A DNA stretch of 64,000 nucleotides, taken from an uncultured SAR86 cluster bacterium. GTDB lineage: Bacteria; Pseudomonadota; Gammaproteobacteria; Magnimaribacterales; Magnimaribacteraceae. The notes under the pieces were generated by a model that saw nothing but the letters and a program-made list of their open reading frames with translations, had not been told where the DNA came from and made no database searches. This document shows, one piece after another, positions 1 through 64,000 of this stretch. How positions within the stretch are numbered: position 1 is the stretch's first letter; each line of letters begins with the position of its first letter. The DNA is taken from assembly GCA_902542325.1 (NCBI GenBank), contig CACBUE010000006.1:1-64000 (forward strand), read 5' to 3'. A program made the translations under genes and the position numbers.

Positions 1-1094
1 ATGGATCAATAAAAAATATATCTTCAGTACTGCAAGAACTTGGAGTAAAAAATCCACTCATTTGCACCGATCCTGGACTAGCTTCTATTGGGATGTCCGA
101 CAAGATTAGGGGTCTTCTTTCAAATGAATTATCTCCTGCTTTCTATGAAGAAACTCCTGCTAATCCTACCGAAGAGGCTGTAAATATTGCCCTCAAAGCA
201 TACAAAGAAAATAATTGTGACGGAGTAATAGGGTTTGGAGGTGGTTCAAGTATGGATTTAGCCAAAGCGGTTGCATTAATGGCTAATCATGAAGGAGAGG
301 TAGTAGATTATTCTGTTAATGAGGGGGGTGTAGGAAAAATTAATAAAACTATGCCAATGATAGCTATACCTACAACTTCAGGGACTGGCAGTGAAGTATC
401 ATTAGGAGCAGTGATAATCATGAATGATGGAAGAAAGCTTATTTTAGCTAGTGACCATTTAAGACCTGATGCTGCAATCTGTGATCCGGAGCTTACCCTC
501 GGATTGCCTCCTGTTCTTACGGCAGGGGCAGGAATGGACGCTTTAACGCATTGTATAGAGGCGATACTTTCTCCAGTTATAGACCCACCTGCCGAAGCAG
601 TTGGTTTAGATGGAGTTGAAAAAGTTGTTGGTGAAGAGAGCTTAATTAGGGCAGTGAAAGATGGTCAAGATAAAGAGGCAAGATGGAACATGATGATGGC
701 CTCTACTGAAGGAGCAATGGCTTTTTCAAAAGGACTAGGCGCTGTTCATTCCATGAGTCATGCAATAGGTGCAGACCAAGAACTTAGACTACATCACGGA
801 ACGTTAAATGGTGTTATCTTACCCACAATCTTAAGATTCAATAGAGATCATGTTGGCAATAAGTATTCAAAAATATTACGTGCCATGGGAAAAGATAAAT
901 CTAATGATCTTGCAGAGGAAATAGAAATCCTTAATAAGGCCATTGGTCTACCTAGCGGGTTGAAAGAGATGGGAATTACAGAGGAAATGATTCCAGGACT
1001 TGTAGCTCACTCAATGACTGATCCTAGCAATGCTACAACACCAAGACTTCCATCGCAGGAAGAGTGGGAAAATTTGTTCTTAGATGCTATGTAA
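1..1094 (+). CDS. Iron-containing alcohol dehydrogenase (5' truncated by window edge)
   Basis: Frame is open from position 3 through the listed ORF start at 93; GFGGGSSMDLAK and PTTSGTGSEVS motifs typical of Fe-ADH. Confidence 0.9.
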   Translation, partial: GSIKNISSVLQELGVKNPLICTDPGLASIGMSDKIRGLLSNELSPAFYEETPANPTEEAVNIALKAYKENNCDGVIGFGGGSSMDLAKAVALMANHEGEVVDYSVNEGGVGKINKTMPMIAIPTTSGTGSEVSLGAVIIMNDGRKLILASDHLRPDAAICDPELTLGLPPVLTAGAGMDALTHCIEAILSPVIDPPAEAVGLDGVEKVVGEESLIRAVKDGQDKEARWNMMMASTEGAMAFSKGLGAVHSMSHAIGADQELRLHHGTLNGVILPTILRFNRDHVGNKYSKILRAMGKDKSNDLAEEIEILNKAIGLPSGLKEMGITEEMIPGLVAHSMTDPSNATTPRLPSQEEWENLFLDAM

Positions 1095-1099
1095 TTGGT

Positions 1100-1285
1100 T
1101 TATTTATCTGAAAAATCAGCATCGTCATCAGAATTGGTTTTATTCTCCTTGTCTCTGTAAGGGATGTATTTAGACCATTTAGGCCTATTAATTCTATTTG
1201 TTTGTTTTTTGGATGCCTTAAACCTGAGAAGGTAGAAAAAAATTAGGAAAGATAATATTCCTAGTATGGCGATAAAAGTGTTCAA
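1100..1285 (-). CDS. Small membrane protein, unknown
   Basis: ORF with N-terminal TM segment; fits between neighbours. Confidence 0.5.
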   Translation of the reverse strand: MNTFIAILGILSFLIFFYLLRFKASKKQTNRINRPKWSKYIPYRDKENKTNSDDDADFSDK

Positions 1286-1292
1286 GTCTTTA

Positions 1293-2081
1293 TCATCTTG
1301 ATCTTAATTTCATCAAAAGTCTAAGAATTTCAATATATAGCCATATTAGAGTTGCAACTAAAGCCATAGCACCAAACCACTCCATGTATTTTGGAGCTCC
1401 CTGCTCATCCGCTTGTTCAATAATGTCGAAGTCCAGGACCAAATTAAGTGCCGCAATAGCGACGACAAAAAGACTTATACCTATACCCATCCAACCAGTA
1501 TCTGAAAAAATTGAGAAGGAGCTTCCAGTAAAAAGACTAAAAATAAAACTAGAAAAGTAGGTGAGAAAAATACCCAAAGTTGCTGCAAATATCATCAATA
1601 CAAAATTTTGTGTAGGTCTAATTATTCCGGTCTTGTAAGCCAGTAGTAAGGAAGCTGCAACGAAGAAAGTTAGAGAAACTGCCTGTATAACGATTCCAGG
1701 AAACATTGCTTCAGCTTGTTGAGAAATGATTCCAATCATAAATCCCATTCCTACCGCATATATTGGGCCTGTTTTAGGTGCAAGATGTGGTCTGGGATTA
1801 ATTATCCAGCCAATAAAAAAGAAGTAAAAACCAAAAGTTGAAATAGCGGCTATTACACCGGAAGCAACTCCAATAGTTGAAACTAAAGACATAAAAGGTC
1901 CTTGAAAATTCCAGCTGATGGCCGCAGATAAAACTGTTAAAAATAATAAGATACCAGTTTTATTGACTGCACCTTCTAACGTCATCTTTTCTCCACTTAT
2001 TGAAGTTTCCTGAAAAGCTGATGACCTGATTATTGGATTACCTGATCTACCAAAAGTATCTAAAGCTTGATGTCTTGACAT
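1293..2081 (-). CDS. Bax inhibitor-1/YccA family membrane protein
   Basis: Multi-TM protein, BI-1-like C-terminus (DFDIIEQ...YMEWFGAMALVATLIWLYIEILRLL). Confidence 0.9.
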   Translation of the reverse strand: MSRHQALDTFGRSGNPIIRSSAFQETSISGEKMTLEGAVNKTGILLFLTVLSAAISWNFQGPFMSLVSTIGVASGVIAAISTFGFYFFFIGWIINPRPHLAPKTGPIYAVGMGFMIGIISQQAEAMFPGIVIQAVSLTFFVAASLLLAYKTGIIRPTQNFVLMIFAATLGIFLTYFSSFIFSLFTGSSFSIFSDTGWMGIGISLFVVAIAALNLVLDFDIIEQADEQGAPKYMEWFGAMALVATLIWLYIEILRLLMKLRSR

Positions 2082-2088
2082 AATTTTA

Positions 2089-2604
2089 TTAGTTATTAAA
2101 AAAGTTGATTATATTATCTATCCCTATTATTAAAATTGCCAGTGCAATTGACCATATTAAACAGGCAAGTATTGAGCTGATAAAAAAGACAACTGGTGTC
2201 ATCGATGAAATGCCTGCAATGAAAGGAATAAAAGGTCTTATAGGTGGTATCAATCTTCCGATAAGGATTCCACCCCAACCATATTTTTCAAAAAAATCTT
2301 CCCCTCTTATAAAAACAGCTTGTCTTTTTTGTAAAAAATTAAGCTTCTTTAGTCTCGGTCCAAAAAATAAACCAGAGTAAAAGCTTAGGGTATCTCCTAT
2401 CCAAGAACCTAATCCGGCTCCTATGCAAATATAGGCAAGCTTAATATCAGATTCACTAAGTCCAACTGCAAATAATAAAAGAATTACACTAGGCCATACG
2501 GCTCCTGAAATAAAAAAAGACTCAAGAAACCCTATAATGAACATTGCAAGGCCAGCATACTCTGGATTGCTTATAATCCAATTTAAAAACTGTTCTGAAT
2601 TCAT
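2089..2604 (-). CDS. DedA family membrane protein
   Basis: GAGLGSWIGDTLSFYSG and GRLIPPIRPFIPFIAG motifs. Confidence 0.9.
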   Translation of the reverse strand: MNSEQFLNWIISNPEYAGLAMFIIGFLESFFISGAVWPSVILLLFAVGLSESDIKLAYICIGAGLGSWIGDTLSFYSGLFFGPRLKKLNFLQKRQAVFIRGEDFFEKYGWGGILIGRLIPPIRPFIPFIAGISSMTPVVFFISSILACLIWSIALAILIIGIDNIINFFNN

Positions 2605-2650
2605 TTGAGTTAGGATAATTATTAAGAAACTTTAATTTTAAGGTAAGTAC

Positions 2651-3202
2651 ATGATAAAGAAATGGGAAAAAAATTCTTCTAAATATTTATTAGAAAATAA
2701 AATTTTTAAAATGAGAGAAGATTTAGTCACGTCTCCAAAGCTTGGCACAGAACATAAGGTATGGGTAATGGAAGTACCAACATGGGTAAATATTATTCCT
2801 ATTACTTCTTCTGGAGAGGTAATTTTGGTAAATCAATATAGATTTGGTCTTGAAAAGACGTCCTTAGAAATTCCAGGAGGAATGGCTGATTATGGAGAGG
2901 ACCCGAAAAATGCTGCTATTCGAGAATTGAAAGAAGAAACTGGTTTTGAGGGAAGTGAAGTTGTTGAAATAGGAAGAGTAGAATCTAATCCTGCAATTAT
3001 GGCTAACCATACTTATACATATCTTGCTGTTAATTGCGAAAAATCTGCCGATCAGAGTTTGGATGGAACAGAGGACATTGAGATTATCAGTAAGAATATT
3101 GACGAAATACCTTCTTTGATAAAAAATCGGGAGATTGAACATGCTTTGGTTGTAAGTGCCTTTTATTTTTATAATTTGTATAGGCTAAGTGAAAATATGT
3201 AA
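2651..3202 (+). CDS. NUDIX hydrolase (ADP-ribose pyrophosphatase-like)
   Basis: Nudix box: GGMADYGEDPKNAAIRELKEETGFEG. Confidence 0.9.
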   Translation: MIKKWEKNSSKYLLENKIFKMREDLVTSPKLGTEHKVWVMEVPTWVNIIPITSSGEVILVNQYRFGLEKTSLEIPGGMADYGEDPKNAAIRELKEETGFEGSEVVEIGRVESNPAIMANHTYTYLAVNCEKSADQSLDGTEDIEIISKNIDEIPSLIKNREIEHALVVSAFYFYNLYRLSENM

Positions 3203-3765
3203 TGTGGACTGACGAAGACAAAATAAAAGGGAAAATTCTTTTCTTTTCTCCGAATGAAGAAGGAACATCTTATTTTACCGACTCATTAATATATATTTGT
3301 GATCATAATGAACAAGGTTCACTTGGCCTAATTTTTAATAGACCTTTAGAGCTTGATTTAAAGGAGCTACTGAGAGGCTTAAAGATTAATGAAGTTGATA
3401 ATGCTAAAGGGAATGTATTTTTAGGCGGGCCAGTTAATCCAGGAGCAATATTTATACTTCATAGTTCAGATAAATGCTGGAAGGGAACCTTAAAAGTGAG
3501 TGAAAATGTATACATGAGTACAGATTTTGAGGCTATAGAGGATATTGCTAAAGGAGATGGTCCAAAAAATTTTAGATTAACACTAGGTTATACAGGCTGG
3601 GGTCCAGGACAGCTTAATACTGAAATCTCAGATAATGCTTGGATTGCATTCGATGAAAATAGTAATTTAATATTTAAAATACATCCAAGTGACCAAATCA
3701 ATGAAATGTCAAAAATTGTTGGTTATGATATCCGAATGATAAGTCCCAATTTTGGTAACGCATGA
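3202..3765 (+). CDS. YqgE/AlgH family protein
   Basis: GSLGLIFNRPL, FLGGPVNPG and LGYTGWGPGQL motifs. Confidence 0.9.
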   Translation: MWTDEDKIKGKILFFSPNEEGTSYFTDSLIYICDHNEQGSLGLIFNRPLELDLKELLRGLKINEVDNAKGNVFLGGPVNPGAIFILHSSDKCWKGTLKVSENVYMSTDFEAIEDIAKGDGPKNFRLTLGYTGWGPGQLNTEISDNAWIAFDENSNLIFKIHPSDQINEMSKIVGYDIRMISPNFGNA

Positions 3766-4535
3766 AAATAAGCAGATTAGTATCAATATTATTTGCACTT
3801 ACCTTTTTTGGGTGCTCTGATGATATTCAAATTTTAGAAGAGAGGATTAAAAATCAAGCAGAGTTAAATAATACAGAAATTTCTTCTGTAGAGATAAAAA
3901 AGACTGCACTCTATCTCAATGCTTGGAGTAAAAAAGATTTTTATGAGGATGCCATAACTGCATTCTTAGAAGAAGATAAGTTAGATTTTCCTAAAGAAAT
4001 TGAAGTTCTTTTTACAGGTAGTTCAAGTATAAGATTTTGGAATTCTTTGGAAGATGATATGCAACCTCTCAAAGTTTTAAACAGAGGTTTTGGTGGTGCT
4101 CACATTGCCCATGTCAATCATCATTTTGAAGATGTCATTCAGCGTTACTCTCCTAAAGCTATTGTTTTCTTTTGTGGAACAAATGACTTAACTGCTCTAA
4201 AAACACCTGAGGAAACTATTCAAGATTTTGAAATCCTAAAAGATAAAGTTCATCAAGCTTTACCTGGTGTTCATTTATTCGTGATAGGTATAAAACCATC
4301 TCCAGCTAGAGTTTATTTAGAAAAAGAAGAGATAGCTTACAACTTGATGATTGACGAAATAGCTTTCAAAGATGATTTGGTAACTTTTATTGATATCTGG
4401 GATGCTATGTTATCAGCAGAGGGAGAACGTATTCCTGACCTTTTTGTTGAAGATGGCCTCCATATGAATGCTAAAGGGTATGAGATTTGGACGAAACTAG
4501 TCAGAGAACATTTAAAAACAATGTTTACTCTTTAG
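3762..4535 (+). CDS. SGNH/GDSL-type lipoprotein hydrolase
   Basis: Lipobox (FFGC), GSSSIRFW, FGGAHI, FFCGTNDL, DGLHMNAKGY blocks. Confidence 0.85.
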   Translation: MKISRLVSILFALTFFGCSDDIQILEERIKNQAELNNTEISSVEIKKTALYLNAWSKKDFYEDAITAFLEEDKLDFPKEIEVLFTGSSSIRFWNSLEDDMQPLKVLNRGFGGAHIAHVNHHFEDVIQRYSPKAIVFFCGTNDLTALKTPEETIQDFEILKDKVHQALPGVHLFVIGIKPSPARVYLEKEEIAYNLMIDEIAFKDDLVTFIDIWDAMLSAEGERIPDLFVEDGLHMNAKGYEIWTKLVREHLKTMFTL

Positions 4536-5376
4536 GTAATAATCCAAACATCTTATAACCAATAAAATCATCTGAAATACCATTTTTCGGTCTCTCAGGA
4601 AGGGTAGTAATAGGAAAAGCAATAGGAGTTACGTCACTATCAATTTTTTCTCCTACCTTTATGTTAGATCTATCGACACTAAAATGAAATTTGTCATCAC
4701 CTCTAGTGCATCCATCAGCAAAAAAAATCGCGGTATGAACAATTCTGTCATAATTTGAAATATTTGATTTAGCTCTGTGAAATGTCAAACCATGGTGAAA
4801 GGAAACATCACCCTCTTTCATAGCTTGATAACTTATCTGATCTGGACTTACGTTAGCAGTTTCCAAAAAATTATTTTCATCAACCTTGCCTGAGAAAATA
4901 TTGATAAATTTTTTGTCCTTAATCTTATGAGAACCTGAATAAAATCCTAATTGACCGTTAGTCTCATCAATATCACATAATGGAATCCAGGCTGTTATGG
5001 TTTTGGTTTCCTTTATAGGCCAATAAGGCTGATCATGATGAGGGTCAGTTTCTCTGCCGCCCGATTCCTTCACTAAAGCTTGATCATGCCATAATCTGAT
5101 TGCATGAGTATCTAAAAGCTTTGATGCTATTTTGCAGACCCTTTGATCGAAAGTAAGCTTTCTAATATCTATGTAATCTTCCCATAAATTTTGACATTGA
5201 GTAAATGACTGCTCATAATCTGAACGGTCTTTTAAAACCCTTTCATCAAAGTGTTTTCTCTCTTTAATAGCTTCTTTTATTACTTCTCTGTAAAATTTAA
5301 TTTCAGAGCTATCAAATAAGTCTCTTACGACTACAAAACCGTCTTCGTTAAAACTTTTTTTTAAATCTTCAAACAT
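4525..5376 (-). CDS. Phytanoyl-CoA dioxygenase (PhyH) family protein
   Basis: HHDQPYW, GQLGFYSGSH, FHHGLTFHRA motifs. Confidence 0.9.
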   Translation of the reverse strand: MFEDLKKSFNEDGFVVVRDLFDSSEIKFYREVIKEAIKERKHFDERVLKDRSDYEQSFTQCQNLWEDYIDIRKLTFDQRVCKIASKLLDTHAIRLWHDQALVKESGGRETDPHHDQPYWPIKETKTITAWIPLCDIDETNGQLGFYSGSHKIKDKKFINIFSGKVDENNFLETANVSPDQISYQAMKEGDVSFHHGLTFHRAKSNISNYDRIVHTAIFFADGCTRGDDKFHFSVDRSNIKVGEKIDSDVTPIAFPITTLPERPKNGISDDFIGYKMFGLLPKE

Positions 5377-7423
5377 GCTTAAAGAGATTAATTACAAACT
5401 TAATAAGAATATCATAAAGTTCTTAATTCTTTGTGGAGTTATCTTTACGAATCACAATGTATTTTCAGAGGCAAAGTACTATGCAAGCGACTCAAGCATC
5501 GAACTAATTTCAGAAACATACTCCATTCAACCTGGAGACAGTTTTGTATTGGGTGTTAAATTTAAACTTGCAAAAGATTGGCATACCTACTGGGAAAATC
5601 CAGGTGATGCCGGTGAAGGAGCTACTATAGATTGGATATTGCCAAAAGGTTTAGAGGCTTCATCAATTCTTTGGCCAGGACCAGAAAGGATTCCCGTTGA
5701 GCCTTTAATGACTTTTGGTTACAACAATGAAGTGGTTTTGTTAACAAAGATATCTTCTACAAATGACATTGAGTTTCCTATAAATATTGAAGCGAAAGTT
5801 GGTTGGTTTACGTGCAAAGATATATGCATTCCTCAAGAAGGTATCGTAGACATTCAAATAAATGAAGGTTTATTCATATCTTCATCTAATCGAGAAGAAA
5901 TAAATAATTATTTAGAAACGGTTCCTAGTGACTTTACTCAAGAATATCGAATTGAGAAATTAGATAATAGTTTCTTCCTTCAGACTGATATAAAAGATGG
6001 AGAACATTTTGATGATATCTATTTCTTTCCCAAAGAATACGGCTTAACCAGTTATGTTGAAGAACAAATTTATGAAAAGAATCAAAATAGTTTCATTTTA
6101 GAAATTAAAGCTTCTAAAGCTGATCTTAATTTAAGTAAATTTGAAGGTGTAATAGAGGCGTCTAATAAAGAAGGTAAATCCTTTTATCAAATATCATTCC
6201 CTCTGACTGCAGATTTACCAAAAAACGAACAAGGAATATTGCTATTGATTGTGTTTGCTTTCCTTGGCGGATTGATTCTTAACATCATGCCATGTGTATT
6301 TCCCATACTAAGTATCAAAATATTGAGATTTATGGAACATGGAGAAAATTCATCCTCACAAGCCTATAAATTCGGATTATTTTATACCCTAGGAGTAATC
6401 ATGAGTTTCTTGTTAATTGCCCTTCTTTTAATCTTCTTAAAATCAAGTGGTGAAAATATAGGCTGGGGATTTCAGCTACAGTACCCCTTAGTCATAAGTA
6501 TTCTTTTTTATTTATTTGTCGCACTAGGCTTCATGTTTATGAGTAATTTAGTCTTTGGCAGTCAAATGGGGCAATTGAGCTCTATGGCACAAGTAAAGAA
6601 TGAATCTCTTGAATCTTTCCTTACAGGCATCTTGGCGGTAGTAGTGGCCTCGCCTTGCACAGCTCCTTTCATGGGTTCTGCAATTGGCTTTGCATTGCTA
6701 CAGCCCAGTGGAAATTCATTTCTTATTTTCTTTAGCTTAGGACTTGGATTCGCACTTCCTTACTTAGTGCTCAGTGTAAAACCTTCATTATTATCTTTCT
6801 TACCAAAACCTGGTGCATGGATGGAGACGTTCAAACAATTTATGGCATTTCCTATGTGGGCATCCGCACTTTGGCTTTTGTGGGTATTAAGCGGTCAGGT
6901 AGATAGCAATAGAGTATTATTGGTCTTAGTTGGTGGTCTAGTTATCAGCCTTTCATTATGGATATTAGAAAAGAATACTTCACCTCAAAAGTGGATAAGA
7001 TGGTTGGTAAGATTTATTGTATTGATTTTGGTTGTAGGTTCAATATCAATTATTCCTACTGAATACAGCACTAAAGATACTCAAGAAGAAAAAGTTTTTA
7101 GTGAAGAAATATTGAATGAATACAGAGAAGCTAAAGAACTTGTCTTTTTAAATTTCACAGCTGACTGGTGTATTACTTGTAAGGTAAATGAAAGAGTTGC
7201 TTTAAGTTCAAAGAAAGTAACTGAATTAATGAGTAAACGAAATATTATCTATCTAGAGGCGGATTGGACCAGGAAAGATGGAGTCATTGCCAAAAAGTTA
7301 GAGCAATTTGGTAGAACTGGTGTACCTCTATATTTACTGTATCCTTCAGAAGGCGAACCCATTATCTTGCCAGAAATTCTTACAGAAGATATTCTATTAA
7401 GGTATTTAAACGAGCTTAGCTGA
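5375..7423 (+). CDS. dsbD: DsbD/ScsB-type thiol:disulfide interchange protein
   Basis: N-terminal DsbD-like domain, multi-TM CcdA-like core (MPCVFPILSIK, ASPCTAPFMG), C-terminal Trx domain (ADWCITCK). Confidence 0.9.
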   Translation: MLKEINYKLNKNIIKFLILCGVIFTNHNVFSEAKYYASDSSIELISETYSIQPGDSFVLGVKFKLAKDWHTYWENPGDAGEGATIDWILPKGLEASSILWPGPERIPVEPLMTFGYNNEVVLLTKISSTNDIEFPINIEAKVGWFTCKDICIPQEGIVDIQINEGLFISSSNREEINNYLETVPSDFTQEYRIEKLDNSFFLQTDIKDGEHFDDIYFFPKEYGLTSYVEEQIYEKNQNSFILEIKASKADLNLSKFEGVIEASNKEGKSFYQISFPLTADLPKNEQGILLLIVFAFLGGLILNIMPCVFPILSIKILRFMEHGENSSSQAYKFGLFYTLGVIMSFLLIALLLIFLKSSGENIGWGFQLQYPLVISILFYLFVALGFMFMSNLVFGSQMGQLSSMAQVKNESLESFLTGILAVVVASPCTAPFMGSAIGFALLQPSGNSFLIFFSLGLGFALPYLVLSVKPSLLSFLPKPGAWMETFKQFMAFPMWASALWLLWVLSGQVDSNRVLLVLVGGLVISLSLWILEKNTSPQKWIRWLVRFIVLILVVGSISIIPTEYSTKDTQEEKVFSEEILNEYREAKELVFLNFTADWCITCKVNERVALSSKKVTELMSKRNIIYLEADWTRKDGVIAKKLEQFGRTGVPLYLLYPSEGEPIILPEILTEDILLRYLNELS

Positions 7424-8034
7424 TGAAAAAATTTATTACTCTCACTTTCCTGATTTTCTATTTTTCACAATTCTTATCGAGTTATGTAGAAAATGAGGAT
7501 AGCGCGCCCGAATTCAAATTATCTGATAGTTATGGAAACGAAATATCTCTAAGTTCATTCATAGGTAAAAAAGTTGTACTAGAGTGGACAAATCATGGAT
7601 GTCCTTATGTTGCAAAGCATTACGAGACAGGAAATATGCAGTCTACTCAAGAATTTGCTAAAGAAGAAGAAATCATATGGTTGAGTGTTATTTCCTCAGC
7701 TCCAGGTACCCAAGGATATGTTTCATCGGATGAAGCCAATGCGCTAACAATTTCAAGAAAGGCTTCTCCATCACATGTTCTATTCGATCCAACAGGCGAA
7801 GTGGGTCGAATTTATGATGCCAAGACTACTCCTCATATGTATATAATCAACGAGGAAGGCCTAATGAAATACCAAGGAGCTATTGATGATGCTGGTGGTA
7901 GAGGGTTTATGAGTAGAGATCTTCTGAAAGCAAAGAACTATGTAAAAGAGAGTTTGAAAGAGATGGGCACCGGCGAAGAAATATCTTCACCAGTTACAAA
8001 GCCTTATGGGTGTTCTGTAAAATATGCCTCTTGA
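7423..8034 (+). CDS. Redoxin/AhpC-TSA-like thioredoxin-fold protein
   Basis: EWTNHGCPYVAKHY...FDPTGEVGRIYDAKTTPHMYII. Confidence 0.85.
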   Translation: MKKFITLTFLIFYFSQFLSSYVENEDSAPEFKLSDSYGNEISLSSFIGKKVVLEWTNHGCPYVAKHYETGNMQSTQEFAKEEEIIWLSVISSAPGTQGYVSSDEANALTISRKASPSHVLFDPTGEVGRIYDAKTTPHMYIINEEGLMKYQGAIDDAGGRGFMSRDLLKAKNYVKESLKEMGTGEEISSPVTKPYGCSVKYAS

Positions 8035-8039
8035 GAAAT

Positions 8040-8366
8040 TTATTCCGGGGCTTTAAATACTGATCCTAGCTTTTGTCCTAATCCCATATCTCCTGAAAAC
8101 TTAACTTTCCCTTGCATAAAAGCTCCCATTGCCGCTTGCTGATCTCCAGAAAATACTTTTTCCATAGTCTCTTGGCTATCAAAAGTTAAAGTTAAACCTG
8201 GATCTTCATGCTCAGACTCTACAACAGATAAAGTTCCATCATTTATATCCACATAGAAATTTGTTAGATCTTCAATATTAATTTGAATTGTTGCTTCTAT
8301 TCCTTTAGCACCTTCAGCATCAAAGGCAGTTTCAAGTCCAGTTTTTAATTCTTCAAAAGTTGCCAT
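8040..8366 (-). CDS. SCP2 sterol-binding domain protein
   Basis: Small protein with SCP2-like pattern (LTFDSQETMEKVFSGDQQAAMGAFMQGKVKFSGDMG). Confidence 0.85.
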   Translation of the reverse strand: MATFEELKTGLETAFDAEGAKGIEATIQINIEDLTNFYVDINDGTLSVVESEHEDPGLTLTFDSQETMEKVFSGDQQAAMGAFMQGKVKFSGDMGLGQKLGSVFKAPE

Positions 8367-8459
8367 ATTTACTCCATTTCATTTTTTTGTGAACTCATCT
8401 TCTCAAATTAAGTGAACTTAAACCACCCTATGTGGAAATAAATTGATAAAATTTTTGTC

Positions 8460-9344
8460 ATGGACAGAAAAGATATAGATCAACAATCTAAAAAAGATTT
8501 CTCAAGTAAGATTAACGAGCAAGTAGGAAGAACTTCTAGCAGAGAGTTAACTCTCACGAAGTATATGACTGAAGAACAGAAAAAAAGTTGGAATGATTCA
8601 GGCTATATTTTAATACCTAATTTTGTTGATGAGAACTTCTGTAATGAGATGAATGATGAAGTGATAAGCATTATAAAATCTATTGTTCCTGAGGATAGTG
8701 CTTTTAGTCACGCCTATGCGGGAGATGGTCACATAGCGATAAGAGAAATGAAACCCAGTAAAAATGCCACTAGCATTGAGGATGAAATATCCAAGCTCTT
8801 TAGAATTCACTCAAAAGGTGTTTTTAACTCATTTATCAAAGATGAGACCTTGTGCAATCTATTGGAAGATATAATTGGACCTGATATAGATTGTTTTTTA
8901 AGCCAATTTATATTCAAGAATCCAGGCGCATGGGGACAACCCTGGCATCAAGATTCTTCTTATTTTCCTTTCGACAGAGAACCGCAAGTTGCGGCTTGGT
9001 TAGCAACAAGCGAAGCGACACTAGATAATGGATGTCTAGTAGTTCTTCCTGGTTCACATCATGAACATCTTCATGAACACCTTCCGGATGATAGAAAAGA
9101 ATCAAATTATGGATATACCGAAATAAAGGATCATGATTTCAGTGATGAAATACCCATGACTTTAAATAAAGGGGATTTATTATTGTTTCACAGCTTCCTA
9201 ATGCATAAATCCTATGACAATAAGTCTGATTCTAGAAGAACAGCAATGGTTTATCATTTTGCTGAAACCGGCACTGATTATGGAGCTATTGATAGTCCAA
9301 CCAATGAATGGATCTCTATTAGAGGTCGTGGACTAAATGCTTAG
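8460..9344 (+). CDS. Phytanoyl-CoA dioxygenase family protein
   Basis: WHQDSSYFP...NGCLVVLPGSHHEHLHEH...HKSYDNKSDSRRTA. Confidence 0.9.
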   Translation: MDRKDIDQQSKKDFSSKINEQVGRTSSRELTLTKYMTEEQKKSWNDSGYILIPNFVDENFCNEMNDEVISIIKSIVPEDSAFSHAYAGDGHIAIREMKPSKNATSIEDEISKLFRIHSKGVFNSFIKDETLCNLLEDIIGPDIDCFLSQFIFKNPGAWGQPWHQDSSYFPFDREPQVAAWLATSEATLDNGCLVVLPGSHHEHLHEHLPDDRKESNYGYTEIKDHDFSDEIPMTLNKGDLLLFHSFLMHKSYDNKSDSRRTAMVYHFAETGTDYGAIDSPTNEWISIRGRGLNA

Positions 9345-11425
9345 AGTCTTAAAATTAATAGGATTAGTTTTAAGTCCTTTTCTTTTAATTTTTATCTACG
9401 TCTCTATTTCCTCTTCGGGCCTAGTCGGCAATCTTCCTGAAGATGGAGAATTAGTCTATTCCCCAAGACCGGTTGAGAATGTTCCATTAAGTGAAAAGCA
9501 AATATTCTTTGGTGATTTGCATGTTCACACTACGTTTTCACAAGATGCTTTTCTCTTCAGCTTACCCATGCTTCAGGGAGAAGGAGTTCATCCTCCGGCT
9601 GATGCATGTAATTTTGCACGTTTTTGCTCCTCTTTAGATTTTTTTTCAATTACTGATCACGCAGAAGGTATGACTAAGAAAATGTGGCAAGATTCCTTAG
9701 AATCTATGAGGAACTGTGATTCTATTTCGGATGAAAACAATAAGGATCTGGTTGTTTTTGCCGGTTGGGAATGGACACAAATGGGGGCTAATCCACAAAC
9801 CCATTATGCTCATAAAAATGTAATCCTTAGAGATTTAAATAATGTTCCTGATGTACCTATTGGAGCAGGCCTTACCGGTCTTGATTTGTTGATTGAAAAT
9901 GGCCTGACACCTTTTTTACCCTTAGTGGCTGATTTCCCCCCGGAGGCAATTGATTTTGATTTTCTAAAATTTAGAGATGAATCCTATTCGATCCCATTTT
10001 GTGATCAGGAGAGGAATTTAAATGAGGAATGTAAGGAAAGGGCCGAAACTCCTAAAGAATTATTTAGTAAACTTGATGAGCTAGGTTTAGAGGCAATTGT
10101 CATACCGCATGGGACAACATGGGGAATTCACTCTCCAGCGAATTCTAGTATGAGCTCTCAACTTTATGATGGTAATCATGATCCAGATAAACAAAGACTT
10201 ATGGAAGTATATTCGGGTCATGGAAATTCAGAAATATATCAAAAGTTTCTTCATGCTGAAGAAATTTCTCCAGGAATATTCAAATGCCCTCCTCCAACAG
10301 ATAACTTTGAGCCTTGTTGCTGGAGGGCGGGAATAATAGTTAATGAGCAATGTAAAAAGGAAACTGGTGTTGCATGTGTAGATAAAGCAAATGATATTAA
10401 AGAACAATTTGCTAATAATGCCTCAGGATTATTAAGATTTGGTCTAGTTGAAAATGCAACAGAAGAAGATTGGAATCAATGTGGACAACTAAAAGATTCT
10501 TTTCTTCCAGCCTATACCTATAGGCCTGCTATGAGCTCTCAAGCTGCATTAGCATCTCAAATTAATACAGGTGGAGTCTTAAATTCCTTTAAATTAGGTC
10601 TCATAGGATCTACGGATAATCACAAGGCCAGGGCTGGAGCTGGTTATAAAGAATTTGCAAGAAAATCGATGGGAGATTCTTGGGGAGCTAAAGATAATTT
10701 AACTTGGATATTACCTCCTGAACGGGGGTGCATCTTTTTATTCAACAGGTGGCTTGGTTGCAGTTCATGCCGATAGACTGGATAGAAACAAAATTTATGA
10801 TTCTTTGTATGAGAGAGAAGTATATGCAACATCGGGTGAAAGAATCTTACTTTGGTTTAATTTAATTAATGGTCAGGAAGAAGTTCCTATGGGAAGTGAA
10901 TTAGCTCTTTCTGAGAATCCATTTTTTGAAGTAAGAGCTGTCGGATCCTATAAACAGCTTCCTGGGTGTCCTGATTATGTAAATAATTCTATGTCAAAAG
11001 AAGAAATAGAACGTCTATGTTTAAATGAGTGCTATAACCCAACTAATGAAAGAAATTTAATAGATAGAATTGAGGTTATTAAAATTACACCTACCGAAAA
11101 GTTAGATGCTTTGGATAATGCTATTCAAGATCCATGGTTAATTTTTGACTGCAACGATACCGGCCAAGGTTGTTTGATTTCTTTCGAAGACAAACAATTT
11201 ATAAAAGATAAAGTAAGTTCGGTTTACTACATAAGAGCCATTCAAGAAGAAAGCCTTGCTGTAGGGGGAGATCCTCTTCGTTGCGAATATAACGAAGAGG
11301 GAGAATGTATAAAAATTAAACCCTGTTATGCAAGTGGACCTGAATTTGAACCTTCTGATGATTGTTTAGCTCCTATTGGAGAAAGGGCTTGGTCATCTCC
11401 AATTTTCTTAAACTATCTAAATTAA
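9337..11425 (+). pseudogene. DUF3604-like (PHP-like) protein split by a +1 frameshift in a G5 run (ORFs 9337-10776 and 10754-11425)
   Basis: The two ORFs form one protein; removing one G at ~10724-10728 gives PPERGASFYSTGGLVAVHADRLDRNKIYDSLYEREVYATSG. Confidence 0.8.
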
Positions 11426-11465
11426 AGCTAAAGGTATAATATGCCATCTCAAAAGTTAAAAGTAG

Positions 11466-12479
11466 ATGGATTTTAGAGGCAACCACATCCTTTCTATAGA
11501 TCAATTCGATCGTAAGGGCATAGAAAAATTATTCTCTGTTGCAGACAAATTAGAGCCTTTCGCTTCCAAAGAAAAAATAACAAGAGTCCTCGAAGGCGCA
11601 ATCCTAGGAAATATGTTCTTTGAGCCTAGTACAAGAACTAGGATAAGCTTCGGAGCCTCATTCAACTTGCTCGGAGGAAATGTTAGAGAAATCACAGAAG
11701 TTGGAAGCTCTTCCCTAGCTAAAGGTGAATCTCTTGCAGATACAGCTCAAGTTCTCAGTGGATATAGCGATATTATAGTTATGCGACATCCTGAAAATGG
11801 ATCTGTAAAACGGTTTGCAAATTCAAGTAGAGTTCCGGTGATAAATGCTGGGGATGGATCAAATGAGCATCCCTCTCAAGCTCTTCTAGATCTCTATACT
11901 ATTCAAAAAGAACTGTCAGAGAATAACAAATCTTTAGACGGTCTTAGAATCGCCTTAGTGGGAGATTTAAAGTATGGCAGAGCAGTTCACTCACTATGTA
12001 AAATTCTCTCTTTTTACTCTAATGTAAAATTAAATCTTATTTCTCCAAAAGAGCTAAAACTCCCACCAGAGTTATTAAATCAGCTAAATGAAGCGGGTCT
12101 AAATCTATCTGAGACTGAGAATCTTGAAGATGGCATATCTGAAGTTGATATTATTTATGTGACCAGAATTCAAGAAGAAAGATTTAAGAGTAAATCAGAT
12201 GCCAACAAATACAGAGGACTACTTAGCCTTAACCAGTCTATTTACACAGCTAATTGTGAACCTAATACTGTAATTATGCATCCCTTACCAAGAGACTCTA
12301 GAAGTGATGCAAATGAATTAGATAGAGACTTGTACGAAAATCCCAATCTAGCAATTTTTAGGCAGGCAGATAATGGAGTTGTAATTAGGATGGCCATGTT
12401 TGCTTTAGTTCTGGGAGTAGAGGACAAAATTGAAGGGTCTTCAAAATTAGTCAACTGGAAGGTGGGTCTAGATAGTTAG
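11466..12479 (+). CDS. pyrB: Aspartate carbamoyltransferase catalytic subunit
   Basis: FEPSTRTRISF, SSLAKGESLADT, HPLPRDSRSDANELD. Confidence 0.95.
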   Translation: MDFRGNHILSIDQFDRKGIEKLFSVADKLEPFASKEKITRVLEGAILGNMFFEPSTRTRISFGASFNLLGGNVREITEVGSSSLAKGESLADTAQVLSGYSDIIVMRHPENGSVKRFANSSRVPVINAGDGSNEHPSQALLDLYTIQKELSENNKSLDGLRIALVGDLKYGRAVHSLCKILSFYSNVKLNLISPKELKLPPELLNQLNEAGLNLSETENLEDGISEVDIIYVTRIQEERFKSKSDANKYRGLLSLNQSIYTANCEPNTVIMHPLPRDSRSDANELDRDLYENPNLAIFRQADNGVVIRMAMFALVLGVEDKIEGSSKLVNWKVGLDS

Positions 12480-13642
12480 GTTAAAGAACTTTCTATATCT
12501 TCCAATAAATCGTCGATAGACTCTATACCTACTGAAAGCCTCACTAAACCATCACTTATTCCAATCTCTTCTCGAATTTCAGGTGGTATTGATGCATGAG
12601 TCATAATTGCTGGATGCTCAATGAGACTCTCTACTCCCCCTAAACTTTCTGCTAAAGAAAATAATTTTGTTTTTTCGAGGAAGTTGGTAGCACTTTCTAA
12701 ACCGCCTTTAATTACCACCGATATCATGCCTCCAAACCCATTCATTTGTTTCTTAGCAATATTATGTTGTGGATGACTTTCTAAACCAGGGTAAATTACC
12801 TTCTCGATTGAAGGATGGGACTCTAAAAAAACAGCAATATCCTGCGCATTTTTACAATGTCTCTCCATTCTAACCGGCAGGGTCTTCAAACTTCTCAATA
12901 ACAAAAATGAATCAAATGGATTCATAATTGAACCTACAGCATTTTGTAGATAGAGAATTTCGTTAGCCATTTTTTCTTTATCTGGTGAACAAACTACAAC
13001 TCCTCCTATTAAGTCCGAATGACCATTCAAGTACTTAGTAGCAGAATGAACGACAATATCAAAACCTAGTTCTATGGGGTTCTGAACGAAAGGAGAGCAG
13101 AAAGTATTATCGCAAACTGAGATTAGGTTATGTTTTTTTGCAAAAGTAGAGATGGCAGATAAATCAGCAATTTTAAGAAGAGGATTTGTAGGACTCTCAA
13201 CCCAAATCATTTTCGTCTTATCATTAATTGATGCTTCAAGGTTACTTAGATCGCTTAAATCACAAAATGTAAAATCGAGTCCAGCAGAACGTTTTCTTAC
13301 ATTCTCAAAAAGTCTATAAGTTCCCCCATACAAATCATCCATTGCAATCACATGATCACCAGCATCTAATAGTTCTAATACAGTTGCACTTGCTGCCATA
13401 CCGGAAGCAAAAGCATATCCAAAAGTACTTCCCTCTAAATCGGCTATACAAGATTCAAGTGCTTTACGAGTTGGGTTAGTGCTTCTTGAATAATCATAGC
13501 CTTTGTGAACCCCTGGACTTTCTTGCACATAAGTGGAGCTAGTATAAATAGGAGTCATTATTGCGCCAGTGGTTGGATCAGGTTCCTGTCCAGAATGAAT
13601 AGCTCTTGTTTCAAACCCTTGTTTATTCTTTTTTACAGTCAT
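12476..13642 (-). CDS. Cystathionine gamma-synthase/gamma-lyase family PLP enzyme
   Basis: YDYSRSTNPTRKALE, SATKYLNGHSDLIGG. Confidence 0.9.
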   Translation of the reverse strand: MTVKKNKQGFETRAIHSGQEPDPTTGAIMTPIYTSSTYVQESPGVHKGYDYSRSTNPTRKALESCIADLEGSTFGYAFASGMAASATVLELLDAGDHVIAMDDLYGGTYRLFENVRKRSAGLDFTFCDLSDLSNLEASINDKTKMIWVESPTNPLLKIADLSAISTFAKKHNLISVCDNTFCSPFVQNPIELGFDIVVHSATKYLNGHSDLIGGVVVCSPDKEKMANEILYLQNAVGSIMNPFDSFLLLRSLKTLPVRMERHCKNAQDIAVFLESHPSIEKVIYPGLESHPQHNIAKKQMNGFGGMISVVIKGGLESATNFLEKTKLFSLAESLGGVESLIEHPAIMTHASIPPEIREEIGISDGLVRLSVGIESIDDLLEDIESSLT

Positions 13643-13647
13643 AAAAA

Positions 13648-15033
13648 CTATTTAAATTTATTACGATAGTAATTAATTAAATCTACTTTAGTTACAAAAC
13701 CTATAAAAGTTTCATCATCATAAATTATGGCTACTTTTCCCTCAGAAAGAATTGAAAGTAATTCATCTTTGGATGCATCAAATTGTAATGTATCTAATTT
13801 ATCCATCATGTAATCAGAAACATTATTAGAGAAAGAAGATTGATCTTTACTGACAGTAAAAAGCAAATCTTCCTCATCGAGAATACCCATTAACTTATTG
13901 TTATTCATAACCGGGATTTGAGATACGTCTGATGCTCTCATTCTATTATATGCAACAAGCAGAGAATCAGTTTCGTTCACACTTATCATTTCTCCTTTAT
14001 CAGCTCTTCTGTTGATTAAATCCCTTAAATCTCCATAGGTCTCCATATCCAGGAGATTGTTGTCCTGCAACCAGGCCTTATTAAAAGCTTTTGATAAATA
14101 TTTGTTACCCGTGTCACATATAAAGGTCACCACATTTTTGTGTTCCTTTTGCTTACGACACCACTTTGCCGCAGCAGCTACCAAAGTTCCTGTTGAAGAT
14201 CCGCCTAAGATACCTTCTTCTTTTAAAATAATTTGTAAGACTTCAAAAGCTTCTTTATCTGAGACTGTTTCAGCATCATCCATAAGAGAGACCTCGAATG
14301 TATCTGGAATGAAATCCTCTCCTACACCCTCTACAAGCCAGCTTCCGCCATCGTAATTATATTCGCCTTTAAGAACTGCATCTGAAATTATGGAACCTTC
14401 AGGATCGGCTGCAACCATGCAGATAGATGGATCTTTAGACTTGAAGAACTCTGCAAGCCCTGTAAGTGTTCCACCAGAGCCTACCCCTGCTACTACTGCA
14501 TCAATATTCCCTTGCATTTGCTCCCATATTTCAGGTGCTGTGGTTGTCCTGTGAGCAGTTGGATTAGCAGGATTGCCAAATTGATTTGCAAGAAATGCTC
14601 CTGGTGTTTCTTGGGCTAACTTCCTAGCCATATCTTGATAATATTCAGGATGACCTTCCGGAACATCAGATCTTGTTAAAATTATCTCAGCGCCAAGCCC
14701 CTCGAGGTGTAAGATTTTTTCTCTACTCATCTTGTCTGGAATTACCAAAATAATTTTATAACCTTTTAACGCAGCTATTAATGCTAACCCAATTCCAGTA
14801 TTACCTGCTGTTGCTTCTATAATTGTTCCACCGGGTTTAAGTTCACCCGACTTCTCTGCTTCCTCAATAATAGAAAGACCGACTCTATCTTTTATGGATC
14901 CTCCAGGATTATTTAATTCTAACTTCACATAAAGGTCACAAGGCCCTGTATCAAGAGACTTCAATTTCATCATAGGTGTATTACCTATTAGATCTAAAAG
15001 GGAGTCATTCACGTCCATATTCATAAGGTGCAA
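13648..15033 (-). CDS. Cystathionine beta-synthase (PLP domain plus CBS pair)
   Basis: IGNTPMMKL, GGSIKDRV, EATAGNTGIGLA; C-terminal CBS domain pair. Confidence 0.9.
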   Translation of the reverse strand: MHLMNMDVNDSLLDLIGNTPMMKLKSLDTGPCDLYVKLELNNPGGSIKDRVGLSIIEEAEKSGELKPGGTIIEATAGNTGIGLALIAALKGYKIILVIPDKMSREKILHLEGLGAEIILTRSDVPEGHPEYYQDMARKLAQETPGAFLANQFGNPANPTAHRTTTAPEIWEQMQGNIDAVVAGVGSGGTLTGLAEFFKSKDPSICMVAADPEGSIISDAVLKGEYNYDGGSWLVEGVGEDFIPDTFEVSLMDDAETVSDKEAFEVLQIILKEEGILGGSSTGTLVAAAAKWCRKQKEHKNVVTFICDTGNKYLSKAFNKAWLQDNNLLDMETYGDLRDLINRRADKGEMISVNETDSLLVAYNRMRASDVSQIPVMNNNKLMGILDEEDLLFTVSKDQSSFSNNVSDYMMDKLDTLQFDASKDELLSILSEGKVAIIYDDETFIGFVTKVDLINYYRNKFK

Positions 15034-15060
15034 ATCTTACATTAATTCTTATAAAATGAT

Positions 15061-15927
15061 ATGTATCAATATAAGGATATGACTATGGAAGAAATAAATT
15101 TAAAACAGAAAGAATTCTGGTCTGGTTCAGGTGGTGATGTTTGGGTAAACAAACAAAGTGAGATGGATATTATGCTTAATCCATTGGGAACTAAAGCAAT
15201 AAGTAAACTGGATTTAAGTGGAGTAACAAAAATAATAGATATTGGTTGTGGTTGTGGCGCAACTACTCTAGAAATTGCAAAGCAATTAGGAGGAGGAGAG
15301 GTCATAGGGGTAGACATATCCGAGCCTATGCTGTCTAGGGCAGCTAAAAATGCTTCTGATCAATCTTTATCTAATGCTAATTTTCAAGTTATAGATGTTC
15401 AAGTTGATGATATGCCATCGGATTTTGATATTGCCTTTTCTAGATTTGGCGTGATGTTTTTTGAAGATCCATACCAGGCATTTTCAAACATATGCAAATC
15501 TTTAAAAGAAAATGGTCAACTCAGTTTTGTATGTTGGCAAAATCCATCTTTAAATCCTTGGCAGAGTTTATCTCTACAAGTTATAAAAGAGTACCTAGAT
15601 CTTCCCTCTCCTCCTCCAAAGAGTCCTGGACCTTTTGCGTTTGAAGATAAAATTTATATTTCGGATATTCTCAATCAATCTAATTTTAAAGATATAGAGA
15701 TAGAAGATAATCAAGAAGACATTGTTATGTTTTCAGGAAAATCTATTGAAGAGGCTTGTGAAGACTACTTAACTATTAATCCTGTAGTAACTGAAATGCT
15801 TAAAAATTCAAAAAAAGAACTGAAAGATGAAATTCTTAAAGCATTAATTCTTAAGTTTTCAGAGTTTCACAATGGCGATGGGCTGTTGTTTCCAAGTGCA
15901 ACTTGGATAGTTACAGCAAGAAAGTAG
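15061..15927 (+). CDS. Class I SAM-dependent methyltransferase
   Basis: IIDIGCGCGATTLEIAKQLGGGEVIGVDIS. Confidence 0.85.
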   Translation: MYQYKDMTMEEINLKQKEFWSGSGGDVWVNKQSEMDIMLNPLGTKAISKLDLSGVTKIIDIGCGCGATTLEIAKQLGGGEVIGVDISEPMLSRAAKNASDQSLSNANFQVIDVQVDDMPSDFDIAFSRFGVMFFEDPYQAFSNICKSLKENGQLSFVCWQNPSLNPWQSLSLQVIKEYLDLPSPPPKSPGPFAFEDKIYISDILNQSNFKDIEIEDNQEDIVMFSGKSIEEACEDYLTINPVVTEMLKNSKKELKDEILKALILKFSEFHNGDGLLFPSATWIVTARK

Positions 15928-16034
15928 CAATTGTTCGTTTTTTATACAAAAGAATTTGCGTTTGCACTAAATTAGATCGAATTGCGTTGATAAGGAAATA
16001 AAAGGTTTGGCATAGAGATTGCATAGTTTCAGGT

Positions 16035-16154
16035 ATGGAAACTAAAAAAACTTTAAAACTTAAAACCCTCGGCAAAATAGGAAAAGAAATCAGCTATTTC
16101 ATTCCTTTGGTAATGGGAGTCTATTTCATAGCAAGCTTTGTAAGCTCGACCTAA
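16035..16154 (+). CDS. Small single-TM protein (39 aa), hypothetical
   Basis: My own reading: METKKTLKLKTLGKIGKEISYFIPLVMGVYFIASFVSST*; below the ORF track cutoff. Confidence 0.4.
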   Translation: METKKTLKLKTLGKIGKEISYFIPLVMGVYFIASFVSST

Positions 16155-16158
16155 GCTT

Positions 16159-16293
16159 ATGTCTGCTGAAATAACGCCAAACAATACCAAAAAGAAATGG
16201 GGTATTGAAATGAGTGATTCGTTAAGAACTACACTCACAATAAGAATATTACTCGCTTATGTAATATTCGATACTATTTCTGATCTTCTATAA
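16159..16293 (+). CDS. Small single-TM protein (44 aa), hypothetical
   Basis: My own reading: MSAEITPNNTKKKWGIEMSDSLRTTLTIRILLAYVIFDTISDLL*; 4 bp after the previous small ORF. Confidence 0.4.
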   Translation: MSAEITPNNTKKKWGIEMSDSLRTTLTIRILLAYVIFDTISDLL

Positions 16294-16295
16294 AT

Positions 16296-16676
16296 CTAAC
16301 CAAACTTACAGATCGTAAGTTTGTTGCCGTCTAAGTCTCTGACATATCCACCATAAAAAATGGGCGCCCTTTGTCCTGGGGCACCTTCGTCTGAAGCTCC
16401 TAGAGATATAGCCTTTTCATAAAGAGCATTGACATCTTCTTCAGTTTCCATAGTAAAACCTACCATGCTTCCATTTCCAACAGTTGCCTCTTCACCATCG
16501 TAAGGCACAAATACTGCAAAATTTGTGTCGTCTCCTGGGATAGTCCAAAAAAAACTTCTTTCATTAGGTCCAAAGCTGGTTGCTCCCATATCTTCAAACA
16601 AAGCATCATAAAAGCTTTTTGCTCGTTCTAAATCATTAGTTCCAACTGTCACATATTTAGCTATTTTTCCCTTCAT
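16296..16676 (-). CDS. VOC (glyoxalase/bleomycin resistance) family protein
   Basis: VGTNDLERAKSFYDALF...FYGGYVRDLDGNKLTICKF. Confidence 0.9.
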   Translation of the reverse strand: MKGKIAKYVTVGTNDLERAKSFYDALFEDMGATSFGPNERSFFWTIPGDDTNFAVFVPYDGEEATVGNGSMVGFTMETEEDVNALYEKAISLGASDEGAPGQRAPIFYGGYVRDLDGNKLTICKFG

Positions 16677-17953
16677 ACCTTCTCCTTTATTTTTATCTTA
16701 TTGTATTCATCCCTAGTTAAGAATTCTAAAACTGTAGCATTAATACAGTATCTCGGTAAACCATTTGGCCCATCTGGAAATACATGACCTAAATGTATAT
16801 CCGAAGTAACAGATCTTATTTCAATCCTTCTCATTCCATAGCTATTATCTGCAAGTCTATATACAGAACCTTCAACAGGTCTCGTAAAAGATAACCAGCC
16901 TGTTCTAGAATTAAATCTATATTTTGTATCAAATAAAGGAGCACCGCTTAATTTATCAATGAAAACTCCGTCGGGTGTATTTTTGAAGATTTCGTATTCC
17001 TTACAATATCTTGCATCGGTACCTTCATTGAAAGCCACTCGATATGCCTCAGTATTTCCTAATTTAAATAGCCCCAGAGCCTGATAAAATTCTTTGGGAG
17101 ATAAGTAACCCTGATGTCCGAAAACTTCAGAACCTCTCTCTAAAAATAGTATGGTGGGCGTAGCCCATGTTGGAGTCTTTATAGCCAAACCCTCTAAGTT
17201 AGATGCATCTCTGTAAACTAAGGGTATCGTCCCTGCATATTCATTAGAAACATCTTCACGAAATTTTTGGCAATATGGGCAAAAACCTTCAGGTTCAATG
17301 ACGACTATACTCTTCCCAATCTTTAAAAGATTGTTGTCTTTTTTGGATTCATAATCATTCCTGGCAAACTTAATACCAGTTGAATGATCTGGACAATAAC
17401 CATTCGGATTCTTCTTTATATAGTCTTGATGAAAATTTTCTGCAACAAAGAACTGTGATAGAGGTTTTACGATTGTTTGAATGTCTCCGTATCCACCTTC
17501 TCTAAGCAATGTTTGATATTCCGCCATTAATTCCAAGATTTTGCTCTGCTGCGCCTCATCTGAATACAAAACTATTGATCTATATTGAGTTCCTATGTCA
17601 TTACCCTGCCTGTTTAGCTGAGTGGGATCATGAGATTCCAAATAATGAATTATTAATTCTTCAAGTGTGATCAAGTTTTTGTTGTAGGTAACCTCTACAA
17701 CCTCAGCATGATTATTTGGATTAAATTTATTAGAGAACTTTGTAATCTCTCTATAAGTTGGTCTTACCCCTTCACCATCAGCATAACCAGACACAGCATC
17801 CAAAACACCTTCTAGTGCTTCATAACCTTTCTCTGCCCCCCAAAAGCAACCAGAACCTAGTACGATTTTCTCTATATGGCTTGTAGATTCATTTTGAGAA
17901 GAAAATACAAGTATACTTACGAAGATAGTAAAAGTAGTAAGAAACTTTTTCAT
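16673..17953 (-). CDS. MsrA - thioredoxin-like - MsrB fusion (exported methionine sulfoxide reductase)
   Basis: Signal peptide; GSGCFWGAEKGYE (MsrA); GFCPYCQKF (Trx-like CxxC); FNSRTGWLSF...HLGHVFPDGP...RYCINATVLEF (MsrB). Confidence 0.9.
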   Translation of the reverse strand: MKKFLTTFTIFVSILVFSSQNESTSHIEKIVLGSGCFWGAEKGYEALEGVLDAVSGYADGEGVRPTYREITKFSNKFNPNNHAEVVEVTYNKNLITLEELIIHYLESHDPTQLNRQGNDIGTQYRSIVLYSDEAQQSKILELMAEYQTLLREGGYGDIQTIVKPLSQFFVAENFHQDYIKKNPNGYCPDHSTGIKFARNDYESKKDNNLLKIGKSIVVIEPEGFCPYCQKFREDVSNEYAGTIPLVYRDASNLEGLAIKTPTWATPTILFLERGSEVFGHQGYLSPKEFYQALGLFKLGNTEAYRVAFNEGTDARYCKEYEIFKNTPDGVFIDKLSGAPLFDTKYRFNSRTGWLSFTRPVEGSVYRLADNSYGMRRIEIRSVTSDIHLGHVFPDGPNGLPRYCINATVLEFLTRDEYNKIKIKEKV

Positions 17954-17959
17954 CTTTAA

Positions 17960-18370
17960 CTAAAGCCCCCAATTATTATTCGCCATCCAAGTTATCGAAA
18001 TAATAAAGCCCCAGATGGATTGAGTAATCAAAACTATAAGACTACCAATAGTCCCTAGTGCTCTGAATATGCTGCTTGCCCCTTCTCTTGTGATACCGTA
18101 GGCATGAAATATTCTAGAGATTAAAAAAACATCTCCAAGGATACCGATAGCTAAAGTTGGAATATTTCCTACTGTCTCAAGAAGGAATGAAAGAATAAGA
18201 AAAAGAAGAGCATTTTCTAGTAAATTAGCGTGTGCTCTTGATATTTGTAACAATTCAAAGCTATCACCTAAACCTAGATTAGTTCCAGTTTTAAACCTTT
18301 GACGACCAGTCAAATAAGCTAATACTAATGCAAGTATCGTCAGTGCACATGCATAAAAAAGTGTGATCAT
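17960..18370 (-). CDS. MAPEG family membrane protein
   Basis: RAHANLLENALLFLILSFLLE...RIFHAYGI. Confidence 0.85.
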   Translation of the reverse strand: MITLFYACALTILALVLAYLTGRQRFKTGTNLGLGDSFELLQISRAHANLLENALLFLILSFLLETVGNIPTLAIGILGDVFLISRIFHAYGITREGASSIFRALGTIGSLIVLITQSIWGFIISITWMANNNWGL

Positions 18371-18436
18371 TTTAATTCCTATAATTAAATTTGATAAAAG
18401 TGTATTGTAATAAAGTTATTTAATTAGGGGTAAAAA

Positions 18437-18607
18437 ATGAAATCTTTCTTTTTAATTTTAATGCTATTTTCTTTATCAAGTTGTGCTGTGGCAAGTTTAA
18501 CAAAAACAGCTGTAACAACGGCCGTCAAAGTGGTTGAAGTTCCTTTTAAAGTAGTTGGAAGCGTATTGTCAGAAGAAGAGGAAGAAGCAGCAGAAGATGA
18601 ACAGTAA
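18437..18607 (+). CDS. Small lipoprotein (56 aa; NF038104-like)
   Basis: My own reading: MKSFFLILMLFSLSSCAVASLTKTAVTTAVKVVEVPFKVVGSVLSEEEEEAAEDEQ*; clear lipobox. Confidence 0.7.
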   Translation: MKSFFLILMLFSLSSCAVASLTKTAVTTAVKVVEVPFKVVGSVLSEEEEEAAEDEQ

Positions 18608-18613
18608 ACATCT

Positions 18614-18661
18614 TGGTAGATACGAGTGGACTCGAACCACCGACCCCCACCATGTCAAGGT
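18614..18661 (-). repeat. 3' tRNA-Val(GAC) fragment: left attachment site of composite island
   Basis: tggtagatacgagtggactcgaaccaccgacccccaccatgtcaaggt matches the 3' half of the intact tRNA at 23394 with a few substitutions. Confidence 0.85.
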
Positions 18662-18720
18662 TACAGTCTTAAATCAATAATCCTTATCGTAACTGGATTT
18701 CAGAGCATTGGTATTTTTAC

Positions 18721-18743
18721 TGTGTCCCTTTTTGTGTCCCTTT
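18721..18743. repeat. Tandem GTGTCCC repeat, left end of element 1 (putative integrase arm sites)
   Basis: TGTGTCCCTTTTTGTGTCCCTTT; second copy at 23269-23289. Confidence 0.75.
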
Positions 18744-18812
18744 AGTGCAGCAATTCTACAATTTCAAGCAATTTTGCGTCCCTAAATTAGCTTGGGTTAG
18801 TCCACAAAAATT

Positions 18813-21800
18813 TTAATATTCAGTTATGAAACCTTTCTTTGATTTGGGCTTTAGAGGTACTCCTATTTTCTCAAACTCTTTAATTATGTTCTCCTCAAGC
18901 TTTCCTTTCCTGAACTTATCTCTGCATTTAGTTAGAAACCCACCAAGATTTTCTCCAAGGTAAATCGTACTCTGAGCAATAGTGGTATCCCCTGTATCTT
19001 CCACATAAGCTTTTAGCATTATCATTTGTTTTTTTAAAGCATCTGCAAAAGGATCGAAAGTAAAGTAAGGAATTTTTAACAGGAGCATTATTTCTTTTTC
19101 AGTTAATTTACCTGCTTTGAATCTTGTTCTTTGTTTCGTAACCCACGCCTTATCTTTGGAATATTTCTTTTTATCGGGAATCTTGCCCTCCCCAGCTATG
19201 ATAGCTTTTTTGGCGCTTTCATAATTTTCTAACCATTTCTTTTCATAGTCGGATCTAAAATCAAAACCCTCTTTTTCAAGCAGAATTAATTGATATTCTT
19301 TGAGAGGTTTTCTTCTAATCGTTGGTGTTTTTAACGCTTTGTATCTAATCTTTTGCTCTGCAGCAAAAATATCTACTCTCTGTCCGTTATGAACAGTTCC
19401 TTTTGGTGCTAGATCTTTTTTAAATTTTTTCTTATAAGACTTCCAGGCTTCAAAACGAATATCCCAATTGAAGTCATCGTGAGTCTTATTAAAAATATCT
19501 GGATGTATTGTTAGGCACTCCGCAAGGATGTCTTCCTCCAAAGTATTTTTATCATGAGAGTTTTTGACAGATCTAAATTTCTCTCCTAAGCCATATCCAT
19601 CAATTACAACATCGGCTTCTGGTACAGGATTAGTATTTTGATCAACCCAAAGTTTAAGATAGATCAAGAATTCTTGGTTTCTTTCTCTAATATTTGGAGT
19701 GCCTAAAAAATTATTCCATCCATTCCATTCTTTATATCGTTGTTCAGGAAAAATAGGCATATCTTTCGGAGCATCCTCAGATCTCATAAATTTTCTATAT
19801 TCAGTACTGGTCTTTATTCCCAATTCCTGGACAAGTTGTTTTGCTTGTTCCCAGGGTCTTCTACCCAGTCTAGCCACACGATCCCACGCTTTGATATTTA
19901 GCTTTTCAGTGAAATCCTCTAAATTAAAGTCTACTGGTAAATTCTCACCAGTAATTTCAAAGAATTTCTTAGGCGGCTTCTTTCCTTCTCTAATGAGTCT
20001 GAAATATTCAACCAGCCTTCCATCATGTTCCGACATTGCTCTTAATACCATAAGAATTTGCTGATAAGCCTCATCTATTTGATCAGGGGAATTTTTATTG
20101 ATGATGGTAGGAACAATTATGTAACTTAGCCCTTTATTTTTATCACCCTTTCTTAATGCTCTTCCTATTGCTTGCGTTATATCTACTTTAGACTGCTTTG
20201 GATCAACAAACATAACAGCATCGATTGAAGGTACGTTTACGCCTTCTGAAAGGCATTGAGCGTTAGTCACTAGGCTTGGAGGATTACTCGAAAAGTCCTC
20301 AAGAATGTCAAGTCTTTCAGTTCCTGACTGATTGCCATCAACATAATAAGTATTGAGATCTCCGTCTATTTCTTTAGCTCCCTGTCTGAAGGCATTAGCT
20401 CGATTTCTTCTTCCATGAAAAGAAACTGTATTTCTTATATTTCTTTCTTTTCTGAGTTTCTTCAATGAAATAACTGAAGCTAGAAGCTTCAGTTCAACTT
20501 CTTCAGGTAGCCTCTTCTTATCTACAACAAATGGATTTTCTTTTAAAAGTTCCCTATATTTTTCCGTACTTTCAATTTGGGTGACGATGCTGTAGTCATT
20601 CAAGAGCTTTTTGCCACCTATACCCTCTATTGCATCTTTTACAGTTATCTCATTGATAACTTGACCATAGATTTCTTCATCATCCATCGAAGCAATACGA
20701 TTATTAGTACCTACTAGTCTTTTTGGCGTGGCGGTCATGAATAATCTTTTCTTAATCTTAATGTTTTCATCAAAAAGTAAATGAGATGACAGTTTCTCTT
20801 TTGATGTAGCAGTGTTGTGCGCCTCATCGAAAAATGCGAAATCTATATGCCTATTCAAGGCAGAGATATTTTTAGCAAAGACTTTACCGGATTGATAAGT
20901 TGCGAATATTACCTTATTTGTTCTTTTAGATTTTAAAAAGACTTCTAGATCCTCCTTTTTATTTGAGACTCTTATCCCCAGCTCTTGCATCCACAGCTCA
21001 GGATCACATTCGCCTATCTTCTCATTTGACTTATCTGAGCAAACTACAAAGGGTGAGATAGGCACACCGTCAGCAAGGCTTTCTTTAGTCCATTCGATTA
21101 GAGTTTGGTTTATTAGTTGCAGACTAGGAACAACATATAAACAGAGCTTAGGCTTGAGTTCCCTGAAAGCAAAATAAGAAGTTAGAGTTTTTCCTGTTCC
21201 GCAGGCATGAATAACTTGACCTCTACTCTCATTTTTAAAATGTTTCAGGATACTCTCTCTTGCGATCTTTTGGTGTTCAAATGGCTCTTTTGATTTATAT
21301 TCAGGAATTAAATTATCTATAACTTTTCTTATATTACTGAAGTCCTCTCTTGAAAGTTGTTTAAAGTCACCTCCAAGAAGAGTCCTAAATTGAAGGTTTG
21401 GGTGTCTGTCTCTTAAATCCTTACTTCGAGTGATGTCTTTTGCATTGGAACACATCAAGATAGTATCTACATAAGGTTTGGCGTTTTTTCCATTAGCTAT
21501 CTCTAGAGGAGATTCGATGTGACCTTTTGTAAGATTTTTAGATGTACTATCTAGATATTTGCACTGAATGATATCTATCTTCCCATCATACCTTTCAGCT
21601 ATGGCATCTGCTCCCTCTTCTTTGTTATAAGTTAAGCCAAGGATTTTCTTAAATTTATTTTCCTTAAGATATTGCGATGAGTGTAAAACTCTTTTATAGG
21701 TAGTTCGATATCTTGGATCTATCTGAAGGTAAAATACACAAAGCCACTCAAAAACTGTACCTCTTTTTTTTGGACTAAATTTAGATATTCGTGCTTCAAG

Positions 21801-21845
21801 ATCTTTCCAAGAATTACATTTGTAAATTAATTGCTGTGGTGTCAT
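18813..21845 (-). CDS. PD-(D/E)XK-like nuclease / SF2 (DEAH) helicase fusion with C-terminal helicase-associated or integrase-repeat-like region
   Basis: GADAIAERYDGKIDIIQCKY (nuclease-like), ACGTGKT (Walker A), FFDEAHNT, MTATPK, QAIGRALRKG (motif VI); YKEWNGWNNFLGT-type repeat. Confidence 0.85.
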   Translation of the reverse strand: MTPQQLIYKCNSWKDLEARISKFSPKKRGTVFEWLCVFYLQIDPRYRTTYKRVLHSSQYLKENKFKKILGLTYNKEEGADAIAERYDGKIDIIQCKYLDSTSKNLTKGHIESPLEIANGKNAKPYVDTILMCSNAKDITRSKDLRDRHPNLQFRTLLGGDFKQLSREDFSNIRKVIDNLIPEYKSKEPFEHQKIARESILKHFKNESRGQVIHACGTGKTLTSYFAFRELKPKLCLYVVPSLQLINQTLIEWTKESLADGVPISPFVVCSDKSNEKIGECDPELWMQELGIRVSNKKEDLEVFLKSKRTNKVIFATYQSGKVFAKNISALNRHIDFAFFDEAHNTATSKEKLSSHLLFDENIKIKKRLFMTATPKRLVGTNNRIASMDDEEIYGQVINEITVKDAIEGIGGKKLLNDYSIVTQIESTEKYRELLKENPFVVDKKRLPEEVELKLLASVISLKKLRKERNIRNTVSFHGRRNRANAFRQGAKEIDGDLNTYYVDGNQSGTERLDILEDFSSNPPSLVTNAQCLSEGVNVPSIDAVMFVDPKQSKVDITQAIGRALRKGDKNKGLSYIIVPTIINKNSPDQIDEAYQQILMVLRAMSEHDGRLVEYFRLIREGKKPPKKFFEITGENLPVDFNLEDFTEKLNIKAWDRVARLGRRPWEQAKQLVQELGIKTSTEYRKFMRSEDAPKDMPIFPEQRYKEWNGWNNFLGTPNIRERNQEFLIYLKLWVDQNTNPVPEADVVIDGYGLGEKFRSVKNSHDKNTLEEDILAECLTIHPDIFNKTHDDFNWDIRFEAWKSYKKKFKKDLAPKGTVHNGQRVDIFAAEQKIRYKALKTPTIRRKPLKEYQLILLEKEGFDFRSDYEKKWLENYESAKKAIIAGEGKIPDKKKYSKDKAWVTKQRTRFKAGKLTEKEIMLLLKIPYFTFDPFADALKKQMIMLKAYVEDTGDTTIAQSTIYLGENLGGFLTKCRDKFRKGKLEENIIKEFEKIGVPLKPKSKKGFITEY

Positions 21846-21891
21846 ATTAATTGATTAAAAAACTCATCTTTTCTGCAATTTTCACGAAAAC

Positions 21892-23139
21892 TTAAGACTT
21901 TTCTTTTTTAATTTCCTTTTTTAAAAAGTCAATAAACTCTTTTCTCTTAAGACGGAATAATTCTTTAAACCTTTTATATCTGAGATATCTTTTAAAGATC
22001 AACCAATTTTGTACTTTAATAATTACATCTGGATCAGAGTCTAGGAAAGCTTTTGTATTATGAAAAAATTCATCTTGATTTTTATGCAGATAGCTCATGA
22101 GCAAGGGTTTAATATAAACAGCCCATTCATGATCTTCTTCTTTAATTGACTCAATGAGAGTTTCATGAGACTCTTTAAAATCTTTATCTCGCTTAATAAT
22201 TTTTTTATCAAATATAGACTCCATTAGGATTATAAAATTTACTTTTTCATCAATTGAAAGATTGTGCATGTTGTCTAAGGAATCTATTTTCCTCATGAAT
22301 AAATCTTTTAAAGTCGAAAGAATCAGCACATCATTGTTAACAATTGCATACACAATATAGTCATGGAGATTTGTTTTTAGGTCTTGATGATTTAGATCCA
22401 TCAAGAGACTTTCTTTTATATAAATTAAAGCCATGCAGATGTGACGCAAATATGCTGGAGTAACAGACAGATCTATGGGATTGTCAGATGGATTTTCCCG
22501 TTTCTTACCTGAATATTCGTCTTCTTCATCACCGCGTATAGACGATTTACTGTAAGTTAATTTATGAGCAAGTTCTATAGTCTTGTCATCAATCTTACTT
22601 TTATTGAGTTCATCATAATAGAATTTATCTGGTCTTCGACCCCGGTGCACTAATAAATTTCTTCTAGCCCTGGCTTCATAATAACGTTTAAGTTCTCTTT
22701 GCAAAGTTTTCTCAGTAAATCTAACCTCATCTTTTAGTAATTCTCTTAATATAACTAATCCATTTTTCTCTTTTTCTATCAATGAATAGCTCTTAATCAT
22801 TTGAGTAGGGCGATTGTAGAACTTCGTCCATTCCTCTTGCCCTTTATTAAGACTTTTTACCTTCTCATTACATAGGCTTGTAAACATATTTATATATTTA
22901 TCTTTTATGGCTTTGCTATTTTGAACGCCAAATATATTTAAATGTCCAATAAATCTATCGAATATAGCCAATAAATAAATGAAATTTGCATTCATTTGAT
23001 GAACTTCTTTATAGGTAACTCTCTTGATCATTGTTACTGCATTAAGTATCTCGACTACAACTTCATCAAATTCAGCTTCTCGATCATGAAAGCTGATACT
23101 TTTCGCATTTTTTTTTGACCCGTTTTTTTTCTTAGTCAC
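21892..23139 (-). CDS. Hypothetical protein with RNxxxH (HEPN-like) motif
   Basis: YYEARARRNLLVHRGRRPD contains R-N-L-L-V-H; otherwise unrecognised. Confidence 0.6.
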   Translation of the reverse strand: MTKKKNGSKKNAKSISFHDREAEFDEVVVEILNAVTMIKRVTYKEVHQMNANFIYLLAIFDRFIGHLNIFGVQNSKAIKDKYINMFTSLCNEKVKSLNKGQEEWTKFYNRPTQMIKSYSLIEKEKNGLVILRELLKDEVRFTEKTLQRELKRYYEARARRNLLVHRGRRPDKFYYDELNKSKIDDKTIELAHKLTYSKSSIRGDEEDEYSGKKRENPSDNPIDLSVTPAYLRHICMALIYIKESLLMDLNHQDLKTNLHDYIVYAIVNNDVLILSTLKDLFMRKIDSLDNMHNLSIDEKVNFIILMESIFDKKIIKRDKDFKESHETLIESIKEEDHEWAVYIKPLLMSYLHKNQDEFFHNTKAFLDSDPDVIIKVQNWLIFKRYLRYKRFKELFRLKRKEFIDFLKKEIKKEKS

Positions 23140-23268
23140 TTTACATCTCTAAAATTATCTCTAATAGATTTTGAACCAATATATCATCTGGAATCATCAC
23201 CTCCAATAAATGAAAGGTCTAAAAGCTAAATAAACAGGAAGATGTTTCTAGTTATCTTTCTATTCTAG

Positions 23269-23289
23269 TGTGTCCCTTTGTGTGTCCCC
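23269..23289. repeat. Tandem GTGTCCC repeat, right end of element 1
   Basis: TGTGTCCCTTTGTGTGTCCCC. Confidence 0.75.
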
Positions 23290-23393
23290 TTTTTGCATCA
23301 TAAAACGGTCTTAATCTGCTTAAACCTTCTTAATCGTTAAAACGGGATTTGGCTGAAAAGCCTTTAAATCAGTTGAAAACTAGCTGGGAGGGG

Positions 23394-23471
23394 TGGTAGA
23401 CACGAGTGGACTTGAACCACCGACCCCCACCATGTCAAGGTGGTGCTCTAAACCGACTGAGCTACGTGTCT
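23394..23471 (-). tRNA. tRNA-Val(GAC), CCA encoded
   Basis: RC: AGACACGTAGCTCAGTCGGTTTAGAGCACCACCTTGACATGGTGGGGGTCGGTGGTTCAAGTCCACTCGTGTCTACCA; cloverleaf folds; anticodon loop TTGACAT. Confidence 0.95.
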
Positions 23472-23499
23472 ACTGCGTTTCAGGGCTATTGATATTTTC

Positions 23500-23521
23500 T
23501 GTACGGCAAATGTACGGCAAA
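23500..23521. repeat. Tandem TGTACGGC repeat, left end of element 2 (putative arm sites)
   Basis: TGTACGGCAAATGTACGGCAAA; matches 36106-36125. Confidence 0.8.
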
Positions 23522-23690
23522 ACACCTCTAAAGTTGACTGCTTTTCTGCCCTGACCTACAACTTTAATTCGAATAATAACATAACTCTATAGGACCCCGG
23601 GCATGAACCTGCCACCCCACATAGCCTAGATATATCACATGGTCGAACATTTTTAGCCAAAAAGGTTTGTAAAGTAGTAGAGTAAGAATC

Positions 23691-23834
23691 ATGTCAAAAC
23701 TACCTAACCCAAGAGACTTAGTTTTAGATAAAGAAGTTAAAGTTTCTAATGGGATTAAAGGACATCAACACAGGGAAAAGAATAGATTAAAGAGAAAGTA
23801 TTTCCAGATACATAACTTAGAGGAGTTTGATTGA
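23691..23834 (+). CDS. Small basic hypothetical protein (47 aa)
   Basis: My own reading: MSKLPNPRDLVLDKEVKVSNGIKGHQHREKNRLKRKYFQIHNLEEFD*; overlaps next gene start. Confidence 0.5.
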   Translation: MSKLPNPRDLVLDKEVKVSNGIKGHQHREKNRLKRKYFQIHNLEEFD

Positions 23835-24283
23835 TGGAGATGATAAAAAAAAGATTCTGGTTTTTATATTATTGGTTAATGACTTCTTATCTAGTTCTGG
23901 CATTGTTTCTAATATTATTTTTTAAAATTAATCATACTGATAGACAACTTACAGATGAGACTTTGTTGTATTGTGGTCCGTTGGATTTTGGAGGTCTTTT
24001 CGATGAAGCTTGTAAGCAAGGTAGGAATTATTCCTCTGTCATGATTGATATTAATGAGTTCTACTTTTTTGATTTCATATCTCTCGAAGCAAAACATTGT
24101 CAAGATTTTGATAGTTTAACCAGGCAATTAGGTGAGTTTGCACCTGACTGCCTTGAAAGAAATATTGATTTAAAACGTTGGACTAGTTTAGATAATTTCT
24201 ATCCTTTTCTTATTGTTTTGATAATGACAATTATCAGATGGATATTCAGAGGAAAACATATATGGAATATGGAAAAGCTTTAA
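23834..24283 (+). CDS. Membrane protein, unknown
   Basis: ORF with two TM segments and a Cys-containing loop; ATG at 23834 preferred over TTG at 23831. Confidence 0.6.
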   Translation: MEMIKKRFWFLYYWLMTSYLVLALFLILFFKINHTDRQLTDETLLYCGPLDFGGLFDEACKQGRNYSSVMIDINEFYFFDFISLEAKHCQDFDSLTRQLGEFAPDCLERNIDLKRWTSLDNFYPFLIVLIMTIIRWIFRGKHIWNMEKL

Positions 24284-24289
24284 ACTTAG

Positions 24290-24538
24290 ATGATTAAGTT
24301 TTACTTAGGACTACTAATCATTTTCATAGGTATCTTCAATCTGATAGTAGTTGTCTTTGCCTACAGAGATTTCAATCCACAACTATTCGTTATGTTTCTT
24401 ATTGCCTTACTCGTTTATCCATATGGCATTTATTTAACTATCAAACATAGACCTAAGTTTGAGAAAGATAGTAAGGTAGATGATGAAAAAAGCAGTATAG
24501 AAAAAATGATAGCCAATCATGGAGAGGAGATTGAATAA
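24290..24538 (+). CDS. Small membrane protein, unknown
   Basis: ORF with two TM segments and acidic tail; tightly packed in cassette. Confidence 0.6.
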   Translation: MIKFYLGLLIIFIGIFNLIVVVFAYRDFNPQLFVMFLIALLVYPYGIYLTIKHRPKFEKDSKVDDEKSSIEKMIANHGEEIE

Positions 24539-24741
24539 TGAAAGATAGATTCTTTTTTGTTTTGCATTGGGTTGCATTTTTATACCTTGTACCAATAGGT
24601 TTTATGATTCTTATGAATGCACCTGGCAGAGATGCAGATTTTTGGTTTAATGTCTGGTGGCTTTCTTATCCTTCTTTTTTGATTCTGGATTACATAATTA
24701 ACGGAAAGCTCATTTGGTTTCCTTGGTTGAGAGATAAATGA
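24538..24741 (+). CDS. Small membrane protein, unknown
   Basis: ORF with two TM segments; TAATG coupling with previous gene. Confidence 0.6.
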   Translation: MKDRFFFVLHWVAFLYLVPIGFMILMNAPGRDADFWFNVWWLSYPSFLILDYIINGKLIWFPWLRDK

Positions 24742-25079
24742 AAAACTTTTACCAAAACTGGTCGAAAGTAGTCAACGACGAATCGGTTGATGAAGAGATG
24801 CGTATTGGTACTCTAAAAGCTCAAACTGGATGGGCAATTGATGAAGCAACTGCTAAGAATCTTCTCACTCAAGCTAAACTCAACAACGCACTTACAAAAG
24901 TAGTTCCCGGTAGCTCAGAGTGTCTTGATATATTAAGGACTCTGACTGATTTATATAAAAATTGGGAAGAACTTAACAACCTCAAAGAAGAAGTTTTTTG
25001 GAATCCTCAACCTTGGGATGAAAAGTATGAAGCTATGGAACATTTGATAGCCTTAGTAAAGAAAGTTAGAAGACTTTGA
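24738..25079 (+). CDS. Hypothetical soluble protein
   Basis: ORF overlaps previous gene by 4 nt (ATGA). Confidence 0.6.
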   Translation: MKNFYQNWSKVVNDESVDEEMRIGTLKAQTGWAIDEATAKNLLTQAKLNNALTKVVPGSSECLDILRTLTDLYKNWEELNNLKEEVFWNPQPWDEKYEAMEHLIALVKKVRRL

Positions 25080-25178
25080 TGTTCGAAACTACTTTTTTAT
25101 TTCTTTCGGAATTGGATGGAATGTGGAAAAAACTGTTGTGGAACTATCTTATAAAATAGCAATAGTTATAATCATTTA

Positions 25179-25979
25179 ATGCCGTCTCCTTTTTTAAAAT
25201 GGGCTGGTGGTAAGTCTCAGCTTTTACCTGAGATAAGAAAACTTTACCCCGCAAAATACGCTAAATATTACGAACCTTTTCTAGGAGGAGGTGCGGTGTT
25301 TTTTGACTTGAAGCCCAAAAATTATCTTCTTTCTGACATTAATCCAGAGCTTATCAATGTCTATAAAATGATTGCTACGAAGCATAAACAGGTTATTGAA
25401 AAACTTCTCTTAATGAAAAATACTGAAACTTATTTTTATGAGAAAAGAGCTCAAAGATTTGAAGATTTAGAAAAAATTGAAGCTGCTGCCAGAACAATTT
25501 TTCTGAATAGAACTTGTTTTAATGGTTTGTATAGAGTGAATAAAAGTGGTCAATTTAATGTTCCCTATGGTAGATATAAAAATCCAGACTTCGTCCAAGA
25601 ACTGAAACTAAAAGATTCGAGTAAGCTTCTTAAAGCTAACAGTATTGTGCTTATGGCTTTTGAAGAACTACGAAAATTAGAGATTACAAATAAGGACTTT
25701 ATTTTTTTTGACCCACCTTACGTGCCGTTAGATGGTTATGCAGATTTCAAACGCTATACAAAAGAACAGTTTCATATGGACAGCCAAGAGAACCTGGCAG
25801 ACCTATTTAAATCATTAGCTTCAAAGGGTGTTAAGTTGATACTGACAAATTCCAATACGGAAGCTGTTTTAAGGCTCTATAAAGGGTTTGATTTCAAAGT
25901 AATACAAACAAAGCGTAATATAAACTCAAAAGGCAACAAGAGAAAAGGAGAAGACTTAATCATTCATGCAAACCTTTGA
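25179..25979 (+). CDS. DNA adenine methyltransferase (D12/Dam class)
   Basis: PFLKWAGGKSQLLPEI, YYEPFLGGGAVFF, FFDPPYVPL. Confidence 0.92.
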   Translation: MPSPFLKWAGGKSQLLPEIRKLYPAKYAKYYEPFLGGGAVFFDLKPKNYLLSDINPELINVYKMIATKHKQVIEKLLLMKNTETYFYEKRAQRFEDLEKIEAAARTIFLNRTCFNGLYRVNKSGQFNVPYGRYKNPDFVQELKLKDSSKLLKANSIVLMAFEELRKLEITNKDFIFFDPPYVPLDGYADFKRYTKEQFHMDSQENLADLFKSLASKGVKLILTNSNTEAVLRLYKGFDFKVIQTKRNINSKGNKRKGEDLIIHANL

Positions 25980-27012
25980 GAAAACAGTTTTTTCGCAACT
26001 ATCTAAATTTCCTAGTACTCGTTACATGGGCTCAAAGGATAAATTATTACCTGAGCTTTTTAGAACTTTTAACAAGTTAGAGTTTTCTTCAGCGTTAGAT
26101 ATTATGTCTGGTACTAACTCAGTAGCTTATTTGCTTAAAGCAATGAATAAGAAAGTTACCACCAATGATTACATGCGTATGAACTTTGTTATAGCAAAAA
26201 GCTTAGTCTCTAATAATGGGACGAAACTACCTGATGATATTGCTACTGAATTACTAAAAAATAATAGAACCAATAAATTCATTGAAGATAATTTCTCAGG
26301 AATTTATTTTGATGACGCCGACACAAGAGAAATACAAAATATAAACAACAATATCCAACATTTATTAAAACCTTCCCAAAAGTATCTTGCAAAAGCTGCC
26401 TTAATTAGGGCATGTATAAAAAAAAGACCCAGAGGTATTTTTGCTTACACTGGTCTTAGATACAACGACGGAAGAAAGGATTTAAGGCAAACTATTGGCG
26501 AACATTTTATTCACAGTGTCGAAACCATCAATAATGCAGTTTTTTCAAATAAACTTACTAATAAAGCTCTGAATATTGACTCTATGGATGTCAATGAGCA
26601 GGTAGACCTTGTCTATATAGACCCACCCTATTTCTCACCACTATCAGATAACGAATATGTAAGGAGATATCATTTTGTAGAAGGTGTAGCCAGGGACTGG
26701 CAGGGTGTTGAATTACAAGAGCATACAAAAACTAAAAAATTTAAGAGTTATCCTTCTCCGTTTTCAAAACTTGATACGACCATACAAGCCTTTGAAGAGT
26801 TAATTAAAAAATATGCCAAATCTCATATTGTAATTTCTTACTCTTCTAATGCATTACCTAAGAAAAATGTGATTCTAAAAATACTAAAGAAATACAAATC
26901 TAATGTGCACGTTAAATCTGTTGATTATCGCTACAGCTTTTCTAATCAAGGCTTTGCAAAAGATAAAATAAAAAATAAAGTAAGTGAGTATATTTTTGTT
27001 GGAAAAGATTAA
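25966..27012 (+). CDS. Second DNA adenine methyltransferase (D12 class)
   Basis: TRYMGSKDKLLPELF, VDLVYIDPPYFSP; overlaps both neighbours. Confidence 0.9.
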   Translation: MQTFEKTVFSQLSKFPSTRYMGSKDKLLPELFRTFNKLEFSSALDIMSGTNSVAYLLKAMNKKVTTNDYMRMNFVIAKSLVSNNGTKLPDDIATELLKNNRTNKFIEDNFSGIYFDDADTREIQNINNNIQHLLKPSQKYLAKAALIRACIKKRPRGIFAYTGLRYNDGRKDLRQTIGEHFIHSVETINNAVFSNKLTNKALNIDSMDVNEQVDLVYIDPPYFSPLSDNEYVRRYHFVEGVARDWQGVELQEHTKTKKFKSYPSPFSKLDTTIQAFEELIKKYAKSHIVISYSSNALPKKNVILKILKKYKSNVHVKSVDYRYSFSNQGFAKDKIKNKVSEYIFVGKD

Positions 27013-28667
27013 TGATTTGGCATCTTAACAATACAACTATTCGAAATCCTGGAAGAATGACTGAAGCCTTAAAGGTTTATGATGAGCATGGTGGCATTGA
27101 GGGATTATTTAGAAAAGGACATATAGAAGCTCAAAGGGAACTCTATAATTTGATTTTAGATGCAGGAATTATTGACAGTGAAGTCAGAGATAATGAATGG
27201 AATGGAAGAAAATGGAGATTAGGTTTATATAGGGCGGGGTTAATTGCATACAAAAACGTACCAATAGAAAACCAAGGCAGTATTACTAAAACAGGTAGAG
27301 CACTTTTAAATGCTTCTAATGAAGCAGAGTTAGAAGATGTTTTTTTAAGAATAATTTACAACATTGAGATTAGACATGATGCATTCAAAGAAGTGCCTTT
27401 CAGACCAGTTACATTAATATTAAAGGTTATGAAGCTGTTAAGAGATTCTGGAAATATAGAATCGATTAATCAAAAAGAATTTGCAATTTCTATCCAGGAC
27501 TATAGACCAAAATTAGATGCGAAAGATTATTTTGATGAAATAGTTAAATTCAGAGAAGAAGTAAAAGCCAATGAGGGTAACCTCGTAAATTTTTACAACG
27601 AAACGTACCAAAAAGTATATGAAAGAAATAATCGAAAACCTAGCATTGATACTATCTCAAAAGAATATCCTGATGTGACTTTTAGGCTATTAAAACTATC
27701 GGGAATTTTTAGATTGGAGGGCTCTAAGCTCAAACTAAATCCACAATATTTAAATCTTTTAGATTCGTTATGTGAAGATGATATCGTTTCTCTGTCTGAA
27801 AATGATTATTATCAAAAGATATCTAATCTTCCTGAAATGCCTATTGACGATAATAGGGAAATTTTGGAATCAATTATCATAAATAATTTTGAGGCCTTAG
27901 ACTCCAAGCCTTCAGATATAAAAGACCTCGACAATGAGGAACTGAGACTTTTGAGAATAAACCAAGATGATAAAATTAGGAAAGAAAATGAAAAAAGATT
28001 TGCTTACGAACAAAGAAATAAAGTAACAGTCATTACCAAATGGTTTCATTCTTTAATTTCAAACAAAAGAAATGAAGAAGATTTTGAAGGAGAATACATT
28101 GCCTTTAGAAAAGATGAGAGACCTCAATACTTGGAGTGGATTGTTTGGAGAGCTTTTCTCTCTATCAATAATCTATCAAATAAGCCATATGAATCAAGGA
28201 AGTTTCCTCTTGATTCTGAATTGAAACCCACAAGTCATGCCCCAGGCAGAGGTCCGGATTTATTGATGGAGTTTGATGAGTTCAATCTAGTTGTAGAAGT
28301 TACTTGGACGACCAGTTCAAGACAGGTTGCAGATGAAAGTGAGCCTGTTATTAGACATGTAGCCTCTATTGCTAAAGATTCTGAAAAGCCTACCTATTGC
28401 TTATTTCTTGCTCCTGAGATAAATCTAAACACATTAAATAGTTATCAGGTTGCTGATACTTATTATTTTGATGAAAACACATCAGTAATTGCGAACATAA
28501 TCCCATTATCCTTAGAAGAATTTATAAAATTCTTCGAAGAAATACCCAAAGCTAAGCAGGAAAGTATAGATAGAATTTTTACAATACTTAAAGAAAGTAC
28601 AAAGATTAAGAAAGAACTATCTCCAATGGAGTGGAAAAAGTATATAAGCGAAAAGTTTGTTGCTTAG
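27012..28667 (+). CDS. AlwI-family type II restriction endonuclease
   Basis: N-terminal W-L-N-N-TTIRNP...; catalytic-like GPDLLMEFDEFNLVVEVTWTTSSRQ; adjacent to two MTases. Confidence 0.8.
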   Translation: MIWHLNNTTIRNPGRMTEALKVYDEHGGIEGLFRKGHIEAQRELYNLILDAGIIDSEVRDNEWNGRKWRLGLYRAGLIAYKNVPIENQGSITKTGRALLNASNEAELEDVFLRIIYNIEIRHDAFKEVPFRPVTLILKVMKLLRDSGNIESINQKEFAISIQDYRPKLDAKDYFDEIVKFREEVKANEGNLVNFYNETYQKVYERNNRKPSIDTISKEYPDVTFRLLKLSGIFRLEGSKLKLNPQYLNLLDSLCEDDIVSLSENDYYQKISNLPEMPIDDNREILESIIINNFEALDSKPSDIKDLDNEELRLLRINQDDKIRKENEKRFAYEQRNKVTVITKWFHSLISNKRNEEDFEGEYIAFRKDERPQYLEWIVWRAFLSINNLSNKPYESRKFPLDSELKPTSHAPGRGPDLLMEFDEFNLVVEVTWTTSSRQVADESEPVIRHVASIAKDSEKPTYCLFLAPEINLNTLNSYQVADTYYFDENTSVIANIIPLSLEEFIKFFEEIPKAKQESIDRIFTILKESTKIKKELSPMEWKKYISEKFVA

Positions 28668-28685
28668 AATTGATACCATTGGGAT

Positions 28686-29531
28686 GTGAAAATAATTACT
28701 TGGAATATTAACTCAAGAACAAATGAAGAAACTCTCAAAGGTCAGTCTGATTTTTTAAAATCAGGTGATTTCGATTTAATAACTCTTCAGGAAGTTACAC
28801 TTAACTCAGAGGGGTTTTTTAAAGAGTCATTCAAAGATATGCATATTTTATCTTCGTTTGATCTTGTTTCAGATAAGTCCATTCTTTTGAAAAATAGAAA
28901 GTATGGTCAGTTAATAATTTCAAAGAAACCTATTAAATTTGTTTCAGATCCATGCACCGAGATACCTTTCCCTGAAAGGGTACTTTCAGGTTTAATTGAA
29001 ACATTTGGGTTAGAGATACACACAACTCACGTGCCTCCTGGTTCCTCTAATGGTGTTATTAAGGTTGAGCATTTTGAGGGTCTTTTTAATTACCTGAATG
29101 AAAGGAAAGATAAACAAAAAATATTAACAGGAGACTTTAACTCTCCCAAGTTGGAACTAGATACTGGGGAGGTTGTGACTTGGGGTCAAAAAATTAATTC
29201 ATCTGGACTGCCTAAGATATCTGTTAACCCTAAATGGAAGAATCAATGTTCAGGAGAAAGATGGGATAAGGCAGAAAGAAGCATAATCCAGAACCATGAC
29301 CTTTTAGGTCTAAGGGATGCTTTTCGAGCAAAAAATGGTTATGAAGTTACAATTGGAAGTTGGTATACAAACAAGGGAATTGGCAGAAGATATGATCACG
29401 TGTTTTCTGATCAAAACATTGATGTAAAAAATTCATTTTATGAGCACTCACCAAGGGACCTAAGACTAAGTGATCACTCTCCGTTGGTGGTTGAATTTAA
29501 TCTTGAAAAAACAAAAAAAACCCGCAAATAA
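28686..29531 (+). CDS. Endonuclease/exonuclease/phosphatase (EEP) family protein
   Basis: ITWNINSR, LITLQEVTL, ILTGDFNSP, YDHVFSD, SDHSPLVVEF; GTG start. Confidence 0.9.
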   Translation: MKIITWNINSRTNEETLKGQSDFLKSGDFDLITLQEVTLNSEGFFKESFKDMHILSSFDLVSDKSILLKNRKYGQLIISKKPIKFVSDPCTEIPFPERVLSGLIETFGLEIHTTHVPPGSSNGVIKVEHFEGLFNYLNERKDKQKILTGDFNSPKLELDTGEVVTWGQKINSSGLPKISVNPKWKNQCSGERWDKAERSIIQNHDLLGLRDAFRAKNGYEVTIGSWYTNKGIGRRYDHVFSDQNIDVKNSFYEHSPRDLRLSDHSPLVVEFNLEKTKKTRK

Positions 29532-29624
29532 GTAAGTGTAACGAAAGAAATAGTTCTCTTATTTCAAATCCCATTACTCACATACACATGCCTAATTCCA
29601 GGTGTGTTTTTTATGGAGAAAAAT

Positions 29625-29927
29625 ATGCAAGTATTTAAATGCGAATACGAACTTCCTCAGGGGAAGATAAATCATAACGTTCATGTTGACTGGGATGACA
29701 AAGGAAACTTACATTTTACTGAGCATGATCTTGGAAATGGTGTAAAACCAATTTGGGGAACAGATGAATACGAATATATTATGATGATTCATCAGGAGGG
29801 TGTGGCAAAGTTTATTCTTTGTTGCTTTTGGAAAGGGTTTACCTTTGAAGAGAGGTTTACTGTTGCCGGTTTGAGAAAATTATGTGATGAATATGAGATT
29901 AAATATTCAACTGATAACTGGTTTTAA
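29625..29927 (+). CDS. Hypothetical protein
   Basis: Start chosen for GGAGA at RBS spacing; ORF track start 29604 is GTG. Confidence 0.55.
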   Translation: MQVFKCEYELPQGKINHNVHVDWDDKGNLHFTEHDLGNGVKPIWGTDEYEYIMMIHQEGVAKFILCCFWKGFTFEERFTVAGLRKLCDEYEIKYSTDNWF

Positions 29928-29978
29928 CAGACTATTTAGGACCAACCAGGAAAAATTTGTTATTCAACAGTAATAGAA

Positions 29979-30911
29979 CTAGCCATCGTTTAATTCGAAT
30001 TTGACTGAATACTTCATAAAAGAAATATTTTGAGTTACAGATAGTGCTCTTCTAATTCGTTGATCATCCTCTGCGGCAATTATAACGCCTGATACCGTTT
30101 GATGCTCTTCGGCCAATACATCTTGAACGTAACCCATATATCGTTGAATTTGACCTACCACTGAATCACTCGCTCTTCCTTTTTTAAGCTCGACAACAAG
30201 TATCTCATTACCATCGTTGCTTATTGCCAAAATATCTATGGGCCCGGTATCACTGGGATATTGTTGTCCGACTATCTCTCCCTCTTCAGAATAGATTTGA
30301 TATTTTTCTCCCAGCCTAGTTCTTGACCAATTTTCTATTAAAAAATCTTCCAGATGTTTCTCCAAAGCAAAGTATGTTGGATCTTCAACCGAGTCATCCG
30401 TTGAGGACAATGTAGTCAATACATTCCCTTCTATTAATGATTCAATTTCATTGGCATATCGAGTTAAGTTAGAAACTGTGCCGATGGAACCTGAAGAGTT
30501 TCTTAAACTTTCAGACATCTCGTCTCTATTTATGAATTGATTTAACCAAGCAACATTTCTTTGATGCTGAAGGTTAGCTCCATCTACATAAGAATACCCA
30601 CCAGTCACTTCTCCAATCCTATAGGTCCCTTGACCTGTAGGACCCAATATAATATCACCTGTATTCATGGCTTTAGAGATTGTATGAATTGCACCGCAAG
30701 CAAGACCTGCTGCTACTTTAGACTTCTCAGGATGATTCTCGATATAGATTGGTATAAATTTGGCGTTAAATTCTCTCCAATTCTCTGGCAGTTCATCAGT
30801 GAGATCTTGGTTTATTCCAAAATCTGCTCCAATAAAATTCCCCTCAAAACATTCATCTGCAAAGGAGTGGGCTCTTCCCAGCATGATTCTAAAATATTGT
30901 TTGGACTGCAT
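29979..30911 (-). CDS. NucS/DUF91-like PD-(D/E)XK nuclease with N-terminal EVE/PUA-like reader domain
   Basis: DTGPIDILAISNDGNEILVVELKKGRASDSVVGQIQRYMGYV; GDIILGPTGQGTYRIGEVTGGYSYV. Confidence 0.75.
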   Translation of the reverse strand: MQSKQYFRIMLGRAHSFADECFEGNFIGADFGINQDLTDELPENWREFNAKFIPIYIENHPEKSKVAAGLACGAIHTISKAMNTGDIILGPTGQGTYRIGEVTGGYSYVDGANLQHQRNVAWLNQFINRDEMSESLRNSSGSIGTVSNLTRYANEIESLIEGNVLTTLSSTDDSVEDPTYFALEKHLEDFLIENWSRTRLGEKYQIYSEEGEIVGQQYPSDTGPIDILAISNDGNEILVVELKKGRASDSVVGQIQRYMGYVQDVLAEEHQTVSGVIIAAEDDQRIRRALSVTQNISFMKYSVKFELNDG

Positions 30912-30957
30912 AATTTATCCAATACTACACTAAATTAACTAATACCCTCTTGTGAAA

Positions 30958-31827
30958 TTAGTTTAAAAATTTTGAAAGATCTACACAGGTTCCTTCCCTT
31001 GTATAAATTCGGCAGGATTCAGTTGAGAGTTCTCTTGAAGAATGAAATTCCCCAAGGAATTTGTAGACTGTTTGACCTAAAAAGTCTTTGTAATGAGCAA
31101 ACGTGTACCATTCAACATCTTCAAATTCGATGTCTATTATTGAGTGATCTTTCTTGGTCATTTCTATACGCGAGAAATCATCACTTAGAGCATTATTCCA
31201 GAGGTCATTTTCATATAACTTTGGAAACCATACTCCTTTATTGGACCCTTTAATCGACCAAACTGCACGTTGAAAGTGACCTCCGTCATATCCAAAACAC
31301 CGCAATGCATCACGGTGATATAAAAAACTGACATTATCTTTAGTGTCTATATATCCTCTTTCAATATGTACTTCCGGATTGTATTTATTGTAATAATCCC
31401 AAGGATTGAAATTATTGTTTGCGATATATTCTTGCTTTCTATCCTTTATGTACCGAATTAATAAATCTATCTCTTCATTAATTTGTGTCAGTTCTTTAAT
31501 TTTTAAATTATTGTCATAAATCTGGATTCGCTTTTCAGTAAAATGACTGGCATCGATTATTTCCTTCATTCTGTTTTCATCTGCAATGGCATGCTCATGA
31601 GAACTATGCTGAAGCTCATCGACTTCGCAATACAATTCCAACTCGGGAAAGCAAAGGTCTGCAAGATATCTTTTATGATCAGGAGTTTTAATTAGCTGCT
31701 GACAAACAAATTCAAGTTCAGGGTCATCCAAGAGATGAACTATCCTGGTGATTACATAAAGCTCCCATTTCTTGTGTTGGATTTTAGAGAAGGCTCTTAG
31801 TATGTAATCGTCTTTAGAGATACTCAT
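30958..31827 (-). CDS. AbaSI/PvuRts1I-like modification-dependent restriction endonuclease
   Basis: KKWELYVITRIVHLLDDPELEFVCQQLIKTPDHKRYLADLCFPELELYCEVDELQH resembles the AbaSI Vsr-like nuclease. Confidence 0.65.
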   Translation of the reverse strand: MSISKDDYILRAFSKIQHKKWELYVITRIVHLLDDPELEFVCQQLIKTPDHKRYLADLCFPELELYCEVDELQHSSHEHAIADENRMKEIIDASHFTEKRIQIYDNNLKIKELTQINEEIDLLIRYIKDRKQEYIANNNFNPWDYYNKYNPEVHIERGYIDTKDNVSFLYHRDALRCFGYDGGHFQRAVWSIKGSNKGVWFPKLYENDLWNNALSDDFSRIEMTKKDHSIIDIEFEDVEWYTFAHYKDFLGQTVYKFLGEFHSSRELSTESCRIYTREGTCVDLSKFLN

Positions 31828-32036
31828 GCTGATAACAATAACATTAATTCAAAAAAGTTGACTTTATAAACAAAAATATGATACGCTGAATCGCTTAACG
31901 AACTAGCTTTCTAAGCGATTTAAAAGGCTATCCCTAGCACCTCATCCAAATAAAATTTATCGTTCAATATAGCTCGTTTCTGTGCGTTCTAGAGGCATAT
32001 TTTTAGTAGTGTTCTGCCCTATGCTAGACTGGATGT

Positions 32037-32591
32037 ATGTCTGATTTAGATTTAATCCTCGACATCATATTCATGGCAATCTTCATACCAACAGCTTTAT
32101 GGTTTTGGTTTTGGTTCGTTCCTAGGTTTAATTATGAAATGTTTAGACGCATCTCTAAATTCTTTTCTTCTAGAAAGTCTATGCAGACTCAAAAAGAATT
32201 AACGGAAGATGAAAGAGCAAAAATATACTTTGAAAAAATAGAAAAGGAAAAGAAAAAAGAAAAGATATATTCGGACATCAAGGCATTTTTTCAACTTTCA
32301 ATTGTAATCAGTATTCCAATAGTTCTAATAATATATTTCTACGAAGGCAATTGGCTGAATGACCCAATTTTAGCTGTATTTTTTTTGATAGTTGTTATGC
32401 CGGCAGGTTATATGTTCATGTTTGAAGTAATGCCTAAACTTTTATCAAAGTTATATTATCCGAAAAAGGAGAATGAAGATTGGGAGGAAGAGAGAGTTAG
32501 AGAAGACAATCGAGAGGAGATGACACTCGTCTTATCAGTTCTATTTTTAATTGCCTTTTCTATAGGTGTTCCTGTTTGGCTTCTTAGTTAG
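32037..32591 (+). CDS. Membrane protein, unknown
   Basis: ORF with several TM segments split by a charged linker (EKIEKEKKKEK). Confidence 0.6.
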   Translation: MSDLDLILDIIFMAIFIPTALWFWFWFVPRFNYEMFRRISKFFSSRKSMQTQKELTEDERAKIYFEKIEKEKKKEKIYSDIKAFFQLSIVISIPIVLIIYFYEGNWLNDPILAVFFLIVVMPAGYMFMFEVMPKLLSKLYYPKKENEDWEEERVREDNREEMTLVLSVLFLIAFSIGVPVWLLS

Positions 32592-33829
32592 TCTCTCAAC
32601 TTATCCAACTCTTTCTGTCGAATAAACTCAGCATGCTCTTTGATTAACTCTGTATACGGATGATTATATTCATCACCTAGACCTACAGAGAACATTAACT
32701 CCTCAACTGCATCCTCATTATCTTCAGGAAATATAAACTCATCATAAACAGTAAGTATTGGTATATCAGAATGGATACAACCATAGTGCTGAACCTCATG
32801 AGTGATGTTAGCTTCAATCCAAGAGAAGTGTCCTCCAAATTGTTTACCCTGCCCTAGAAAACCTGATACTTGATAATTATTTTCCTTAACCATTCTCTGA
32901 ATACCCTTGATACCACCATTGTGATTGAGAGCATGATTATGGTGTTCTACTTCTTCAGGTGTAGCTTCTTTCTCGTAATAGTTATTAATTGCTTTCTTGA
33001 ATCCAGTCTGTGAAGTATTAAGCATAATAGTTAAATAGGTCTTAACCACATCACGTTCTATAGCTAAATCTTCATAAGGTTGAAATCTTTTAGCTACATC
33101 TTTTCGACTAACTCCAGTGAGCATTTCATACATTATTGAAAAAACAGAAGCTGAGTAATCAAGAGACTTAGTAGGCTTTCCATTAATTAATATCTTGTCT
33201 CGTTTTTCTTTTGGAAAGCTCATGTACGGGTCATAAGCTCTACCGTGAAACCTCAAGTCTCCGGAATTGTCATAAGCAACATAACGTCTTGTTAAGTGCA
33301 TTGGAGTTAATGACTCACCTTCACAAGTAATAGTCTGTTGATTTAGATAGTCTGAAATCTCAGACATTATCTTTTCTATTCTCAAACTGTATGCATCTTC
33401 AAGATAAGGAACATGCTTGCCTTCTTGTCTATGCCAGATATAAGACTGTTCCTGTTCTTCTACTTTAAGACCAAGAGAATCTACAAAGTCTAAAAGTTTC
33501 TCTGTCGCTTTGAACTTAGACAGATAAGCGATGTGGTCTAACTTCTCCGTGAAGTATTTATTCCCAGTTATTGATTCAACAAACCCTGCCTCTTCGAGCT
33601 TATCAATTACGTTATAAATTGTTTTATTACTAATTCCGAATGGATTTAATTTCTCAGGTAAAGCTTCCTCGTGTCTCCTTGAGTAAAGTATTTCAGACTT
33701 CCCATACTTGGATACATTAGAGAGTAAGACATTGAGTGCCCTTTTCTGTTTTGTCCTATTGATATCTAAACCAAGACTCTCAGGTTCTATATCAATCCCG
33801 GAGTCTAGATGTAGGTTTAGGAATGGCAT
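32588..33829 (-). CDS. Putative family-A-polymerase-like (palm) protein, unknown function
   Basis: INGKPTKSLDYSASVFSIMYEMLTG (motif A-like) and IPILTVYDEFIFP (motif C-like); start reassigned to ATG at 33829 (TAATG overlap). Confidence 0.5.
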   Translation of the reverse strand: MPFLNLHLDSGIDIEPESLGLDINRTKQKRALNVLLSNVSKYGKSEILYSRRHEEALPEKLNPFGISNKTIYNVIDKLEEAGFVESITGNKYFTEKLDHIAYLSKFKATEKLLDFVDSLGLKVEEQEQSYIWHRQEGKHVPYLEDAYSLRIEKIMSEISDYLNQQTITCEGESLTPMHLTRRYVAYDNSGDLRFHGRAYDPYMSFPKEKRDKILINGKPTKSLDYSASVFSIMYEMLTGVSRKDVAKRFQPYEDLAIERDVVKTYLTIMLNTSQTGFKKAINNYYEKEATPEEVEHHNHALNHNGGIKGIQRMVKENNYQVSGFLGQGKQFGGHFSWIEANITHEVQHYGCIHSDIPILTVYDEFIFPEDNEDAVEELMFSVGLGDEYNHPYTELIKEHAEFIRQKELDKLRD

Positions 33830-34497
33830 TAAGAACTTACAAAGAACGCAAAGATTATTCCTAAAGTGCAAAAACACAAGCGGGTTACAAAAGCTTCCTT
33901 GCTTTTAGGCAAACTGTCTTCATCCTTGGACTCAATAAAAAACTCTTGTATGCGGAGAAACAATCCTGCTAGTAAATATCCTCCCAAGATTCCTAAAAGC
34001 AAAATACCTATAATTTCGATACCCGAACGGTACACTATATTGTAACGATACCATCTCTCTATCGCGTCTATAAAATATGGACTTTCTACAACAAACCAAA
34101 TAATTCCAAGAACGCCAATTGCTCTTAAAGTGTAAATTAAAACAGGATAGTCATCCTGTTCAATAAATAAAATTCCATAAACTACTATCCTGAAAAATTC
34201 CGCAGTAACTAAGAGTAGAGACAAAAGTATGAGTATTCCGACTAAAGTAAATAAAGTATCAAATTGAGGAAAGTCGATAAGGTAGCCTATCAGAAGAAAA
34301 GTACCTACGCCAAATAAGAGAAAAAGGAATGCCCATAAACCGTCTTGTTTATAGTCATCAAAGGATTGATAAATCTTATCGAAAAGATAGGATGAACCTA
34401 GACCACCTGCTATAGAGATTAAAAGAAAGATTACATCCCAGAAAATAAAATCGTAAAGGTCTTTAAAAATATTCAGAATCTCATCCATCAACTCCAT
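33829..34497 (-). CDS. Membrane protein, unknown
   Basis: Multi-TM ORF translationally coupled (TAATG) to the palm-like gene. Confidence 0.6.
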   Translation of the reverse strand: MELMDEILNIFKDLYDFIFWDVIFLLISIAGGLGSSYLFDKIYQSFDDYKQDGLWAFLFLLFGVGTFLLIGYLIDFPQFDTLFTLVGILILLSLLLVTAEFFRIVVYGILFIEQDDYPVLIYTLRAIGVLGIIWFVVESPYFIDAIERWYRYNIVYRSGIEIIGILLLGILGGYLLAGLFLRIQEFFIESKDEDSLPKSKEAFVTRLCFCTLGIIFAFFVSS

Positions 34498-34499
34498 TT

Positions 34500-34760
34500 T
34501 ATCTGAAAAAATAGAAACGGCTCATTAGGAGAACAGTGGAGTCTGTTAAACCTATAAAGTTATATATAACTTATTAAGACTATATATCTTTACAAGCCCC
34601 GCAAAGTTAAAAGATAAGTATTATTTATCCCTTTATTTATATCCTATTTGGTATTGTTTTGATACCTAACAAAACACTTATAAAGTATTATAAATATTGA
34701 ATATATTCAATAATATAAGGTAATATATTGATATATTAAATTATATAAATATTTGTAAAT
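34500..34760. promoter_or_regulatory. AT-rich noncoding region with several inverted repeats; operators or candidate origin
   Basis: Perfect palindromes AAGTTATATATAACTT (34557-34572) and TATTGAATATATTCAATA (34695-34712); GGTAT-N7-ATACC (34650-34666); AACAG-N6-CTGTT (34532-34547). Confidence 0.5.
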
Positions 34761-34761
34761 G

Positions 34762-36126
34762 TCATATACCAGATTCTGTAATGCTATTTGCACTAATTGA
34801 ATTAGCAAAATTAGCATGTTCTTCAATCAGTTGTTTCTTGTTTGCGTGAAGATATTGTTGAGTAGTTCTTATATCTGAATGCCCTGCAAGTTTCTTTACA
34901 GTATTTATATTCATGAAATCTAAAGCTACTGAACAGAATGTATGTCTTAAACAATGAAAGGTAATTTCTTTACCGAGACCTGCTTTCTTTTTTGCTTTAT
35001 TGAATGATGTTTTTATATCCCTCATTGGGAAGATATCCTTATCGTAATCAGCTTCGCTAATACTAGAAGCAGAACCAAATTTACTAGGGTCTGAATATTG
35101 CATTTCCATTCTATATTGAAACTCTTCCCTACTAAGCCAATGATTCATATAGTACTCAATCAACATGTTGTACATATCTTCAGTCAATGGAACTAGTCGT
35201 GTTTGTCTGGATTTTGTTATCAGTCCTCTTAGTTGCAACATGCCTTTATTAGGAGCTAACTCAAAAAGCATTTTATGGTCTTCTCTTAGCTCTTCTATGT
35301 CTTGAGGTTCATCTGTTTCTTCTGACAATGCAATGACATCAATCTCTTCCCATTTGGTTCCTGAAGTTTTTATATCTCCCCACTTCAATTGAAGTATCTC
35401 TGACTTCCTTGCCCCAGTTGTTAAAGCCAACTCGATAATCAACGGCATGTGCTTCTGTTTGTCTGCATGATATTTAGAGAGACCTTCTCCAGAAACTGCT
35501 CTTCTTAATCTATTCATTTCTTCATCGGTCAAAGCTCTTGGCTCTCTTCCTCTATCAATTTTCAATGGTTTAATCTTGATAAGCTTATTGATGTATTCAA
35601 AATCATAGGCACATCTGAGAACTGCACGAATGTCTGTTAAGTTTCTTTCGATAGTAGAGTTAGAGGCTTCATCAACTGAAGCTCTATGATTTATATATCT
35701 AATGATTGCCTGTTGATTGATATTGGCTAGTTTTATATCTCCCAGAATAGGAACAACAACTCCATAGAGAGACTTCATTCTTTCATCATGGCTTGTTCTG
35801 TTGACTACTGACCAATCAAGAAAGTCCTTGGTCTCGATAAACTCTTTAAAGGTAAGCTTAGTGTTTTCTTTTATTCCTGCTCTAGATTCCTGAAGGAGGT
35901 TATCTCGTAAAAGTCTTGCTTGCTTAAGTGTTATATCTTCACAGTTGCCCAAGAATTTATCTTTCCTGTTCACATATGCGTAATAAACTTTCTTGCCTGT
36001 TGGATGTATACGTACAACTAGGTTCTGTTCAGTCTTTTTGTAACTGCGTTCTCTAGGTTTAAAATTATCAACTGTATCCTGTCTCCACATTGCTTTAGTA
36101 TACCTTGTACGGCATATGTACGGCAA
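34762..36126 (-). CDS. Tyrosine recombinase/integrase (start may be the ATG 12 codons downstream)
   Basis: LALTTGARKSEILQLKWGDI, FHCLRHTFCS, KLAGHSDIRTTQQYLH: R-HxxR-H/W-Y catalytic pattern. Confidence 0.95.
   Translation of the reverse strand: MPYICRTRYTKAMWRQDTVDNFKPRERSYKKTEQNLVVRIHPTGKKVYYAYVNRKDKFLGNCEDITLKQARLLRDNLLQESRAGIKENTKLTFKEFIETKDFLDWSVVNRTSHDERMKSLYGVVVPILGDIKLANINQQAIIRYINHRASVDEASNSTIERNLTDIRAVLRCAYDFEYINKLIKIKPLKIDRGREPRALTDEEMNRLRRAVSGEGLSKYHADKQKHMPLIIELALTTGARKSEILQLKWGDIKTSGTKWEEIDVIALSEETDEPQDIEELREDHKMLFELAPNKGMLQLRGLITKSRQTRLVPLTEDMYNMLIEYYMNHWLSREEFQYRMEMQYSDPSKFGSASSISEADYDKDIFPMRDIKTSFNKAKKKAGLGKEITFHCLRHTFCSVALDFMNINTVKKLAGHSDIRTTQQYLHANKKQLIEEHANFANSISANSITESGI
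36106..36125. repeat. Tandem TGTACGGC repeat, right end of element 2, overlapping the integrase 5' end
   Basis: TGTACGGCATATGTACGGCA. Confidence 0.8.
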
Positions 36127-36230
36127 AATATCTATTACTTATACCGTTTCTAATGTAAAGTGCATCAACTATATTGTTTTTAAATCAACGTTTAAAAGGT
36201 GTTTAGATGATAGTAAGAAGTGTACCCAAG

Positions 36231-36273
36231 ACCATGTCAAGGTGGTGCTCTAACCAGACTGAGCTACGTGTCT
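36231..36273 (-). repeat. 5' half of tRNA-Val(GAC): right attachment site
   Basis: RC: AGACACGTAGCTCAGTCTGGTTAGAGCACCACCTTGACATGGT, then diverges from tRNA sequence. Confidence 0.9.
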
Positions 36274-36371
36274 ATTGCCAATTTTTTAGCATTATATAGA
36301 GAATTTTAGTTATGTGATTACAATTGTGAGGAGTAAATCTCTTATAAATATCTTAAAATGAACCCATAATC

Positions 36372-36560
36372 ATGTTGATTATCTTATTCATTATCATAGC
36401 TGCTTGGGAAGTATATTGGACTTACCATGCGTGTTGGATTGCCTCCAAACTGGATGACAAAAGGTCATTTTTATTTTTCCTGATTTTTAATCTATTAGGT
36501 ATTCCTGAAATCATCTATATTTATAGAAAGAAAAAAGAATATACTAATTTTTATGAATAA
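36372..36560 (+). CDS. Small membrane protein, unknown
   Basis: ORF with two TM segments. Confidence 0.5.
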   Translation: MLIILFIIIAAWEVYWTYHACWIASKLDDKRSFLFFLIFNLLGIPEIIYIYRKKKEYTNFYE

Positions 36561-36630
36561 CTGGGTGAATTGGGTAATAGGTATTTGTTTTATAATTGTA
36601 GCTGTACTTGAACTCTTCTTTTAAAGAAAT

Positions 36631-36837
36631 ATGATTGAACTAATTTTATTAGCTATATTAATTTTTATCGGAATATTATGGTTTAGAAATTTATCCGATA
36701 ACTCTAACAAAGAAGAAAATCCCGATGTTGAAAAAACAAGAAAACAAATGACAAATAAATGGAGCGTCTATATGTCTATACTCGTTGTGAGTGGTTTTTT
36801 TGTATGGTTACTTATAACAAATGGAAACTTTAATTAA
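36631..36837 (+). CDS. Small membrane protein, unknown
   Basis: ORF with two TM segments. Confidence 0.5.
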   Translation: MIELILLAILIFIGILWFRNLSDNSNKEENPDVEKTRKQMTNKWSVYMSILVVSGFFVWLLITNGNFN

Positions 36838-36850
36838 TGATCTAAAGTAG

Positions 36851-36982
36851 ATGCCCAAGAAACTTTATAAAATTGGTGATACAAAAAAAGATAGGAAAGG
36901 TAGGACAATTTTCTTTAAAGGTTACTCAACTGAATGCTCAAAGAAAGGCCTTCCTATAGAACTTTGGGAGCCTTTTGAATAA
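36851..36982 (+). CDS. Small hypothetical protein (43 aa)
   Basis: My own reading: MPKKLYKIGDTKKDRKGRTIFFKGYSTECSKKGLPIELWEPFE*; TAATG overlap with next ORF. Confidence 0.5.
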   Translation: MPKKLYKIGDTKKDRKGRTIFFKGYSTECSKKGLPIELWEPFE

Positions 36983-37206
36983 TGATAAAAAAATTGCTTA
37001 AATTATTTTGGAGAGCAGGCGTTGAAGAAATTAAGCCGCCTATGCGTCAACCGCTGTCTGAGGACGAATTTAGTAAAAGATCTCTCACAGGAGATGAACA
37101 GGAATATGACGATATGTCTCAGCTGATTGATGAATTTGGTGAAAACCTCGAAGAAGAAGAAGTTGATTCAGTATTCAACACCCTCAAGGAGAACCAGCGA
37201 AATTAA
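36982..37206 (+). CDS. Small hypothetical protein
   Basis: ORF coupled to previous small gene. Confidence 0.5.
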   Translation: MIKKLLKLFWRAGVEEIKPPMRQPLSEDEFSKRSLTGDEQEYDDMSQLIDEFGENLEEEEVDSVFNTLKENQRN

Positions 37207-37215
37207 GTTATTTCT

Positions 37216-37425
37216 ATGAAGAAATTGATGTTTTTACTATGCTTTCTGTCTTCTTATAGTCTGTCTTCTTTTTCTTTTGAAGATCAACACAAGAATACTA
37301 TAAATACTGATGATTCTAGATTGAGCAAAGTTGAGGAGATAAGAAAGAAAAAGTGTGATAGAACTTTTCCGAATTATGGAAATAAGCTCAGAAAGAAATG
37401 GGTAAGTTGTAAAAAGGATAAATGA
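37216..37425 (+). CDS. Small exported hypothetical protein
   Basis: N-terminal signal peptide. Confidence 0.5.
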   Translation: MKKLMFLLCFLSSYSLSSFSFEDQHKNTINTDDSRLSKVEEIRKKKCDRTFPNYGNKLRKKWVSCKKDK

Positions 37426-37487
37426 GAATTATCCCTAAACACTCAATTCTTAGTGCTATTATTGATTAAATTATTTTAGGAGTTTAT

Positions 37488-37892
37488 ATGAGATATATTT
37501 TAGGTACCTTTTTGTTAATGAGTTCAATTAATATTTTTGCAATGCATCATGCATCAAGTGAAATGTTAATGCCCGTTGCGAAACCGGGTCAAGTCATCGT
37601 TATTTATAAAGGAGAATGTCCCTCAGGAAAAGTTGATGAATCGATTGAGATTATAAAAAAGACAATCGCTTATGAAAAAGTTAATAGTCCTATCTCCTAC
37701 TCTTCTTCTCCTGGAGTTTGGTCAGATGGCACCATAGGAGCAGTTGACCTTCATGACTCAATTGAGGCTATGGAAAAAGCATTTGATTGGCAAGCAAATG
37801 ATAAGACATGGTCGGATCTTTATGACCAAGTTGCTAAGAAGTGCGGAACTACAGTTGAAGAATTTGCTGTTGTGAACTTGGTAGCTAGATAA
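37488..37892 (+). CDS. Exported hypothetical protein
   Basis: Signal peptide; good spacing and frame. Confidence 0.7.
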   Translation: MRYILGTFLLMSSINIFAMHHASSEMLMPVAKPGQVIVIYKGECPSGKVDESIEIIKKTIAYEKVNSPISYSSSPGVWSDGTIGAVDLHDSIEAMEKAFDWQANDKTWSDLYDQVAKKCGTTVEEFAVVNLVAR

Positions 37893-37902
37893 ATTTGAGC
37901 AT

Positions 37903-38220
37903 ATGACAGTAATCAAAAATGTAAGTATAGAAACAAAGGCTAACTTTTATTTCGATGGTAAGGTAACAAGTAGAAATGTATTTTTTGACGATGGAAGTAA
38001 AAAGACCCTTGGAATTATGCTTCCCGGAGAATATGAATTTAATACTAGTCTGAAAGAATTAGTGGAAATTACCTCTGGCGAAATTGAAGTATTGATATCC
38101 GGAGAAGAAAGTTGGAAAGAATTGAAAACCGGTATGTCTTTTGAGGTGCCAAAAGACTCTTCTTTTAAACTAAAAGTACAAACTATATTTGATTACTGTT
38201 GCTCCTATTTAGAGGACTAA
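37903..38220 (+). CDS. ppnP: Pyrimidine/purine nucleoside phosphorylase (DUF1255)
   Basis: FDGKVTSRNVFFDDGSKKTLGIMLPGEYEF...YCCSYL. Confidence 0.85.
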   Translation: MTVIKNVSIETKANFYFDGKVTSRNVFFDDGSKKTLGIMLPGEYEFNTSLKELVEITSGEIEVLISGEESWKELKTGMSFEVPKDSSFKLKVQTIFDYCCSYLED

Positions 38221-38223
38221 AGG

Positions 38224-39624
38224 TTACTTTTTCTTTTTTCTATTTTGAATATGAATAGCCTTTTGATTCATCGCAAGTGTGGCCTCGTGAAGAGCTTCTG
38301 ATACTGTGGGGTGGCTGAAAATAGTTGAACTGAATTTTTCCGAAGTTATTTCATTATCCATTGCAATCAAGCCTTGGTGCATAATCTCGGATGCAGAAGG
38401 TCCAAAAACCTGAATGCCTAATATTTGATCTGTTTCATTATCAGCATGGATGGTAACAGACCCAGTTGACTCACCAGACGCTAAAGCTCTTCCACTAGCT
38501 GCAAAAGGGAAAGATCCAGATTTGTAGTCTACCTCTAGACTCTTAAGTTCTTTTTCATTTTTACCTACCCAAGCAACCTCTGGATGGGTATAAATGACAT
38601 TAGGAATATGTGCGTAATTTATAAGAAAATTCTCACCAGCTATTCTTTCCGAAACCATAATTCCTTCTTCTGAAGCTTTATGAGCTAGCATTGGTCCTCT
38701 CACGGCATCTCCAATTGCCCATATGCTCTTAGTCTTAGTTTGGCAATATTCATCGACTTCGATGAAGCCTTTATCATCTATGGAAACTAAATCAGTATTG
38801 AATAAATCTTGAGTATTAGGCTTTCTTCCAATTGCTATAATCATTTTTTCAGCCTTCAGATTAATATCTTCTCCATTTTCTTGGAACCTAACTTTCACAC
38901 CACTCGTTGTATCTGAAATATCTAAAATGTTAGACCCAAATCTTATATCTAACCCTTGTCTATTAAATTCTCTAAGAATTTGTCTAGACATCCTTGCATC
39001 CAACATTGGTAAGAACTCTTGTTGAGCTTCCAAAATTGTTACTTTGGAACCTAATCTTGCCCAAACACTTCCTAATTCCAGCCCGATTATGCCTGCTCCA
39101 ATAACTACTAATTGTTTTGGTATTTTTTCGAACTTCAAAGCGCCCTCACTATCGACGATGTTACTTGAGAAGTTGATATTATTTAATTCTGCAGGGCTAG
39201 AACCACTAGCAATAATGATATTCTTGGTTTCATAAATATGACTTTCACCGTCTTTAAATACTTCAATTGATATATCAGAAATGATTTTTGCTTTACCTTC
39301 AATCAGATCAATCTTATTTGACTTAAATAATGCACTTACTCCATTAGTAAGCTGTCCTACTACTTCATCTTTCCTAGACATCATCTTTTTCAAATCAATA
39401 CTTACATCCTTTATTTCTATACCATGTTTTGAATACTGATCTTCCAATTGATAATGCTTATATGAAGAATCTAGTAACGATTTTGATGGAATACAGCCAA
39501 TATTTAAGCAAGTTCCACCAATAGATGATTGCTCAACACACCCTACTTTCAGTCCGAGTTGCGCAGCTCTTATTGCAGCGACATATCCTGCCGGTCCGCT
39601 TCCAATTATTAAAATATCGTACAT
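38224..39624 (-). CDS. lpdA: Dihydrolipoyl dehydrogenase
   Basis: GSGPAGYVAAIRAAQLG, GGTCLNIGCIPSKSLL, HPTVSEALHEA. Confidence 0.95.
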   Translation of the reverse strand: MYDILIIGSGPAGYVAAIRAAQLGLKVGCVEQSSIGGTCLNIGCIPSKSLLDSSYKHYQLEDQYSKHGIEIKDVSIDLKKMMSRKDEVVGQLTNGVSALFKSNKIDLIEGKAKIISDISIEVFKDGESHIYETKNIIIASGSSPAELNNINFSSNIVDSEGALKFEKIPKQLVVIGAGIIGLELGSVWARLGSKVTILEAQQEFLPMLDARMSRQILREFNRQGLDIRFGSNILDISDTTSGVKVRFQENGEDINLKAEKMIIAIGRKPNTQDLFNTDLVSIDDKGFIEVDEYCQTKTKSIWAIGDAVRGPMLAHKASEEGIMVSERIAGENFLINYAHIPNVIYTHPEVAWVGKNEKELKSLEVDYKSGSFPFAASGRALASGESTGSVTIHADNETDQILGIQVFGPSASEIMHQGLIAMDNEITSEKFSSTIFSHPTVSEALHEATLAMNQKAIHIQNRKKKK

Positions 39625-39761
39625 ATTTATGGGCCTATAATAATAACATCTATAAATTTTCCTCTTAATTTCTTTGTCCCTAAATAATCAGAATTTTGGT
39701 TAGGACAGAATTGAGAAACTTCGAATACGCCTTATATATAGGCGACTAGGAAGCCTATTTA

Positions 39762-40742
39762 TTAAAGCATAGAAGTATAAGCCCTATCTACGAACAAGAT
39801 GGATGCCTTTGTTCCGGTTCCTTCATCAAATGGGCTAGAAGGAAAAATATCAGCTGCAGGGTCAAGTTCAAGAACTTCTTCAAGTGTAAGTCCTTGATCT
39901 TTAAAAATTAAAAGCCTATCTCTGACTATTTCCATCTTAGAAACATACTCTTCTAGATCATTAATATTCGAAACTTCACCATGACCTGGTACGATTATCG
40001 TATCTTCATTAATAACTTTCATTACTTCCCTGATAGAAAAAATCATACCTTCAAGAGTGCCTCCGTTCCCTGCATCAATAAAGGGAAGGCCAGTTAAATT
40101 TGCAACATCTCCTAAATGAATAACATTGGAATCTTCGAAATAGATAAAACTATCACCAGTAGTATGAGCAGGTCCAAAGTGCATTATCTTTATACTTTGA
40201 CCGTTAAGATGTAAGAACATTTCATCTTCGTAAGTAAACCTTGGGGTTGCTAAAATCTCATAAGGCTGCTGGGGCCAAACTATGCCCACTAGATTGATAT
40301 CTGTTCCATTTCTGAAATAATCGATAGTATTTGCATGAGCTATAATATCAGCCCCTAGAGGTCCAAAAGCTCTATTGCCTTCAGCATGGTCGAAATGAAA
40401 ATGGGTGTTTATGACATAATCTACAGAGCTTCCACCGAGTTTATTTATTTCAGAAAGTATGGTGTCGAATACCTCTGGAAACTGACTATCTATAATTAAA
40501 ACACCATCATCCCCTACAGATACGAGTATATTTCCTCCATAACCAAATATTACACCTAAACCATCTTTCAACTTTTCTGATCTTATTATTGATGGGTCAA
40601 AGCCTATCCATTGAAATCTTTCTAAAACATAATTTTGCTCATCGCTGTAAGCATTCATGTCTGGTAATAAAGGTCCGGCATCTTCTTTCGAACACGAAGT
40701 CGAAATTAAGATTATTATCAAAAGTGAAATCATTTTATGCAT
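39762..40742 (-). CDS. MBL-fold metallohydrolase lipoprotein
   Basis: NTHFHFDHAEGN, PAHTTGDS, VPGHGEVS; lipobox. Confidence 0.9.
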   Translation of the reverse strand: MHKMISLLIIILISTSCSKEDAGPLLPDMNAYSDEQNYVLERFQWIGFDPSIIRSEKLKDGLGVIFGYGGNILVSVGDDGVLIIDSQFPEVFDTILSEINKLGGSSVDYVINTHFHFDHAEGNRAFGPLGADIIAHANTIDYFRNGTDINLVGIVWPQQPYEILATPRFTYEDEMFLHLNGQSIKIMHFGPAHTTGDSFIYFEDSNVIHLGDVANLTGLPFIDAGNGGTLEGMIFSIREVMKVINEDTIIVPGHGEVSNINDLEEYVSKMEIVRDRLLIFKDQGLTLEEVLELDPAADIFPSSPFDEGTGTKASILFVDRAYTSML

Positions 40743-40817
40743 AATTTATCTCTATTTTTTAAAAAAGGTGTTATAACTAATTTACCTAATCAAATAACAA
40801 TATACCAAGAGGTATTC

Positions 40818-41822
40818 ATGATCAATTTAATACTAAAGTTACCAAACTTTTTTCTTCTGTGGTTATCAGGGAAAAAACAAATTATATTGGGAGAAAGAAA
40901 ACTACTGCCTGCTTTTCAACTTATTTGCGAGCAAAATGAAAAGCTAGGAGTTCAATATAGCCAGATCTCTCCAATAGATCTTAGAGACAATTATAAGTCT
41001 CAGAATAGTGCAAAGATTGGCCTTGAAGAAATAAGAACTTCAAATCATCAAGTGCCAGTTGATGGAGATACTATAGAAGTAAGGGAATATTCTTCTGAAA
41101 ATATCGGTGAATGTGCTTCATCGATGGTTTATTTTCACGGAGGTGGTTGGGTAATTGGTGATACTGATACTCATGACAATGTCTGCAGATATATCTGCAA
41201 AAAATTAAATATAAAAATATTTTCAGTAAATTACAGACTCTCACCAGAGTATAAATTTCCAATTCCTTTTAATGATTGTTTTGATGCCTATGAATGGATA
41301 TCAAATCATGCAGAGCTCTTAGAGATTGATTCTGAGATGATTTCAGTTGGTGGAGACAGTGCTGGTGGAAACTTAGCTACATCAATATGTATAGAGAGAA
41401 AGAAAAAAGAAAAACCTTTACCGAGGGCTCAACTTCTTATCTATCCAGCAACAGATCTTAGATTAGTAACTAATTCAATGGTAAAAGATTGTAATGCAGG
41501 ATTTGTGCTTACTGAGGAGTTGATGAAGTGGTTTGTTGATCATTATCTGGATTCAGATGAGCTAAAAAATGATCCACGAGTTTCTCCTTTGCTAGCAGAG
41601 AAGTTTGACAGCCTTCCCCCAGCTTTGATTATTACCGCCGGTTTTGATCCATTAAGAGATGAAGGACTACAATATTCAGAAAAATTGAAACAAGACAATG
41701 TTACTGTTGTTTATAAAGAATATCCGGCTTATATCCATGGTTTCTTTAACATGCTACAAATTCCAGGTATAAAAAAATCTATTGATGAGATATGTGAGGA
41801 GTTCAAAGAACTTACAAAATAA
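40818..41822 (+). CDS. Alpha/beta hydrolase (HSL family)
   Basis: YFHGGGWVIGD, SVGGDSAGGNLAT; start moved from 40737 to 40818. Confidence 0.9.
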   Translation: MINLILKLPNFFLLWLSGKKQIILGERKLLPAFQLICEQNEKLGVQYSQISPIDLRDNYKSQNSAKIGLEEIRTSNHQVPVDGDTIEVREYSSENIGECASSMVYFHGGGWVIGDTDTHDNVCRYICKKLNIKIFSVNYRLSPEYKFPIPFNDCFDAYEWISNHAELLEIDSEMISVGGDSAGGNLATSICIERKKKEKPLPRAQLLIYPATDLRLVTNSMVKDCNAGFVLTEELMKWFVDHYLDSDELKNDPRVSPLLAEKFDSLPPALIITAGFDPLRDEGLQYSEKLKQDNVTVVYKEYPAYIHGFFNMLQIPGIKKSIDEICEEFKELTK

Positions 41823-41844
41823 AAGGTCCTGCAGGACCCTTTAT
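41822..41844. terminator. Bidirectional terminator-like hairpin
   Basis: aaaggtcctgcaggaccctttatt between convergent genes. Confidence 0.55.
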
Positions 41845-41863
41845 TAGTTATTAAGATGAAGCT

Positions 41864-43111
41864 CTAATCTCTTGTGACAATAGTCTCTGTAGACTGGTCA
41901 GAATATTTAGAAAGTTCTTCCCTCGCAATTACTCTTCTATGCACTTCATCAGGTCCATCAGCTAATCTGAGAGTTCTCATGTGAGCGTACATGCTTGCTA
42001 GAGGAAAATCCTGACTGACTCCACCGCCACCGTGCATTTGTATAGCTCTATCAATTAATCTACAAGCTACAATAGGTACATGTACCTTTATTTGCGCAAT
42101 TTCACTTCTAGCTACTTTATTTCCAACTGTATCCATCATATGCGCTGCATTTAAAGTGAGTAATCTTGATGTTTCTATATCTATTCTACTTTCAGCTATA
42201 TAGTCATAGTTAGCGCCTAAAGTTGAAATTTTCTTTCCAAATGCAACTCTTTCTTCAGAACGTTTGATCATAAATTCAAGTGCTCTTTCCATGACTCCTA
42301 TGGTTCTCATACAGTGGTGAATTCTTCCAGGTCCTAATCTTCCTTGAGATATTTCAAAACCCCTCCCTTCACCTAGAAGTAAATTCTCTTTTGGTACTCT
42401 TACGTCTTTAAACGAAACACGACCGTGTCCATGAGGTGCATCATCATATCCAAAAACATGCATCATTTTTTCAATCTTTATTCCTGGAGTATCCATTGGA
42501 ACAATTATCTGAGATTGTCTTTGATGTTTAGGATTATCTGGATTTGTCATGCACATAAAAATGAGCACTTTACATCGAGGATCGCCTGCTCCTGATGTCC
42601 ACCATTTCTCACCGTTTATCACATACTCATCCCCATCAAGCACTGCTGATGAACATATATTTGTGGCATCAGAAGAAGCGACAGCAGGTTCAGTCATTGC
42701 AAAGGCAGATCTTATCTCCCCATTCAATAATGGTTTTAACCATCTTTCTTGTTGCTCCTCATTTGCATATCTTGCCAAAACTTCCATATTTCCAGTATCC
42801 GGAGCAGAGCAATTGAATATTTCTGAAGCCAAACCTGATCTTCCCATAATTTCAGCTAAAGGTGCATAATCCAAGTTACTCATACTTTCACCCATAGGAT
42901 TCTCGGGAAGAAATAAATTCCAAAGACCTTCAGACTTTGCTATTTCTTTTTTATCTTCAATAATTTGTGGAATTTGCCATCTATCCCCTTGCTGCGTAAA
43001 TTCTTCCATTTGTTGAGCATATATAGCTTCCGCCGGATAAACATGATCATCTAAAAATTTAGAGATTCGCAATTGCAAATCTTTGGATCTATCAGAAAAT
43101 TCAAAACTCAT
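41864..43111 (-). CDS. Acyl-CoA dehydrogenase family protein
   Basis: [30 protein letters not shown]. Confidence 0.93.
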
Positions 43112-43260
43112 TTTTTTCCCCTTATCATTTATATAAATACTATTTTGGTGTATTATAAATCTTAGTTATAACGTTTTATTATCAATTTTGTAAATCATAG
43201 AGATATATAACTAGTTAGTCTATAAGACTCAGTTAATTCTGCAAAAAAATCTAATCCAAT

Positions 43261-44169
43261 ATGAAAATTAAAGATACAGACCTAAATTTATTCATAGCAT
43301 TTGATGTCATCTACACAGAAAGAAACTTGACTAAGTCTGGACAGGTTCTTGGTATAACACAACCTGCTGTGAGTAATGCGTTGGCAAGGTTAAGAGACCT
43401 TTTTAACGATGAGTTATTTATAAGAACATCAAGAGGAATGATTCCAACACCTGTTGCAAATCAATTGATTGGAGATATAAGAAACGCTTTATCGTTGATA
43501 CAGAATACAATTTCTGTAAGTGAAAAGTTTGATCCCTCAACTGCAAACATGACTTTTAAAATTTCAATTGGTGATACCTCAGAATATAGACTTCTTCCTT
43601 TATTGATCAAAGAGCTTGCAAAGATAGCTCCTAAGGTAAAAGTCGAGACCTACCTCACTGCAAGAAAAGATGCTCCTAGAGAACTTGCTTCAGGTGCAAT
43701 AGATTTTAGCATTGACCCTCCCCTTCAAAGTGATCAACATCTCAAACATGAAAAAATATATCAAGAAGATTATGTGATGATCGTAAGAAAAGATCATCCA
43801 ATTCTAAAAAAACAAAAAATTACTATAGAAGATTATTTAGATCTATCACATATCCATATTTCAAACAGAAAGACTGGGATGGGTCATGTAGATATGACTT
43901 TATACAAATTGGGTTTAAGTAGGGATATATATTTAAGAGCTCAACACTTCCTAGTGGCACCTTACATTGTTGAACAGTCAGATATGGCCATAACGACCAC
44001 AAAAGGATTTGCCGTTGATAGAAATCTAGCTTGGCGAGAATTACCTTTTGATATTGACCCACTGGTTTTGCATCTATATTGGCATGAAAATAATGACAAC
44101 GAGTCCTCATCAAAATGGATGAGAGATTTAATGCTAAAAACTTACGGAAAACTGCAACAAGTAAATTAA
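43261..44169 (+). CDS. LysR-family transcriptional regulator
   Basis: N-terminal LysR HTH: LTKSGQVLGITQPAVSNALARLRDLFNDELFIR. Confidence 0.93.
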   Translation: MKIKDTDLNLFIAFDVIYTERNLTKSGQVLGITQPAVSNALARLRDLFNDELFIRTSRGMIPTPVANQLIGDIRNALSLIQNTISVSEKFDPSTANMTFKISIGDTSEYRLLPLLIKELAKIAPKVKVETYLTARKDAPRELASGAIDFSIDPPLQSDQHLKHEKIYQEDYVMIVRKDHPILKKQKITIEDYLDLSHIHISNRKTGMGHVDMTLYKLGLSRDIYLRAQHFLVAPYIVEQSDMAITTTKGFAVDRNLAWRELPFDIDPLVLHLYWHENNDNESSSKWMRDLMLKTYGKLQQVN

Positions 44170-44173
44170 CTAT

Positions 44174-44258
<85 letters not shown>

Positions 44259-44297
44259 GAGAGCGATCATTATAGGCATACAATTGAAGAATGTAAC

Positions 44298-44975
44298 CTA
44301 TTCGTTTTCAGCCTGCGATAGAGCTAACTCCAGATCATTAAGCTGCTCTCTTAGATTAAGTAATGATTGATTTACCTGAACGCGATATGCATTGAAGGAG
44401 TCAATACTTTCCTCAATATCTGCCAATCTATCTGATCCTGCTTCATTAGGAGTAATATCATCAAAGTTATCTAGCTGACTATTAATATTATCTTGAATAT
44501 TTTTAATCCTAGCTAAATCAAGTGTTAGAGCTCTTTGTTGAGCGGATAAAACTTCGTCTTTTTTGTCGATGCTTTCAATTTTCTCATTCAAAATTTCAAT
44601 TGAAGTTAGATTTTCAGATATATTTTTTCTATTTCTCTTATTGCTAAGATCCCATAATTTTCTTACTTCTTTATTAACAAACTTCAAATCTGCATCGACT
44701 TCTTCAGATAAGGTATTTATCTGTTGATCCTTTTGAGCGAGCCTTTCTTCCAAAACACTAATTCTTTCTACAAAATTTTGCCCGGCTTGTTGTTGATTCC
44801 CTGAGGTATTAAAAAACCACAAGAATAAAATTATTAAACCGATTGAATTCAATATAAGAATCAAAGAGGAGAATAAAAAACCTCCTACACCCGTTTTTCT
44901 CGTTCTTCTATTTGAGGACAAATCTGGTCTTTCAGGTTTTATGTCCTTTTTTTCTTCACTAAGATTTTGATTCAT
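44298..44975 (-). CDS. Coiled-coil membrane-anchored protein, unknown
   Basis: One TM followed by a long coiled coil. Confidence 0.7.
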   Translation of the reverse strand: MNQNLSEEKKDIKPERPDLSSNRRTRKTGVGGFLFSSLILILNSIGLIILFLWFFNTSGNQQQAGQNFVERISVLEERLAQKDQQINTLSEEVDADLKFVNKEVRKLWDLSNKRNRKNISENLTSIEILNEKIESIDKKDEVLSAQQRALTLDLARIKNIQDNINSQLDNFDDITPNEAGSDRLADIEESIDSFNAYRVQVNQSLLNLREQLNDLELALSQAENE

Positions 44976-45083
44976 AGTTCCTTAATTTGCTCTTTCATTC
45001 TATTTGATCGCATATACAATAGATTCTAAAATAGAGTTTAACAATTAATCTAAAATAGAATTAGATCTAAATAGAGGAATATT

Positions 45084-46187
45084 ATGAATTTTGAATTTTC
45101 TGCTGATCAAATGCAATTAAAAGATATTGCTAGAAAATTTCTTGAAAAAGAAGAATCAGTTAAAAGAGCTAGAAATGTACTAGAAGGTGAAGCATCTTAT
45201 GATGAAGATCTCTGGTCTCAAATCATCGAAATGGGTTTCACCGCTACTGCAATTCCTGAAGAATATGGCGGACTAGGATTAGGATACTTGGAGTTATGTG
45301 TTATTGCTGAAGAGCTTGGAAGAAGCTTAGCTCCAACTCCCTTCTCTTCAAGTGTGTACCTGGCATCTGAAGCCATAATAAACTTTGGGGATGAATCGTT
45401 GAAACAATCTTTTCTTCCTGGCCTTGCATCAGGAGAAAAAATAGGTGCTTTTGCTCATAGTGAAACCAATACATCACCTACAGAAGCTAATATCAACTGC
45501 TCTTTTTCCAGTGGAACTTTATCAGGTACAAAAATTGCTGTAGCTGACGGAGATGTTGCAAATACTTTTATAGTGACAGCTAATAACGGTTCAGGTGTAA
45601 GCCTCTATTTAGTTGACAGCACAGCTGATGGCATACAAATAGAACCTCAATCTACTTTAGATCCTTCAAGATCTCATGCCTCTATCACTTTTAGTAATAC
45701 TCCTGCAACTGAACTTAAATCAGACTGGTCAGATGTTTTAAGTTTACTTGATAGAGCAGCTGTTTTATTTTCCTTTGAGCAATTAGGAGGTGCAGAGGCT
45801 TGTATGGATATGGCGAAGGAATACGCTATGGGAAGATATGCATTTGGAAGATCTATCGCTTCCTTCCAAGCAATAAAGCATAAGCTAGCAGACATGTTTA
45901 TAGCTGTTGAACTTGCTCGTTCAAATTGCTACTACGGAGCTTGGGCGTTAAGTACCGATGCTCCAGAATTGCCCACTGCTGCTGCTACTTGTCGCGTAAG
46001 TGCAAGTCAAGCCTTTCATGAGTGCTCGAAAGAAAATATTCAAACTCATGGAGGTATGGGTTTTACTTGGGAATTTGACTGTCATCTCTACTATAGAAGA
46101 TGTCGTCAACTTGCTGCCAATATAGGTAGCCAATCAATTTGGAAAGATAAACTAATCGGTTCTTTAGAAAGAGCCAATCAAATATAG
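45084..46187 (+). CDS. Acyl-CoA dehydrogenase family protein
   Basis: FTATAIPEEYGGLGLGYLE, YAMGRYAFGRSIASFQAIKHKLADM. Confidence 0.93.
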   Translation: MNFEFSADQMQLKDIARKFLEKEESVKRARNVLEGEASYDEDLWSQIIEMGFTATAIPEEYGGLGLGYLELCVIAEELGRSLAPTPFSSSVYLASEAIINFGDESLKQSFLPGLASGEKIGAFAHSETNTSPTEANINCSFSSGTLSGTKIAVADGDVANTFIVTANNGSGVSLYLVDSTADGIQIEPQSTLDPSRSHASITFSNTPATELKSDWSDVLSLLDRAAVLFSFEQLGGAEACMDMAKEYAMGRYAFGRSIASFQAIKHKLADMFIAVELARSNCYYGAWALSTDAPELPTAAATCRVSASQAFHECSKENIQTHGGMGFTWEFDCHLYYRRCRQLAANIGSQSIWKDKLIGSLERANQI

Positions 46188-46196
46188 GAGAAAGAT

Positions 46197-47426
46197 ATGG
46201 ACTTTAATGATACTCCCGAAGAAGCTAAATTTAGAAAAGAAGCTTACGAGTGGCTTGCATCAAATGCTGAGCTTAAAGAAGGACCAAAAGATAGTTGGAG
46301 AGCCTCATCAGAAGAAGAAGGCCTAAAGCAGGTCAAAGTATGGCAAAAGAAACTTCATGAAGGTGGCTGGGCATGTCTTCACTGGCCTAAAACATATGGT
46401 GGCAGAGAATCAACTCCTATAGAGAGGGTGATATGGGGCCAAGAAGTCTCGAAATTCAAAGTACCTGGAGGCTATCTTGAAATTGGTCAAGGAATGGCTG
46501 GACCAGTAATGATGATGTATGCAACTGAGGAACAAAAAGAAAGGTATCTACCTCCTCTGGCTACCGGCGAAGAAATCTGGTGTCAACTTTTCAGTGAACC
46601 AGCTGCAGGATCAGATGTGGCAGGTATCAAAACTAAAGCCGAACTGGACGGGGACACTTGGACTATTAACGGACAAAAGGTTTGGACTTCCGGTGCTCAC
46701 TTTAGTGATTACGGAATACTTGTAACCAGAAGTGATCCTTCTGCACCTAAGCACAAAGGTTTAACTTTCTTTTTTGTAGATATGAAATCTCCAGGAATAG
46801 AGGTGAAGCCAATAAAACAAATTTCCGGTGGTGCTAATTTCAATGAAGTCTATTTCACAGATGTGAAAATACCTGATAGTCAAAGACTTGGGGCTGTAGG
46901 AGAAGGCTGGAAAGTATCTCTTACTACTTTAATGAATGAAAGATTGGCTGTTGGTGATGCCTCGGGACCTGATTTTGAAGAAGCGTTTTCTCTAGCCAGA
47001 GGACAAGACCTAAATGGCAAATTAGCTATCGAGAATGATTCGGTCAGAGAAAAGCTAGCTGATTGGTATTGTCAACAGAGTGGATTGAAATATGCAAAGT
47101 ATAGAAATATTTCAGCGCTATCAAGAGGTGAAACACCTGGACCACAATCATCTATAACTAAAATAGTAAGTGGAAATAAACTTCAAGAAATTGCTAATTT
47201 TGGTTTAGATATGCTTGATTCTGCAGGTATTTTGAGATCAGATGAAGAAGGTGCTGAGCAATCTATGTATCAATATGGATTTTATGGTGCCGCTGGAATA
47301 AGAATTGCCGGTGGTACAGATGAGATTCTTAAAAATATTATTTCAGAACAGGTACTTGGTATGCCTCAAGACATGAGAGCAGATAAAGGACTACCTTTTA
47401 ACGAAATACCTACAGGAAATAAGTAG
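46197..47426 (+). CDS. Acyl-CoA dehydrogenase family protein
   Basis: QLFSEPAAGSDVAG, TINGQKVWTSGAH, IAGGTDEI. Confidence 0.93.
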   Translation: MDFNDTPEEAKFRKEAYEWLASNAELKEGPKDSWRASSEEEGLKQVKVWQKKLHEGGWACLHWPKTYGGRESTPIERVIWGQEVSKFKVPGGYLEIGQGMAGPVMMMYATEEQKERYLPPLATGEEIWCQLFSEPAAGSDVAGIKTKAELDGDTWTINGQKVWTSGAHFSDYGILVTRSDPSAPKHKGLTFFFVDMKSPGIEVKPIKQISGGANFNEVYFTDVKIPDSQRLGAVGEGWKVSLTTLMNERLAVGDASGPDFEEAFSLARGQDLNGKLAIENDSVREKLADWYCQQSGLKYAKYRNISALSRGETPGPQSSITKIVSGNKLQEIANFGLDMLDSAGILRSDEEGAEQSMYQYGFYGAAGIRIAGGTDEILKNIISEQVLGMPQDMRADKGLPFNEIPTGNK

Positions 47427-47443
47427 AGAGAAAAATATCAGAA

Positions 47444-47485
47444 AAGGCGCAAACTCTTTTTTATATTCTGAGTTTGCGCCTTTTT
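47444..47485 (+). terminator. Rho-independent-terminator-like hairpin
   Basis: aaggcgcaaactc-loop-gagtttgcgcc followed by ttttt. Confidence 0.6.
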
Positions 47486-47526
47486 CTTTAAAAAATAATA
47501 CCCTTTTCTCAAAAGAATTTGATGAT

Positions 47527-49239
47527 TTGTACTCTTCTGTTAAGGGTGCAGTTGCCGAATGTAATCATGTATTTATAAAAGGTAATAATCTCAACGAAAG
47601 GTTTGAAAACCTTGGAGAAAATTCTAAGTTTTATATTGGTGAAATAGGTTTTGGTATCGGAATTAATTTTTTAACCACATGTAAGAGTTGGTTGAATCAC
47701 ACAAAGCAAAATCAGGTTTTAGAGTTTTACTCGTTTGATAAATACTTATTCAGATTAAGTGATTTTAAAAAATTAAATGTTTCTTGCCCGGATCTTAAAG
47801 AATATATTTCAGAATTAGAACTTAGTTATCCAAGAAATATTCAAGGTGTTCAAAAAATATCATTATTTGATGGAAGAATTATTCTTAATTTGATAATTGG
47901 AGAGATTGATAGTACTCAAGAATATATTAAATTAATGAATAAAGTTGATGCATGGTTTCTTGATGGATTCTCTCCTTCAAAAAATCCTGATCTTTGGTCA
48001 AAAAAGCTATTTAAGTGTATTCATAAATCTTGTCATGAAAAAACTACATTTTCTACCTATACGTCATCTGGATTAGTTAAAAATAATTTAACCGAATCAG
48101 GTTTTACTCATAATAGAGAAGAGGGATTTTCAGAAAAAAGGCATATGCTTAAAGGTACTGTCGATACACAACTAAAAAAGAATACTTCTAATACTAAAGT
48201 AGCAGTTATAGGATCTGGAATAGCAGGATGTATATTGAGTTACACACTTGCCAAAAAAGGGATAGAAGTTGATTTGTATGAAAAGTCTGACAATATTTGT
48301 TCGGGTGCGTCTTCACATGAGCTACTCGTTACCTATCCTAGACTTTCTGCCCACGACACTTCTTTTGGTTCTTTCACTCTCCATTCATATATCTTTGCAA
48401 CAAATTTTTATAAACGGTTAAAAACAGATGCATGGAAAAGAACAGGAGTTATTATCCTTAACCATGATGCAGCTAGTGAAAAGAGACAATCATCTCTTCT
48501 TGAAAAAAGAGCAGATGGCGAGATCTATCGATTTATTGATCCTGATGAAGCATCTGACATCTCAGGAATAGACATTAAATTTAATGGGCTTATCTATGAA
48601 GATGCAGGATATATTCTGCCTGAGGAGATGTGTAAATTTCTTATAGAATCTCCAAAAATAAATGTTTTTACTTCTTCTCGTATAAAAAACATAACAAAAA
48701 ATAGAGAAAGTATTAATTTGAATATTGAAAAACAAGAATTTGAATACCAGAATGTTTGCTTATGTACGGGCAGCGATACTACTGAGATTTTCGATATTGA
48801 TGGTATCGGTATAAAAAGAGGTCAAGTAACCCACATTGAAAGTCTAGATAGTGTTTCAAAAATCAAATTACCTATTTGCGCAAAGGGATATATTTCACCT
48901 CGAGTAAATAATATTCATCTAGTCGGCTCAAGTTATAGCGATAGTGAAGATACTGATTTATCTGAAGATGAGCATTTATATAATCTGAATAACTTAAAGC
49001 TAGTAATAGATGAAGAAATGAATGTGGTCTCAGGACAAACTGGTCACAGAGCAGTTTCTAAAGACCATATGCCTGTTGTGGGAAAGAAAAATGGTATCTA
49101 CATTAATACCTGCCACGGCTCGAGAGCGTCTGTTACTGCTCCTATTAGTGCTGAAATTATTGCCAATATGATTGTAGGAGAGGCACCACCTTTGATGGGC
49201 AGAGAATTAGAGTCTTTATCGCCTGAAAGGTTTAATTAG
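47527..49239 (+). CDS. mnmC: Bifunctional tRNA mnm5s2U biosynthesis protein MnmC (start uncertain)
   Basis: GEIGFGIGINFLTTCKSW, DAWFLDGFSPSKNPDLWS, FAD domain VIGSGIAGCILSYTLAKKGIEVDLYEK. Confidence 0.88.
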   Translation: MYSSVKGAVAECNHVFIKGNNLNERFENLGENSKFYIGEIGFGIGINFLTTCKSWLNHTKQNQVLEFYSFDKYLFRLSDFKKLNVSCPDLKEYISELELSYPRNIQGVQKISLFDGRIILNLIIGEIDSTQEYIKLMNKVDAWFLDGFSPSKNPDLWSKKLFKCIHKSCHEKTTFSTYTSSGLVKNNLTESGFTHNREEGFSEKRHMLKGTVDTQLKKNTSNTKVAVIGSGIAGCILSYTLAKKGIEVDLYEKSDNICSGASSHELLVTYPRLSAHDTSFGSFTLHSYIFATNFYKRLKTDAWKRTGVIILNHDAASEKRQSSLLEKRADGEIYRFIDPDEASDISGIDIKFNGLIYEDAGYILPEEMCKFLIESPKINVFTSSRIKNITKNRESINLNIEKQEFEYQNVCLCTGSDTTEIFDIDGIGIKRGQVTHIESLDSVSKIKLPICAKGYISPRVNNIHLVGSSYSDSEDTDLSEDEHLYNLNNLKLVIDEEMNVVSGQTGHRAVSKDHMPVVGKKNGIYINTCHGSRASVTAPISAEIIANMIVGEAPPLMGRELESLSPERFN

Positions 49240-49760
49240 AAATTATTGAGAACCTCTTGGATTAAAGAATCTACACCAGCTTGATCATATTTATCACTCG
49301 CTCTTTTAAATCTAGTGAAGGCATACCACACAACATCATCAGTCTTTGTATCATGAAATCTAATTGATATTTCATCTTTTTCTGACCTGATAAAACGTTG
49401 GTCCCTCGAATCCAGGTATCCGTATCGATAATAACCATAGCCTCCAAGGTCTGTTGATCTTTCTATTTCTCTCATTGTGCCAATATAAAATCTCACTGTT
49501 ATATCGGCTTTGTCAGACTTATTAAGTCCTTTTTGAGTTAATACAGAGTCCAACGATCTTGCAATTCTTTGAATAAGAATAGGGTTTATGCTGATCATCT
49601 CATCTTGATCATCAAGAGACGGCGCAACGATCGAGTAAGATTTATAAGCAGACAGGTCATACTGTGAATCAGAGTCAGATTGAACAACGAGAGAGCTAGC
49701 GCATGAGGCAAGAAATGACAAGACAACTACACTAATAGATATTTTTATTTTATGTTTCAT
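49236..49760 (-). CDS. DUF4136-like lipoprotein
   Basis: Lipobox; DLSAYKSYSIVAP pattern. Confidence 0.75.
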   Translation of the reverse strand: MKHKIKISISVVVLSFLASCASSLVVQSDSDSQYDLSAYKSYSIVAPSLDDQDEMISINPILIQRIARSLDSVLTQKGLNKSDKADITVRFYIGTMREIERSTDLGGYGYYRYGYLDSRDQRFIRSEKDEISIRFHDTKTDDVVWYAFTRFKRASDKYDQAGVDSLIQEVLNNF

Positions 49761-49769
49761 ATGTAAATT

Positions 49770-50372
49770 TTAGAAAAAAATGAATCTTCTTCCTAATTTC
49801 TTTTTGCAGCTGTTGTATTGTACTTGATACCTATCAGCTTGTCTTTGTACTTTATCTGCCACTGATAAAAGCCATGGCTTAGTTCTATAACTTCCCCTTT
49901 TATATCCGCCTCGCCCTTCATGATATGCCAAATATAGAGCCCTAGCATTTGTTACTGATATACCCAATTGCTTATGAGTCTTGTAATTGTACCACCCAAC
50001 AAAATCGACTGAATCTTCAAAATCATTCCTACTAACAAACCACCCCCCTCGGTCATTTAGGTACATCTCCCAAGTGCCGTCAACTGCCTGGGCATAGCCT
50101 CTAGCACTTGTGACTCTTTTCCAGGGGATAAAACCTAAAAGCTTTCTTCTTTCTGGTCGTGCGTCAGCCCTGAAGCTTGATTCTTGCTTAATAATAGCCA
50201 TTGAAACAGGGACTGGAATTTTCCATCTTTTCTCAGTCTTTTTTGCAGCTTTATACCAGCTGTATCTTTCTTTAAAAATCTTACAAACGTCTGTGGTAGT
50301 GCTTGGAGGGCTATTTGATGCACAAGCATTCAATATTATTAAAATGAAAATACTAATCAATATTTTATACAT
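49770..50372 (-). CDS. Transglycosylase SLT-domain lipoprotein
   Basis: KIPVPVSMAIIKQESSFRADA...ARGYAQAVDGTWEMY...YLAYHEGRGGY. Confidence 0.88.
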   Translation of the reverse strand: MYKILISIFILIILNACASNSPPSTTTDVCKIFKERYSWYKAAKKTEKRWKIPVPVSMAIIKQESSFRADARPERRKLLGFIPWKRVTSARGYAQAVDGTWEMYLNDRGGWFVSRNDFEDSVDFVGWYNYKTHKQLGISVTNARALYLAYHEGRGGYKRGSYRTKPWLLSVADKVQRQADRYQVQYNSCKKKLGRRFIFF

Positions 50373-53059
<2,687 letters not shown>

Positions 53060-53060
53060 A

Positions 53061-55529
53061 TTAACTTGCAGCCATTTCCACAGCTTGATCCACATCAACT
53101 GCTACCATTCTAGAAACTCCGGGCTCTTGCATTGTAACTCCCATAAGATGCTTACTTTTTTCCATAGAAATCTTATTGTGAGTGATGTATACAAACTGGA
53201 CTCTCTGAGACATTTCCTCAACAAGGTCGATAAATCTCATGGTATTGAGATCATCTAAAGGCGCATCTACCTCATCAAGAAGACAAAAAGGGGCTGGATT
53301 AAGTTCAAAAAAAGCGAAGACAGTAGCTATAGCAGTGAGTGCTTTCTCACCACCTGATAATTGAGAAACGCTTGCATTCTTTTTTCCTGGTGGTCTTGCA
53401 GTAATTCCTATTCCACAAGAGAGTAAATCATCTCCCAGCATCACCAATTCAGCATGACCTCCCCCAAATAATTTTGGGAAAGAAAGAGATAGACTTTTGT
53501 TCAATTTATCAAAAGTATCTTTAAAAGTGGTACGAGTCTCTTTATCGATTTTAGTTATAGCTCTTTCTAGAGTTTCAAGAGCTTCCATAAGTTCTTTATG
53601 TTGCTCATCAAGTAATGTCTTTCTTTTTAACTCTTGATCATATTCTTCCATTGCTACTAGATTTATTGCACCCAATCTAGAAATCTTTAATTCTATTTGC
53701 TCTAATTCAGCAGCATAATTCTCAACTGTTTTGTCTTCGTCTAAATCTTCTTTTATTTTTGAGAGATTTCCATTTAAACCAACAACTTGTGATTCAATAT
53801 TTTCTTGTTCAATCTTAGAGGCTTGTCTGTCTAACCTAAGATTTTCTAACAATTCTCTAAGTGTTATTGCGGCTTGCTCTTTCTCGATCTTTTCTCTTTC
53901 TATGTTATGAATAGAGGCATTACATTCTTCAATATCTTTCCTTGATTGTAGTAATTTATCCTCAACCTTGAGTCTATCTGATAAAAGTGAATCTAGCTTA
54001 TTTTGTATTTCACTGATTGGCTCTTTCAATTCATTCAACTCTTCTTCAAGTTTAGAATTTTCTTTTTTTAGATCATGCATCTTCCCATCTAAATGAGATC
54101 CTTCAGAATTAAGTGAAGCAAGTTCTGCCTGTAATTCAGCATACTTATCAGTTTTATCAATTAAGTTTATTCTTTGTTGCTTCGCACCTTCAGATGCATT
54201 AATCAAAAAATCTTGCGTCAACTTAGTTAACTTTACAGGTTCAGATTCTAGGTTACTTATCTCCTTCCTAATAGAATCTACCTTTGCAAATACATCTTCT
54301 ACTGATTCTTTTTTAAATAACTTGGATTGTATATTTTCAACAGCAGTAGAAAGATCTACTATTAAGTTTTTAGTTTGAGTTATAAATACCAGCCAAGAGC
54401 CTTCTATTTTCTTGGCCTCAACTTTATTAGATTCCTCATCACCCGACTCTTTAAGAAACTCTAATTCCTTTTCAATATTAATGAGTTTTTTCTGAGCAGA
54501 CGATTTATTTTCCTCAAGATTTTGTAAATCCTTAGATCGTGCATCAATAAGTATTGAATTAGTGGAAATTTTTTCATTTATTTCATTAACTTTGTCTTTT
54601 CTAAGAGAAATATCTTGTTCTGTTCTAGATATATCGGCACCGAAACTATAAAACTCTTGTTGAACTTTATCTAATGCAGTCTGTAGCTCAATTTGCTTTG
54701 CCCTTAGTTTAATAATCTCGCTATCAGATGTATTTTTTTCAGAATTTATCTCTTCGACTTTGAGTTCCTGATTCTTAACTTCCTGTTCTTTTACTATTAA
54801 TGCTGATGAAACATCTCTCCATTTAGAGCCTAAAAGTATTAATTGAGCTTGCGTCTCATCTTTTCTTAGCTCATGGTATTTTTCTGCAGCCTTGGCTTGT
54901 CTCTGGAGTTTAAATAATAATCTCGTAATCTCTTCCCTCAAATCATCTAATCTTGATAAATTTTCTTTAGTTCTTTTTATTCTTGATTCAGTTTCTTTTT
55001 TTCTCTCAAGGTATCGTGAGATGCCGGCTACTTCTTCTATGTAACCTCTCATTTCTTCAGGTTTAGCGCTAACTAATTGCGATATCATCCCTTGTTCGAT
55101 AATTGCATAAGATCTAGGTCCTAATCCTGTGCCTAAGAAAACATCAGTAATATCTTTTTTTCTGCAGCTTGTTCCGTTTAAATAGTAGTTAGATTGACCA
55201 TCTAATTCTAAGCTTCGCCTTACAGAAATTTCACTATAACTTGAGAATTCTCCACCTATACGTCCCTCTTTATTGTCAAAAAATAATTCTACTGAAGCTT
55301 TTGAGACTGGTTTTCGTGAAGAGGAACCATTGAAAACTACATCAGTCATAGAATCACTTCTTAAATTTTTTGCTGAACTCTCGCCAAGAACCCATCGAAC
55401 GGCATCGATAACATTAGATTTCCCACAACCGTTTGGGCCAACAATGCATGACATACTTGATGGAAAGCTAACAGAAGTTGGATCAACGAAAGATTTGAAG
55501 CCAGAAAGCTTGATAGAATTGAGTCTCAT
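53061..55529 (-). CDS. smc: Chromosome segregation SMC protein, short and hinge-less (822 aa)
   Basis: IVGPNGCGKSNVIDAVRWVLGE, SQLSGGEKALTAIA, FCLLDEVDAPLDD; no hinge segment visible. Confidence 0.92.
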   Translation of the reverse strand: MRLNSIKLSGFKSFVDPTSVSFPSSMSCIVGPNGCGKSNVIDAVRWVLGESSAKNLRSDSMTDVVFNGSSSRKPVSKASVELFFDNKEGRIGGEFSSYSEISVRRSLELDGQSNYYLNGTSCRKKDITDVFLGTGLGPRSYAIIEQGMISQLVSAKPEEMRGYIEEVAGISRYLERKKETESRIKRTKENLSRLDDLREEITRLLFKLQRQAKAAEKYHELRKDETQAQLILLGSKWRDVSSALIVKEQEVKNQELKVEEINSEKNTSDSEIIKLRAKQIELQTALDKVQQEFYSFGADISRTEQDISLRKDKVNEINEKISTNSILIDARSKDLQNLEENKSSAQKKLINIEKELEFLKESGDEESNKVEAKKIEGSWLVFITQTKNLIVDLSTAVENIQSKLFKKESVEDVFAKVDSIRKEISNLESEPVKLTKLTQDFLINASEGAKQQRINLIDKTDKYAELQAELASLNSEGSHLDGKMHDLKKENSKLEEELNELKEPISEIQNKLDSLLSDRLKVEDKLLQSRKDIEECNASIHNIEREKIEKEQAAITLRELLENLRLDRQASKIEQENIESQVVGLNGNLSKIKEDLDEDKTVENYAAELEQIELKISRLGAINLVAMEEYDQELKRKTLLDEQHKELMEALETLERAITKIDKETRTTFKDTFDKLNKSLSLSFPKLFGGGHAELVMLGDDLLSCGIGITARPPGKKNASVSQLSGGEKALTAIATVFAFFELNPAPFCLLDEVDAPLDDLNTMRFIDLVEEMSQRVQFVYITHNKISMEKSKHLMGVTMQEPGVSRMVAVDVDQAVEMAAS

Positions 55530-55639
55530 ATATGTAATTCCTTTAGGGGGTAAGAAACCAATGCCTTGAAAAAAGGCATGAATGAAACAAAATTAACTTT
55601 CATTTGCTTAGAAATTTTAGTCTATAAAGGCTCTATAAA

Positions 55640-56308
55640 CTACTGATTTTTTCTTTTTTTTACTGCTTCTATGAGCGACCTTAAATCATCTTTCTCTTTT
55701 TCAGAATTTAACAATGGAATAGCTTGGTTCCATAATTGAATAGTTAATTGAGGATTACTTTTTTCAAGTTCAGCTAAACCCTTTAGAGTTAAGGCTGAAG
55801 GATTATTTGGATTTTTTTTAAGTGCTTCTTCTAACAAAATATATATGGAGTCATTAAATTTTCTACCCTCACTCATGAACAATACTTGGGCATATTCAGC
55901 AACTACTTCTCCGTCCAAATCATTACCAAATCTATTGTAAATCTCCTCGTAAAGATCTCTAGAAAGTATAAATTCATTAGTATTCTTTAACTGACGTGCA
56001 AGAATATATAATTCTCCTGGCTCAACATCTCTTTTTTTAACAAGCTGAGTAATCAAGTTATTTACTTCTTCTCTTTTATTTTCTTTTTCTTGATGATCTT
56101 CTCTAAGAAATATCTCCAATGATTGTTTCTGATACGCTAACTCTAGAGACCCATCAGAGAGTAAATTTTTATAAACTAGCAAAGAAGAAACTGAAACTAA
56201 TCCAGCAATAATTATTTTGATATTAAATTTAAAAAAATTGTCCTTGTCAGCCAATACAGCATACAAAGGAATAAATATGATTAAAAAAAAATAGATATAG
56301 CTCATCAA
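55640..56308 (-). CDS. ccmI: Cytochrome c biogenesis TPR protein (CcmI/CcmH C-terminal type)
   Basis: TPR region; position at end of ccm operon. Confidence 0.8.
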   Translation of the reverse strand: MMSYIYFFLIIFIPLYAVLADKDNFFKFNIKIIIAGLVSVSSLLVYKNLLSDGSLELAYQKQSLEIFLREDHQEKENKREEVNNLITQLVKKRDVEPGELYILARQLKNTNEFILSRDLYEEIYNRFGNDLDGEVVAEYAQVLFMSEGRKFNDSIYILLEEALKKNPNNPSALTLKGLAELEKSNPQLTIQLWNQAIPLLNSEKEKDDLRSLIEAVKKRKNQ

Positions 56309-56751
56309 ATTATTCTTTTTCTAACTAAAATAATTACTAAGGCCGATAGGAGTATCAAAATGAATGGACCGAACCATAATGCATATGTGGCTGGCTCGAT
56401 AGGCGGATTATAGATAATAAAATTACCATATCTATCAACTAGATGATCTTTAATCTGTTTAGAGGATTTTCCCTCTACCACTAACTCATAAACTTCTCGC
56501 TTCAAATCATTTGAAATAGGTGAATTGGAACCTGCAAGATTTGAGCTTTGGCATTTAGGACACCTTAACTCATTTAGAAGAGAATAAAATAATGACTCTT
56601 TTATCTCACTTGTAAATGGATATGCATCGTTATCAAAATTTACTTGCCCCTCCTCAACACTTACTTGCAGAGAAAAAATGATAAATAATAAAAAAAGAAT
56701 GGGTTTATTCATTAAGATATTTAGAAAATTTTTCTTCCCACACTCTTTCAT
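56305..56751 (-). CDS. ccmH: Cytochrome c maturation protein CcmH (CcmL)
   Basis: LRCPKCQSSNLAGSNSPISNDLKREV...DRYGNFIIYNPP. Confidence 0.92.
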   Translation of the reverse strand: MKECGKKNFLNILMNKPILFLLFIIFSLQVSVEEGQVNFDNDAYPFTSEIKESLFYSLLNELRCPKCQSSNLAGSNSPISNDLKREVYELVVEGKSSKQIKDHLVDRYGNFIIYNPPIEPATYALWFGPFILILLSALVIILVRKRII

Positions 56752-57226
56752 CTATTACTCCAACATGTCTTTCTCGAATAAGACCATTTTTATCAATAAA
56801 GAAAGTTTCAGGCGCACCATAAACTCCTAAATCAATCGCTAACCGACCTTCAAAATCATATATTGAAAATTCAAATGGGTTTCCATCTCTTTCAAGTAAT
56901 TCAAGAGCTTTAAATTTATTATCTTTGTAATTTAAGCCATATATTGTGAGTCTTGATTCTTCTTTTAATTTCATTAAAAAAGGATGTTCAACCCTACAAG
57001 CTATACACCATGTAGCCCAAACATTAATCAATGCTGGTAATTTAATTATGTCTCGTTTTGTTAAGAGCCTAGATTCATCTGATAATGATCCAAGGTTGAA
57101 ATCTGGAAAAGAGCTATCTATCAGTGCTGTTTCTAACTGATCATCTTTGTCGCTTAAAAAAGAGAAAAGTACAATGATTAATGAGGCAAAAACAACTAGA
57201 GGTAAAGCATCTATAATTTTTTTCAT
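56705..57226 (-). CDS. ccmG: CcmG/DsbE thiol:disulfide oxidoreductase
   Basis: NVWATWCIACRVEHPFL...GVYGAPETFFIDKNG. Confidence 0.93.
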   Translation of the reverse strand: MKKIIDALPLVVFASLIIVLFSFLSDKDDQLETALIDSSFPDFNLGSLSDESRLLTKRDIIKLPALINVWATWCIACRVEHPFLMKLKEESRLTIYGLNYKDNKFKALELLERDGNPFEFSIYDFEGRLAIDLGVYGAPETFFIDKNGLIRERHVGVIDERVWEEKFSKYLNE

Positions 57227-59130
57227 CTTCTTTTAAATTGTTTCACTCCTGCCAAGAAACTGCCAATTGCGATCAAAAGAGCACCAAGCCAAATCCAACG
57301 GATAAAAGGTTTAATTTGAATCTTAAAAGACCAAATATTAGACTGTAAATTATCTCCAATCGATACATATAAATCTTTAAAAAGGTCTGCTTGAATTCCT
57401 GCCTCAGTTGTAATCTGGCCTGAGGGTAAATAAGTTCTTTTCTCAGTTACTATATTAGAAAGTTCGCTTCCATCGTCAAATGAGACGACAGCAGATTTAG
57501 ATGTATAATTTGGTCCCAACAGATCATCTATAGATTGGAAATTAATGGTTTGATCACTAAATTCTGTTGAATCTCCTGGCGATAAGATTATCTCTTTTTC
57601 CAGAGAGTAACTTGATACTACCCCTACTCCAATGATAAGAATAGCCATTCCTGCATGAGCAAATGTAACGGCTAATCTCTTTCTTAAGAAATTCCAATAA
57701 CTCAAATTTCTTTTTTTGGTCATTTGTAATGTTCCTACCAGGATCCAAGAGGCTAAAAATATTGTTGCAAAAGAACCAAGATATAGATTATCAAAGAGAA
57801 CGAATAAAATAAGAATAATTAGCGAAAATATAGATAAAGACTCTATGAGCAGTCTAGGTAAAAAACTAAAAGACGAAGATTGACCCCAAGAGAGATAAAG
57901 GGCAACACCTTGAAGCAATCCTAATGCAAGGGCAAAGGGGAAAAGTATAATTTCAAAGTAAGGTGCCCCTACCGATATTTGCTTTCCTCCGGTAAATGCT
58001 TCGTAGATAAGGGGGAAAATTGTTCCAAATAAAATTGAGATAGCAAGAACTACAAGTAGCAGGTTATTCAATAAAAAACCGAATTCTTTAGAAGTGAGCT
58101 CATATTTATTTTCTTCAACATGTCCAAAGTCCGTTATTGAGTAGATAAAAAGACTTCCAATTACAAAGAAAGCAAGAATAGCTAAGAGGAATATGCCTCT
58201 TTCAGGATCTAAAGCAAAGGCATGCACAGAAGTTAATATTCCAGACCTAACCAAAAAAGTACCTAGTAAGCTCGTAGCAAAAGCAAAGATTGAAAGAAGA
58301 ATTGACCACTTACCAAAAACTCCTCTATTTTGACTGGTTATCAAAGAATGGAATAAAGCAACCGATAGAAGCCAAGGCACGAAAGCTGCATTTTCTACAG
58401 GATCCCAAAACCACCATCCACCCCAACCTAATTCATAATAAGCCCACCAACTTCCTAACGCTATTCCTAACGTTAAGAAACTGCATGAAAGAAGGGTCCA
58501 AGGTCTAGAATAACTTGCCCACTCTCTAGTATCTTTTTTAAACAAAATTGCAGCTACTGCTATAGCAAAAGGGATCAACAAACCAGAATATCCAAAATAA
58601 AGTAAAGGTGGATGCACTGTAAAAGCAAAATCTTGTAGTGAAGGATTAAGATCATCTCCATTTAAAGGAGGTATAGGCAGAATTCTCTCAAAAGGATTGG
58701 ATGTGAAAAGTGTAAATAGTGAAAAAGCAAAGATAACCTGACAAGAAATAGAAAATACAGTTGCCAGGAAGTCTTTATCTTTAGAATGTGTGAAAAAGAT
58801 AAAGCCTATCAGCCAAGCATTCATTGCCAGAATCCATAGAACTAATGATCCCTCATGGGCCCCCCATGTTGCAGCTAACTTATAATAAACAGGTAAATTG
58901 ATATTGGAGTTTTGAGCGACATATGCAACAGAAAAATCGTCGACGAGAAAAGAATAAATCAAAGATAGAAAAGAGATGGTTATTAATAAAAAAAGTGTAA
59001 CTGATAGCTTCTTTATTGAAATCTCAAGAGATCTGTAGTTTGCATAAACTGCTAAAAGTGGCAGTGTTCCACCCAATAGACTCAAAACTAAATGAACAAT
59101 TAAAATTAAATGGCCGAATTCAGGTATCAT
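57223..59130 (-). CDS. ccmF: Heme lyase CcmF
   Basis: WGAHEGSLVLWI, HPPLLYFGYSGL, WGGWWFWDPVENAAFVPWL. Confidence 0.96.
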   Translation of the reverse strand: MIPEFGHLILIVHLVLSLLGGTLPLLAVYANYRSLEISIKKLSVTLFLLITISFLSLIYSFLVDDFSVAYVAQNSNINLPVYYKLAATWGAHEGSLVLWILAMNAWLIGFIFFTHSKDKDFLATVFSISCQVIFAFSLFTLFTSNPFERILPIPPLNGDDLNPSLQDFAFTVHPPLLYFGYSGLLIPFAIAVAAILFKKDTREWASYSRPWTLLSCSFLTLGIALGSWWAYYELGWGGWWFWDPVENAAFVPWLLSVALFHSLITSQNRGVFGKWSILLSIFAFATSLLGTFLVRSGILTSVHAFALDPERGIFLLAILAFFVIGSLFIYSITDFGHVEENKYELTSKEFGFLLNNLLLVVLAISILFGTIFPLIYEAFTGGKQISVGAPYFEIILFPFALALGLLQGVALYLSWGQSSSFSFLPRLLIESLSIFSLIILILFVLFDNLYLGSFATIFLASWILVGTLQMTKKRNLSYWNFLRKRLAVTFAHAGMAILIIGVGVVSSYSLEKEIILSPGDSTEFSDQTINFQSIDDLLGPNYTSKSAVVSFDDGSELSNIVTEKRTYLPSGQITTEAGIQADLFKDLYVSIGDNLQSNIWSFKIQIKPFIRWIWLGALLIAIGSFLAGVKQFKRR

Positions 59131-59552
59131 TCTTTCGCCTCAATTAACTTGGCGACCTCTGGAGGCATATAATTCTCATCATGTTTAGCAAGAACTTCAA
59201 TTGCCTGAAAGGAGCCATCAGTTCTCAAATTTCCTCTTACAACCACTCCAGCATTTTCATCAAATAAATCAGGCAATATACCTTCGTAATTTATTATCAA
59301 TTCATTTTGATAATCTGTGACAGTAAATCTGACATTTAAAGAATCTTTACTTTTTTCAATAGAGCCTTGCTTCACCATTCCTCCAGCTCTAATCAAAACA
59401 TTTTCATCAATACCAGCTTCTAATATTTCGCTAGGTGAATAAAACAAATTCATATTCTCGGATAAAGCTGAAACAACTAGCCATGTAGCTAATAGCGACC
59501 CTATTAGAACTGCAATCAAGGCATAAAGTCTCTGTTTTCTTAATGGGTTCAT
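59127..59552 (-). CDS. ccmE: Heme chaperone CcmE
   Basis: RAGGMVKQGSIEK...VTDYQNELIINYEGILPDLF...VLAKHDENYMPPEV. Confidence 0.94.
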   Translation of the reverse strand: MNPLRKQRLYALIAVLIGSLLATWLVVSALSENMNLFYSPSEILEAGIDENVLIRAGGMVKQGSIEKSKDSLNVRFTVTDYQNELIINYEGILPDLFDENAGVVVRGNLRTDGSFQAIEVLAKHDENYMPPEVAKLIEAKE

Positions 59553-59698
59553 GAAGATCTAATTAATTTAATAAGCTGCCTTTTCTTCTTTATGGCATAA
59601 AGGATATTTAGACTGACAACAAGAACAAAAAAAGCCATACAGAACCATACAAAAAGGCCATTGCCATCCATATAAAGTAAATTATTAAAGTTTAACAT
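59549..59698 (-). CDS. ccmD: Heme exporter protein CcmD (49 aa, missing from ORF track)
   Basis: My own reading: MLNFNNLLYMDGNGLFVWFCMAFFVLVVSLNILYAIKKKRQLIKLIRSS*; between ccmC and ccmE. Confidence 0.88.
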   Translation of the reverse strand: MLNFNNLLYMDGNGLFVWFCMAFFVLVVSLNILYAIKKKRQLIKLIRSS

Positions 59699-59701
59699 TT
59701 C

Positions 59702-60457
59702 TTAGTTTACAAATATTTGCTTGACCCAATTCTTTGATCTTTCTCTATCAATGACCTCATTCCTGAGATTTAGAGTTAATGTAAAAGCGAAAATTAAATA
59801 AAATCCAATCACACATAATAAAAGAGGTTGATACATGTCGGGAGACATTGAGGGAGAAGAAGTCAACGTAAAAGTAGATGGCTGATGAAGTGTTTGCCAC
59901 CAATCTACTGATTTCTTTATCACGGGTATAATCGCCAAACCTACAATCGACAAGATAGAGACTGCCCTATCGGCTTTGGTTTTATCGTCTATTGATGAAT
60001 ACAGGCCTATTAATGCTGCGTAAATAAAGAATAATATAAGAGTTGAAGTGAGACGTGCATCCCATACCCACCAAGTTCCCCAGGTAGGTTTGCCCCAAAC
60101 GGAACCTGTTACTAAGGCTATGAGAGTGAAGCTCATTCCTATAGGTGCAGCAGATTTCAACATCATTCCAGATATCTTTGCTCTCCAAACAACATTAATA
60201 AGACCGCAAGCTGCCATAAACATAAAAATAGACTGACCAAGTATCGCTGAAGGGACATGAACATATAAAATTCTATAAACATCACCTTGCTTATAGTCAG
60301 TTGGAGCAATTAGTAATCCCCAAAAAAGTCCAGCTGATAAAAAAATTATGGCCAAAATCCCTAACCAAGGCATAATCTTTGAAGACCATCGATAAAATAA
60401 AGGAGGTGATCCCATTTCAATAAACCACCTTTTGGTGATATTCCAAATCTTAGTCAT
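59702..60457 (-). CDS. ccmC: Heme exporter protein CcmC
   Basis: YRILYVHVPSAILGQ, WGTWWVWDARLTSTLILFF. Confidence 0.95.
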   Translation of the reverse strand: MTKIWNITKRWFIEMGSPPLFYRWSSKIMPWLGILAIIFLSAGLFWGLLIAPTDYKQGDVYRILYVHVPSAILGQSIFMFMAACGLINVVWRAKISGMMLKSAAPIGMSFTLIALVTGSVWGKPTWGTWWVWDARLTSTLILFFIYAALIGLYSSIDDKTKADRAVSILSIVGLAIIPVIKKSVDWWQTLHQPSTFTLTSSPSMSPDMYQPLLLCVIGFYLIFAFTLTLNLRNEVIDRERSKNWVKQIFVN

Positions 60458-61181
60458 AATTCAGTAGTAAAGCTTCTACAGTTAACAAACATAACAATGG
60501 AATGCCTATGGCAAGCATAGCACCCATCATCATTAGAAAACCTGAATAATCTTGATTATTGAGCGAAAAAGTTACAACAGAAGTACCCATTAATAGTGTT
60601 GGTATAGAAAAAGGCAAAACTATAATTGCGCTAAGGATAGCTGATTTTCCTATAGATAAAGCTGCACCCAGAGCACCTAACAAACTCATAAAGAATGTTC
60701 CAAGAAGAAGGCTTAAAATCATAGGAACAAAACTTTCTAAAGGAAGATATAAAATAATTGCTGCAAGGGAAGAAGCAATGAGAATTGGCAGCCCAGTAAT
60801 GAGCCAGTGGATCATTACTTTTGCAAATACCAAGATAAATGAAGGTTCTAAAGAAATAAAGAAATCATCTAGAGAACCATCTCTAAAGTCTTCACTAAAT
60901 ATACTCTCTACTGCAAGCAATGAAGCCAATAAAGCGGCAATCCAAATTACTCCAGGAGCCAAAGAACTTAATAAACTTTCTTGAGGCCCCAGCGCTAAAG
61001 GAAAAAAAGTAATGACAATTAAAAAAAAGACTAATGGCGTTATATATGTGGACGATCTTCTAAAAGCAATAATTAGATCCCTTTTTAATATAATTCCTAG
61101 CCAATCCAATACTGAACTCTTCATATCAAATCTCAATAAGGGTTGCGTTAATATTTGAAGATCTGTGCCCTGTAATAACAA
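60450..61181 (-). CDS. ccmB: Heme exporter protein CcmB
   Basis: Multi-TM CcmB pattern (FFPLALGP, PGVIWIAALLASLL, EDFRDGSLDDFF). Confidence 0.94.
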   Translation of the reverse strand: MLLQGTDLQILTQPLLRFDMKSSVLDWLGIILKRDLIIAFRRSSTYITPLVFFLIVITFFPLALGPQESLLSSLAPGVIWIAALLASLLAVESIFSEDFRDGSLDDFFISLEPSFILVFAKVMIHWLITGLPILIASSLAAIILYLPLESFVPMILSLLLGTFFMSLLGALGAALSIGKSAILSAIIVLPFSIPTLLMGTSVVTFSLNNQDYSGFLMMMGAMLAIGIPLLCLLTVEALLLNYD

Positions 61182-61725
61182 ATGAACTGCCCTTTTGATT
61201 AAGTTCGTTAATTATTTCTTTAATTAAATCAGTGGCAGGGTCATCTAAAGCAGTAAAAGGTTCGTCTATAAAATAAATTTTAAAGTCTTTGAGTAGCCAT
61301 CTTGCAATTGAAATTCGCTTTTTTTGTCCTACAGATAGATCTGATGCCATCTCATTTATCTTATAAAGACCCACCCTCTCGAGGCACTTATTTATATCCC
61401 CTTCGCTCATCCCTTTTGCGTAATGAGTTAACTTTAAGTTTTCAAAAACCGTAAGCATGTTCTTTATGCCCATTTGGTGTCCTTGATAGAAACAATCAAA
61501 AGATCGATATTCATTGAAATTATTATCTTCATCCAACCAATTAATAATCCCTTCCTCTTTATTAATTAGACCTAAAAGCGTTCTTAGTAATGTAGTCTTT
61601 CCAGAACCATTTGAGCCAATAATCTCTAAATTTTTACCAGGAAGAACTTCAAAGTTTAAATTTTTGAATATTGCTTTTTCTGATCGAACACAAGACAGGT
61701 TCTCTACTTTTAAATTAGGAAGCAT
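61126..61725 (-). CDS. ccmA: Heme ABC exporter ATP-binding protein CcmA
   Basis: IIGSNGSGKTTLLRTLLGL, LSVGQKKRISIARWLL, YFIDEPFTALDD; start reassigned from 61776 to MLPNLKVENL. Confidence 0.93.
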   Translation of the reverse strand: MLPNLKVENLSCVRSEKAIFKNLNFEVLPGKNLEIIGSNGSGKTTLLRTLLGLINKEEGIINWLDEDNNFNEYRSFDCFYQGHQMGIKNMLTVFENLKLTHYAKGMSEGDINKCLERVGLYKINEMASDLSVGQKKRISIARWLLKDFKIYFIDEPFTALDDPATDLIKEIINELNQKGSSFVITGHRSSNINATLIEI

Positions 61726-61830
61726 TGATAAGTCTATTTTAACAAAAAACTCCTTTAAACTGAATTTAAGATGCAATTGGCTTGGGACAATTATGTTCTG
61801 TTAAAATGAAATTGCTTAATAGGAAAAATT

Positions 61831-62304
61831 GTGAATAAAATAAAATTTGCCCAACGATCATCTGTTGAATTTGTAGAAGAAGGGAATATTCTTGCACCTA
61901 AATTTAATTCAGAGGAGGTTATCCCTGTTGTTGTTACTGAAACTAAATCAGATTTAGTGTTAATGCTTGGTTATATGAATAAAGAAGCTTTAGATAAAAC
62001 AATTCTTACCAAAGAAGCACACTACTGGAGCAGAAGTCGAAAAGCTTTATGGAAAAAAGGTGAGTCTAGTGGAATGGTCCATAAAATAGATAAAATACTT
62101 ATAGATGATGATCAAGATTCCATCTGGCTTAAAGTCACCATAGAGGGCTTGGGGGCAAGTTGTCATGTTGGTTATAAATCCTGCTTTTATCGATCAGTCG
62201 ATTCAATAGAAAAAGATGAAGTTATATTAAATTTCACCGAATCAGAGAAAGTGTTTGATCCAGAGGAAGTTTATCCTGGTATTGAAAATCCAACCAAGCT
62301 TTAG
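61831..62304 (+). CDS. hisI: Phosphoribosyl-AMP cyclohydrolase (HisI)
   Basis: MLGYMNKEALDKTILTKEAHYWSRSRKALWKKGESSG; GTG start. Confidence 0.92.
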   Translation: MNKIKFAQRSSVEFVEEGNILAPKFNSEEVIPVVVTETKSDLVLMLGYMNKEALDKTILTKEAHYWSRSRKALWKKGESSGMVHKIDKILIDDDQDSIWLKVTIEGLGASCHVGYKSCFYRSVDSIEKDEVILNFTESEKVFDPEEVYPGIENPTKL

Positions 62305-62322
62305 GTAAATTTCGTTGATAAA

Positions 62323-63621
62323 CTAACTTGCCTTTTTAATGGCTTGATCAATATCGTTAATAATATCCTCTACGTTTTCAATACCAACCGATAGTCTTAC
62401 ATATCCAGGTGTTACGCCAGCAGATAATTGTTCTTTTGAGGTTAATTGACTGTGCGTTGTAGAGGCTGGATGAATTGCCAGTGATCTTGAGTCTCCAATA
62501 TTTGCAACATGGTAAAGAAGATCAAGGGAATCGATAAATTTCCTTCCAGCTTCGACTCCTCCAGGTAACTCAAAACCAATTAGAGCGCCATAGCCGCCTG
62601 ACAAATATGTATCTGCTCTCTCTTTACTAATGCCTTCCGAAATTCCAGGATAAGTAACAGAAGAAACAAGATTATTATCCACAAGATATTGAGCAACCTG
62701 AAGGGCATTCTTACCATGTTCTCTCATCCTAAGAGGTAAAGTTTCAAGACCTTGAATAAATGACCAAGCATTAAATGGACTCATTGCTCCGCCTAAATCT
62801 CTAAGTAAGGTAGTTCTAGCTTTCATAATATAGGCTATCGGCCCCATTTCTTTAGTAGCTTCAGTCCAAACTACTCCGTTATAGCAAGGATCGGGCGTAT
62901 TAAGAGTTGGTTGTCTTTCCGAACCAGCTTCTATCCAATCAAAGTCTCCGCCATCTATTATCAAACCTCCTATTGAAGTTCCGTGACCTCCAATATATTT
63001 TGTGGTCGAGTAGGTAGTTATTGCTGCCCCATGATCAAAAGGCCTACAAAATATTGGAGCGGCTGTATTATCAACTATTAAAGGAATTCCATTTTTTCTT
63101 CCAAGATCTGCAACTTCTCTAATAGGAAAAACTTGTAGCTTTGGATTAGGTAAAGTTTCTCCAAAAAAAGCTCGTGTTTTGGTATCTGAAGCCTTAATAA
63201 ACATCGAAGGATCTGTTGGATCAACAAATCTCACTTCGATGCCCATTTCGGATAGATTATTTTTGAATTGATTATAAGTACCTCCATACAAATGAGAAGA
63301 AGCAACAATGTTATCTCCAGCTCTGGCTAGGTTCTGAATAGAATAAGCCGAGGCGGTTTGTCCTGATGCGACAGCTAAGCCAGCTGCACCTCCATCAAGA
63401 GCTGCCATTCTCTCTTCGAGAACAGCTGTAGTAGGATTCATTATTCTTGTATAAATATTTCCCAACTCCGCTAAAGCGAATAGATCTGCAGCCTTTTCAG
63501 TGCTTTCAAACTGATAACTAGTCGTTTGATGTATGGGAACAGCTACTGATCCTGTAGTTTCATCCGCTCTCCAGCCTGCATGTAGTGCTATTGTTTCTAA
63601 ATTTTTACCTTCGTAACTCAT
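62323..63621 (-). CDS. metY: O-acetylhomoserine aminocarboxypropyltransferase/sulfhydrylase
   Basis: LETIALHAGWRADETTGSVAVPIHQTTSYQF; start at MSYEGK (63621) with GGAGA RBS; the upstream extension overlaps riboswitch/terminator. Confidence 0.93.
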   Translation of the reverse strand: MSYEGKNLETIALHAGWRADETTGSVAVPIHQTTSYQFESTEKAADLFALAELGNIYTRIMNPTTAVLEERMAALDGGAAGLAVASGQTASAYSIQNLARAGDNIVASSHLYGGTYNQFKNNLSEMGIEVRFVDPTDPSMFIKASDTKTRAFFGETLPNPKLQVFPIREVADLGRKNGIPLIVDNTAAPIFCRPFDHGAAITTYSTTKYIGGHGTSIGGLIIDGGDFDWIEAGSERQPTLNTPDPCYNGVVWTEATKEMGPIAYIMKARTTLLRDLGGAMSPFNAWSFIQGLETLPLRMREHGKNALQVAQYLVDNNLVSSVTYPGISEGISKERADTYLSGGYGALIGFELPGGVEAGRKFIDSLDLLYHVANIGDSRSLAIHPASTTHSQLTSKEQLSAGVTPGYVRLSVGIENVEDIINDIDQAIKKAS

Positions 63622-63632
63622 CTTATTTCTCC

Positions 63633-63666
63633 AAAAAAAAACCTGCCAGCTTTCGCTAAACAGGTT
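63633..63666 (-). terminator. Rho-independent terminator between riboswitch and metY
   Basis: RC: AACCTGTTTAGCGAAAGCTGGCAGGTT followed by a T run. Confidence 0.75.
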
Positions 63667-63674
63667 GGTCTTCA

Positions 63675-63732
63675 AGAATCCTATTTAGCAGTATTTATAA
63701 AGCACCCGCAATCTGGTTCAAATCGGTGCTTA
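63675..63732 (-). promoter_or_regulatory. SAM-II/SAM-V-like riboswitch upstream of metY
   Basis: RC: AAGCACCGATTTGAACCAGATTGCGGGTGCTTTATAAATACTGCTAAATAGGA; P1 stem AGCACC/GGTGCT, GATTTRAACC...ATTGC and GCTAAA blocks. Confidence 0.8.
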
Positions 63733-63792
63733 ATAAATAATAATCAAAGAAAATTTAAAATCAAGACTAAATTGTTAAAATGCCTTTAAAAT

Positions 63793-63866
63793 GCCCCGTT
63801 AGCTCAGTCGGATAGAGCGCTGGATTCCTAATCCAGAGGCCATAGGTTCAAATCCTGTACGGGGCA
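63793..63866 (+). tRNA. tRNA-Arg(CCU), CCA not encoded
   Basis: GCCCCGT...ACGGGGC acceptor stem; anticodon loop TTCCTAA. Confidence 0.95.
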
Positions 63867-63874
63867 CTAGAATT

Positions 63875-64000
63875 ATGAGTTGGAAAAAAGAAACAACAGA
63901 AATAAAAAAAAGAAGAAAGCTTGCTAAAGCACAAGGTGGGAAGGAAGCTATTAAGCTTCAACATGCAAAAGGAAGGCTAACTTTAAGAGAAAGAATAGAG
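63875..64000 (+). CDS. Carboxyltransferase (acetyl/propionyl-CoA carboxylase beta type), 3' truncated by window edge
   Basis: MSWKKETTEIKKRRKLAKAQGGKEAIKLQHAKGRLTLRERIE... Confidence 0.7.
   Translation, partial: MSWKKETTEIKKRRKLAKAQGGKEAIKLQHAKGRLTLRERIE

Follow-up and report, generated by a model that had tools for sequence, protein, structure and literature searches.

In Type ISP restriction enzymes, such as LlaBIII and LlaGI, a single chain carries an Mrr nuclease at its N-terminus, an SF2 dsDNA translocase fused to it, a methyltransferase and a target recognition domain. The translocation-coupled cleavage described for the LlaBIII type (PMC7049714, PMC4666363) is the basis on which a mechanism is proposed below. 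Among mobile elements, tycheposons are tRNA-bounded cargo islands of 4-200 kb with a tyrosine recombinase, found in Prochlorococcus and streamlined relatives (PMC10872708). Helper-dependent mobility also has precedent, in elements where attachment sites are kept and mobility functions are expected from another element (PMC11389934). The locus considered here belongs to an uncultured SAR86 bacterium and lies in a window (the whole stretch of DNA that was analysed) of 64,000 nucleotides. It probably harbors a methyltransferase-less Type ISP-like restriction effector, HEL, on a helper-dependent cargo element, in which a second gene, encoding P415, would be an orphan accessory.

Both reading frames are found exactly as claimed in the preliminary description, and they are the only genes inside a 4.7 kb insertion in tRNA-Val, element 1 (18,662-23,393). 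The features of this locus are as follows.

18614-18661, minus strand: displaced host 3' half of tRNA-Val, distal attachment repeat of element 1 (direct repeat and host variant TTCGAG)
18813-21845, minus strand: HEL, 1010 aa, putative methyltransferase-less Type ISP-like nuclease-translocase (Pfam ResIII, Helicase_C and HA; LlaBIII match)
21306-21845, minus strand: N-terminal Mrr/PD-(D/E)XK nuclease region of HEL, aa 1-180, with D80 and Q94-x-K96 (Mrr_cat_2, conserved residues)
19926-21305, minus strand: SF2 ATPase region of HEL, aa 181-640, with ACGTGKT, DEAH and QAIGRALR (Pfam, motif conservation)
18816-19925, minus strand: C-terminal INT_rpt-like and HA repeat array of HEL, aa 641-1010 (HA PF03457, E 1.4e-16)
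21892-23139, minus strand: P415, 415 aa, GTG start, orphan protein, possible HEPN, with RNLLVH at 22645-22662
23394-23471, minus strand: tRNA-Val(GAC), attachment gene (ARAGORN, Rfam, comparison with the displaced halves and sister species)

Element 1 is flanked by a 48-bp direct repeat of 96% identity (18614-18661 and 23394-23441) that copies the 3' part of tRNA-Val. In the sister SAR86 species G538, the left flank, an intact tRNA-Val and the right flank are contiguous. The two hallmarks of a tRNA-integrated mobile element, a directly repeated tRNA end and relatives with the site unoccupied, are therefore both present, and the earlier view of the two genes as the entire cargo of a tRNA island is borne out. 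The tRNA-Val(GAC) gene is the sole full-length match found in its own genome (89% complete). The host variant TTCGAG of the distal repeat can also be seen in the empty-site tRNA of the sister species, and the tRNA variants indicate that the host 3' half has come to lie at 18.6 kb and the host 5' half at 36.2 kb. The central tRNA-Val is apparently a mosaic, with a 3' half from element 1 and a 5' half from an adjoining element 2. The displaced host 3' half exhibits one extra mutation.

Element 1 makes up the left side of a larger, composite insertion that runs to 36,278, the remainder of which includes the following features.

23429-36278, unstranded: element 2, 12.8 kb, with a 5'-half tRNA repeat at 23429-23476 and 36231-36278
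23500-23519 and 36106-36125: element 2 arm pairs, TGTACGGCA
34762-36126, minus strand: tyrosine integrase of element 2, with an Arm-DNA-bind_3 domain (Pfam)
25179-28667, plus strand: element 2 cargo, two D12-class adenine methyltransferases and an AlwI-like restriction enzyme (Pfam)

The 5'-half tRNA repeat, the arm pairs and the arm-binding integrase together identify, next to element 1, a second element that encodes its own integrase and carries restriction genes.

The fusion of a nuclease to an SF2 helicase, proposed earlier for the 1010-aa protein, is well founded in Pfam and LlaBIII matches and in the conservation of the PD-(D/E)XK residues. While Mrr_cat_2 scores 21.2 bits on HEL against a Pfam cutoff of 22, relatives score above the cutoff. 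G78, D80, Q94 and K96, the latter two within IIQCKY (aa 92-97), are invariant across 38 HEL relatives from many phyla, as are the Walker A lysine (ACGTGKT, aa 214-220), the D, E and H of DEAH (aa 340-343) and the motif VI arginines. Judged by this conservation, the PD-(D/E)XK residues of HEL are beyond chance. The closest solved relative by sequence is LlaBIII (E 9.4e-44), in an alignment that starts at residue 21, ends at aa 628 and spans the nuclease and both motor lobes. LlaBIII is also the best fold match of the HEL model (pLDDT 85.6; Foldseek E 1.1e-36), although a partial one (TM 0.53 on the query). An SF2 helicase-like ATPase is thus supported by both sequence and fold, and translocation is predicted. 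As in Type ISP enzymes, an N-terminal Mrr nuclease is fused to the SF2 motor; in contrast to them, HEL lacks the methyltransferase and target recognition domain, in place of which are found HA/INT_rpt-like repeats, so that there is no built-in self-protection. No methyltransferase family is matched by Pfam in HEL or in eight relatives. In PADLOC, the top HEL matches are Type IIG/I REase-MTase models, the best stretch being aa 19-424 against positions 13-422 of 1646, and HEL and P415 together match no single named defence system. The statement in the preliminary description that this pair could not be matched to a named system holds; HEL by itself partly matches a named family, Type ISP.

The C-terminal repeats differ between relatives. 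Compared with two SAR86 relatives, HEL exhibits identities of 74 and 56% in the nuclease and 77 and 66% in the motor, and in the C-terminal repeats of 41 and 38%, then 33 and 31%. Such fast divergence is what a changing recognition module would be expected to show. The stretch after the motor aligns with integrase-repeat-type units of relatives, some of which match the Pfam integrase repeat unit.

In a FastTree phylogeny of the nuclease-motor regions, HEL falls within a 29-member clade (support 1.0) whose proteins are all of 1450 aa or less. A methyltransferase-type NPPY motif can be found in 35 of the 38 proteins longer than 1450 aa, against 2 of the 92 shorter ones. A limited literature search found no description of the HEL clade. 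The group closest to HEL consists of two SAR86 proteins and one Prochlorococcus protein, and all four, HEL included, are cargo of tRNA-bounded elements, at tRNA-Val, -Ala, -Phe and -Pro. In SAR86, elements of 3.2-3.3 kb at tRNA-Ala and tRNA-Phe contain no gene other than a HEL homologue, and the same holds for one of this size at tRNA-Pro in Prochlorococcus and for a 3.2 kb element at tRNA-Val in Pelagibacter; no integrase is present in these four. HEL-type elements with an integrase can also be found, of 7.2 kb and 13.6 kb, both at tRNA-Arg. Around the 22 closest HELs, tRNA density is 0.306/kb up to a distance of 1 kb, about eight times that farther out (0.039/kb), and among 58 more distant relatives only one has a tRNA within 1 kb. 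A conserved partner of HEL was sought among the neighbors, and the upstream genes change from locus to locus. The recurring unit is HEL, not the HEL-P415 pair.

Element 1 has one arm-type pair just inside each of its ends.

18722-18740, minus strand: distal arm-type pair GGGACAC-N5-GGGACAC (pattern match, element 1 end)
23270-23288, minus strand: proximal arm-type pair GGGACAC-N5-GGGACAC (pattern match, element 1 end)

With up to two mismatches allowed, this pattern has exactly two matches in the 1.3-Mb genome, one per end of element 1, for a chance expectation of 0.06 in the window. Half of the elements tested (7 of 14) have tandem pairs that match between their two ends, an arrangement seen in 0 of 3000 random segment pairs; in most of the remaining elements, looser end pairs visible by eye are suggestive of the same. 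No integrase is encoded inside element 1, the integrase matches of the genome being located elsewhere. Since element 1 retains attachment repeats and arm sites while lacking an integrase, one would be supplied in trans and would mobilize the element; the anatomy is observed, and the helper is deduced from it. The element 2 integrase is considered an unlikely helper, since its arms are TGTACGGCA and not GGGACAC. Among 203 SAR86 genomes, the GGGACAC arm has no other exact match, and no terminal repeat indicative of a circular form was found on five small viral contigs carrying HEL.

Three other genomes (G542, G541 and G530) harbor, at the same tRNA-Val, sister elements with ends homologous to the ends of element 1 and with different arm letters. 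SinI-, TdeIII- and HpaII-like restriction enzymes are among their cargo, as are cytosine methyltransferases, and an integrase-derived profile had no match in these elements. This restriction cargo at the same tRNA-Val is the main indirect reason for reading HEL as defence, a role that we infer. In Prochlorococcus, the cargo of the tandem neighbors at one HEL locus (L014) consists of a surface protein and a DoxX/Nramp-like pair, so the format is one of general cargo, not exclusively of defence.

The preliminary description saw in HEL and P415 a candidate defence system; on such a reading, HEL would sense or process invading DNA and P415, as a HEPN RNase, would shut down the cell. The arrangement lends this some appeal: P415 lies upstream of HEL on the same strand, separated by 46 bp, and the two are the sole content of element 1. 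The HEPN-type motif reported in P415 is present, RNLLVH (aa 160-165) fitting the catalytic R-x4-6-H, in a protein of predicted all-helical content, and the PADLOC model CARF_HEPN gives a weak match over it (E 0.009, aa 125-183). The motif RNxxxH occurs in only 1 of the 68 ORFs of the window; however, it is expected in 4.5% of P415 shuffles, and R[NHD]xxxH in 11.6%. Profile and fold support are below significance, with no family match in Pfam or NCBIfam and a single-sequence AlphaFold model at pLDDT 37.5. Matches to ACE2 structures in the PDB (E 0.04-0.8) and to a PHROG (E 0.003) were set aside, as neither covers the motif. P415 is possibly a HEPN RNase. Protein searches of a further 567 genomes (369 from the class and 203 from the order, partly overlapping sets that include the genome of P415 itself and are mostly incomplete), GTDB contigs, viral contigs, plasmids and phages found no relative of P415, nor did phmmer when run on the ORFs of the 144 loci that hold HEL relatives. 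The three closest relatives of HEL stand alone, without a partner. Since no relative of P415 was found anywhere searched, the pair is not a conserved system; co-occurrence across genomes, the absence of which had been named beforehand as speaking against the pair, was found in neither the 567 genomes nor the 144 HEL loci. We regard the two-component reading as unlikely. An anti-phage role is plausible; that the two genes form one system is not supported, and P415 may be an accessory, dispensable for the HEL family at large.

Alternatively, HEL could be mobility or replication machinery, its repeats binding the arms while the protein drives excision, integration or transfer. Its solitary presence in several integrase-less elements is consistent with such a role, as are the repeats of some relatives that match the Pfam integrase repeat unit and the integrase adjoining some others. 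However, the same end architecture accompanies very dissimilar cargo in other elements, so the ends do not depend on HEL, whose restriction-type catalytic residues are invariant and in which Pfam detects no recombinase domain; this role is rather improbable. The single-gene elements could also be decayed, immobile remnants, with HEL kept by chance or as a domesticated gene, in line with the lack of an integrase, with the lack of a helper in the 203 SAR86 genomes and with the extra mutation in the host 3' tRNA half. Against this, in several insertions that arose independently at different tRNAs, the attachment repeats (48-54 bp) are 96-100% identical and the HEL frames intact, and the catalytic residues are conserved, which leaves decay with only a slight chance. 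We likewise give little credit to a mixed function, in which HEL would be the sole gene of a class of one-gene mobile elements in ocean picoplankton, would read the arm sequences of its own element through integrase-type repeats and would serve both mobility and the exclusion of rival elements or phages at the tRNA.

For a restriction effector carried as helper-dependent cargo, the reading considered probable, a mechanism can be outlined by analogy with LlaBIII. The C-terminal repeats would read a DNA feature, the SF2 motor would translocate along dsDNA, and the Mrr nuclease would cleave once motors meet or stall. Without an encoded methyltransferase, the enzyme would have to spare its host through the readout: a long target may be absent from the 1.3-Mb host genome, or a phage-specific DNA state may be read. 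A restriction-type enzyme without a methyltransferase but with a fast-changing reader raises the question of its target and of how the host is spared. If this reading is true, streamlined ocean bacteria would exchange defence genes singly, as near-minimal cassettes of attachment sites and a single effector, whose integration would be left to another element.

Compared with known systems, HEL shares an SF2 motor with SauUSI, a Type IV ATP-dependent endonuclease, but the PADLOC and fold matches are weaker, the similarity in sequence is confined to the motor (7clg, E 4.6e-06, aa 499-575), and HEL has Mrr-type residues while a modified-base reader was not detected in it. The annotated attP of P4, with paired direct arm repeats of 12 nt, shares with element 1 a layout of two tandem arm repeats at a 12-nt period on either side of a tRNA-type core, although its arm letters are unlike those of element 1, and letters also vary between elements. 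Like tycheposons (PMC10872708), HEL elements are tRNA-bounded and cargo-carrying and occur in marine picoplankton; unlike them, element 1 and the single-gene HEL elements are of 3.2-4.7 kb and have no recombinase, the tyrosine recombinase of tycheposons being absent from element 1. Hitchers, cis-mobilizable elements and phage satellites (PMC11389934) likewise retain attachment sites, as element 1 does, but in elements of its type the cargo is only one or two genes and the helper is putative. HEL would thus correspond to a Type ISP-like effector minus the methyltransferase, housed in recombinase-less cargo elements, and both parent kinds are already known.

The tRNA-Val(GAC) gene at window positions 23394-23471, the sole full-length copy found in a search of the genome, appears to be a mosaic whose two halves come from two different elements; the host's own tRNA-Val halves are now separated by 17.6 kb. 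On one side lies element 1 (the 4.7-kb element carrying HEL, a Type ISP-like nuclease-translocase), and on the other the following:

23429-36278, element 2, with its own arm-binding tyrosine integrase (domains from Pfam).

Element 2 encodes an R-M system resembling AlwI, an enzyme of the PvuRts1I/SRA type and a nuclease similar to YhcG/NucS. Two matches to Rfam HPnc0260, at 18494-18652 and 23289-23432, are just over threshold, overlap with both att copies of element 1 and are probably spurious.

Outside the window, the elements of loci L183, L185 and L190, which sit at this same tRNA-Val and in which no integrase was found, have common ORFs of 203, about 175, 119, 1108 and 331 aa; in L183 the last two match RNase_H_2 with an AAA_12 helicase and WYL, respectively. 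On a Prochlorococcus contig (L014, 868-9123), three elements of one or two genes each are arranged in tandem at tRNA-Pro, with arm letters (the arms being short paired repeats near the element ends) that differ from element to element. At another Prochlorococcus locus (L061, 5866-7935), a 689-aa protein that may be AIPR-like ends 2 bp ahead of a more distant HEL relative.
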